Shown: positions 1 through 34,875 of the stretch, in pieces
How positions within the stretch are numbered: the first letter of the stretch is position 1
Layout of the letters: the number at the start of each line of letters is the position of its first letter
IMG/VR virus record: IMGVR_UViG_3300025324_000318
Span: 1 to 34,875 of that record
Source: a virus
Length of the DNA: 34,875 bases
Direction: 5' to 3' (one strand)
Position numbers and translations under genes: made by a program
Notes under the pieces: model-generated
Database searches by the model: none
The model's input: the letters and a program-made list of their open reading frames with translations, nothing else
What the model was told of the DNA's origin: nothing

Positions 1-160
1 CGCGGCCGGTCACCAGCGAGTCGATGGCCCGGAGGGTTTCGCTTTTGCCGGCCCCGTTGCGGCCGCGCAGGACCACTACGCCACCTTGTTCGGGAATGGG
101 AATGGAAACGTGCGCTACGGGGCCGCAGTCAACGACTTCAATGGTTTTCACTGTGCTCAT
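1..160 (-). CDS. N terminus of a P-loop ATPase (SMC/RecF/SbcC-like), cut by window edge
   Basis: The minus strand reads open from an ATG at 160 to the left edge, giving 53 residues. A short beta-strand-rich start leads to a Walker A loop, GRNGAGKS, at about residues 33-40. This is the style of AAA_23/SMC-type ATPases that begin with a strand and a P-loop very near the N terminus, as in DNA repair or recombination ATPases such as SbcC and RecF. The start overlaps the stop of the preceding gene (ATGA), so it is translationally coupled to the early recombination operon. A role in DNA repair or recombination is inferred from the P-loop style and the YqaJ/RecT neighbours. The Walker B, coiled coil and partner gene are outside the window, so the subfamily is not settled. 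Confidence 0.75.
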   Translation of the reverse strand, partial: MSTVKTIEVVDCGPVAHVSIPIPEQGGVVVLRGRNGAGKSETLRAIDSLVTGR

Positions 161-642
161 GGTTTCACGTACCTTATTCCGCAACGAGTAATGATCCCGA
201 TGGTCAGTCCAGTCCACTCCGGACGAACGCGATCGCGCCAGTCGCCTAGCTGCCACTCCACTTCCTCAAACACGATCCGCTTTGGCTCGACGCGGTACGA
301 CTCAAGGTATTCGCCGACAATCAGTCGCGTGGCTTTGTTGGCAATGGACGCGATCCCGGTAGCCTCCGCGAGCTTCTCAGAGACTCCCATGTCAAACACG
401 CCGCCGCAGTGAAAGGGACCGCGCACGACTTCAATCGTTCCATCTTCCAGGAGGAATCCGACGTTCGAATCCCCATATCCGCCGCCGCGTCCATGATCGA
501 CGTGGATGCAGTAATCGCCCTCTGGATATTGCGCGAGGTAATACGTCTTGCCTTGGAATCGGAGCTTTTTGTGCGGTACCTTTGTTGATGACAGGTCGCT
601 ACCAACAAGGCGAACCGATGGGGTTGTTTTCGCTGTGCTCAT
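157..642 (-). CDS. Hypothetical early protein, 161 aa
   Basis: I do not recognise this protein. The chosen ATG at 642 has a GAGGG Shine-Dalgarno five bases upstream. An in-frame ATG at 729 overlaps the stop of the preceding gene (ATGA) and would add 29 basic residues, but it has no good ribosome site. The protein is soluble, with a Gly/Asp/His-rich stretch (HVDHGRGGGYGD) around residues 48-59, a Trp-rich charged C-terminal third and no membrane segment. Its stop overlaps the start of the ATPase gene, so the two are expressed together. It could be an accessory partner of that ATPase, but this is guesswork from position only. Confidence 0.6.
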   Translation of the reverse strand: MSTAKTTPSVRLVGSDLSSTKVPHKKLRFQGKTYYLAQYPEGDYCIHVDHGRGGGYGDSNVGFLLEDGTIEVVRGPFHCGGVFDMGVSEKLAEATGIASIANKATRLIVGEYLESYRVEPKRIVFEEVEWQLGDWRDRVRPEWTGLTIGIITRCGIRYVKP

Positions 643-725
643 AATTCCCTCATCCTGGGTTAGCGTCGCCTTTCCAGTTTGATACCGATGTCGGCGCAGG
701 CGGCTACGCACAAGCTCGGTATGCC

Positions 726-938
726 TCATCGCCTGCGGCCCCGCTCCTTGGCCCGCTTCTGCCGCTCCTCCGCCAACTCCAATCGCTTGCTCGGGTCGGC
801 GAAGTAGTCTCCCCCATCGTCTCCCTCTGAATCGAATTGCCCCTTGCAGTGGTCGCACCAGTAATACGCCCCATCGCGCGTGCTTTTCTTCTGCGGCCGG
901 TTGCAACGCGGGCAGCGGACGGTGTTAGTCTTCGCCAT
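726..938 (-). CDS. Small zinc-ribbon protein, 70 aa
   Basis: The protein has two CxxC knuckles (CPRC at about residues 9-12 and CDHC at about 28-31) about 16 residues apart, forming a classic zinc ribbon. An acidic middle (SEGDDGGD) and a strongly basic C-terminal helix (KRAKERGRRR) follow. The ATG at 938 is preceded by GAGGGAG at proper distance. It lies after recT in the same operon, with a 91-base gap at 939-1029 in which I see nothing but this ribosome site. Small zinc ribbons of this kind in phage early operons often bind nucleic acid or RNA polymerase. That role is inference; only the metal-site pattern is seen. Confidence 0.7.
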   Translation of the reverse strand: MAKTNTVRCPRCNRPQKKSTRDGAYYWCDHCKGQFDSEGDDGGDYFADPSKRLELAEERQKRAKERGRRR

Positions 939-1029
939 AAATCACAACTCCCTCGCCTTCACAGCGCGCACTAAAGGAGGTCACGGTCGTTAGCCGACAT
1001 GCTCCAGGTTGCCGCCCATGCGATGGCGG

Positions 1030-2199
1030 CTATTCCACGAGGCTGCCTTGCTTCTTCCCCTTCTTCGCTTCCTTGCCGCTGTCCATTTCCTTCCGCCGAA
1101 TCTCCTCTTTCGCGCTATCCATCGCAGTCTGAAAAGCCGCCGCCAAATACTCGTTGTCCTTCGCGGACTGAATCCCGTCGATGCACAACGATTGCACCTT
1201 GGACGAGTCGCCGGCGCTCACGGCCGCTTCAAGGATCTCCAGCGCGCCCGGTGGCAGGTCCAACTTGCGCCACTGGCTGGAATCGGTGACGTGATTGGCG
1301 TTGCCGTTGGGCTTGGACAGATCGGGCTTATCTGACGTCGCTACTTCCGCTTGCTCGACGGTCTCGCCGAATCCTTCGTCAGCTTGATCGGCGACGTCCA
1401 CACCCGTCAGCCGCTTGGTCAACTCGGTCAGCGTGCGAGGCTGCGGATCGGTCTCGACCGCCATCGGTTCATCCTCGATCTCGTCCATCGTCCGCATGCC
1501 CATGAGCACTTCGGGGTAATGAATGCGTGCAAGGAACGTGGCGGCGCGATAATGGAACATCAGGTCGGGAAGCGTGACCCACTTGGACTTCTGCGTTTTC
1601 TTTTCCAGGTGCCAGCCTTCCGCCTCCACCATCGCCCAGGAGACCTCGGCGAACACTTCCTCTCCACTGACCGCGTCGGTGGCATAGGCCGTGCACTTGC
1701 GATCCCTGCCCTCTCCTTCGAGCTTGTACCGCACGCGCCCCTTGATGCGGCCGGACGTGTTCAACAAGGCCGTCACGAACTTTCCCTCGAACCCGCACTT
1801 GCCGTGCACGATATACGTCGATTGCATGACCATCAGCGGTTCAGCGCCCAGGCGATACGCCAATTGACAGGCGATGAAACAATCCGCCGGCCGTTTGCGG
1901 AAGTGCTCCGGGATGATCTGGCTGTCGGCGTAGAACTTGGCCAGACCCATCAGGCCCAGCATGCTGGCGCGGACAATGCGGCCCTCCTTGTCGAACTCCA
2001 CGTCCGACATGGCCTTGTTTTCTTCGCGCAGCCGCACGGCCAAGGATTCAGCGCGGCGCTGCTCGGAGATCGCGATGGCCAGCGCTGTCTGCGGGTCGCT
2101 GGTCGCCATGGCCTGGATGTACTCGGCCACGCTGCGGAATGCCGGCGGCTGGGCCGTGGTTAGAGCGGTGGTTTTCGGTTCTTCTGTTGCGGTAGCCAT
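1030..2199 (-). CDS. recT: RecT-family single-strand annealing protein, 389 aa
   Basis: RecT-family proteins anneal complementary single strands during phage recombination, working on the 3' tails made by a partner exonuclease. The core at about residues 85-240 carries the family pattern: a PADCFIACQLAYRLG helix, then a PLMVMQSTYIVHGK segment, a beta-rich domain and a late FHYRAATFLARIHYPEVL helix. The C-terminal third is acidic, then Lys-rich, as in proteins that contact SSB or partners. The ATG at 2199 has GAAAGG about eight bases upstream; a TTG two codons earlier is less likely. The partner YqaJ exonuclease lies upstream in the operon, split from recT by an AP2/HNH gene. A function as the annealing half of a Red-like pair is well supported by sequence and context. 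Confidence 0.85.
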   Translation of the reverse strand: MATATEEPKTTALTTAQPPAFRSVAEYIQAMATSDPQTALAIAISEQRRAESLAVRLREENKAMSDVEFDKEGRIVRASMLGLMGLAKFYADSQIIPEHFRKRPADCFIACQLAYRLGAEPLMVMQSTYIVHGKCGFEGKFVTALLNTSGRIKGRVRYKLEGEGRDRKCTAYATDAVSGEEVFAEVSWAMVEAEGWHLEKKTQKSKWVTLPDLMFHYRAATFLARIHYPEVLMGMRTMDEIEDEPMAVETDPQPRTLTELTKRLTGVDVADQADEGFGETVEQAEVATSDKPDLSKPNGNANHVTDSSQWRKLDLPPGALEILEAAVSAGDSSKVQSLCIDGIQSAKDNEYLAAAFQTAMDSAKEEIRRKEMDSGKEAKKGKKQGSLVE

Positions 2200-2201
2200 G
2201 G

Positions 2202-2738
2202 TCAATACCTTTCAGTTGGAAAATTAAGATGGGCAAAATCGCGATGTGCTTCATAGGCAGCTTTGTCATAGGTACGCGCCGCCTCTTCTTCAGATGCAAA
2301 AACGCCTAGATGGGCTGTTGCTCCATTAATGCGTATTTGCGCCCGCCATTTGTTTACGGCCTTGCTCCAGCTAACGCCCTTAAACTGTGAGCTGAGCCCC
2401 TTGCGAGGTCTGGTGTTCGCCATTTGCTGTCTTCGAGTGGCCCAGCGGCAATTTGACGGTTCGTAGTTGCCGTTGTTATCTCGACGATCCAATTCAAGAT
2501 CATCGCGGTAACCATTGGCCAATGCCCAGTCGCGGAAAGCCTCGTAAGAGTCTCGCCATTCCTGGCAGACAGAAATTCCGCGCGCTCCGTAGTTTCGATA
2601 GGTCGTATTGCTCTTGCAGTAGCACCGCTTTTTCATGGCATTCCAGGCCTGAAACAGTCGCGTTCTAGATTCGCCATGCGTAATACCTCGTAGGTTGCCG
2701 CTCTTGTTTAGAATCACGTTTGTTACTCCGGATGTCAC
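2202..2738 (-). CDS. AP2-domain/HNH-type homing endonuclease-like protein, 178 aa
   Basis: The N-terminal half (about residues 25-112) has the degenerate HNH-type pattern of free-standing phage endonucleases: a WNAMKKRCY helix, YGARGI, a C-x-EW pair, then LELDRRDNNGNYEPSNCRW. The C-terminal half (about 115-175) is an AP2/ERF-type DNA-binding domain, with QFKGVSW opening and EEEAARTYDKAAYEAH helix. AP2-HNH proteins are mobile endonucleases that spread into phage genes. The start is GTG at 2738, overlapping the YqaJ stop (GTGA). The stop at 2202 lies three bases before the recT ATG. The gene thus sits exactly between the two genes of the recombination pair without damaging either. A second, diverged copy of the same architecture sits on the other side of the YqaJ gene. 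Confidence 0.85.
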   Translation of the reverse strand: MTSGVTNVILNKSGNLRGITHGESRTRLFQAWNAMKKRCYCKSNTTYRNYGARGISVCQEWRDSYEAFRDWALANGYRDDLELDRRDNNGNYEPSNCRWATRRQQMANTRPRKGLSSQFKGVSWSKAVNKWRAQIRINGATAHLGVFASEEEAARTYDKAAYEAHRDFAHLNFPTERY

Positions 2739-3688
2739 GATGCGGCGGACACTGCTTTCAACACGATATTCACGCCCTTCGGTAGCGACTTGTGCAGCAG
2801 CAGCCTGCGATCAATACGCGCTTTCACCATGTGCTCTCGAACTGGCACTGTCTTCCATGAAATACAGCGACCATTTGGGGAAATACCGTAGGACGCATCG
2901 CCTAACTTCATGCGCAGGCGGTTGCCTAATTCCAGTTCAGTCGCTTCTAGTTCTTTGATCTGGGACCTGACTTGTTCATAACGCTCTAGAACTTCCTCAT
3001 CTGCCACTCCGAGTGCGATTGCATAATCGCCACTCTGAGGAAACATCCTGTAAATTGCGGCCTTTGTTGCCTCACTTCCGTCCACGGTGGGCGGGATGCG
3101 CGGCACAACGTGGTTCCACCAAAAGTCGTCAATGTGCTTGCGCAGCGTTTGGATAAACTCTTCGTGCCGATCGATCTCGAAGATCCGCACCTGGTCACCG
3201 GTCCAGCCGACGAGATAACCGCGACTGAGGCCAGCGCAAAATAATTGGTGCTGAACTTGAATCGAGTGTTTGAGCGGAGGATTGTTTCCATCCCACTCGC
3301 TCCATGCTTCTCGATTCATGACCATTTTTGCCTCAACGATACGGCGCACGCCCGGCGCTGGCTCGGTGTAGGCATCTACGCTTGCCGCCACATAATTCAA
3401 TTCGTCATGGACGCAGATTGTCGGCTTCTCATTGGTGATGACAGGGAATCCAGTCTCTTGCTCAAACACGGCAAGAACAAATCGCTCCCCGATTTTTCCT
3501 AGATCCAATCGCGCTTGCGTAGATTTTGAGAATCGCGCGTCAGCCTCGCACGTCTTGTCCGCATATACGGACATCTTCGATTGGTTCGCGTACCCATACC
3601 CGAGAATTGCTGGTGCATCACTGGAGCCAATAAAGCGCCGGCGAGCCGCCAACCAATCTTCATGATTGTCAAACGTTAACTGGCTCAT
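2735..3688 (-). CDS. YqaJ-type (lambda exonuclease family) viral recombinase, 317 aa
   Basis: This PD-(D/E)xK exonuclease is predicted to digest one strand of double-stranded ends and load the RecT annealing protein. The YqaJ signature is visible: FIGSSDAPAILG at about residues 19-30, GKIGE with Glu68, SVDAY with Asp105, VEAK with Glu119 and Lys121, then a Gln-rich helix (IQVQHQ at 143-148) that follows the active site in this family. The length fits the family. The ATG at 3688 with GAGGAAG just upstream is preferred; an upstream in-frame start at 3787 would run deep into the preceding AP2 gene. The chosen start overlaps the AP2 stop by 20 bases. It is paired with recT, from which an AP2/HNH gene separates it. 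Confidence 0.87.
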   Translation of the reverse strand: MSQLTFDNHEDWLAARRRFIGSSDAPAILGYGYANQSKMSVYADKTCEADARFSKSTQARLDLGKIGERFVLAVFEQETGFPVITNEKPTICVHDELNYVAASVDAYTEPAPGVRRIVEAKMVMNREAWSEWDGNNPPLKHSIQVQHQLFCAGLSRGYLVGWTGDQVRIFEIDRHEEFIQTLRKHIDDFWWNHVVPRIPPTVDGSEATKAAIYRMFPQSGDYAIALGVADEEVLERYEQVRSQIKELEATELELGNRLRMKLGDASYGISPNGRCISWKTVPVREHMVKARIDRRLLLHKSLPKGVNIVLKAVSAAS

Positions 3689-4319
3689 TGACTTCCTCGG
3701 GGAAATTAAAGAACGTGTCGCCGTAAAGCTCCTTCGCGGCTTTGTCGTATGCACGAGCGGCGGATTCTTCCGTTGGATAGCAGCCAAGATGCCTCATCGT
3801 GCCATTTGCGCTGATCTGCGCGCGCCACTTCTTCTTGCGAGCACCTGGAATGCGAGTTACGCCCTTGAATCGGGAGACTCTCGTTTTCCAGCCTCTGGTG
3901 TTGTGAGCCTGCTGCAGCGCTGTCGCCCAGCGGCAATTAGATGGTTCGTAATGACCGACCTGATTTGGATAGCGATCGATCGTTAAATCATCGGCGTATC
4001 CATGTGACAGGGACCATTCGCGAAAGACGGAGAAATCGTGCCACTCATCACAAATACGAGCACCGAGAGCGCCGCACTTGGCGTATCCTGGAGTCGACTT
4101 GCAATAGCATCGCTGTCGCATGCAGGCCCAGATCCGATAGAGCCGCGTCCCGACTCCACCGTGCTTGAATCCATGGTTCGCGCCTTTGGTGAATCGCGTG
4201 GGCGCACATTGGCGACAGCAATATCTACGCTTCGCCCATTGCGTGCGGTTGTAGCACTTCGCCTTAACGAAGACGTTGCCGCATGTTTCGCATCGCTTAG
4301 ACAGTACGCTGGAGCTCAT
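3669..4319 (-). CDS. Second AP2/HNH homing endonuclease-like protein with N-terminal zinc knuckles, 216 aa
   Basis: It has the same core architecture as the 178-aa AP2 gene at 2.2-2.7 kb. There is an HNH-type region (RLYRIWACMRQRCY, then IDRYPNQ and YEPSNCRWAT) and an AP2-type DNA-binding domain near the C terminus (RFKGVTRIPG, then ESAARAYDKAAKELYG). It has an extra N-terminal zinc-binding stretch of four cysteines (CETC at 10-13 and CCRQC at 34-38). The two copies are clearly related but diverged, so they are not a recent duplication. The ATG at 4319 overlaps the stop of the preceding gene (ATGA) and has GGAGG about ten bases upstream. It is probably a mobile DNA endonuclease; cutting activity is not shown. 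Confidence 0.83.
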   Translation of the reverse strand: MSSSVLSKRCETCGNVFVKAKCYNRTQWAKRRYCCRQCAPTRFTKGANHGFKHGGVGTRLYRIWACMRQRCYCKSTPGYAKCGALGARICDEWHDFSVFREWSLSHGYADDLTIDRYPNQVGHYEPSNCRWATALQQAHNTRGWKTRVSRFKGVTRIPGARKKKWRAQISANGTMRHLGCYPTEESAARAYDKAAKELYGDTFFNFPEEVNEPVNV

Positions 4320-4546
4320 GTTGGATCATCCTCCAGCTCGATCGTGACCTTGATTCGCTTGCCATGCAGCGGTTCAAAGCCGATGTCTCGCTTGTAAACC
4401 CACGAAACCCATTTGGCGTCCGGAGGCGGTTGGCCGCAGTGCGCAGAGAATTGAACGATCCAGAAATGCGCCAGCGCCACAGCGAATCGCCGCATGCTGT
4501 CTCGGACGTAGGCCGGCAACCCGTTGCATGGTTCTGTTTTGTTCAT
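4316..4546 (-). CDS. Hypothetical early protein, 76 aa
   Basis: I do not recognise it. The ATG at 4546 has AAGG eight bases upstream and overlaps the stop of the preceding gene (ATGA); its own stop overlaps the next start in the same way. The middle is a hydrophobic, Trp/Phe-containing helix (RFAVALAHFWIVQF) and the C terminus is a beta-rich acidic strand (RIKVTIELEDD). It may be a small soluble or peripheral protein. The tight coupling on both sides supports it as a real gene of the early operon. Confidence 0.6.
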   Translation of the reverse strand: MNKTEPCNGLPAYVRDSMRRFAVALAHFWIVQFSAHCGQPPPDAKWVSWVYKRDIGFEPLHGKRIKVTIELEDDPT

Positions 4547-4830
4547 TGCGGCGCCTTCTCCGGCTGATTGAAACTTGGCACGCGCAGCACGCTGGCTTTG
4601 TGCTTCAGCAACGCGACTACCAATTGATCGAGCGTCCCTCCCGGCAGGGTCCGAATGAGCGCGTGCGCCAGGATGTTCGCCTGATCGATGTGGAATTGCC
4701 GGCACTGATACTCCCAATCATCGCCAGTGAAGTAGTCCGGCACTTCCGCAGTGATCGCAATGTGCACGTCCTCGACGGCGGGCAACAGGTCGTTGCACGT
4801 CGATGCTTTGGCAACAACGATGTTCGTCAC
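4543..4830 (-). CDS. Hypothetical early protein, 95 aa
   Basis: I do not recognise it. It starts with GTG at 4830, overlapping the exonuclease stop (GTGA). The protein is acidic and soluble, with predicted alternating strands and helices, a Trp/Tyr cluster in DDWEYQCRQFH at about residues 37-47 and a helical C-terminal part (LDQLVVALLKHKASVL). No catalytic motif or metal site is apparent. It lies between the DEDDh exonuclease and a 76-aa unknown, so it belongs to the early replication/recombination operon by position only. Confidence 0.6.
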   Translation of the reverse strand: MTNIVVAKASTCNDLLPAVEDVHIAITAEVPDYFTGDDWEYQCRQFHIDQANILAHALIRTLPGGTLDQLVVALLKHKASVLRVPSFNQPEKAPQ

Positions 4831-5423
4831 GCGACCGCCTCCTTGCGCGACGCTGCGCGCAGCTTGCGGTAGATCGCGATCTGCCGCCTGTTATCGATGC
4901 TGGCGTCATGCGCACCGGCAGTTACGAGGCCGAAAAACTCGGCGACAGTGGTCAGTTTGAAATCCGCTGGCCGCTCGCCGCTCTCCAGGCAGTGCCACTG
5001 CGCCCGCTGCATCACGCACAGCGGACGGAACGCAGCCGGCAAGAATTGATTCTCGCGGTCGAACCACGCGCGAAGGAAGGACATATCGAAGTCCGCGCAG
5101 TAGGCCGCCATTTGCGCGACGTAGTACGGTTTGCCACGCGCCGAAATGCAGCCGACGTGCGCGTGAGCGCGGAGTAGATCGGCGAAGGCCAAGGCGGCGT
5201 CACTGGATGGAATGGCCTGCTCGCGCCAGACGGCGGCATCGTAGGAGTTGATCCGCAGGGCCTCTTCGGTGCACTGCGACTCGTCGAACAGCAGCTTGAC
5301 TTCCAGCTCGTCGAGCACTTCCAGCGTGCGCCAGTCAACGGCAGCGGCGGCGAGCTGGATGATTGGATGACTCTCCGGCGACAATCCGCCGGTTTCCAGA
5401 TCGAAGAAGACGATCGAGTTCAT
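4827..5423 (-). CDS. DEDDh 3'-5' exonuclease (DnaQ/RNase T fold), 198 aa
   Basis: Members of this fold remove nucleotides from 3' ends using two metal ions. The signature is clear: Exo I, FFDLETGG, with Asp8 and Glu10; Exo II, around YCADFDMSFL, with Asp111 or Asp113; Exo III, AHDASIDN, with His172, Asp173 and Asp177, the His marking the DEDDh class. The length of about 200 residues fits a stand-alone exonuclease rather than a polymerase domain. The ATG at 5423 overlaps the stop of the 24-aa peptide (ATGA) and is preceded by GGGTGG. Its role in the phage could be proofreading, trimming of recombination ends or degradation of host nucleic acid; the sequence does not decide between these. Confidence 0.85.
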   Translation of the reverse strand: MNSIVFFDLETGGLSPESHPIIQLAAAAVDWRTLEVLDELEVKLLFDESQCTEEALRINSYDAAVWREQAIPSSDAALAFADLLRAHAHVGCISARGKPYYVAQMAAYCADFDMSFLRAWFDRENQFLPAAFRPLCVMQRAQWHCLESGERPADFKLTTVAEFFGLVTAGAHDASIDNRRQIAIYRKLRAASRKEAVA

Positions 5424-5494
5424 TGGTCCACCCACTGCTTTCCGTTGACGATCAGCGCACCGACCAGATTCGCGATGATGAAGGCGGTGAACAT
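5420..5494 (-). CDS. 24-residue membrane micropeptide
   Basis: This very short ORF fills the gap between the 98-aa gene and the exonuclease. Its ATG shares an A with the upstream stop (TGATG) and its own stop overlaps the exonuclease ATG (ATGA). A full AAGGAG Shine-Dalgarno lies nine bases before the ATG. The peptide starts with about 16 hydrophobic residues (MFTAFIIANLVGALIV) followed by a short polar tail ending VDQ, so it could span or insert in the membrane. The ribosome site and the two-sided overlap are the evidence that it is translated. Function is unknown; it may also serve simply to couple translation to the exonuclease. Confidence 0.55.
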   Translation of the reverse strand: MFTAFIIANLVGALIVNGKQWVDQ

Positions 5495-5790
5495 CACGCG
5501 CAGGCTCCTTCCGTCGGCGCATACATCGCCTCGGCCACTTCCCGCCGAAACTCGTCGCTCGCTTGCCGCGCCGCCCCGCGCAGCTCGTCAAGGACAATCT
5601 GGGGATCGCCGTGAATAAAGGACCTGCCGTGTTCGCCGCCGAATAGCGCCGAGGCCGTCCACACGCGGTAACGCGGCACTGGATCGCGGCCGCCCCAAGA
5701 CTCGGCCTCGACGTAAACCGACCAGCTGACGCTGGGGTTGACGCTGCGAACGATGGCGGATACTTCGGCCTGAAACTCTTCGAATGTCAT
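5494..5790 (-). CDS. Hypothetical early protein, 98 aa
   Basis: I do not recognise it. The ATG at 5790 has GGAG eight bases upstream. The protein is acidic, starts with an amphipathic helix (FEEFQAEVSAIVRSV), continues with beta-like strands rich in Trp and Tyr and ends in a long helix (LDELRGAARQASDEFRREV). The pattern resembles small phage proteins of unknown role with a helix-sheet-helix fold. No catalytic residues stand out. It is separated by five bases from the preceding 87-aa gene and is coupled to the 24-aa peptide. Confidence 0.6.
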   Translation of the reverse strand: MTFEEFQAEVSAIVRSVNPSVSWSVYVEAESWGGRDPVPRYRVWTASALFGGEHGRSFIHGDPQIVLDELRGAARQASDEFRREVAEAMYAPTEGACA

Positions 5791-5795
5791 GGCAA

Positions 5796-6059
5796 TTACT
5801 CCACAATACGCACCGCGATCGGGGCATCCACGAAAACGCTCACCAGTCCGTCATGCAGCCTGCACGGCCTGCGGTAGCTCTCGTCACGCCTGATCTGCCA
5901 GCCGTTGACGGTGGGGCATGCCTCCTCATCCTCGGCGAACCAGAGGATGTCGGCGTCCGTCCAGGCGGCGGGAACGACCAGCTTGAGATATTGCGACGAC
6001 GACTCGACAATCTGCGGCATTGAGTCAAAACGGATGCGGAAAAATTTTGCAGTCGACAT
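5796..6059 (-). CDS. Hypothetical early protein, 87 aa
   Basis: I do not recognise it. The ATG at 6059 has GAGG seven bases upstream. The sequence is mostly predicted beta with acidic loops (WFAEDEEACPT at about residues 40-50) and two Cys. There is no membrane segment or known motif. It lies four bases after the 125-aa gene and five before the 98-aa gene, so it sits in a continuous operon of small early proteins. Such blocks of small genes in phage early operons often carry host-takeover proteins, but nothing in the sequence confirms that here. Confidence 0.6.
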   Translation of the reverse strand: MSTAKFFRIRFDSMPQIVESSSQYLKLVVPAAWTDADILWFAEDEEACPTVNGWQIRRDESYRRPCRLHDGLVSVFVDAPIAVRIVE

Positions 6060-6063
6060 GGCT

Positions 6064-6441
6064 CTACCTCACTTCCGGAGACCAGCACCAGGCGGCGATG
6101 CCATCCGGCCGCCGATAGCGCAGGGTGGGATTGAATCGGACGCACTCTTCCAGGACCCAGTCACTCCAGGTGAGCAGGTGCGTCGGCAGGTTCACCGTGA
6201 CCGGCTCCTCCGGCCCGTAGTCCACCGTCTCGCAGTGGATGTACGGCAGCGCGTCCCGCCAATTCTTGGGCATGTGGAGCACCACGCGCTCCACCGTGTC
6301 GCGGAAGAACTCCTCGAGCGTCGCCTGATCACCCTCGGAGTCGAACAGGTCGAGCTGCGAGCGGTTGCCCTGCGGCTTCATCCGCCACTGGCCTCGGTCG
6401 CGGGCGTAGAATTTGGTTGCTGTGGTGGTGCTAGCTGGCAT
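6064..6441 (-). CDS. Hypothetical early protein, 125 aa
   Basis: I do not recognise it. The ATG at 6441 has a strong AGGAG upstream and lies 11 bases inside the end of the CsrA-like gene. The protein contains LDLFDSEGDQ near residue 30, a helix with DTVERVVLHMP and a Trp-rich C terminus (HLLTWSDWVLEECVRFNP). It is acidic overall and soluble. No catalytic or metal motif is seen. Its overlap with the CsrA-like gene suggests coordinated expression, and it could be a partner of that protein. Confidence 0.6.
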   Translation of the reverse strand: MPASTTTATKFYARDRGQWRMKPQGNRSQLDLFDSEGDQATLEEFFRDTVERVVLHMPKNWRDALPYIHCETVDYGPEEPVTVNLPTHLLTWSDWVLEECVRFNPTLRYRRPDGIAAWCWSPEVR

Positions 6442-6868
6442 GGCTTTTCTCCTGCGACTGGAGGCTCGCGCGGTAAATCACCACGCCCTCTTCTGGATAC
6501 TCCGGGCCCCAGACGATTGACTCCCGATCGCGCACGCACGAGAAAGGCTCCGCGACGCCGTCCCACCAGAACGCAATGGTCCATCCTTGTAGCCAGCGGA
6601 CGTCCGATAGTTGATCCGTGGCGGCGCGCAGGAGCCCGTGCAGGATCGATTCATCCTGCATTGGGTCGAAAGGATTACTGGGGTGCCCCGGCTGGTACTT
6701 GTCCACGCCGCCAGCGTCGGAGCGGGTGATTTTCACACAGGGTGGCCCCTCGATGCCGATTCTGGCCTTGTGGCCGTGATCACGGACGTCGACCAGCGAG
6801 AGCACAACGGGGGTGCCGTGGACGCTGATGTGGATTTGATTTCGAGCGGTTAGCGCCAGCACCAACAT
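6431..6868 (-). CDS. CsrA-like RNA-binding domain fused to an unknown C-terminal domain, 145 aa
   Basis: The first 50 residues follow the CsrA/RsmA layout: MLVL start, a central strand pair, then ARIGIEGPPCVKITR, matching the RIGV-AP-V-V-R end of CsrA. CsrA dimers bind GGA loops near ribosome sites and repress or activate translation. The Arg equivalent to Arg44 of CsrA is present (Arg49), but the Thr-Arg at positions 5-6 of CsrA is Ala-Leu here, so RNA contact may differ. Normal CsrA ends near residue 60; here about 95 more residues follow, rich in Trp and acidic groups, with no known motif. The ATG at 6868 has AAAGGA nine bases before it. It is the first gene of the early operon, an apt place for a translational regulator. 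The family assignment is from pattern and remains moderate. Confidence 0.6.
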   Translation of the reverse strand: MLVLALTARNQIHISVHGTPVVLSLVDVRDHGHKARIGIEGPPCVKITRSDAGGVDKYQPGHPSNPFDPMQDESILHGLLRAATDQLSDVRWLQGWTIAFWWDGVAEPFSCVRDRESIVWGPEYPEEGVVIYRASLQSQEKSHAS

Positions 6869-6920
6869 GGGCCGATTTCCTTTCGGAAGGGCAGCGTTTG
6901 GTGCGGAAGAACCGCAAAGA

Positions 6921-6966
6921 AACGCCGCTGAGTTTTGTTGGGCTTCTTCAGCCGCTCAGCGGTGTT
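6921..6966 (-). terminator. Inverted repeat, possible terminator or leader hairpin
   Basis: CGCCGCTGAG at 6923-6932 pairs with CTCAGCGGTG at 6955-6964, with one G-T pair. A smaller inner stem, GGCT with AGCC, can form in the loop. On the minus strand the second arm is followed by TTTCTTT, a weak U-rich run. It lies after the regulator gene and before the CsrA-like gene, so it could end the regulator transcript or structure the early leader. Confidence 0.5.
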
Positions 6967-6971
6967 TAGAA

Positions 6972-6993
6972 GCCGATGTATCGTGACATCGGC
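6972..6993. promoter_or_regulatory. Perfect 8-bp inverted repeat, possible operator or hairpin
   Basis: GCCGATGT and ACATCGGC flank a six-base spacer, ATCGTG. The dyad lies just after the stop of the XRE-like regulator and about 100 bases before the CsrA-like start. Its size fits a repressor operator, but it could equally be part of a double hairpin with the neighbouring repeat at 6921-6966. There is no direct evidence of binding. Confidence 0.4.
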
Positions 6994-7005
6994 AATCGTA
7001 ACTGA

Positions 7006-7272
7006 TTAGATACGGTTTACAATAGCTGTTTTGGCTAGTTTCGCAATTTTCTGAAATTTTTCTGGAGGCAGCAGCATCTGCGCCAATTGGAATCCCAGAA
7101 AGTTGGCGATCTTCTCAGCTTGGTCTAAATCGAGTTTCGCTCGGTTATTTACGAGACGACTCATCTGCACTCGATGAATGTCTAAATGCTCGGCCAGTCG
7201 AGAGATATCGCCGTACTCGGCCGTTTGCGACTTCAGGTTTTCGATGAAATTGGCGGCTTCCAAAACTTGCAT
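7006..7272 (-). CDS. XRE/Cro-like helix-turn-helix regulator, 88 aa
   Basis: The central part (about residues 20-62) matches a lambda-repressor-like five-helix fold. DISRLAEHLDIHRVQMSRLV contains the turn between the two DNA-contact helices, followed by DLDQAEKIANFLGF. Single-domain proteins of this size in phages act as Cro-type repressors or antitoxins. The ATG at 7272 has only a GGGGG run directly before it, so translation may be weak or use another signal. The gene stands next to a divergent plus-strand gene and upstream of the early operon, the place expected for a genetic switch. I see no toxin gene fused to or overlapping it, so a regulator is more likely than an antitoxin. Confidence 0.75.
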   Translation of the reverse strand: MQVLEAANFIENLKSQTAEYGDISRLAEHLDIHRVQMSRLVNNRAKLDLDQAEKIANFLGFQLAQMLLPPEKFQKIAKLAKTAIVNRI

Positions 7273-7464
7273 CCCCCAATCGTAACGGCTAGAGTACGCT
7301 AGGTAAAGCGAAAAAGCGGGAGACGTCCTACGTCAGTGAGGTTAACGCCCATTTTCAGCATCGCGATAGCGACCCGGTAATGGCGCAGGCGCAAATATCG
7401 ATTGGCTTTGCTCGACAGAAGACTCTGCCGCAGGGTAACGCCGAAACTCGCGAACGGAGTCGTC
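7273..7464. promoter_or_regulatory. Divergent intergenic region, likely promoters and operator of the switch
   Basis: This 192-base gap separates the minus-strand regulator from the plus-strand small gene, so both promoters should lie here or within the flanks. GCTAG occurs twice in 7288-7302, five bases apart, and GACGT inverted around CCTAC lies near 7322-7334. Either could be an operator for the XRE-like protein. I see no convincing -35/-10 pair. The ribosome site CGGAG just before 7465 belongs to the plus-strand gene. Confidence 0.35.
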
Positions 7465-7755
7465 ATGCGTAACCTCTCCCGCGACGACGGCGACTTTCTC
7501 ACGATCCTGCACAAGTGCTGGGTCTGCGCCAAAGAATTCCAATCGGGCGAGGGCCACTCGATTCGTGACGACGAAGAGGAACAGGTGTGCCTGGATTGCT
7601 GGGCGACGATACCGCCGGCGCAGCGAATCTGGATCACGTGGGCGATGCGTAAGTTCGAGGAAGGCGGCAGCGGCTTCCAGGATTTCTTGGAGCAAGCGGT
7701 CGAGTCAATCTTGGAGTATCCGCTGAGAAGCATTCGGAAGCGGAGCGGTAACTAA
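7465..7755 (+). CDS. Small Cys4 zinc-binding protein, plus strand, 96 aa
   Basis: This is one of only two plus-strand genes I can support. The ATG at 7465 is preceded by CGGAG at good distance; the in-frame start 21 codons earlier lacks a ribosome site. The protein has paired CWVC and CLDC knuckles about 30 residues apart, with an acidic loop between (RDDEEEQ), then an amphipathic helical C terminus. It likely binds one zinc ion. It is divergent from the XRE-like gene and convergent with the glycosyltransferase gene; their stop codons overlap by three bases (TAA and TAG on opposite strands). A regulatory role is plausible from position only. Confidence 0.65.
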   Translation: MRNLSRDDGDFLTILHKCWVCAKEFQSGEGHSIRDDEEEQVCLDCWATIPPAQRIWITWAMRKFEEGGSGFQDFLEQAVESILEYPLRSIRKRSGN

Positions 7756-8447
7756 CCCCAGCCTTTGGATCGTAAATAAGTCTGCATCGTCCGCCGTCTT
7801 TCACTGGCTGCCTCGATCGTGGCGCCATCGAGCCGCGGCGTCACTCGGCCAAACCAATTGGCATCACAAGGCCCCAGGTGCAGCACTTCAAAAGGTGGCC
7901 GCAGTTTGCGGTTTGCCGGCCAGCGCTTTTGAAACACGTCGTCTCCGCCGCCGGCGTGCGTGTAATCGATGCCGTACCATGGCCTGGATTTCAAAACCGG
8001 ATCATCGGCATGGAACAACTGGAAGTACCCGTAAAAGTGATTCTCAGGGCGCAGCGGCAAACCGGACCAGTCGACCAAATGTGATCGCCACTGCGAATAG
8101 TCGGTGAGGATGCGTCGCCGCGCCGTGTAGAGACAGCCCAGTCGTGGCTGAAAATCCGGTAGGCTGAATGGAAGCAAAATGTCGGCATCCCAAATGAGAA
8201 TCCAACCGTGGCCCAGCGCGTCAAATGCCTGTTCGATCGCCAAGCCTTTATTCAGACGAGCGCTGTTGCGATAGAAAGCATCGGTTGCAAACCACTTGGC
8301 CCCGAGCGAATCGGCCAGCCGCTGCGTATCTTTGTCAGCTGGCGACGTGACAACGAGACAGTCGTCCAGGTGTTGCATGTTTCGCGGCAAGGTGATCGAC
8401 AAAATGTCGTCGTACTGGACACATACGACCAATCCACGCACGTTCAT
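7752..8447 (-). CDS. GT-A-type glycosyltransferase-like protein, 231 aa
   Basis: GT-A enzymes move a sugar from a nucleotide donor using a metal held by a DxD motif. Here HGWILIWDADILLP at about residues 80-93 gives Asp87-Ala-Asp89 after a hydrophobic strand, preceded by an NKGLAIEQAFD helix that typically sits before it in this fold. The N-terminal strand LVVCVQYDD is also typical. The ATG at 8447 overlaps the stop of the methyltransferase gene (ATGA). The gene is the last of a four-enzyme cassette that starts next to a cysteine-rich structural gene. The acceptor may be a virion protein, host surface glycan or DNA base; none can be chosen from sequence. Confidence 0.7.
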   Translation of the reverse strand: MNVRGLVVCVQYDDILSITLPRNMQHLDDCLVVTSPADKDTQRLADSLGAKWFATDAFYRNSARLNKGLAIEQAFDALGHGWILIWDADILLPFSLPDFQPRLGCLYTARRRILTDYSQWRSHLVDWSGLPLRPENHFYGYFQLFHADDPVLKSRPWYGIDYTHAGGGDDVFQKRWPANRKLRPPFEVLHLGPCDANWFGRVTPRLDGATIEAASERRRTMQTYLRSKGWG

Positions 8448-9133
8448 GGCTTCACCGCGCAGCAATAAATAAACCTCTCGCGTTCGACATGCCTGCGTGA
8501 CGTTAGTCGGATGTCAGCATATCCAATTTGGTCGAGCATCGTCTTTAATGAATCCGGTTCGAAAAACCACAGGTGATCCGGGTTCCATGGATCGTCTCGC
8601 CCATCGGGCACAATCAGGTATAGCCTGCCACCAGGCAACAACCAGTCGCGCATCCGCTCAATTTGCTCGGGGGCATGTTCCAAGTGCTCGGCGACATGCG
8701 CGGCCAATATGACGGCGAATTGACTTGGTTCTGGGGAGAATTGTTCTAGGCCCATTGCCAGTGAAAGAACAGGCGTTTGGCTTGGTTGCGATCGCACCCA
8801 TTCGCATGCCCAGCGACTTGGGTCGATACCCAGATAACGATACCGATGAGCGATGAACATGGGCACATATCTGCTGGCACCGCAGCCAACTTCCAATGCG
8901 ATTCTGCCGGCTCCATCAGGCAGCAGCCTTTCCAGTTCTTCAAACGCATCCTGAAACTCGATGATATGTGCGTTTGGATTTTGCAGGGTACCCAATTCTT
9001 CATAATAAGATGCGTCCAAATCCTTCGGCGCTCGCATATGAGCCTTGTGGAAGTCGCACTTGCTCTGATTGCGCAGAACCTGCCACTGGGGATCGATCAC
9101 ATTTACACAGCCGCACCCGATCGCGTCAGGCAT
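8444..9133 (-). CDS. Class I SAM-dependent methyltransferase, 229 aa
   Basis: Motif I of the Rossmann fold is clear: ALEVGCGASRYVP at about residues 79-91. It is followed by YLGIDPS (post-I acid Asp104) and, later, AAHVAEHLEH, the motif seen in methyltransferase families 11 and 23 that act on small molecules or sugars, then LLPGGRLYLIVPD. The ATG at 9133 has AAAGG eight bases before it; this start lies 31 bases inside the preceding gene. A longer reading frame back to 9202 is open but less likely. It is coupled to the glycosyltransferase by ATGA. Similar enzymes methylate sugars in surface-polysaccharide clusters, fitting a glycan-modification cassette. Confidence 0.8.
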   Translation of the reverse strand: MPDAIGCGCVNVIDPQWQVLRNQSKCDFHKAHMRAPKDLDASYYEELGTLQNPNAHIIEFQDAFEELERLLPDGAGRIALEVGCGASRYVPMFIAHRYRYLGIDPSRWACEWVRSQPSQTPVLSLAMGLEQFSPEPSQFAVILAAHVAEHLEHAPEQIERMRDWLLPGGRLYLIVPDGRDDPWNPDHLWFFEPDSLKTMLDQIGYADIRLTSRRHVERERFIYCCAVKP

Positions 9134-9717
9134 TGAAGATACCTTTGTTGATATTCGCAGGACTCCACCAGGTCGATCGTGTCCTTTGAAACCAATTCCC
9201 ACTCAACAACTTTGTTCCAACCGGGATTGATCGAGCCGTTCTGCCGCCGGTTCGAGAATGGAACGCCAAACAGATTCTGCAGATCTTGGACAGGATCGGC
9301 GATCACGACGTCAGCGTCCATGGCCCAGGCCGGAATCTGCCACTGGAAAGACTGCACATTGCCGCCCTGCGCCATGTCGCGAATGAATTGCTCCAGCGTC
9401 AGTGATTTCTGAACGTCGATGTATGCATACCAAATGGAACACAATTGGTCCGGCACGCTGCGCACCGAAAGCATCATCCTCCATCCGCGATCGCGGAACC
9501 ATCCGGCCGTTTTCTCCGACCAGTTTCCGGCGTGATTGTGAATGAACGTCACCCGCGCGTCGAGCAGGAAGAAACGTAGTTCATCGACCGTCCAGTCGCG
9601 GCATCTTGTCTGCCATGAAATCCGACACCCCACTGGGTCCAGTTCGAAGACGATATCGTTGATGGTCGTTCCGCGCGTGCGAACTGGGTGCACAAAAATG
9701 TACTTAGAGTCGAGCAT
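9103..9717 (-). CDS. Sulfotransferase-like P-loop protein, 204 aa
   Basis: The N-terminal strand and loop (FVHPVRTRGTTINDIVF at about residues 8-24) resembles the 5'-phosphosulfate-binding loop that in sulfotransferases binds PAPS. A later SVRSVPDQLCSIWYAYI segment resembles the 3'-phosphate site, where Arg and Ser contact the nucleotide and a long helix follows, then LEQFIRDM. The length is near the lower limit for the family. The ATG at 9717 lies inside the end of the radical SAM gene (14-base overlap); a TTG two codons earlier is possible. The call is from motif layout and moderate. An alternative is a generic P-loop kinase-like protein. The neighbours, all group-transfer enzymes, favour a modification role. 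Confidence 0.45.
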   Translation of the reverse strand: MLDSKYIFVHPVRTRGTTINDIVFELDPVGCRISWQTRCRDWTVDELRFFLLDARVTFIHNHAGNWSEKTAGWFRDRGWRMMLSVRSVPDQLCSIWYAYIDVQKSLTLEQFIRDMAQGGNVQSFQWQIPAWAMDADVVIADPVQDLQNLFGVPFSNRRQNGSINPGWNKVVEWELVSKDTIDLVESCEYQQRYLQCLTRSGAAV

Positions 9718-10987
9718 TTTCAACGTAATCCGTGACTCGATCGAGGGGCTCGCCGAGTTCGCTGCGCAGGTGGACTAATTGCACTTCTCTGCCCTTCGTT
9801 TTAGTCCGGTGGACCAATTCGTGAGTCCTACTGACCTGCTCGGCCGTTCCGCCGACTGCCAGAGATCCGCGGCCCTTCAAAGGTATGCCGCACTCATGGC
9901 AATGCTTGCGAGCCTGACCGGCGAAAGCCGGCATCTTTTGTTTCCACCAGCCTGGAACAACGCGAACGCCAGTATCCGGGTAGAAGTCTTCGTGTTGATG
10001 GAGCATCGACTGCGCGCCGGCAATTTCACAAAACCACGCCCGTAGCTGGCCGCGAAACACGCCGATCATTGCCGACCAGTTCTTGTTGATGTCGCAGCCT
10101 GCTATCAGATTCCATCTATCGGCTTCATCAGGCACCACATCCTGCATCGCGACGTAGGGAGGAGAGTGCCGCGAGTCTTCGTGCAGCCCAAACGGCTTGG
10201 CTTCCGGCCAGTCCCGCAAGAACTCGTCATACGCGTTTTGATCGAGATGCACATTGAGATTCGAGACTTCCGGGTTGAACGTCGCGCGCGCAATTGCACC
10301 TTTACCCATCAAGTTATTGCACCAGAGTCCGCGCTGCTCGTATGGAATGTGCATCCTCATGATTTCGCACAACACGTCGAATTGAGGATGACTGGCTGGG
10401 TTTCCTCCAAACATTCCCACAACGCCGAAGTATCCCCAGAGACTTATACAGGCTTGCTCGAACTGCTCAGGTGTGATCATGCCCGGCTTGCCGGCCAGGT
10501 TGCTGCCCTGAGTGCAGGCAAAACACGATTTGTCACAGGTCCTTGTGGTCCATATTTGGAGCACTCCCCCGCGCCAAATTCCAGGCCGATGATCGCTGGG
10601 CGCCTTCATGAGCGACAGGGCGAGTTGCTCGTTCATCCCGATGACAGGAGACGATTCCGCCGCTGAATCGGGAAGTCTTTCGGACAAATAATCTCCACAG
10701 CTCACGCAGCATCGCACCGAGGACCCGGTCGCCAGCGAGCATTCTCCGTGCAGATCACAGGCGAAGATTTTCATTTGCACGGCGCCTCGGCATGGCAAGC
10801 ACTCTTCAAGCCGCAGCACTTTGCCGCGATGAATGCAGGCCGCCATTGTCACGGGCTTTCTGGTCGGCTGCTTGGCCTCCGGATTGGCGGACGAGGCCCC
10901 GCACGAGCAGTGGATGGTTTGTCCTTCCTTGATAGGGCAGGTCGTTCCGCAGCGGTGGCAGCGCCAGTATTTCTTGATCTTGGGCAT
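9704..10987 (-). CDS. Radical SAM enzyme with N-terminal zinc-ribbon regions, 427 aa
   Basis: The radical SAM cluster motif C-x3-C-x2-C is Cys151, Cys155 and Cys158, followed by a glycine-rich SAM region with FGGNPASHP where most family members have GGEP. The 100 residues before it hold two cysteine-rich modules: a zinc ribbon (Cys10, Cys13, then Cys27 and Cys29) and a CxxC-rich block (Cys63, Cys66, Cys77, Cys83, then CCVSC at 93-97). A late C-x-x-C (HCHEC) may bind a further cluster or zinc. The ATG at 10987 shares its A with the stop of the cysteine-rich structural gene (TGATG), so the two are made together. Radical SAM enzymes modify peptides, sugars or cofactors; the substrate here is unknown. 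Confidence 0.8.
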   Translation of the reverse strand: MPKIKKYWRCHRCGTTCPIKEGQTIHCSCGASSANPEAKQPTRKPVTMAACIHRGKVLRLEECLPCRGAVQMKIFACDLHGECSLATGSSVRCCVSCGDYLSERLPDSAAESSPVIGMNEQLALSLMKAPSDHRPGIWRGGVLQIWTTRTCDKSCFACTQGSNLAGKPGMITPEQFEQACISLWGYFGVVGMFGGNPASHPQFDVLCEIMRMHIPYEQRGLWCNNLMGKGAIARATFNPEVSNLNVHLDQNAYDEFLRDWPEAKPFGLHEDSRHSPPYVAMQDVVPDEADRWNLIAGCDINKNWSAMIGVFRGQLRAWFCEIAGAQSMLHQHEDFYPDTGVRVVPGWWKQKMPAFAGQARKHCHECGIPLKGRGSLAVGGTAEQVSRTHELVHRTKTKGREVQLVHLRSELGEPLDRVTDYVENARL

Positions 10988-12765
10988 CAGTAAATCGCCG
11001 ATATCAAAACGCCTGGGCTATTCCACCCGCAGCGGTTGTTTGCCGTGTTTGAAGATACCAATGTCAGCGCCTCTTCCGATAGCAGCAGGCACTTAGGTTT
11101 GGTGGTGCCGTAGTTCTTCTCAAATACCCATTCCTGTTCGGGTCCACCGCAGAGCCAGACTTTGAGCCGAATGATATAGTTTGCACCGACCTTTACGAAG
11201 CTGAGCTCCACGGTCAATGGAAAACAGTTCTGATCACCAAAAGGCGGATCGAGCAAGAGCGGCCACTCGTCGTCAAGAGCTGGTGGGGGAGGGTTCGCGA
11301 AGGTAAAAAATTGAATGCATGGATTCACCGTGTTGGGGGCGAGCGTGCTGTTGTAATGACAGCTTGGCCTTTGCTCGCTTGCAACGAACGGGCGAACGAT
11401 TACCCCTTTATTGTTCATGCGAGTGCAATCACTACAATTTCCCGTCATCGGGATATCCGTCCATGTGCCAGTTAGTTCCACTAAGTGCTGCGGAGCGACT
11501 GAGCTATCCTCGCACACGTCGCAGCTGAGCGCGAGCCGGCCGTAGCAGTCCGGCTGTAGATCCCAGCTGTTAATGCCGTGCAGCCACGCGCCAAGCGATA
11601 CCGTCGCTTGCGCGATCACGGTGATGCCACTGTGACGATACCCGCGGACGGCATACAGGGCCTGGATGGATGTGGCGACACCTGATTCCAGGACGGCTAC
11701 GCCGCCATCGAGAATCAACCTGAGGCCGGTTGGTGACGTGACGACAGCAGCCGATGTGGCCAAAGTCGTCGTGCTCGATCCATCGAAGAATTTCAGCGAC
11801 ACCGGGCCGAGGTTGCCAAACACCATTTCCGCGTAGATGCAGCTGCCGTCCACTGGGTTGTAGTCGGCGAGGATGCGGACGGTATCCCCAGCTGCAGCCG
11901 AATTCACACCGACCGACAGCCACCAGTGGTCATCGTAGGGATGTAGTACTTCCGAGATAATTGTGCCGCTGGCGGTGCAGGTGAGTGCCCCCGAACCAGA
12001 CCCAGTGGTCCACGTGCCGCTCAATATGTCCCATTCGCAGGACAGATCCAGGGTTTGAAAGAGGTCTTCTTGTACGATGCACAGCGGGCAATCGGGACAC
12101 TCTGGATGCAGTGTCGACTTGGCCTTCTCGATGCGGAAGTCATCGAAGTAGGCGTCGGCCGTGAGGTCGCCAGTCCCCACTCCCCCCGTGACGCCATCCG
12201 CGTCCGGAGTTTCGCCAGTCAGGTCGACAAAAGCGGCCATCCAGCGCGTGATCGTGCCCACGCCAGTGGAAGCGGTTTGTACCTTGCCCACCAGTAGCGA
12301 TGGCGCGGAATAGTAGCTGCCTTGCTCCTGGTAGCAAATCGAGAGCAAATGGAACTTGTCCGGCACGGCCCCGTACACGGCCGTAGCCTCGGACAACTCG
12401 GTGATCACCCCGCCATCGCTGCGAAAGAGCTGGAGCGTTCCGCATTCCGCGCCGATCGTCAGCTCCACGAACAGGAAATCGTCATCGCCCCAGACCGGCC
12501 CCATCACGCGCAGTTGATCGCCGACGTCCGCGCCTTTAACAAACGCGCTCACTTTGACGAAAAACTCGCCGTCGGGATGCGGGACAAGGTGCCGCGCGAA
12601 CGCGTCGGCGCTGGCGGTGGTCAACTCTTCGCTGAGAATCTCCCAACTACCAGCGACTTCGCGCCAATTAGCGCCCAGGTCCGTGCTATCGGCCCGATCA
12701 AACGCGTCGGTGGCAATCACGCAGCTTTCGCAGTTGCAGTCTTCGCAGACGCGAGATTTGTTCAT
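10987..12765 (-). CDS. Cysteine-rich virion protein with concanavalin/LamG-like repeats, 592 aa
   Basis: The N terminus carries a cysteine knot-like cluster (Cys7, Cys10, Cys12, Cys15). Then comes a beta-sandwich module starting FDRADSTDLGANW, the usual opening of LamG/concanavalin-like folds in phage and planctomycete secreted proteins. After a CPDCPLC pair, a second similar module starts near CEWDILSGTWTTG, and a CDVCED pair is followed by a third, shorter region with CSDC. Cys pairs thus appear to mark module borders. It probably forms a tail fibre, tip or decoration. The ATG at 12765 overlaps the preceding stop (ATGA). It is coupled to the radical SAM gene, which suggests that the protein may be a substrate, but this is inference. 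Confidence 0.6.
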   Translation of the reverse strand: MNKSRVCEDCNCESCVIATDAFDRADSTDLGANWREVAGSWEILSEELTTASADAFARHLVPHPDGEFFVKVSAFVKGADVGDQLRVMGPVWGDDDFLFVELTIGAECGTLQLFRSDGGVITELSEATAVYGAVPDKFHLLSICYQEQGSYYSAPSLLVGKVQTASTGVGTITRWMAAFVDLTGETPDADGVTGGVGTGDLTADAYFDDFRIEKAKSTLHPECPDCPLCIVQEDLFQTLDLSCEWDILSGTWTTGSGSGALTCTASGTIISEVLHPYDDHWWLSVGVNSAAAGDTVRILADYNPVDGSCIYAEMVFGNLGPVSLKFFDGSSTTTLATSAAVVTSPTGLRLILDGGVAVLESGVATSIQALYAVRGYRHSGITVIAQATVSLGAWLHGINSWDLQPDCYGRLALSCDVCEDSSVAPQHLVELTGTWTDIPMTGNCSDCTRMNNKGVIVRPFVASEQRPSCHYNSTLAPNTVNPCIQFFTFANPPPPALDDEWPLLLDPPFGDQNCFPLTVELSFVKVGANYIIRLKVWLCGGPEQEWVFEKNYGTTKPKCLLLSEEALTLVSSNTANNRCGWNSPGVLISAIY

Positions 12766-14399
12766 GGCGTGATGCAGCCGTGATCGACAACGACCCACTC
12801 ACCGCGGTCCGGGAAATATTCGACGATCAACTCGGTATCCTGCGGAATACTGGCGGCCACGGTGATCCAGTCATAAAACGCCGTGACGGTTTTCGCGGAC
12901 AGAACCTTGTTGATCCGCAGTGTGACCAAGCCGGATTCATCCATGGCGATGATGGCGGTGTTGTTGGTGGCTTCGTACCGCAGTTGCGAGGTCACCCAGT
13001 CCGAATCGTCGAAGCTGAGTTGGTGCTGAATGAGGCACGATGGCGGCAGCGACCTCTCACGGGTGTAAAAGTCTCGTCGCCAGGTGCATACGAGACTCTC
13101 GTCGCTGCCCAGCGCGTAGCTCGGCACTGGATGCTCACCACCGAGATTGAAGATCAGCCCATCATGGAAGCCGGTCAGCTCCAAATCCCGCAGGCCCAGG
13201 AAGGTCACATCGAACTGGCGCCGCACGTGGGCGAACCAGTCTTCGCCAAAGAGGTCCGCTAGGGCCTGTAATGCTGTCTCATTGGCGGGGGTCGCCGTGG
13301 CCCTCGTCGCTTTGAAGGCGCAGGCCGATGTCATCACTGAGTATCGCGAGCCTAATTCCGGGCTGCGGTTATTGGCCCCGGCGCCTGAAAACCAGCTCGC
13401 CGCCGTGTAACTATTCCACCACTTGACGTCGGCATTGATCTGATAATCCGCCGCTTCGCGCACATGGGCCACGGACATTGGGGCTTGCAGTATGACTCGT
13501 CTGGGCAAGGGATGGAGCGAGTGCGAACCGCCAGCGATGATGTTCTCTTCGGATTCCAGAGGCGTCGTGGGGTCGCGGATGCCAAACCACTCGGCACCGG
13601 TGAATAGCTGAATGTCCGCGTTGCTTTGCGGAGCCACGACAACCCGGCGACCAATCGACCACACCAAGGCATCGAAGAGCGCTGCGATCGGCAGTCGTCC
13701 ATATCGTTTAAGCCGATCGAAATCGGGTTTGAGGTAGTCGGTGTCGATCACTTCGCCACCAAAGTCAATCGCATGATCCTCCGGGAAGTCATTAGTCATT
13801 TCTGTGTGAACTTCCTCGAGCAGCTCATTCCAGTCCGTGGCGGTCGAATTGCGGCAATCGTAGAACCGCCACTGCCACCAGTACCGTTCATCCACGATCG
13901 GCAGTAGAAACAGCTCCGCGCCGTCTTTATGCTCCACAACGGGTCGGGGAGCGAGGATGTAGACGACAGGCTCGATCTTGACGCCGTTGTATTGGATCCG
14001 GAGCCTCCAGGCCTGCACTTGTCCGTCACTTGAGTCAGATCCCTTTAGGATGTCGTCGGCAACCGCCTTTTCGGCCACGAACAGGCCCTGCGCAAATCGT
14101 GACGCGCCAGTGGGCCACCACAATTGATTGATGGCGATTGGCGGTGCGGGTGGATAATTCGGCCGCGCGATCTTGCAGAAGTGGTGCGGCGCGTGCGGAT
14201 CCTCCCAGCGACTGTCGCGGTCCCAGTAGGCCAACTGCGGCTCGGGCCATGGGGGCAGTTTCGATTCCAGGAAGCTGGCCAGTTGCCGATCAAGGTCCAT
14301 AAGGAGCGGATATTCGTCCGGATCTTCGCCTAGCTGCGCAAGGACCGTTGTCCCTTGGCTGCCGCCGAACGGGAACCGCGATAGAAAGATGCCGTCCAT
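12762..14399 (-). CDS. Large tail-region structural protein, unknown fold, 545 aa
   Basis: I do not recognise the family. The protein is rich in Trp and Tyr, mostly predicted beta, has no membrane segment and ends in a strand-rich region (ELIVEYFPDRGEW). It contains long Trp-rich stretches near residues 90-130 and 170-185. The start is the ATG at 14399, sharing an A with the preceding stop (TGATG); a GTG one codon earlier is also open. It lies between a 196-aa protein and the cysteine-rich protein, in the tail end of the late operon. A baseplate, tail-tip or adaptor role is likely from position. Confidence 0.55.
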   Translation of the reverse strand: MDGIFLSRFPFGGSQGTTVLAQLGEDPDEYPLLMDLDRQLASFLESKLPPWPEPQLAYWDRDSRWEDPHAPHHFCKIARPNYPPAPPIAINQLWWPTGASRFAQGLFVAEKAVADDILKGSDSSDGQVQAWRLRIQYNGVKIEPVVYILAPRPVVEHKDGAELFLLPIVDERYWWQWRFYDCRNSTATDWNELLEEVHTEMTNDFPEDHAIDFGGEVIDTDYLKPDFDRLKRYGRLPIAALFDALVWSIGRRVVVAPQSNADIQLFTGAEWFGIRDPTTPLESEENIIAGGSHSLHPLPRRVILQAPMSVAHVREAADYQINADVKWWNSYTAASWFSGAGANNRSPELGSRYSVMTSACAFKATRATATPANETALQALADLFGEDWFAHVRRQFDVTFLGLRDLELTGFHDGLIFNLGGEHPVPSYALGSDESLVCTWRRDFYTRERSLPPSCLIQHQLSFDDSDWVTSQLRYEATNNTAIIAMDESGLVTLRINKVLSAKTVTAFYDWITVAASIPQDTELIVEYFPDRGEWVVVDHGCITP

Positions 14400-14989
14400 C
14401 ACAGCGACCAGTCAAAGTAGGCCGAGAACGTGAGCACGATATACAGGTGGTCCGGATCTCCATCGGCCGGCCCGGCGGGCTGGGGACGCGTGCAACTCAC
14501 AGGCAACAGATCATCGCGCAGTATTTGCTGGTTGTTGTAGACGGGCTGCCATGGCGCGGTGGGCGTGTCGGAAGGATCATCGACCAAGAGTGCCCGTAGC
14601 ACGCTGCGCTTGTCGCGCGCGAAGAGTCCCTTTTCCTTGCTGATCATGGCCAGACGGGATTGATCGTTGCGGTCGACTCGGTAAGTTCGAAAGATTCCCA
14701 CGTAGATGGAGCAGCGCTCGGCCAGCGTCAAATGACCGCCGCCCTCGAACAACGCTTCGTCGAATTTCCCATCGCCAAACGAAATCGTGACACAGAACTC
14801 GTCGAGCAGCTCGGGCGGGATGATCGCGTCGCTGATAAAGCAGCGGGCCTGATCAAGGGCCAGTTTGTCTTGCAGCCGCTTCTCAATCGCTGTCAGCAGG
14901 GAGTCGAGCGTGCCGAATTCGATGTCCATATCTGCCAGATCGGTAAGAAGTGAGCCGGGCCAGCCACTGCGGACCTGATCCCGGCTCAC
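14399..14989 (-). CDS. Tail-region protein, 196 aa
   Basis: I do not recognise it. It is acidic with a helical N-terminal third (LDSLLTAIEKRLQDKLALDQ at about residues 28-47), then beta strands with a GDGKFDEALFEGGGH segment and a final LYIVLTFSAYFDWSL strand. This resembles small tail-terminator or tail-completion proteins, but no motif decides it. The start is uncertain: GTG at 14989 gives the length stated, while an ATG at 14929 (20 codons shorter) has no clear ribosome site either. The 15-bp tandem repeat lies just before the GTG. Its stop overlaps the next start (TGATG). Confidence 0.5.
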   Translation of the reverse strand: MSRDQVRSGWPGSLLTDLADMDIEFGTLDSLLTAIEKRLQDKLALDQARCFISDAIIPPELLDEFCVTISFGDGKFDEALFEGGGHLTLAERCSIYVGIFRTYRVDRNDQSRLAMISKEKGLFARDKRSVLRALLVDDPSDTPTAPWQPVYNNQQILRDDLLPVSCTRPQPAGPADGDPDHLYIVLTFSAYFDWSL

Positions 14990-14993
14990 TCGC

Positions 14994-15023
14994 GGCGCGG
15001 ACGTGCGGGGCGCGGACGTGCGG
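14994..15023. repeat. 15-bp tandem repeat, two copies
   Basis: A 15-base unit (GGCGCGGACGTGCGG) occurs twice back to back in the short gap between two structural genes. Its length is a multiple of three, so it would not break a reading frame. It may be a slippage product, and I see no regulatory feature in it. Confidence 0.7.
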
Positions 15024-15025
15024 GC

Positions 15026-15853
15026 CTAGGACGCGTGCGCAAACTGCGCGTCGAGCTTATGCGTGACTGCCTCCCGCGTGTCGGCCACCAGGATCGGGCA
15101 CAGGTCGATGCCCACCGTGACCGCGGCGGACACGTCAGCGACCCAGTTGTCGTTGACGAAGAAACTGGCCTTGCCGGCGATCGATACCTTGAGCAGCAGG
15201 TTGATCCAGGTTTCATCGGCCATGGCCACGCCGAGATCCGCATGCGTGGCATCGACATTATTGGCGACACCCACGCCGCGGAGCGTGTCCGTCGTGGCTG
15301 CCGGATCCCAGAGGAAGCCGACGGCATCCGTGGCGGTCGTCGTGAACGTGGTAACGGACAGCGTGGCCGGCATCTCCAGCGTGGAAGCCGCCACGTCCGT
15401 GAAGCCCACGAAAAAGGCGATCTTCTGGGCGACGTCGACCTTGAGCCGCGTCGAGAAGTACAGCTTGCCCTCCTCGGCCTCGTAGACCACGGGCCCGGTC
15501 ATCGAGGAGCCGTCGGCGGCCACACCCGTACCGGCATTGCCCGTTTCAAGCCGCACCTTACCCTCGTTGGCCACGATCACCGGATCGAGTGCTTGGGCGT
15601 CAGTGCCCTTATTCACCGTCCAAAGGGTACTGAGCGTGTTGAGGCCAAAGTGATCGCTGACATAACGGGGCGCGGATTCGCTCCACAGCGGAATTCCATC
15701 GGCCGAAAACCAAGCTTGCGCGCGGTCGTCATAGACCAGCAGCCGACCCTCGGTTTCGTCGAAATACGTGGCCCCCATGCCGCCTTTTCTGGGCCGGCCG
15801 GTGCTGGGCCCGGATAGGGGCAGACCATGCAGTGACAAGCGGCGAGTAGCCAT
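15026..15853 (-). CDS. Fibre or decoration protein with LamG-like domain, 275 aa
   Basis: After a basic, loop-rich N terminus (residues 1-25), a short strand repeat with VYDDRAQAWFS follows. From about residue 60 onwards comes a beta-sandwich segment (HFGLNTLSTLWTVNKG) that continues with alternating strands rich in Thr, Val and Ala to the C terminus. This is typical of concanavalin-like/LamG jelly-roll domains in phage fibres and resembles the modules of the cysteine-rich protein. The ATG at 15853 has AGGAG ten bases before it. Its place after the 524-aa fibre-like gene fits a receptor-binding or decoration role. No catalytic site is seen. Confidence 0.6.
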   Translation of the reverse strand: MATRRLSLHGLPLSGPSTGRPRKGGMGATYFDETEGRLLVYDDRAQAWFSADGIPLWSESAPRYVSDHFGLNTLSTLWTVNKGTDAQALDPVIVANEGKVRLETGNAGTGVAADGSSMTGPVVYEAEEGKLYFSTRLKVDVAQKIAFFVGFTDVAASTLEMPATLSVTTFTTTATDAVGFLWDPAATTDTLRGVGVANNVDATHADLGVAMADETWINLLLKVSIAGKASFFVNDNWVADVSAAVTVGIDLCPILVADTREAVTHKLDAQFAHAS

Positions 15854-15878
15854 ACTTGGGTTTCTCCTCTCGTCTGTC

Positions 15879-17453
15879 TTAGTCGGCGATTGTTTCTGAG
15901 CCGCTCACTGCCGACGGTAAGACAGCTCTGTCAAAGATCCGTCCAAACCAGGACTGGAGTTTCCCGGCGCGGTCGTTGGTCATGGCCAGCGTGTAGCGGT
16001 CCTCGACCGTCAGATCGCGAATGTTTTCAAATAACGCGGCATAGGGACCGCCGCGGTAAAGCTGCACGGCTGGCGTCAAGATCAAGTCATCCACGTACAG
16101 GTGGCCCGTGTTCGAAATGGCAGTTGACGCGCGGAATTGCAAGTACGTGATCGTCGGCAGGAAGTTGGGAGTGCGGAAGAACGCGGTCTTGGCTGCGAAC
16201 GCGGTATCAGATATAGCCGTCAGATTCGTTGTCAGGCGGTTGTTGGTCGCGGCCTCGTCCGAGATCACGGCATTGAGTCCGTCCACCAGCTCGACCTCGA
16301 TGACGCCCGTGGTGCCGGTTAATTTCTTGAACTGCACGGACAGCGCGTACTGCGTGTTGGCCCGCAGATTGACGCGCTGGCGAATGGTGTGCAGCTGCGC
16401 GCCGTTGCCGATCAGATCCATGGCCTTCCAGGTCGCGCCCTGCCCGCCGACTTGAATCTCGGCGATTGTGATCGTGCCCGTGTCGAAGTTGTTGGCGCTC
16501 GTTAGTGGATTCTGGTCGCCGCCGGGCCGAACCGCGTTGAATGTGACCGTGTGGGTGAAATTCGGACTCGTGCCAGTCGTGGTGACTGCGACGTCGGACA
16601 GGTCCTCCAGGGCCGCCAGGGCGGCCTGCACGTCAGCGCCTGCCGCATTGAACACCAGCGGCTTGGTGGTGACCACTGAGCCGTCCAGGAGCGTCCAGGA
16701 GAGCGTGTAATGGCCGGTGGTCGGCGTACCGCTAATGGCCACGGTCTGCTTTTCCGGATCCGTCACGCCCACTGTCGTCGTCACCGTGCCGACGTGGATG
16801 ATCCAGTCATCGGGCGTATTCGTGCGATCGTCTTCATTGTCGAACGATGGATTAGCCACCAGGCCATTGGCTGGGCGGACTGCGGCCAGGTTGCGCGAGA
16901 TTGCGCTGCCAGTCGGCCAGTCGTGTTCCTGGACGCTGGCGGTCGAAATAGCGCCGGCGAGGTTCAGATTGATGCCGTTGACGAGTCCGGTGCCGACCAG
17001 CGTTTCCGCGATGATTTGCTCGAGCGCACGGCCTTGGGTATCGACCGTGCTCACGATTAGCGTGGGTGCGCTGGTGTCAGGTGGCGTTGGCGTTCCTCCC
17101 ACCACGTTACGCTTGACAGTCTCGGCCCCGACTCGCATTTGCCGGATTAGCTCCGTGACAGCGGCCGTGGAGCTAATGGCCGCCGATGGCATGTCGGCCT
17201 TCACGGCTTCCAGGAGCGTGGCATTTGCCAATTGGAATAGCGTGGAGGCCAATTGTGTCTGCCGCTCGTTCTGCCGGCCGGCGGTCACCACGCCGTTGGT
17301 GATCGGGTTGCCCTCGAGCGTGCCCGTGTCGTATTCAGCCAGGAGTAGATCGATCAGCGCCGGAATGGTCGTGCCCTGCGCAGTGTGAATGCCGATCAGG
17401 GTATCGCAGATTTCTCGGAAGCGGTCGAAGAATTGGGTAAAGTTGATGGTCAC
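15879..17453 (-). CDS. Fibre-like structural protein with a fibronectin-type and CBM-like domain, 524 aa
   Basis: The N terminus is helical (residues 1-110), suited to attachment. At about residues 230-310 there is a repeat-like module with TVAISGTPTTGHYTLSW, then an Ala-rich VQAALAALEDL helix and a TVTFN strand, a layout seen in bacterial surface and phage-fibre repeats. From about residue 340 to 460 the pattern fits a carbohydrate-binding jelly roll (NTQYALSVQFKKLTGTTG, then FRASTAISNTGHLYVDDLIL). It starts with GTG at 17453, without a Shine-Dalgarno, directly after a terminator-like hairpin. It is probably a tail fibre or adsorption protein; the receptor is unknown. Confidence 0.6.
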   Translation of the reverse strand: MTINFTQFFDRFREICDTLIGIHTAQGTTIPALIDLLLAEYDTGTLEGNPITNGVVTAGRQNERQTQLASTLFQLANATLLEAVKADMPSAAISSTAAVTELIRQMRVGAETVKRNVVGGTPTPPDTSAPTLIVSTVDTQGRALEQIIAETLVGTGLVNGINLNLAGAISTASVQEHDWPTGSAISRNLAAVRPANGLVANPSFDNEDDRTNTPDDWIIHVGTVTTTVGVTDPEKQTVAISGTPTTGHYTLSWTLLDGSVVTTKPLVFNAAGADVQAALAALEDLSDVAVTTTGTSPNFTHTVTFNAVRPGGDQNPLTSANNFDTGTITIAEIQVGGQGATWKAMDLIGNGAQLHTIRQRVNLRANTQYALSVQFKKLTGTTGVIEVELVDGLNAVISDEAATNNRLTTNLTAISDTAFAAKTAFFRTPNFLPTITYLQFRASTAISNTGHLYVDDLILTPAVQLYRGGPYAALFENIRDLTVEDRYTLAMTNDRAGKLQSWFGRIFDRAVLPSAVSGSETIAD

Positions 17454-17465
17454 GCGCGGCCCAAC

Positions 17466-17511
17466 AAAAAAGGCCGCTGCACAAGTCCTCGCAAGGAGTC
17501 ATGCGGCGGCC
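17466..17511 (-). terminator. Intrinsic terminator-like hairpin before the 524-aa fibre gene
   Basis: On the minus strand the arms GGCCGCCGCA and TGCAGCGGCC pair with one mismatch, with an inner stem ACTCCT/AGGACT, followed by TTTTTT at 17466-17471. This is the standard intrinsic terminator form. It lies about 30 bases after the 45-aa ORF stop and 13 bases before the fibre gene start, so fibre expression must depend on readthrough or a promoter overlapping the hairpin. Confidence 0.75.
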
Positions 17512-17540
17512 GTTGATTCGGTGCCAGTGTCAGCCGTCGA

Positions 17541-17678
17541 TTATGGCTGGTTTGCGGGGCTGAGTCCACCGAACTTCAGCCGATCGGCCGTGCCGCTAGA
17601 TTGGCCGTCGCTCGATCGGCTGCCGCCGAAAGACGCGGCTCGGTCCGCGACGCGGAAAATGGAGACGTTGCCGGCCAT
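17541..17678 (-). CDS. Possible 45-aa protein
   Basis: This minus-strand ORF lies in the otherwise empty stretch 17512-17852. It starts with ATG and ends with TAA, then a terminator follows 30 bases on. The peptide is Ser/Gly-rich with RVADRAASFGGSRSS near its start and KFGGLSPANQ at its end. No homology is recognised and the ribosome site is weak. The ORF-plus-terminator layout is the reason for listing it. The rest of the gap (17679-17852) shows no feature I can support. Confidence 0.35.
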   Translation of the reverse strand: MAGNVSIFRVADRAASFGGSRSSDGQSSGTADRLKFGGLSPANQP

Positions 17679-17852
17679 GCCGCAGATTCAATCGTCACTC
17701 GAGGGACGCCGATAGCAGCGGCGGTCGACGAGCGGCTGCCGGTGCCATTGGATCCTGCGTCGCAGTACTCGGCGGCAGGTGATGGCCACCGTCGCCGAAT
17801 TTCGCGGCGCGAGCAGCTTGACAACGCCGCATATTTCTGCGACGCTTCCTGG

Positions 17853-18566
17853 ATGAAGCAAATCGCAGGCACCAAAGGCGGCAGCGGCGTTTGGCAGCGG
17901 ATTATCTCCGCGATGCCGGAGCACGACGTCTATATCGAGGCCTTTTGGGGACGTGGCACCATTGCCAGACTCAAGAGGCCTGCGACGCATACAATCGGCC
18001 TCGATTTGGATCCTGACGCCATTTCCAGCGGCAGAGGACTCGGGCTAATGTTTCGGGCCGACGCGATTACGTGGCTGGCGGATTACTTCTTTGGTCAACC
18101 TGGTGCCGCCGCTACTTTCGGCGGCTTCCCATTCAGGCAGCACTTCGTCTACCTCGATCCGCCGTATCTTGGCTGCTCAGGGTACTACAAGCACGAGCTG
18201 ACCGAGGAACAACACCGAGGCCTGTGCCGCCTGTTTCTGCGGCTGCCATGCCCTGCGGCTCTTAGTGGATACCGGACCGACGTCTACGCCGACGAATTGG
18301 GCGACACTCGATCGACCGACATTCCCACAGTGAACCGCGCCGGCCGGCGAGTCACCGAAACCGTGTGGTTTAACTATCCAGAACCGCGTCGGTACCATGA
18401 CACCAGATTCGTCGGCCTCGGCCGACGAGAGCGGGAAAGGATTCGGCGGCGTGTACGCAATTGGTCCGCTGGCCTGAAGCGGATGCCTGCGGCGGAGCGG
18501 CAGGCGGTTATCGAGGCCTGTGCCGCTGCGTCCAGAGTCATTGGATCCGCCGACGAAGGCACCTAG
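17853..18566 (+). CDS. Dam-like DNA adenine methyltransferase, plus strand, 237 aa
   Basis: The layout is that of D12/Dam-class N6-adenine methyltransferases, which methylate adenine in DNA and protect it from restriction. The N-terminal TKGG followed by YIEAFWGRGTIARL (residues 27-40) is the SAM-binding FxGxG loop. THTIGLDLDPDAI supplies the acidic strand end, and VYLDPPY (DPPY) is the catalytic motif, followed by a Cys- and Tyr-rich target region. The start at 17853 was chosen because homology-like sequence begins there; the upstream in-frame extension looks like non-coding DNA. The ribosome site is poor. The gene is on the opposite strand to the rest of the late operon and ends against the 166-aa gene with a four-base convergent overlap, so it looks like an insertion. 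It may be an anti-restriction or regulatory methylase. Confidence 0.8.
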   Translation: MKQIAGTKGGSGVWQRIISAMPEHDVYIEAFWGRGTIARLKRPATHTIGLDLDPDAISSGRGLGLMFRADAITWLADYFFGQPGAAATFGGFPFRQHFVYLDPPYLGCSGYYKHELTEEQHRGLCRLFLRLPCPAALSGYRTDVYADELGDTRSTDIPTVNRAGRRVTETVWFNYPEPRRYHDTRFVGLGRRERERIRRRVRNWSAGLKRMPAAERQAVIEACAAASRVIGSADEGT

Positions 18567-19063
18567 CGTGGGGCAGGGGTTTCTCGTCCGTATTGACGGC
18601 GCAGCCTTTCCTGCTTCTCATTAAACTCTTTGGCGTTTTGCTCGTGCTCCTGCGCCATTGCTTCGGCAAAGTCCATGAAGGCGCCAAATCCGGTATCCGC
18701 AATATCCCCAACGATCATAAATTGATGCGAGAGATCTACGATGCGATTGCGACCGAGCTGGGCCTCTATAGTAAGCGTCCACAACTCAGCATCCTGACCG
18801 CCCAGCGTGGCTGGCCCGTCGTATCGCCATTTTTGGCCGACCACTCGACGCTCGCCAAGGTAGCCTTGCCCGTCGAGCTTCATCGTCAAAAGAGTTTTGA
18901 TCGCGGATGCCCTGGCTTTTGCGCTTTCTGGCCGATCAGATTGAAGCCCATCCATTAGTCGCTGCGAAACGCGCGTAACGACATTGCCGCCGTAGTGTTT
19001 TGACGCAGTTACAAACACCGCAGAGGCTGAAGCTAGCAGGATGCCGCCGAGAAGCACTGGCAA
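18563..19063 (-). CDS. Membrane-anchored unknown protein, 166 aa
   Basis: I do not recognise the family. A hydrophobic N terminus (PVLLGGILLASASAVFVTA) forms a signal-anchor, followed by a soluble part with beta strands and an acidic, Glu/Gln-rich helical tail (MAQEHEQNAKEFNEKQERL, about residues 135-153). The start is unclear: TTG at 19063 is the first plausible codon, GTG at 19057 the second. The frame is open for over 20 codons further upstream without ATG, so the true N terminus may differ. It overlaps the plus-strand methylase at the 3' end by four bases. Possibly a tail-associated or lysis-associated protein. Confidence 0.5.
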   Translation of the reverse strand: MPVLLGGILLASASAVFVTASKHYGGNVVTRVSQRLMDGLQSDRPESAKARASAIKTLLTMKLDGQGYLGERRVVGQKWRYDGPATLGGQDAELWTLTIEAQLGRNRIVDLSHQFMIVGDIADTGFGAFMDFAEAMAQEHEQNAKEFNEKQERLRRQYGRETPAPR

Positions 19064-19143
19064 CCACGGAAAGGGAATTCCGGCGGTGGCTGGTATGTCG
19101 ACATAACAGGCTATTCGACACCCCGTCCACCCATCTTGTCAAA

Positions 19144-20952
19144 TTATTGTCCCGATTGTCCCGGCCCGTTGAAAGACTGCATTTGCGTGCGGGAAAAGAA
19201 ATTCGGCAGAAACAGATTGGTGTAGGGTGTGGATTTGTCGGTCGGTGAGCTACCGGCGCGAAGCGACTCCAGAAACGTCGGTGGCCTTTCCAGGGCGTAA
19301 GTGTATTTACACTGGGCTCGCCACCTGCGCAGCACGCCGTCCGGCATCAGTTCCGGTACTTCCGGCAGAATATGCGCCTCCAGGATCACTTCTTTGATGC
19401 CATTGTGATCGGTCATATCCTCTGGTGGCGGAATCGCTGGCCAGTGCCCGACTCGCTCGGCGATGATCGACAGTATTCGCCGGCACACTGGAGCGTGCAG
19501 CCTGGCAATGACGCACGTGGGCTTGGTCAGGTCCTCTGGAATCGATGAATACGGAATCTGCACGTGTCCATAAACTGTGTGGTATCGCTGGTCGATCTCC
19601 ACATAGTTGTAGGGGTACTGAATGTTTTCCTGCTGGTCGGTCAGGCCATTGGTGGGATCATCGGGTGGTTCGTAGGACACAAAGAACTCGACGTCACCAT
19701 GCTGCTGATCATCTCGATTTGGCGGCTCGCCTTGCGGAACAATAAAAGCTGTGCCCACCATGCCGTGTACATCGTCGCACGGGCTCTGTAGATAGGTGGC
19801 GAACATGCCGGCCGGTGATCCATAGGGATTGGGCATTGGCCACACTCGCTCGTCATAATTGGGCAAGATGAGCGGTCGGCCCATCTGTGCCGTCGCGACG
19901 TTGAGCGCTGTCGGAAATGAAGAGTTGGGGTGTGCGATCACGGCCCGCATGTCGATACGATTTTCGGTTTCGTAATGCACGATTTGAAGTGATTCGAGAT
20001 ACACGCCGACCGGCGCCACTCCAGGGCTGGGGCTCCAAGTTTTGCGCAAATCTCCCAGCCTTGCGAAAACCACCGCGTAGCAGGCCGATAGCAGTCCGCG
20101 CTGATTCGAGTCCGGCGCGCCGCTCATCGAAATATCAAAACCGGAATAGCCGATCAAACCGTTGCTACTGGGTGAAATCGACTCGCTGTATTTCGCGTCC
20201 CACTCGACACCGGGCGAGGGCGGAGCGCGCCAGCTCTGTTGGTCGACAATCGTATATCGCAAGGTGAGTCCGTCCGCTGACTGCACGAATCGCTGCGTCA
20301 CGCGGCGGTATTCCAGCGATAAGCTCGGCACGCAAAGGTGCCGGAAAAGGTGCGGCCAGTACGCGGAATGCGTGACTCTCAGCACTCCATCCCATGTCCG
20401 CCGATTGAAAAACTTCTCGTCGCGAGTTTCCTCCATCGACCAGCGGTTGTTTAATACGCTGCTGCTGGTTGTAGCGCCAAAAGTATCCTGCTGTCCTTGC
20501 GAAAACTGCGCGGCGCCGCAGCGGACGATCGACACGTCGATCTCGAATTCCACACGGAACACCTTGCTGCCCGCGATGTGCGTGATGCGGAGGGCCTTGG
20601 GTTTCGGTCCATTCTCCACGTCGAGCGGTAGTTCATCGCTGGCCGCGGCGGGGAGGCCAGTGGCCGTGACCAATGGAACGCCGGCAATGGAATAGCGGAA
20701 ATTGCCGCGCGGGTGCATCAGCATGGCTTCTATGGCTCGGTGCCGATCGGCTGCCGTCGCGAAAGACGATGAGCTGCCAGGGAACACGTTGGCGAAGTGA
20801 GCCGAGTCGGCATGCACGAGCCCGCGCACCACGATATTGAAACGGTGGTACAAAAGGTCCGTATTCGACTCGTCGTACTCACACGATTGATCGAAGCGCG
20901 TCGTTTCGCAAAACGTGATGCTCACATCGTTATAGGTCAGTGTGGTGCTCAT
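19144..20952 (-). CDS. Large tail structural protein, 602 aa
   Basis: I do not recognise the family. The protein is mostly beta, with a Cys pair at residues 15 and 24 (FCETTRFDQSCEYDESN), a CGAAQFSQGQQD loop near 175, many aromatic residues and no transmembrane segment. It ends in a loop-rich, Pro-rich segment. The size, late position and coupling to the tape-measure candidate (ATGA at 20949-20952) fit a distal tail or baseplate hub protein. The ATG at 20952 has only a weak AAGG more than ten bases upstream, which is common in this window. Confidence 0.55.
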   Translation of the reverse strand: MSTTLTYNDVSITFCETTRFDQSCEYDESNTDLLYHRFNIVVRGLVHADSAHFANVFPGSSSSFATAADRHRAIEAMLMHPRGNFRYSIAGVPLVTATGLPAAASDELPLDVENGPKPKALRITHIAGSKVFRVEFEIDVSIVRCGAAQFSQGQQDTFGATTSSSVLNNRWSMEETRDEKFFNRRTWDGVLRVTHSAYWPHLFRHLCVPSLSLEYRRVTQRFVQSADGLTLRYTIVDQQSWRAPPSPGVEWDAKYSESISPSSNGLIGYSGFDISMSGAPDSNQRGLLSACYAVVFARLGDLRKTWSPSPGVAPVGVYLESLQIVHYETENRIDMRAVIAHPNSSFPTALNVATAQMGRPLILPNYDERVWPMPNPYGSPAGMFATYLQSPCDDVHGMVGTAFIVPQGEPPNRDDQQHGDVEFFVSYEPPDDPTNGLTDQQENIQYPYNYVEIDQRYHTVYGHVQIPYSSIPEDLTKPTCVIARLHAPVCRRILSIIAERVGHWPAIPPPEDMTDHNGIKEVILEAHILPEVPELMPDGVLRRWRAQCKYTYALERPPTFLESLRAGSSPTDKSTPYTNLFLPNFFSRTQMQSFNGPGQSGQ

Positions 20953-22055
20953 GGTATCTTCGCCTTGGGGGGCTTTGATCTCTCCTTGGCGATTTCGCCG
21001 ATGTGCTCCATCAAGGCGTCGAACATCAACTTGTCGCCAGTGATTTCAAAGTATTCAAGAACCTTCACGAGCATTTCGTTGATCTTTTCTAAAAAGATCA
21101 ACTTATTGATGATCTCTATCACATAGCTTCTGGCATGCGTGAGTCCGCCGGCCGCGAGGTTTTTGATTTGTGCTCCCAGCACACGCCATGGCTGTTCAGC
21201 CTGCTCAGCGCGATTCTGAGCCTGCGTCATAAATCGAAAGCTACCGCCCGTGGCGCTCGACAGGTCGATGTCGCGCTGAATGCGTTTGTATTGCAGCGAG
21301 GCCAAGCCTTCGGAATGGGCGAGCGAGTACATGGCCAAATGACTTTGACTCGCAATCTGGCCAAGCGTGAAGCGGCGAATTGCTTCGTTGAGTTTCAGGA
21401 TGTTCGCCGAGGCCATGCGAATGGCGTTCATTAGCTCGCGAAAACTTGGGCCTTGCCCGCCTCCGCCACTTCCCCCGCCTCCGCTTCCGCCACCACTGCC
21501 ACCACCGGCCGAACCTCCGCTTCCCCCGCCCCCTCCGCCTCCTGTGCCGCTCGGTCCCTGTGGCCCGGCTGGCCCGGGCTTGACTGGCGGCGCGCTCGGT
21601 CCCTGTGGCCCGGCTGGCCCCGTGCCACCTGCCGATCCACCTGGCCCCTGGGGCCCTGCTGGGCCTGGCTTGGGTGGTGGCTGCTGCTGATAGCCTGGCT
21701 GCCCATAGGAGGAATCGGGGGGATCGTAGGTGCCGCCGCGCTGATTGAGCGACACGAACCGCCCGCGATCATCGCGTGGTCGCCGCAGGCCCGAGCGCGT
21801 GACTTCCTGACCGAATGTCTTGGAAACTCGGCCCGTCGCCCTCACCGGTCCGGACGCTGCTGAGGCGGTGGCCGATGCACCTCTTGCTGCGCCAGCCTCG
21901 GCGCTGACCGCTCCCCGAGCCGCTGCTTGCCGGGCCACGCCAGCCAAGCTCGCCCGAGCCGCCGCCAGTCCTTCAGCCGTCAGCAGGCGGGATCCGGTCG
22001 AGGCCGCCGCTCTGGCGAGCACACCGCCGATCGCTCCTAGTAGCGGTAGTGGCAT
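20949..22055 (-). CDS. Tape-measure-position protein with collagen-like and poly-Gly segment, 368 aa
   Basis: The gene follows the frameshifted chaperone gene, the usual place of the tape measure. The N terminus (1-70) is Ala-rich and hydrophobic, next a basic linker (RRPRDDRGRF near residue 91). At about residues 130-170 there are GPAGPQGP collagen-like triplets three times, then a Gly-rich run to about 201, and a helical C-terminal half with IIEIIN/FLEKINEMLVKV-type heptads. A typical tape measure is all-helical and over 600 residues, so this one is unusually short. It may be a small internal tail protein or a short tape measure. The ATG at 22055 is chosen because the upstream in-frame codons overlap the chaperone end. 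Confidence 0.55.
   Translation of the reverse strand: MPLPLLGAIGGVLARAAASTGSRLLTAEGLAAARASLAGVARQAAARGAVSAEAGAARGASATASAASGPVRATGRVSKTFGQEVTRSGLRRPRDDRGRFVSLNQRGGTYDPPDSSYGQPGYQQQPPPKPGPAGPQGPGGSAGGTGPAGPQGPSAPPVKPGPAGPQGPSGTGGGGGGGSGGSAGGGSGGGSGGGGSGGGGQGPSFRELMNAIRMASANILKLNEAIRRFTLGQIASQSHLAMYSLAHSEGLASLQYKRIQRDIDLSSATGGSFRFMTQAQNRAEQAEQPWRVLGAQIKNLAAGGLTHARSYVIEIINKLIFLEKINEMLVKVLEYFEITGDKLMFDALMEHIGEIAKERSKPPKAKIP
21549..21620. repeat. 27-bp direct repeat inside the collagen-like segment
   Basis: A 27-base unit, starting GCTCGGTCCCTGTGGCCC on the plus strand, occurs at 21549-21575 and again at 21594-21620 without a mismatch. It encodes the GPAGPQGP motif on the minus strand. Recent internal duplication of the collagen-like segment explains it. 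Such repeats are prone to expansion and contraction. Confidence 0.8.
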
Positions 22056-22059
22056 GAAC

Positions 22060-22724
22060 TCATTCCCCGTTTTGCGAGCGACCAACTTCGGTCATGTGCC
22101 GCTCATAATCGAACTGGGACCTGGCGGCATCCAGTGTCGTACACGTGAACCACGCCCTGTCTAATGGTTTGCCGAAGAACACGCCGGCCTGCGCCTCGAT
22201 CGCCGATCGTACTTGGTTCGCCTGGCGGATTTCACCGCGGCCAAGATTCAGCCAGAGACCAAAGAAGGCGCGGTAGTCCCGTTCGAAGAGCCGGGCGGTG
22301 TCGCAGCCGTAGCAGGCGGCGGCGTCGGCCAGGGGCTGGTACTTTTTTTTAGATCGTCGGCGTAGCCGCAGAAAACGGACCACAGCGCCAGTCGCTCCTG
22401 CAACGTCAGTCCCGCCGATCCATCGAACGCCTTGACCTTGAAGGCCCGGCAAATCATCTCGCCCATGATCCGCGAGGCTTCGGATTCGCCATCGTCCACG
22501 GCCTGCGGATGCTTGTCGCCAATGAACTCGGGATCATTGTCGATGGCCATCCAGATTTCGAGCGGATCCGCAGCGCGCTCTCGCAGGCCGTCCCAGTAAC
22601 GAAAGATGGCGCGGTGCGATTCGTCGATCTTCCCGAACGCGGGAAGTGTTCGCAGATCCACGTCTGCCTGTTGCCGTCGCTGATTGTCGCGCCTGCCGAA
22701 CAGGCGCCGCAGAAAGTGAAACAT
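22060..22724 (-). CDS. Tail assembly chaperone, -1 frameshifted long form (gpGT-like), 221 aa
   Basis: Slipping back by one base on the A8 run at 22343-22350 joins the short form to a reading frame that continues for over 90 codons to a stop at 22060. The added domain is well coded: KKKYQPLADAAACYGC, then RDYRAFFGLWLNLGRG and a basic-acidic C terminus ending NGE. The next gene starts four bases before the end of this frame. In lambda and many siphoviruses the gpGT form is made at a low, fixed ratio to gpG and both are needed for tails. The site, direction and place just upstream of the tape-measure candidate match that pattern closely. Confidence 0.75.
22248..22724 (-). CDS. Tail assembly chaperone, short form (gpG-like), 158 aa
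   Basis: This is the zero-frame product. A basic start (MFHFLRRLFGRRDN) is followed by an acidic helical domain with IFRYWDGLRERAADPLEIW (about residues 40-58), MGEMICRAFKVKAFDG and ERLALWSVFCGYADDL. In phages this protein and its frameshifted form guide assembly of the tail tube on the tape measure and are not in the virion. The ATG at 22724 shares an A with the preceding stop (TAATG). After the A8 run the zero frame continues for about 35 Pro/Thr/Ser-rich residues, unlike the rest. That and the long -1 frame point to frameshifting rather than a sequence error. Confidence 0.7.
   Translation of the reverse strand: MFHFLRRLFGRRDNQRRQQADVDLRTLPAFGKIDESHRAIFRYWDGLRERAADPLEIWMAIDNDPEFIGDKHPQAVDDGESEASRIMGEMICRAFKVKAFDGSAGLTLQERLALWSVFCGYADDLKKSTSPWPTPPPATAATPPGSSNGTTAPSLVSG
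22342..22350 (-). other. Slippery sequence A AAA AAA for -1 programmed frameshift
   Basis: On the minus strand an eight-A run follows GATCT, read CTA AAA AAA AGT in the zero frame. After a -1 slip both tRNAs re-pair with AAA and the next codon is AAG, giving Leu-Lys-Lys-Lys-Tyr. This is the strongest bacterial slippery type. I see no obvious strong pseudoknot downstream by eye; GC-rich stems are possible. Confidence 0.75.
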
Positions 22725-23224
22725 TAGCTGGGCGTCGTCACCGCGTTGTAAAGCACTTCGGTGGTGGGGTGCTTGTGGGCCTCGAACTCGATCATCATCG
22801 CCGAGTACTTCGTGCCGACCGCGTACTCGACCGGATCGCGCGGGAACACACAGGGGAAGTTGAGTGGCAATGGTAAGCTGACCGCCGACAGGATGATGCG
22901 GAACGTTTTGTTGGCGAGCATCAACGTGCCGACTTCGGCGGCCAGGATGGTGCCCTGGGTCGCCACGGCGAACTTGCGAATTGTCGCCACGTGGGTCGTG
23001 TCCCACTTGGACATGGTGATGCGGATCTTGGCAATCGCGCCCAGGAACTGAATCTCGATGGGAGGGCCTTCCGGGCCACCATGCGCGTCGCCAGGCACGT
23101 TGTGCCAGAATGGGATCTCGCGGACCTCGGTCATATTCTCGGCCTGGCCCACGTCCACGATCGTGCCGGCGGAGAACTCCGCCTTGAGCGTCACGAGTCC
23201 AGTCTTAACGACTACGAGCGCCAT
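22724..23224 (-). CDS. Major tail tube protein candidate, 166 aa
   Basis: A mostly beta protein of the size of a tail tube protein sits directly before the tail chaperone, as in most siphoviruses and myoviruses. Strands such as IEIQFLGAIAKIRITMSKWD (about residues 57-76) and FRIILSAVSLPLPLNFP fit a tube fold with hexamer-forming sheets. The ATG at 23224 has GAGG seven bases upstream. The stop overlaps the next start (TAATG). There is no diagnostic motif, so the call rests on gene order, size and secondary-structure pattern. It could instead be a tail terminator. Confidence 0.6.
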   Translation of the reverse strand: MALVVVKTGLVTLKAEFSAGTIVDVGQAENMTEVREIPFWHNVPGDAHGGPEGPPIEIQFLGAIAKIRITMSKWDTTHVATIRKFAVATQGTILAAEVGTLMLANKTFRIILSAVSLPLPLNFPCVFPRDPVEYAVGTKYSAMMIEFEAHKHPTTEVLYNAVTTPS

Positions 23225-23226
23225 AA

Positions 23227-23745
23227 TCAGCCTCGATCAAATGGTAGGCGGGTGGCTGGATCGGGCAGGTACCGCGGGGCCATGCGACTGGCCAGGCTGT
23301 TGGTGTTTTCCAGCTGCAACGACGTCGGCCCAGCGACTTCCACGAAACTGGCCTCTTGATGCTGGCTGAGGCCAAACGTCAACAGGCCGTCGCGGAAGTC
23401 CTTGAGGATCTGGCTGTAATCGGCCAACACCGCTTCGCGAAAATCCTTCAAGCCGCTGCCAGGCCGGCGCTGCACGATCTTGGCCATGGCAATCGCGCAG
23501 TTGATGCTCACCAGCTCATTGAGCGCATTGCCGGTGAGCGCCGTCAGCTCCGACAGCAGATACATGCCGGTGCGACGCAGGTGCGATTCCGTGTCGCCGG
23601 CCGCGTCGCCCAGCGCAACCGTCACAAATGGGTGGGCCAGCATGTCGAAGCGACTCAGCTCCGCGCCGTCATCCGATATGAGCTGGCCCCAGATACGGAT
23701 GTCGTACCTGGCTGCCAAATCAGAAGCGGTCGCATACGCTGCCAT
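23227..23745 (-). CDS. Head-tail connector, Mu gp36-like (DUF1320-type), 172 aa
   Basis: The start MAAYATASDLAARYDIRIW and the following acidic helices and FVTVALGDAAGDTESHLRR segment match the DUF1320 pattern of Mu gp36: an N-terminal YAT-x-x-DL motif, a helix, then an Asp-rich helix bearing a conserved ALGDA/E-x-L core. These proteins sit between portal and tail as adaptors. It follows the capsid gene and precedes the tail tube candidate, the expected place. The ATG at 23745 is used; a possible ribosome site is GAGAG about ten bases upstream. The C-terminal half is less conserved in appearance. Confidence 0.65.
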   Translation of the reverse strand: MAAYATASDLAARYDIRIWGQLISDDGAELSRFDMLAHPFVTVALGDAAGDTESHLRRTGMYLLSELTALTGNALNELVSINCAIAMAKIVQRRPGSGLKDFREAVLADYSQILKDFRDGLLTFGLSQHQEASFVEVAGPTSLQLENTNSLASRMAPRYLPDPATRLPFDRG

Positions 23746-23784
23746 CCGTCACCACTCTCTGTCACCACTCGGGCGCGGCCGAGA

Positions 23785-24852
23785 TTACTCGGTCGTGCCC
23801 GTGAAGTAGAAGCCGGACACCGGGGCCGTCAGCGCACCCGCGAAGTCATCCACCACGTGGCCTTCCACGCGGCGGTTGTCGGGGTCGTCTTTCGTCTCGA
23901 CCGTCATTTCCTCGTACAAAAAGACCATCGCCGTGGCGAAGCTGGGCCCACTGGCTGCGTTGGCCTCGAGTCCGCCAGGTCGCGACAAGAGGAATATGTC
24001 GCCGGTCGCCATGGCGTAGTCGTACACGGTCGTGGTGGCTTCCCGCACACTGGTGACCACCACCGTGTCCTCGATGATCACTTTGACGCCGTAGAGATAC
24101 TTCGGCATGCCGAAATCATCGTAGGTTTCCAAAGAACCGCTCTCGATGCCCAGCTGCACCTTGGCGTCGGGGCTGCCTTTCAGGTAGTCGATGATCTCTT
24201 GCGATTCACCGACTCTCTGCGCGGTGACCGGGTTCATCACCAGCCGCAGGTCTTTCTTCTTCTTGACCACCCCCAGCGTATGCTGGTGGATCAGCTGCAC
24301 GCCGTAGTTGATCGAGCGCTTGATATCGCCGCGGGCCGTCGTGGAAATCTCCCACGAGCCCAGGTTGCCGGCGATCGTGGCCACGTCCTTCACGTGCGAC
24401 GCGTCCCAATTGCCAGTCGTGGACAGCAGGTTGGCAATCGAAACGGTGCGGGCCGTCATGGCCTGCTGCGCGTGCACGTTGGACTCGGTGTCCTTGATAT
24501 TCCAGTCAGCTTGCCGCTCGGCCTTGTAGCCGAGCTGGAAGTCGAAGTCGTACCGCTCGGTGCGGTAATCGACGAACCGGAAGGGAGAAGTGCCGTTGTT
24601 GCGCCGAGGGCGATCGGCACCGTCGGGCCACACGTAATCCTTGAGGCTCTTGCCGACCAAGCGCGCGGCCTGCTCGGTTTTGATCTGCAGGTAATAGCCC
24701 TGATCCTTCGACACGCTGCGGTACTGCGCGTACTCGGCGAGCGGGAACGAATCGGGGTTGCGGGAGAAGGCGACTTTCAGATACCCGGTCGCTTCGGGAT
24801 TTTTCACATAGGTGTTGCTACCACCAGGATAAGCGTAAGTGCCAGCGGCCAT
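23785..24852 (-). CDS. Major capsid protein, 355 aa
   Basis: The size, gene order and an HK97/Mu-like fold pattern support this. After a short N terminus with YAYPGGSNTYVK (residues 6-17) come an extended arm, an E-loop-like strand pair and a long spine-helix region (QAMTARTVSIANLLSTTGNW, about 127-146). A hydrophobic beta A-domain, with KDLRLVMNPVTAQ and VKVIIEDTVVVTS strands, follows. The ATG at 24852 has GGAGG 12 bases before it. It is preceded by a decoration-type gene and followed by the connector. The N-terminal PGGSNT motif is shared with the protease-scaffold (see findings). It is probably the most abundant virion protein. Confidence 0.8.
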   Translation of the reverse strand: MAAGTYAYPGGSNTYVKNPEATGYLKVAFSRNPDSFPLAEYAQYRSVSKDQGYYLQIKTEQAARLVGKSLKDYVWPDGADRPRRNNGTSPFRFVDYRTERYDFDFQLGYKAERQADWNIKDTESNVHAQQAMTARTVSIANLLSTTGNWDASHVKDVATIAGNLGSWEISTTARGDIKRSINYGVQLIHQHTLGVVKKKKDLRLVMNPVTAQRVGESQEIIDYLKGSPDAKVQLGIESGSLETYDDFGMPKYLYGVKVIIEDTVVVTSVREATTTVYDYAMATGDIFLLSRPGGLEANAASGPSFATAMVFLYEEMTVETKDDPDNRRVEGHVVDDFAGALTAPVSGFYFTGTTE

Positions 24853-24932
24853 TGCCCATGTCCTCCGAGTTGTATGGCGGCAATCGGCCGCCGAATTGGT
24901 TCAGTCCAAACGGCTTGGTGAATTGCCAGTAA

Positions 24933-25334
24933 CTACGCGTTGAGCTGGCCGGGTTCGACTTGGATTTGCAATTTTTCGCTGGTCGCTGCGCCAGTTAGAG
25001 CACGGCCACCGTAATACTTGCCGGCGGTGGCCTCGATGGCCTTGCCTGCGCTGTCGGCCATCACATGCTTGCCAGCGGCGACGGCTGCGCCAGCGATCAC
25101 TTCGCAGGTCTCACCGGGCCCGTACACGCGGACGGCTTCGCCTGCCTTTGCGACAAGCGGCGTAACGCCGGGAATCGGCGCTTCGCGCGAGCCTTCGTGC
25201 GTCACGCCGATGATCGGGGCATCTCCGTCGACGGCCAGGGTTACCTGGTTATTCTTGCCCGTGCCCGAATGTTTCACGAACAAGCTGGAGCCAAGATCGA
25301 TCTCGGCCACAAAGCTCGGGTTGTGCAGAGGCAT
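24933..25334 (-). CDS. Head decoration protein, DUF2190-like, 133 aa
   Basis: This small beta protein, with Gly/Ala turns and VAKAGEAVRVYGPGETCEV near residues 61-79, resembles DUF2190/decoration proteins that bind capsid three-fold axes and stabilise the head. It lies directly upstream of the major capsid gene, as is common. The ATG at 25334 has AGGAG nine bases upstream and is reached 25 bases after a terminator-like hairpin. The length is typical. No other family fits, but the fold is inferred, so a different decoration type is possible. Confidence 0.65.
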   Translation of the reverse strand: MPLHNPSFVAEIDLGSSLFVKHSGTGKNNQVTLAVDGDAPIIGVTHEGSREAPIPGVTPLVAKAGEAVRVYGPGETCEVIAGAAVAAGKHVMADSAGKAIEATAGKYYGGRALTGAATSEKLQIQVEPGQLNA

Positions 25335-25358
25335 CTAGCGTTCTCCTGTTGGTCAAAT

Positions 25359-25394
25359 AAAAAAGCGGCGACAACCTTTATGGTTCTCGCCGCT
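25359..25394 (-). terminator. Intrinsic terminator-like hairpin between protease-scaffold and decoration genes
   Basis: On the minus strand AGCGGCGA-GAACC pairs with GGTTG-TCGCCGCT around a five-base ATAAA loop, with one mismatch, followed by TTTTTT. The stem is about 12 bp. It lies after the protease-scaffold stop and 25 bases before the decoration ATG, so expression of the capsid genes needs readthrough or a promoter not seen here. Confidence 0.8.
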
Positions 25395-25432
25395 CCGGTG
25401 GTTCGGTCGCGATCTCTATCGTGAACTGGCCC

Positions 25433-26182
25433 TTAGCCAGTTTGTTTCAGCTGTTTCTCCGCCTCGGCCAATGCGTCATCCCAGTCCATGACCTTGCCGC
25501 CATTCACGCTGCGGGTGGCGATGTCGACTGCGAGCTGACTGCGCTTGGCGGAATAGTCCGCCCGTTCAATCGAACTCTTCCGCGGCAGCTCGCCGATCGG
25601 GATCAGCCGCGTGGCCGGCGCGGCCCGCTGCGCATAGCGCTCGACGGTGGCGATGTGGGTTTCGAAATCCGCATCGCTCATACTGGCGCCCAGGCTGTAC
25701 AGAGTCTTGGTCGCCTCTTCGTCGAAATCAACGATGTGCGGATAGTCGCCAGCCAACTGCTGCAGCCGCGTGGTGCGCTTGGCGTCGATGTTTTCCTTAC
25801 GCATCTCCTGCACTTCGCCGTTGAGCTTGCCGTGATCGCTTAGCAGCTTTTTGTAGCTGCGCTCGAGCGCAGCATAGCGCTCGACCTCGATCTTGCCATT
25901 CGCACCGCGCCGGACGCCGTACTGCATGGCGTACTTGCCAGGCTTCTCGTCGTCGGCGCCGGCCGCTGGTAACACAGCATCGCCGCCGGCCAGGTCCTCG
26001 CCCAGATCGACGTCAATCTCTTCGTCGCCGCCCACTACGGGTGCGACTGGCGCAGCCTCCTCTTCGCCACCGCCCAGCATCGCCTGGGCTTGGGGGCTGC
26101 TCATCAGTTGATCCAGAAACTTGAACTGCGGCAGACTGGAAATCGCATCCAGCAGTTCGGCCTTATCCTCTGGCGACAGCAT
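25433..26182 (-). CDS. Internally initiated scaffolding protein (249 aa) within the protease gene
   Basis: The in-frame ATG at codon 264 is preceded by AGGAG with a nine-base spacer, one of the best ribosome sites in the window. Translation from it gives the helical, acidic scaffold domain alone. The layout copies lambda C/Nu3, in which the scaffold starts inside the protease gene so that free scaffold is made in large excess over protease. The start, site and domain border agree with each other. The PGGSNT motif lies about 25 residues before this start, in the protease-only form. Confidence 0.7.
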   Translation of the reverse strand: MLSPEDKAELLDAISSLPQFKFLDQLMSSPQAQAMLGGGEEEAAPVAPVVGGDEEIDVDLGEDLAGGDAVLPAAGADDEKPGKYAMQYGVRRGANGKIEVERYAALERSYKKLLSDHGKLNGEVQEMRKENIDAKRTTRLQQLAGDYPHIVDFDEEATKTLYSLGASMSDADFETHIATVERYAQRAAPATRLIPIGELPRKSSIERADYSAKRSQLAVDIATRSVNGGKVMDWDDALAEAEKQLKQTG

Positions 26183-26971
26183 GGTCGTACTCTCCTGATA
26201 GCGGGTTTTGGCGGCTGGCTTTGCACTGCCGCGGCAGTCGTTGCGCTCGCCACCCTTCACGAACGTATTGCTGCCGCCGGGAAAAGCGAAGACTGAAGCG
26301 GCACTATAGCGCTCGACGGTGACGTCCCCTCGGCGCACGGACGAAAAGCGGACTGGTAGCGGCAGCCGCGGGGCTTCCGCGCCCAGGGCCGCGATCGGAT
26401 CGAAGAACATTTCGCCGGTGTCTTTGTAAGTCAGCAGCTCCACGCTGCGGCGCGGCTTTTGACTCAAGATCGGCTTGGCGTCAACTCGCTGATGCTCGTC
26501 ATGGAAGATCGCCCACTTGGGCTGCTTACGGCCGATCATGCCTAGGCGGTACGGTCCGGCGAAGCCCAGGATACCGGGGTCACGCGGGTTCGGGTCGTCA
26601 ATGGGCGACGTGTGGCCGTCGGAAATCGCGGTGAACGCGGCATTGTCCTCGATGCGCCGATTGTTGTGCCGCACGATGCTGGCCAGCTCCTTGAGGCCAT
26701 AGCGCTTCACGCTGCCATCGGGCTGTGCAGCGTCGTGCTCCATGAAGCAACAGACGTCCGGCACCCGCTCATACTTATCCGCCGCGAAACACTCGCGGGC
26801 AATCTGCTCGCCCTCGGTGGGACCACGGAACCTGGCCCAGTACCGGCGAATGAGCGCGTTGCGCCGATCGCAGCTTTTGACCGAGGGGGCCAGCATCTTG
26901 TGAGCGCGAACCGTGTACTGTTCGAGCGATTCGTTTTCGCTGGGCTTCAAGATCGATATGCCGGTGGTCAT
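25433..26971 (-). CDS. Prohead protease fused to scaffolding domain, 512 aa
   Basis: The N-terminal half (1-205) resembles Mu gpI-type and related prohead proteases. His120 is in SDGHTSP, a following ILGFAGPYRLGMIG strand leads to Ser176 in PRRSVELL, and the block ends IAALGAEAPRLPL. The His and Ser are candidate catalytic residues. At about 229-239 an FPGGSNTFVK motif marks the border. The C-terminal half (264-512) is acidic, Ala/Glu-rich and helical with a DEEIDVDLGEDL stretch, typical of scaffolding. An internal start with a strong ribosome site occurs at 26182. The first ATG lies directly after the T-run of a terminator-like hairpin, with no ribosome site. It is expressed after the portal gene and before decoration and capsid. 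Confidence 0.75.
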   Translation of the reverse strand: MTTGISILKPSENESLEQYTVRAHKMLAPSVKSCDRRNALIRRYWARFRGPTEGEQIARECFAADKYERVPDVCCFMEHDAAQPDGSVKRYGLKELASIVRHNNRRIEDNAAFTAISDGHTSPIDDPNPRDPGILGFAGPYRLGMIGRKQPKWAIFHDEHQRVDAKPILSQKPRRSVELLTYKDTGEMFFDPIAALGAEAPRLPLPVRFSSVRRGDVTVERYSAASVFAFPGGSNTFVKGGERNDCRGSAKPAAKTRYQESTTMLSPEDKAELLDAISSLPQFKFLDQLMSSPQAQAMLGGGEEEAAPVAPVVGGDEEIDVDLGEDLAGGDAVLPAAGADDEKPGKYAMQYGVRRGANGKIEVERYAALERSYKKLLSDHGKLNGEVQEMRKENIDAKRTTRLQQLAGDYPHIVDFDEEATKTLYSLGASMSDADFETHIATVERYAQRAAPATRLIPIGELPRKSSIERADYSAKRSQLAVDIATRSVNGGKVMDWDDALAEAEKQLKQTG

Positions 26972-27006
26972 AAAAAAAGCCTAGTCACTGTGTGGGTGAC
27001 TAGGCT
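26972..27006 (-). terminator. Perfect 11-bp intrinsic terminator directly abutting the protease ATG
   Basis: AGCCTAGTCAC (26978-26988) and GTGACTAGGCT (26996-27006) pair perfectly around a seven-base loop, and on the minus strand are followed by seven T residues. The ATG of the protease-scaffold gene comes immediately after the last T, so there is no room for a promoter or ribosome site. The stop of the 69-aa gene is about 30 bases upstream. Confidence 0.85.
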
Positions 27007-27038
27007 CCGGTTGTTCGGTACCTATTGGGATGGCAGCT

Positions 27039-27248
27039 TCAGCCGGCGGCTTTCTCGGTCAGGTATCTTTCTGTTTCGCGGACATGTGCTTCGCTACCAG
27101 TGATTAGACCATTTTGCGTGAAAACTTCGATGCAAATCCGGCCGAAGTGGTATTCGTTGTTTTCGAGTTCCTGCCGAATTCGCTTCCGCAATTTGGCGAC
27201 CGCTCGGTCCTCGGCTTCCTGGTTGTGCTTGGCGGCCTTCTGATCCAC
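27039..27248 (-). CDS. Small charged helical protein, 69 aa
   Basis: I do not recognise it. The GTG at 27248 has GAGG six bases upstream and follows the portal stop by seven bases. It begins with a charged coil (KAAKHNQEAEDRAVAKLRKR) and continues with a mixed strand-helix (YHFGRICIEVFTQNG). It is in the head module between portal and protease, where small head proteins are common, and its gene ends in a terminator-like hairpin. Function is not assigned. Confidence 0.6.
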   Translation of the reverse strand: MDQKAAKHNQEAEDRAVAKLRKRIRQELENNEYHFGRICIEVFTQNGLITGSEAHVRETERYLTEKAAG

Positions 27249-27255
27249 GTCGCCC

Positions 27256-28992
27256 TCATGTCAGTGAGCAATTTACGTCGCTGGGGACTGCGCCGTCAAG
27301 GTTTGTCTGATCCGTCAGCCGCATCGCCTTGGCGAGCTCCTCGCGAAAACTACCGCATTGCGGCTGCGTTCCATACCGCGACCGCCTGGGATACAAATAG
27401 CGATCGACGCTGCGGTAGCTATCCTCCGGTCCGTACTCGCCCTCGTCGTCTTTTGGCTTCCCATTGCCGTTGGCTGCTGGCTTCCCTTTGCCATTGCCGC
27501 CAAATGGTGGCTTCCCGCCAGGACCGCCGCCGGGTCCGCCTGGGCCCCCGAGCATGTTGGCGCCCGGCATGAACGCCGGATTCTCCAGTACCTCGTCATC
27601 GTCACCGGGCTTGCTGGCGCCGATCACCGCGTAGATGTCCTCGGCCTTGATCTTGAGGCCCATATTCCAGGCACCTTCGAACGCCTCTAATTTCTCGTGC
27701 GACTCCTCGGATTCGGTGTCGATCACGAAGCGGATCTGGATATCGTCCTCACCCGGGAAGTTGAATTCCTTCAGCGGAGTCACGATGTCCTTGGTAATGG
27801 TTTCTTCGAGCTTGCGGGCATCGTAGGTCACGATATCCGCGAATGTAGCCATGTGCGCGTCAGCCACGCCGCTGCCCAGTCCGGTGGCCTCCGCTTCGCT
27901 AGTGAGCGTCTGGCCGAGGATGTATCGCTTGATCTTGTGGGCGAAGTAGTTCTGAATGATGTTGGTCAGCGCATCGACGCCGCCCAGTCCGGGCTCGATG
28001 TGCTCGACGCCGTAGAGGTCTGCGTTCTCGCCGGGCGGCACTGGCACGAGAACGACTGACCTCGCCCCGCCCACGCGATTGATGGCCGCTTCCTTGGTGG
28101 CCGCCTCCGCGCGGGGATTGCCGAACGGGTACCGCCAAATTTCGATACCCAGCGCCGTGCGCTCGAGGTACTCGAGGAGATGGGCCAAGCATTCCTGCAT
28201 GCCGTACCACGTCCAATAGATGCGATCGCGGACTCCGACGCCGTGAATCGATCCCGACCGCTGCGGGTCATTGAACGGGCCGTCTTCGATGATGTGTTTA
28301 TGGATGGCGATCGTCTTTCGCTCGTTTTTGTCAAACCAGTACACCAGGCCGTACTGGGTGGCTTCGATCTTCCGCCGCTCATTGCCCCACGCGTCCTTGA
28401 ACGGCAGGCTGATCTGATAACCCGCGCCGACGCGAATGCCGATCTGATGCGGATCAAAGCGGTAAGACCGGTCATCGAAGCGGAAGACGAGCTTGTCGCC
28501 GTGCCGCGGCTCCCAGTAGGGCATCAGGGTCCGCCACTTGCCGGCCACGCGTTCTTTGGCGAATTGATGCGCGGTGGCATAACGCCCGTACCAGATGGCC
28601 TCCAGCAGGGCCCTGCGTAAGTCGAGGAACATACTAGTGCGCTCGAGGATCGCCGTGAGCTGCGCGCACATTTCCTTCTGCCTGGCGTTCTTTTTGTCCT
28701 CCGGCACCAGATGCGACTTGAGGAGCGCCGTGGCCCGCTGGCGGGCTTCCAGGCATTCCATGATCCCGCACTCGGTCCGCATGGCCTCGGCGTTAGCCGG
28801 GCTATGCCGCATGGCTTCATCGGCCCACTGGTAGGCGCGCGACGAAACACCGTAGCGGGCCGAGATGGTGAAGATGTGGGGCAGCGCCTGCTGGCCGAAA
28901 TTCGGCGGGGCCTGCGTGCCAGTGGCGGGATCGATCGAGGCCGCCTGGATGAAGGAAGCGGGGATCGAACGGGGATCGATGTACGTAGCCAT
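27256..28992 (-). CDS. Portal protein, Mu gp29-like (DUF935-type), 578 aa
   Basis: The portal is the 12-mer ring through which DNA is packaged. The DUF935 hallmark is visible in IKRYILGQTLTSEAEATGLG (about residues 353-372), followed by ADAHMATFADIVTYDARKLEETI. The N-terminal helical part with Trp-rich strands (YWEPRHGDKLVFRFDDRSYRF) also fits. The C-terminal tail from about 485 to 535 is Gly/Pro/Asn/Lys-rich and probably disordered. The ATG at 28992 immediately follows the stop of the PAS gene (TAG ATG). Gene order (terminase, portal, protease-scaffold, decoration, capsid) confirms it. Confidence 0.85.
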   Translation of the reverse strand: MATYIDPRSIPASFIQAASIDPATGTQAPPNFGQQALPHIFTISARYGVSSRAYQWADEAMRHSPANAEAMRTECGIMECLEARQRATALLKSHLVPEDKKNARQKEMCAQLTAILERTSMFLDLRRALLEAIWYGRYATAHQFAKERVAGKWRTLMPYWEPRHGDKLVFRFDDRSYRFDPHQIGIRVGAGYQISLPFKDAWGNERRKIEATQYGLVYWFDKNERKTIAIHKHIIEDGPFNDPQRSGSIHGVGVRDRIYWTWYGMQECLAHLLEYLERTALGIEIWRYPFGNPRAEAATKEAAINRVGGARSVVLVPVPPGENADLYGVEHIEPGLGGVDALTNIIQNYFAHKIKRYILGQTLTSEAEATGLGSGVADAHMATFADIVTYDARKLEETITKDIVTPLKEFNFPGEDDIQIRFVIDTESEESHEKLEAFEGAWNMGLKIKAEDIYAVIGASKPGDDDEVLENPAFMPGANMLGGPGGPGGGPGGKPPFGGNGKGKPAANGNGKPKDDEGEYGPEDSYRSVDRYLYPRRSRYGTQPQCGSFREELAKAMRLTDQTNLDGAVPSDVNCSLT

Positions 28993-29514
28993 CTATTGGG
29001 CTTTCTGGTTGTTGCCAATCTCTTCGAGTTGGACTGGCGGAACATCCTTCTCCTTGAGAATCGCCACCTGCGTGATCGGCCGGTTGCCGCGCGAAAACAT
29101 CCGAACGCGAATCGACAACCGCACCAGCTCGTCATAGCGATTGAACGCTTCGCCGTTTGGGACGTCGCTTGTGACTTGCCAATCTCCGGACTTGTTTTTG
29201 AGCGCAGCTATTAGATCGTGCTGGGACTTCGTATGCCGATCCTTCATGCTAGGTGGCAAGATGGAATTCAGCGGCCGACCCTCCAGTTCCGCCTTGCTCC
29301 AACCAAGAATCCGCGTGGCCTCGTAGTTAGCGAAAGTGATGACGCCCGCTTCGTCGCAGGTGACCACGGCTACCGGCAGCGCATCCATCCGCGCCACGTT
29401 GTCCTGCCGCTCCTCTTCGAGCTGCCCCGCGAAGATCAGCGCGAAAAACAAGGCGCCGATCAGCATCATCCAGGACAAGATCTTGCGGCCGATTTGTTTA
29501 ATTATCTTTGTCAT
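28993..29514 (-). CDS. Membrane-anchored PAS-domain protein, 173 aa
   Basis: One membrane segment at residues 13-30 (SWMMLIGALFFALIFAGQ) is followed by a PAS fold at about 43-155: ARMDALPVAVVTCDEAGVIT, then FANYEATRILGWSKAELEG, the N-x-A-x-x-x-L-G-W signature of PAS repeats, then LPPSM and an RHTKSQHD helix. PAS domains bind cofactors or small ligands and sense light, redox, oxygen or metabolites. Here no kinase or other output domain follows; the C terminus is a short charged tail. The start lies 17 bases inside the end of the holin-like gene and the stop touches the portal ATG. A PAS protein inside the head module is unusual; the ligand is not predictable. Confidence 0.75.
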   Translation of the reverse strand: MTKIIKQIGRKILSWMMLIGALFFALIFAGQLEEERQDNVARMDALPVAVVTCDEAGVITFANYEATRILGWSKAELEGRPLNSILPPSMKDRHTKSQHDLIAALKNKSGDWQVTSDVPNGEAFNRYDELVRLSIRVRMFSRGNRPITQVAILKEKDVPPVQLEEIGNNQKAQ

Positions 29515-29827
29515 CGCGCGTCTTCTGGGAAATGTCCACCTTGACCTGGATACCGCGCTTGGTGAGTGCGGTTAGCAGTAGGTCCAAGAGCGAAATGCCT
29601 CCCGTTCCGGCGAGGATGCTGACGACGATCACAAACCGCATGTCGGTCGCTGGGTACCAAAACGTCCACAGGCAGGCCACGCCCACGCCGGCGAATCCGC
29701 TGGACATCACGACGCCGAGCCAGTTCCAACCCACCTTGCGATTGGAGCGAATCAGATTTCCCAGCGACACAGCGGACGCAAAGGCGAAGCTGGTTAGGAT
29801 TAGTTCCAAAATCGCTTTATCCCTCAT
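29498..29827 (-). CDS. Holin-like multi-span membrane protein, 109 aa
   Basis: Three hydrophobic stretches (LILTSFAFASAVSLGNLI; WNWLGVVMSSGFAGVGVACLW; FVIVVSILAGTGGISLLDLL) with short loops and a charged, polar C-terminal tail (QVKVDISQKTRDDKDN) are typical of small phage holins, which form the lysis hole in the inner membrane. The ATG at 29827 has GAGG six bases upstream; an ATG five codons earlier (29842) is an alternative and would be a classic dual-start layout. The gene overlaps the PAS gene by 17 bases. No endolysin is adjacent or recognised, so lysis function is inferred and another membrane role is possible. Confidence 0.55.
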   Translation of the reverse strand: MRDKAILELILTSFAFASAVSLGNLIRSNRKVGWNWLGVVMSSGFAGVGVACLWTFWYPATDMRFVIVVSILAGTGGISLLDLLLTALTKRGIQVKVDISQKTRDDKDN

Positions 29828-29875
29828 CGCCGTCCTCGTCATGTGTGGCGATTCTCCAGCCTGCCCGCATTGTTT

Positions 29876-30262
29876 TCAGGCGTTTGAACTTCGAGCCGGC
29901 CCCTCGAAGATCAACTTTGTTTTTCTCGCACCGACGAACGTGAACGTATACTCGACGCGGTAATGGTCCGCCGAAGGAAACGCCGCCGGACTCAGAAAGT
30001 GCTCGAAGTTGCGGCCGACGTTGGCCTCGTGCACGTTGTCCAGCCACCGCGGGTCATTGGTCACCAGCGCCGTGACGGTGCTCGTCGCAACGACCTCGTT
30101 ATTGACTGTCGGATTAGCCAGTCTCTGACCTTTGACCCAGACTGTAATTCCGGTGAAGTCGGCAGCCACGACCGGATCGCCATCAAGGCCCAGAATCAGC
30201 GCGAGAAAGGCCGCGTCGCAGCCCACCTGAACGTGCATCGGCCATACGCGGGCTTCTGGCAT
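29876..30262 (-). CDS. Hypothetical protein, 128 aa
   Basis: I do not recognise it. The protein is mostly beta with a central helix. It has no membrane segment. Features include FLALILGLDGDPVV near residue 19, a hydrophobic strand (VVATSTVTALVTN) and HYRVEYTFTFVGARKTKLIFEG at the C terminus. A small jelly-roll or tail-like protein is possible. The ATG at 30262 has GGTGG upstream and comes 16 bases after a terminator-like hairpin. Its stop precedes the holin-like gene by about 50 bases. It is in the stretch between terminase and portal with other small unknowns. Confidence 0.55.
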   Translation of the reverse strand: MPEARVWPMHVQVGCDAAFLALILGLDGDPVVAADFTGITVWVKGQRLANPTVNNEVVATSTVTALVTNDPRWLDNVHEANVGRNFEHFLSPAAFPSADHYRVEYTFTFVGARKTKLIFEGPARSSNA

Positions 30263-30278
30263 GATTTGTCCACCAACG

Positions 30279-30328
30279 AAAAAAGCCGCAGGTTTTCGCG
30301 CGTCAGTGCTCGCGCTAAAACTGCGGCT
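30279..30328 (-). terminator. Intrinsic terminator-like hairpin after the KTSC-type gene
   Basis: AGCCGCAG pairs with CTGCGGCT and an inner TTTT-GCGCG stem extends it, giving a long stem with two small bulges, followed on the minus strand by TTTTTT (30279-30284). It lies about 20 bases after the stop of the KTSC-like gene and 16 bases before the next ATG. Confidence 0.75.
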
Positions 30329-30350
30329 CTGTTGATTCAGTCGCCGTTAT

Positions 30351-31289
30351 CTATCGACCTCGATTCGGCTGGCCTCGGTTGGGTTCTCCTCGGTTCACGA
30401 GTCTTTCTGGCAATGTGGAGCGGATATAGCCGCGCCGGCCAGTGCCAACGGTAGCCGTGGCCCGACTGCGAAAACCTTTGATCGTCGCTCGTCTGGGCAC
30501 ATAGACGGCCAGGTTCCCTCCCTCACCAGGCACAACCGCACCCTGCAAAAGCTGGTAGCGGTACTGATGGCCGTAGATTGTACCCCTGATCCGTAGTTCA
30601 TCCCACACAGCTTTACCAGCGCTCGACTTGCCGATCATGCGGCGAAACACCCGGACGGGCACGTCCAGGTAAGCGTACAGAGGTCCAGGACTGTCGGGTC
30701 GCTTGGCGCCAGCCACATGGATCCGGCCAGCCGCCCGCATGCCGCCGCCCGCCACGTTCTTGATTCCACCAGAGCTGAGCACCGGCGCCTTGTACCGCAC
30801 ATAAAGCGTTGAGGACGTGAAATCGTACTGGAACGAATAGACGTTGCTGCTGCCGGCCGTGCGGTGCTCGGCCGATAGCCCGCGCTCTTCACCCGGCCGC
30901 GGCGGCTCGAGGATCCGGCTGGTCGACAGGTTCGGTTCCAGTGGCGGCTGACTGATCTGCTCGTCGGGGGCCAGTACCGTGCTGCCCGTCGATTCGAGTA
31001 GCTCCCGCGCGGCGTCGAGCATGTCATCGGCCGATGGACGGCGTCGCTGCCTCTTGAAGACGCCGCGCAGGATTTGACCGAAAGGGCCCAGTGCCGCGAA
31101 CAGGTCATGAATGGCGTCGGTGGCTTCGAACGCGTACCGCGAGACACTGACGCCACTGCGACTGGTCCGCGATCGGCCGCCAGGGCCGTGGAAGAAGCGC
31201 GCAGTTTGGCGAATAGCCTTACCGAGCGTGGAGCGAGAGAATCGGCGGAGGGCGGTGCGTGCGCGGGCGGTGCGGTAGGGACTGGCCAT
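30351..31289 (-). CDS. Structural-region protein with KTSC-like domain, 312 aa
   Basis: The N terminus is strongly basic (RTARARTALRRFSRSTLGK). A disordered middle is Pro/Glu-rich. From about residue 148, SSNVYSFQYDFTSSTLYVRY gives the first half of a KTSC-like fold, and GPLYAYLDVPVRVFRRMIGK with SSAGKAVWDEL (about 203-238) gives the second half, including the Tyr-x-Tyr-x-x-VP signature. KTSC domains are small RNA- or ligand-binding folds found in many phage proteins. The ATG at 31289 overlaps the end of the preceding gene by a few bases. The basic start suggests contact with nucleic acid or the head interior. The domain call is moderate. Confidence 0.5.
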   Translation of the reverse strand: MASPYRTARARTALRRFSRSTLGKAIRQTARFFHGPGGRSRTSRSGVSVSRYAFEATDAIHDLFAALGPFGQILRGVFKRQRRRPSADDMLDAARELLESTGSTVLAPDEQISQPPLEPNLSTSRILEPPRPGEERGLSAEHRTAGSSNVYSFQYDFTSSTLYVRYKAPVLSSGGIKNVAGGGMRAAGRIHVAGAKRPDSPGPLYAYLDVPVRVFRRMIGKSSAGKAVWDELRIRGTIYGHQYRYQLLQGAVVPGEGGNLAVYVPRRATIKGFRSRATATVGTGRRGYIRSTLPERLVNRGEPNRGQPNRGR

Positions 31290-31290
31290 T

Positions 31291-31581
31291 TCAATCGCCC
31301 TTTGGCAGCGAGTAGGAATGCTCTCGCATCCACTCAAAAACTTCTCGCTGATCCGTCGAAGGATTCTCGAAAAATGTGCCTACGATGATGTATCCGGTCC
31401 AGTGCGCGCCAATTACCTGCTCTAACCGAGTTACATATCTCCACGTCGATGGGCAGCGGTTTTGCAGATTGGCCCAACAATGAGCTTCTCGTTCGCTGCC
31501 AGCGAGCACGGCAATTCTTTCATCGGCGAATCGGCCGTTATAAAGAGCATCGAATTGTTCTGGTGGAAATCTGGTATTCAT
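31291..31581 (-). CDS. Hypothetical protein, 96 aa
   Basis: I do not recognise it. The ATG at 31581 has GGGGAAG 12 bases upstream. The protein has a mixed helix-strand pattern with a Cys/Trp-rich middle (HCWANLQNRCPSTWRY at about residues 34-49), a hydrophobic strand (TGYIIVGTFF) and an acidic helical end. It could bind a metal or nucleic acid, but there is no clear motif. It is coupled to the KTSC-like gene: its stop is two bases past that gene's ATG. Confidence 0.55.
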   Translation of the reverse strand: MNTRFPPEQFDALYNGRFADERIAVLAGSEREAHCWANLQNRCPSTWRYVTRLEQVIGAHWTGYIIVGTFFENPSTDQREVFEWMREHSYSLPKGD

Positions 31582-31619
31582 GCCGTTATTTATCTTCCCC
31601 TTCTAGGCTCGCGGGTTTT

Positions 31620-31817
31620 TTATTTCTTGGTATAGCAAGCAGCGCACAGCGCTCCATGATCACAATCGAATGTTACAGCTGGCTCGTTGCATTCGCCGCA
31701 AAGTGCAATCCACGTTTCTCCCGCGTAGAGCATTGCCACGGAATGATCGGTGCCAGGCTTCGCCAGGTCGACGGCGATCGAGCTGCGATAGCCTTGATAG
31801 TCTTTCGTGTCATCCAT
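31620..31817 (-). CDS. Small zinc-binding protein, 65 aa
   Basis: The C-terminal half carries a CGEC, CDH, CAAC set: CxxC at about residues 40-43, Cys-Asp-His at 52-54 and CxxC at 59-62, a RING- or zinc-ribbon-like metal site. The N-terminal half is polar with a VDLAKPGTDHSVAMLYAG segment. The ATG at 31817 is chosen for a GGGGAG about 12 bases upstream; a longer frame begins at 31853 inside the terminase gene. Its start overlaps the region of the terminase stop. It may be a terminase-associated or host-takeover protein; not decided. Confidence 0.6.
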   Translation of the reverse strand: MDDTKDYQGYRSSIAVDLAKPGTDHSVAMLYAGETWIALCGECNEPAVTFDCDHGALCAACYTKK

Positions 31818-31824
31818 TCCTGTT

Positions 31825-34185
31825 TTATCTCCCCCTGCGCCGCGCCTCGTCAAGGTAATTTTTGATGCGTTCCATATTCACGCCGTGCCGGTAAGGGTCA
31901 ACGGTCATCTCGGGTCGCAGGATTTCTCCGGCTGGCATGAAGACCGCGTTGGTTGCCAGTTTGTTGAATGCTCCACTGCAGCCGTCCACCTGATCCGTGT
32001 AGGCATATTCAGGAAATGCGCAATTATGTACGAGCACGTCGTTGGCGAAGTATTCTTGGCACTCTTCAACTTGCAGATTGTAGACGTCGCGCAGATTTTC
32101 GAGCATGCGCGGCGCAGAGGCCGCACGAAATGGAGCAATGACATTGCTTGGTGTGGGCTGTGGAGAAGCTAGTTCCGCACCAAGCGCATAATCGGTGATA
32201 AATGATTTTGTGCCCGAGCAATTCTTGGCGTTTATTCGCGCACGGCTTCGAGCACGTAAATGATCGCCCCGGCTGCGGTGTTGAATACTCTTTTCCGCAA
32301 ATTGTGCATGTCTTGGGTATTGCTGCGCCGCGCGGCACGTCTCCGGCGTCCATGTGATGCCTAATGTGGTCTCCGGCGAGCTTGCATTCGAGATTGCCAA
32401 TGACGTTGTTGAGTGTGTCGCCGTCAGTGTGGTGCACATGATGGCCGGGTGGGACACAGCCTTTCTCGCAGATCCACATATACCGATGGAGCTCAAGCAT
32501 CTTTCCGTCAATGTAACCGCTGAAATACCGTTGTTTAGTAAGGGTTTTTGATTCGGGATACCGATAGAAGGCATGGCCCCGGTAAATAGCAACAACTCGT
32601 CGTTTTCCGAAACGTGTTTGATCTTCGTAAAGCCTTTCGACTGCACCCACACGGGATGGTTCGGAGTCGCAATCAGATTGTTGCCGTTTGACAAATCTAG
32701 TTGACATACTTGTGCGTCTCGCTGCGTGAGCCCGGACTTGACAACTTTTTTCCAGCCACTTCGTGTTAATACCAAATCACCCGCTCGAACCTTCTCAATC
32801 GGAATGCCGCCTCGAATAGTCGTAATTATAGTACCTTTTGCAACACATACCTCGTCCAAAAATGGTATCACCCACGATCCGCGGCAAATGCGCACGTTTC
32901 CAATCTCGCACTGAGCCGCGAAAGGCTGTGCCCGCACGATCTTGGCGATGCCCGGCATCTTCATGCCGTCGCGCTTGATCCAGCGCTTGCCGTGGCCCAC
33001 CACGTCGATGTAGCAAGGGAATCCGGCCAGCATCCGCACCATTTGTTGGGCCGCTTCTTTGCCGCCTGATCCTGGCTCCTGCTCGACATAGATGATCACG
33101 CTGTTTTCGTGCCGGCGGGCATCGTTCATGGCCGCTTGCTTGATAACGCGATCGCGATCGGCGGCCGACCACTGTCCGCGTATGACATGCTCGACGTAAT
33201 ACATGCCATCGGTGTCGCGGGCCATGAGCACGCCAGCGGTATAACTTCCTGAGGGTCCCTCGGTCGCAGCGCGGTCCCAATAACGTACTCGAACGCAATC
33301 TTCCGGCGCGCGCTCGACCATGCGGAACCAGTCGCGCTGGAACATCAAGCCTTCCAGATCGACAAACTCCCCGCCAAGTTCCTGCGCGGCCAGGGCGCTC
33401 GAGTAATGGGGTGCGATCAGATCATAGAATTCCGGGGGCAGAAATGGATTCTCGGTAGTGTGCGCGTGAACCAGGAAGCTATTGGGCTTGGGCCGATAGA
33501 ACGCGCCGGCGATCAGTCGGCAATCGTGAAAACCATCAAGTAGCGAACAGCCATCAGTGCCGATCGGCTGGTCCTGCAATCTCTCCTGAATCGATTCCTC
33601 CACCTGCTCGAAAAACGTCTGAAACGTCCAGTGCTGCCGGCCCTTGGGCGTGAACGTCAGCAGGCAGAGACCCATGCGGCCATGAAACCGCAGCACGGCG
33701 ATGCCGATCTTGAAAACATCAGGCGACATGATGCTGGGTTCATCAAGCCACAGGCCGGCTTTCGACGGACCTCGCAATTGTTCGGGCTTGTCGCCGGTTC
33801 GAAACACGATCTCGGCGATGCCCTTGTCCTGTGTGCGGAACTTGATGCGCTGCGGCGGCGACTGCTTGCCGCTGATGAACACGCCGAGCTGCTCCGCCAC
33901 TTCCTTGAACGTTGGATAGGTTGTTTCATCGACCACCGCGTACGTCGGACTGACGCCCATCCACGGTTCGCCGTTGCGAGCGCGCAAACAAATATCGACG
34001 GCCGCGATGCGCGTTTTTCCCGCGCCGCGGCCGGCTACGAAGCCCCTAACCCAGGCATTCGAATCGCGAAACAGCTTTTGCTTTCGCGAAACCGACACGC
34101 AGCGCAGATTCTTTGTGGGACTGATCATTGTTATTACCCAGCATGGCCGGGTGGAACGCCGCTCGACCCTATAAATCCGTGCCAC
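31825..34185 (-). CDS. terL: Large terminase subunit (packaging ATPase-nuclease) interrupted by an intein, 786 aa
   Basis: The packaging motor ATPase motifs are clear: Walker A GRGAGKT at residues 52-58, Walker B GLWLDEPS with Asp148-Glu149 and motif III LLTFTPKG near 176-182. The nuclease domain has Asp304 in RYWDRA, Glu368 or Glu370 in YVEQEPGSGG, and a last acidic motif, YTDQVDG, at about 729-735. A Cys447-Asn721 intein of 275 residues lies just before the last motif, at EV-C/AFPEY; removing it leaves 511 residues, a normal TerL size. The GTG at 34185 follows the 28-aa stop directly; an ATG at 34128 is an alternative. The gene follows terS. The intein interrupts a conserved nuclease-site region, as is usual for inteins. 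Confidence 0.88.
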   Translation of the reverse strand: MARIYRVERRSTRPCWVITMISPTKNLRCVSVSRKQKLFRDSNAWVRGFVAGRGAGKTRIAAVDICLRARNGEPWMGVSPTYAVVDETTYPTFKEVAEQLGVFISGKQSPPQRIKFRTQDKGIAEIVFRTGDKPEQLRGPSKAGLWLDEPSIMSPDVFKIGIAVLRFHGRMGLCLLTFTPKGRQHWTFQTFFEQVEESIQERLQDQPIGTDGCSLLDGFHDCRLIAGAFYRPKPNSFLVHAHTTENPFLPPEFYDLIAPHYSSALAAQELGGEFVDLEGLMFQRDWFRMVERAPEDCVRVRYWDRAATEGPSGSYTAGVLMARDTDGMYYVEHVIRGQWSAADRDRVIKQAAMNDARRHENSVIIYVEQEPGSGGKEAAQQMVRMLAGFPCYIDVVGHGKRWIKRDGMKMPGIAKIVRAQPFAAQCEIGNVRICRGSWVIPFLDEVCVAKGTIITTIRGGIPIEKVRAGDLVLTRSGWKKVVKSGLTQRDAQVCQLDLSNGNNLIATPNHPVWVQSKGFTKIKHVSENDELLLFTGAMPSIGIPNQKPLLNNGISAVTLTERCLSSIGICGSARKAVSHPAIMCTTLTATHSTTSLAISNASSPETTLGITWTPETCRAAQQYPRHAQFAEKSIQHRSRGDHLRARSRARINAKNCSGTKSFITDYALGAELASPQPTPSNVIAPFRAASAPRMLENLRDVYNLQVEECQEYFANDVLVHNCAFPEYAYTDQVDGCSGAFNKLATNAVFMPAGEILRPEMTVDPYRHGVNMERIKNYLDEARRRGR
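32023..32847 (-). mobile_element. Intein in the terminase gene (275 aa) with HNH gene in another frame
   Basis: The terminase frame shows all splicing blocks: Cys447 as the first residue (CVAKGTIITTI), block B as NNLIATPNHPVW with TPNH at 507-510, and a C-terminal block F/G of VYNLQVEECQEYFANDVLVHN ending His-Asn, followed by Cys as the +1 residue. These are the residues needed for Hint-type protein splicing. The linker between the two halves, about residues 540-695, lacks a homing endonuclease in this frame and looks like a random translation, yet it has no stop codon. The true endonuclease is coded in the -1 frame. The intein can still be made as one 275-aa unit, with a linker of unusual composition. 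Confidence 0.85.
32066..32707 (-). CDS. HNH homing endonuclease nested in the intein in the -1 frame, 213 aa
   Basis: This frame, one base 5' of the terminase codon frame, codes a normal-looking endonuclease. From about residue 41 it reads IYRGHAFYRYPES, then LHRYMWICEKG, then the HNH core HHVHHTDGDTLNNVIGNL (89-106) with HIRHH at 114-118. Two zinc knuckles follow (Cys134, Cys137, Cys152, Cys156; and Cys174, Cys177, Cys189, Cys191/Cys195). HNH enzymes nick or cut DNA to spread the intein. Residues 1-40 overlap the Hint N-terminal coding and look like a shadow. The stop falls inside the C-terminal splicing block. The ATG at 32707 has a weak ribosome site, so start by reinitiation, a -1 shift, or two compensating indels are all possible. 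Confidence 0.75.
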   Translation of the reverse strand: MSTRFVKRQQSDCDSEPSRVGAVERLYEDQTRFGKRRVVAIYRGHAFYRYPESKTLTKQRYFSGYIDGKMLELHRYMWICEKGCVPPGHHVHHTDGDTLNNVIGNLECKLAGDHIRHHMDAGDVPRGAAIPKTCTICGKEYSTPQPGRSFTCSKPCANKRQELLGHKIIYHRLCAWCGTSFSTAHTKQCHCSISCGLCAAHARKSARRLQSAS

Positions 34186-34272
34186 TTAGTCGCGTCCATG
34201 ATCAGGACCGGCCGTCTCAATGACGTGCCTGAGTAAATTGGCTTCGAGTTGCTTGAGCGTATAGTAAGTCAT
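34186..34272 (-). CDS. 28-aa peptide between terS and terL
   Basis: The ATG at 34272 lies two bases after the terS stop and the TAA stop lies directly before the terL GTG, so the ORF fills the gap exactly. The peptide, starting MTYYTLKQLEANLLRHVI and ending HGRD, forms a possible amphipathic helix. It has no known motif. Its perfect fit is the main evidence that it is translated, if only to couple terS to terL. Confidence 0.4.
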   Translation of the reverse strand: MTYYTLKQLEANLLRHVIETAGPDHGRD

Positions 34273-34274
34273 TG

Positions 34275-34875
34275 CTACTGCGCTGCCTCCGGCGCCGGTA
34301 ATCCAGGCGGATGGCCGTTGCTGGTTTTCCCGTGCTGCTGCATGAATCGGTGCCACTCCGCGAATGACATGGTGGCCCGCACTTCCTCGCGCGTTTCCAC
34401 CACGACCTCGACCACGTGAGCCTCGATGGCGCCGGTGCTGTCTCCGCCGGCCACTTCGTTGCGCCAATAGATTTCGGCGTCATCCAGCTTGTAGAGGGCG
34501 ATGATTTGTTCCTCGGCCTTCAGGGCCACGACCAGAAAGCGCGGATCGCCCTCGGGCTGACCCTCGCCGCACGAGGCGAAGAATGAGTCCCACGCTTGCT
34601 CCTTGATCCTCAGCAGCTCCGCCTCTTCATGCAACCGTTTGGCCGAGAAATTGAGCTTGGCCTCTTCCAACCACTGCCGCTCGATTACCTTCAGATCCGT
34701 GCCAACGGTAGCTTTGGCGACGCCGATCTGCTCGGCGATCTCGAACAGCGTCTTGCCATCGACGCGGAGGGCGGCCACCAGATTGCGTCGCTGAGTGCGC
34801 TCCGTCTTGTTCTTCGCCTTGGGACCTGGCTTGCGATGCTGGCTCTTTGGCTTGGGGCCCTTTCGCTGCTCTTTG
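34275..34875 (-). CDS. terS: Small terminase subunit-like protein, 5' end beyond window edge
   Basis: The frame is open from the right edge to the stop at 34275, about 199 residues. A Lys/Pro-rich N-terminal stretch leads to a helix-turn-helix (LFEIAEQIGVAKATVGTDLK), the type used by TerS proteins to bind pac or cos DNA, followed by coiled-coil-like helices (KLNFSAKRLHEEAELLRIKEQ) for oligomerisation and a basic-acidic tail. It lies just upstream of terL, the standard order. A GTG at 34778 is a possible internal start, but the basic upstream stretch looks coding, so the true start is probably outside the window. Confidence 0.7.
   Translation of the reverse strand, partial: KEQRKGPKPKSQHRKPGPKAKNKTERTQRRNLVAALRVDGKTLFEIAEQIGVAKATVGTDLKVIERQWLEEAKLNFSAKRLHEEAELLRIKEQAWDSFFASCGEGQPEGDPRFLVVALKAEEQIIALYKLDDAEIYWRNEVAGGDSTGAIEAHVVEVVVETREEVRATMSFAEWHRFMQQHGKTSNGHPPGLPAPEAAQ

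What the first reader, a model, noticed from the sequence alone, without database searches (positions are those of the whole stretch)
32023..32847. Intein whose HNH endonuclease lies in the -1 frame between in-frame splicing halves
In the terminase frame both splicing halves are intact (Cys447, TPNH at 507-510, C-terminal His-Asn, +1 Cys), while the middle is an apparently meaningless but stop-free linker. In the -1 frame the same bases code a complete HNH enzyme with two zinc knuckles. Normally an intein endonuclease is in frame with the splicing domain. This could be a gene inside a gene, in which an HNH gene invaded a mini-intein out of frame while selection kept the host frame open. If real, one DNA stretch codes a spliced linker and a separate endonuclease. 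Chance openness cannot be excluded, because long antisense open frames occur elsewhere in this window, and paired indels could also explain it.
Basis: partly seen in the sequence, partly recalled or inferred. Interest (0 to 1): 0.85.

Follow-up and report, generated by a model that had tools for sequence, protein, structure and literature searches.

The report
Endonuclease gene hidden inside an intein
In this phage's DNA-packaging gene, a self-splicing protein insert (an intein) and a separate DNA-cutting enzyme are encoded by the same bases in two different reading frames, and more than a hundred other phage sequences use the same arrangement, so it is a selected and apparently overlooked form of mobile intein rather than an accident.

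Summary
Confirmed, and far more general than the single window. The large terminase (31825-34185, minus strand) holds a 275-residue intein (32023-32847) with intact splicing halves. The same DNA carries an HNH_3/zinc-knuckle endonuclease in the -1 frame (32066-32650 or 32707). For the window alone, chance openness of the linker is not excluded (P = 0.054). Relatives settle it: 209 loci (128 clusters below 80% DNA identity) have the HNH in the same -1 frame inside an open intein. In the first set, 93 of 94 clusters have no stop in the intein frame (about 216 expected with synonymous codons shuffled), while the third frame has the expected number. All 30 free-standing or split relatives carry stops there. 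The HNH start codon is conserved, substitutions follow the HNH frame, and AlphaFold folds the two Hint halves and the HNH but not the linker. Acinetobacter phage Highwayman against the intein-free Acba_21 shows a precise 327-codon insertion ringed by a co-conversion-like footprint. Other nucleases (DUF559, another HNH) sit in the +1 frame of inteins in phage helicases, TerL and DnaX, so the arrangement arose more than once. Expression, splicing and cutting are inferred. Closest precedent: the 'ShiLan' out-of-frame HNH, which has no intein.

The parts
31825..34185 (-). Terminase large subunit ORF containing the intein (786 aa; 511 aa after predicted splicing)
   Evidence: Pfam Terminase_6N 2.7e-10, Terminase_6C 2.9e-4; open throughout
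32848..34185 (-). N-extein (TerL residues 1-446, ending ...FLDEV)
   Evidence: sequence; insertion site of the kind seen in L193, L221, L223
32023..32847 (-). Intein, 275 aa (Cys1 ... His274-Asn275)
   Evidence: Pfam Intein_splicing, Hint_2, TIGR01443; C1, T61, H64 and N275 invariant in the relatives
32578..32847 (-). N-terminal splicing half (intein residues 1-90)
   Evidence: AlphaFold mean pLDDT about 97; Hint fold matches gp41-1
32143..32577 (-). Stop-free linker of the intein frame (intein residues 91-235)
   Evidence: mean pLDDT about 48, no secondary structure
32023..32142 (-). C-terminal splicing half (intein residues 236-275)
   Evidence: pLDDT 96-98; TIGR01443 intein_Cterm above cut-off
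32066..32707 (-). Nested HNH endonuclease gene in the -1 frame (start ATG 32707, or GTG 32650 at the V-W position also used by L210 and L256)
   Evidence: HNH_3 7.2e-10; AlphaFold pLDDT 91; starts
32384..32491 (-). HNH_3 catalytic core (HHVHHTDGDTLNN...)
   Evidence: Pfam match residues 73-108 of the ORF; invariant H73, H74, N82, N86 in 194-aa numbering
32240..32308 (-). First zinc knuckle (CTIC...CSKPC)
   Evidence: C115, C118, C133, C137 invariant in the 49-row alignment
32123..32188 (-). Second zinc knuckle (CAWC...CHCSISC)
   Evidence: sequence; knuckle conserved in most relatives
31825..32022 (-). C-extein, starting with +1 Cys (CAFPEYAYTDQVDG...)
   Evidence: sequence; TerL nuclease motif region

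Best explanation
A cis-splicing intein sits in the terminase gene. The loop of its splicing domain, the usual endonuclease site, holds an autonomous HNH homing-endonuclease gene in the -1 frame. Ribosomes reading the terminase frame pass through the HNH gene as a meaningless, disordered linker, and the two intein halves fold together and splice out a normal terminase. Other ribosomes start at an internal start codon and make the HNH enzyme separately. The enzyme cuts intein-free terminase alleles and so copies the whole element. Purifying selection acts on the HNH frame across the overlap. In the intein frame it acts on the two halves, and on the linker mainly to avoid stop codons. Shown by computation: anatomy, recurrence, stop avoidance, start-codon conservation, HNH-frame selection, one precise empty site with a co-conversion-like footprint. 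Inferred: translation of the HNH, splicing, target cutting.
For: Intein and HNH intact in the two frames. 209 loci / 128 clusters with the same -1 relation. Intein-frame stops: none in 93 of 94 clusters against about 216 expected; third frame 1976 vs 1965; 127 of 128 clusters. All 30 free-standing or split homologues carry stops, at the expected numbers. An HNH-only scan and a linker-free intein scan (53 nested inteins among 80 loci, none in frame) give the same picture. ATG ahead of the HNH domain in 114 of 128 against 40 in the third frame; Shine-Dalgarno enrichment p = 1.7e-8 in the near-start group; conserved NNA-TGG start with GGA in 26 of 27 glycines (background 37%) in the far-start group. 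Substitutions 505/428/925 by HNH codon position; HNH identity above linker identity in 23 of 23 pairs. Highwayman vs Acba_21: 432/434 residues identical after removing 327 codons; all 15 differences within -163..+12 nt of the site.
Against: No expression, splicing or cleavage data. In the window itself the Shine-Dalgarno is weak and the start uncertain, the HNH lacks the WHxSxEGxxWH segment, and its own P is only 0.054. Loci within clusters and clades are not independent. The HNH tree is poorly resolved and mixes nested, free and split genes.
Confidence: 0.88

Rival explanations
1. Programmed -1 ribosomal frameshifting in the intein produces an IntN-HNH fusion; there is no internal start.
For: The frame offset is constant (-1) in the HNH_3 lineage, and the window HNH frame is open about 200 nt upstream.
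Against: Most relatives have an HNH-frame stop a few dozen nt before the domain, followed by an ATG. ATG is conserved while the overlapping residue changes. XXXYYYZ heptamers are not enriched in the intein phase (24 vs 21 and 13). The other lineages use the +1 frame.
Confidence: 0.05
2. Chance openness: the HNH frame is real and the terminase frame merely happens to be open, or the open frame is an assembly or indel artefact of an in-frame HNH intein.
For: For the window alone P = 0.054; a GC-rich genome has long spurious ORFs.
Against: 93 of 94 and 127 of 128 clusters have no stop while free-standing homologues carry 1-16. Present in isolate genomes from several laboratories. No in-frame version of this HNH_3 family was found.
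Confidence: 0.02
3. The intein is in practice a split intein: terminase fragments are made separately and trans-splice, the HNH being free-standing between them.
For: Relatives with real stops exist: L005 and L007 (14 stops), L160, L174, L178, and L160 has an ATG for IntC.
Against: The window and 209 loci have both halves in one uninterrupted frame, which would be needless if trans-splicing were the rule.
Confidence: 0.03
4. The nested HNH serves terminase-dependent DNA packaging rather than homing, as HK97 gp74 does.
For: Free-standing relatives lie beside terL; PMC10448857 discusses HK97-type HNH proteins that aid the terminase.
Against: Sporadic presence among near-identical phages with a co-conversion-like footprint, many insertion sites, closest solved structure the homing enzyme I-HmuI.
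Confidence: 0.06

Closest known systems
ShiLan-type insertion with out-of-frame HNH in phage DNA methylase (Arsenault, Gosselin and Gogarten 2025, PMC11855218; also phage Applejack, PMC12613952)
   Same: HNH/zinc-finger endonuclease hidden out of frame in a phage gene whose own frame stays open; proposed internal start; mobile distribution
   Different: ShiLan has no detectable splicing domain and is thought to remain in the methylase; here the hidden HNH lies inside a recognisable intein with intact splicing residues
Cis-splicing intein with in-frame homing endonuclease (reviewed in PMC8966425)
   Same: Hint splicing domain with an endonuclease in the usual loop, inserted in a conserved host-protein site
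   Different: the endonuclease is a separate overlapping gene in another frame, so the linker made with the host protein is not the enzyme
Fractured genes / split inteins with a free-standing HEG between halves (AceL NrdHF, PMC7891396)
   Same: IntN - HEG - IntC order, HEG with its own start and stop
   Different: both intein halves remain in one open frame here; split forms do occur among relatives (L005, L160)
Collaborative homing of introns with free-standing HEGs (PMC2988022, PMC10448857)
   Same: free-standing relatives of this HNH lie just 3' of terL, near the main intein site
   Different: known for group I introns; here it is proposed for inteins as a route of HEG acquisition and is untested
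I-HmuI HNH homing endonuclease (PDB 1u3e)
   Same: best sequence and fold match of the HNH
   Different: intron-encoded; only about 18% identity, and the match is weak (E = 4e-4 by profile, 4e-3 by fold)

Membership tests
Class 1 intein | N-terminal Cys/Ser nucleophile, block B TxxH, C-terminal (H)N, +1 Cys/Ser/Thr | tested here: met
   Cys1, TPNH at 61-64, HN275, +1 Cys; C1, T61, H64, N275 invariant in the 49-row alignment
Class 1 intein | Hint (HINT) fold | tested here: met
   AlphaFold halves pLDDT about 97; Foldseek gp41-1 2.5e-6
Class 1 intein | Actual protein splicing | not testable with these tools
   only indirect: removing the 327 predicted codons from Highwayman terL gives the length of the 434-aa TerL of intein-free Acba_21, 432/434 identical
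Intein with in-frame homing endonuclease domain | endonuclease domain in the same reading frame as the splicing domain | tested here: not met
   HNH is in the -1 frame; the in-frame linker is unfolded
HNH_3 / I-HmuI-like homing endonuclease | HNH_3 domain above the curated cut-off with conserved H, N, H | tested here: met
   39 bits vs cut-off 24.8; all 50 members match; invariant residues
HNH_3 / I-HmuI-like homing endonuclease | site-specific cleavage of the empty allele | not testable with these tools
   indirect co-conversion-like footprint in a relative
Split intein / fractured gene | IntN and IntC on separate ORFs | tested here: not met
   one 786-aa ORF in the window; met in L005, L007 and L160
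ShiLan-type hidden HNH insertion | no intein or intron signature in the insertion | tested here: not met
   intact intein; no Rfam intron in the window
Programmed -1 frameshift element | slippery heptamer in the zero frame before the overlap | tested here: not met
   no enrichment in relatives

The most novel reading that the evidence does not exclude
Out-of-frame nested endonuclease genes are a general, previously unrecognised class of mobile inteins: several nuclease families, both frame offsets, in terminase, helicase and DnaX. They mark a route by which inteins acquire endonucleases: an autonomous HEG that already targets the intein site jumps into the mini-intein loop, settles in the frame where fewest stops must be removed, and can later resolve to a split intein or back to a free-standing HEG.
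Probability: 0.5. Interest if true: 0.9.

Novelty: new variant of a known kind. Interest (0 to 1): 0.82.

Why it matters
It shows a widespread case of the same DNA coding both a protein-splicing linker and a separate enzyme. It suggests an answer to the open question of how inteins gain endonucleases without first making an in-frame fusion. It explains many 'junk' insertions in phage terminase annotations. It adds a large natural set of overlapping genes in which one frame is selected for a folded protein and the other mainly to stay open. It also yields many new candidate cis-splicing inteins that appear to tolerate long, unstructured, variable linkers.

Tried and rejected
Single-protein scans for close relatives of the window found none, as did a DNA search in phages. 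Ribosomal frameshifting: no slippery-site enrichment. Group I intron or other RNA element: no Rfam hit in the window. Shine-Dalgarno as a universal start signal: not enriched over all loci, only in the near-start group. HNH phylogeny to count origins: supports too weak. Hidden in-frame versions of this HNH in inteins: none found. Literature: ten searches in the open-access library found no out-of-frame HEG inside a recognised intein; subscription papers and preprints not held could contain one.

Full report
WHAT IS IN THE WINDOW. The window is a whole IMG/VR virus record. On the minus strand at 31825-34185 lies a terminase large subunit of 786 aa (Pfam Terminase_6N 2.7e-10). It is interrupted by a 275-residue intein at 32847-32023: Cys447 (intein residue 1), the block B motif TPNH at 507-510, a C-terminal His-Asn and a +1 Cys. 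In the -1 frame of the same DNA, ORF 32066-32707 codes an HNH_3 endonuclease (7.2e-10) with two zinc knuckles. AlphaFold with 48 relatives gives mean pLDDT near 97 for intein residues 1-90 and 240-275. The linker (91-235) is about 48 with no secondary structure. The other frame of the same bases gives a folded HNH protein with pLDDT 91. Foldseek places the intein model on gp41-1 (2.5e-6) and the HNH model on I-HmuI (E = 4e-3, probability 0.98). The profile searches against the PDB agree.

IS IT MORE THAN CHANCE? For the window alone, shuffling synonymous codons while keeping the HNH protein and its codon counts leaves the intein frame open with P = 0.054. One sequence therefore cannot decide. 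Relatives do. A tblastn of the HNH against phages hit four other terminase genes that turned out to have the same layout, with the HNH in the -1 frame of an open terminase-intein frame: Acinetobacter phage Highwayman, Tetrasphaera phage TJE1, a Rhodobacteraceae phage and a human faecal phage. Three scans of viral contigs, one of genomes and HMM mapping gave 209 loci, 128 clusters below 80% DNA identity, all with IntN and IntC in one open frame and the HNH in -1. The second scan used only the HNH and the third only the two splicing halves, so neither could favour open linkers. In the third, 53 inteins among 80 loci are nested; the rest are mini-inteins, inteins with in-frame nucleases, or the +1 cases below. 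No in-frame copy of this HNH family was seen.

STOP AVOIDANCE. In the first 94 clusters the intein frame across the HNH has no stop in 93; about 216 were expected. The third frame has 1976 stops, 1965 expected. In the larger set, 127 of 128 clusters have none (267 expected; the exception, probably L158, is truncated at a contig end). Thirty homologues that are free-standing or lie between split intein halves all have 1-16 stops in that frame, at about the numbers expected from their codons. Openness of the frame is therefore a property of being inside a cis-splicing intein. Members of a clade are not independent, but the effect does not rest on any one clade.

HOW THE HNH IS MADE. In 114 of 128 clusters an ATG (125 with GTG or TTG) lies between the last HNH-frame stop and the HNH domain; 40 have an ATG in the third frame over the same windows, and 48.5 are expected from base composition. 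Where the start is close to the domain, 42% have a strong Shine-Dalgarno pairing against 15% of internal ATGs (p = 1.7e-8). In a second group the ATG is formed by the last base of one intein codon and the following Trp or Cys codon. There the preceding residue varies (Gly, Glu, Lys, Ser, Thr, Val) but its codon almost always ends in A; 26 of 27 glycines use GGA against 37% in the background. This is what selection for a start codon looks like. Slippery heptamers are not enriched. For the window, ATG 32707 and GTG 32650 are candidates; the latter occupies the V-W position also used by L210 and L256.

SELECTION. In 23 disjoint pairs of relatives (some pairs are near-copies of others), substitutions in the overlap fall 505/428/925 on HNH codon positions 1/2/3, and HNH identity exceeds linker identity in every pair. 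In the splicing halves, positions of the intein frame show the expected third-position excess (145/103/351 and 31/16/128). The HNH is the constrained protein in the overlap; the linker mainly stays open.

MOBILITY. Highwayman terL minus the 327 predicted intein codons is 434 codons, exactly the length of terL in the intein-free phage Acba_21, with 432 of 434 residues identical. All 15 nucleotide differences in 1302 lie between -163 and +12 of the insertion point, ten of them within 25 nt. This is the footprint expected from homing with co-conversion of flanking DNA. Insertion sites are many: most at DxxNH|CxDAxRY of TerL, others at the Walker-B region, at nuclease motif I, or at LDE.|C as in the window. 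L085 has two nested inteins in one terminase. Free-standing relatives sit next to terL, or close to it, in Exiguobacterium, Sphaerotilus, Pseudomonas, Lactobacillus, Acinetobacter and Salmonella phages, and L105, L110, L139 and L145 start within tens of nucleotides of the terL end, near the main intein site.

NOT ONLY THIS FAMILY. Two further nested types use the +1 frame. L252 (TerL, HNH of another type) and L248 (DnaX, DUF559 nuclease) have no intein-frame stop where about 11 are expected, P < 1/2000 each. Following them up led to isolates: Gordonia phage Clown and Synechococcus phage S-EIVl (TerL), and Vibrio CP-T1, Corynebacterium phi673, Pseudomonas MR14 and Vibrio 1.194.O (helicase). All have intein signatures in the host frame and zinc-knuckle HNH or DUF559 nucleases in +1, with no stops against 3.9-16.7 expected. 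The arrangement has arisen more than once.

WHY OUT OF FRAME (INFERENCE). A HEG that arrives with its own start and stop cannot be in frame without losing its stop codon; out of frame, only the stops of one alternative frame must be removed. In free-standing HNH_3 genes the frame actually used has, as a rule, the fewer stops of the two. Split forms (L005, L007, L160, L174, L178) may be the same event without that clean-up, or later decay.

KNOWN OR NEW. The nearest report is the ShiLan domain, an out-of-frame HNH in a phage methylase without any splicing domain (PMC11855218). Inteins with in-frame endonucleases, split inteins with free-standing HEGs (PMC7891396) and collaborative homing for introns (PMC2988022, PMC10448857) are known. 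Ten searches of the open-access library found no out-of-frame HEG inside a true intein; absence there is not proof of novelty. I file it as a new variant of a known kind.

LIMITS. No experiment shows expression, splicing or cutting. The window copy has a divergent HNH lacking the WHxSxEGxxWH segment, so its own endonuclease may be weakened. The HNH tree is too poorly resolved to count origins within the -1 family.

Noticed in passing
L248 3501-4586; L252 3501-4538; L276, L277, L278, L279, L280, L281: Independent intein lineages with DUF559 or other zinc-knuckle HNH endonucleases in the +1 frame, in DnaX, TerL and helicase genes, several in isolated phages.
   Followed up: partly
L005/L007 2699-3811; L131 2646-3685; L154 2621-3640; L160 2633-3611; L171; L174; L178: Relatives in which stops or a frame change separate IntN from IntC, with the HNH between; candidate split inteins. 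In L131 and L154 the IntC frame overlaps the HNH gene and IntC has no obvious start.
   Followed up: partly
L085 1789-2730 and 3094-4260: One terminase gene with two inteins, each carrying its own nested -1 frame HNH; the second has a partly duplicated HNH.
   Followed up: no
L124 and L132 (intein over 400 aa): Nested inteins in which part of the HNH protein appears duplicated, lengthening the linker by about 90 codons with no stop in the intein frame.
   Followed up: no
window 2202-2738 (-) and 3669-4319 (-): Two similar genes with C-terminal AP2-like domains (below the Pfam cut-off), possibly free-standing AP2-type homing endonucleases, flanking a YqaJ-like gene.
   Followed up: partly
L270 (Highwayman) against L269 (Acba_21), terL: Near-identical phages differing by a precise intein insertion; all 15 SNPs in terL cluster within -163..+12 nt of the site, a good natural system for measuring co-conversion.
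   Followed up: yes
window 28993-29514 (-): PAS-domain protein with an N-terminal hydrophobic segment, lying between the terminase and the Mu-type portal gene; unusual cargo for a morphogenesis module.
   Followed up: no
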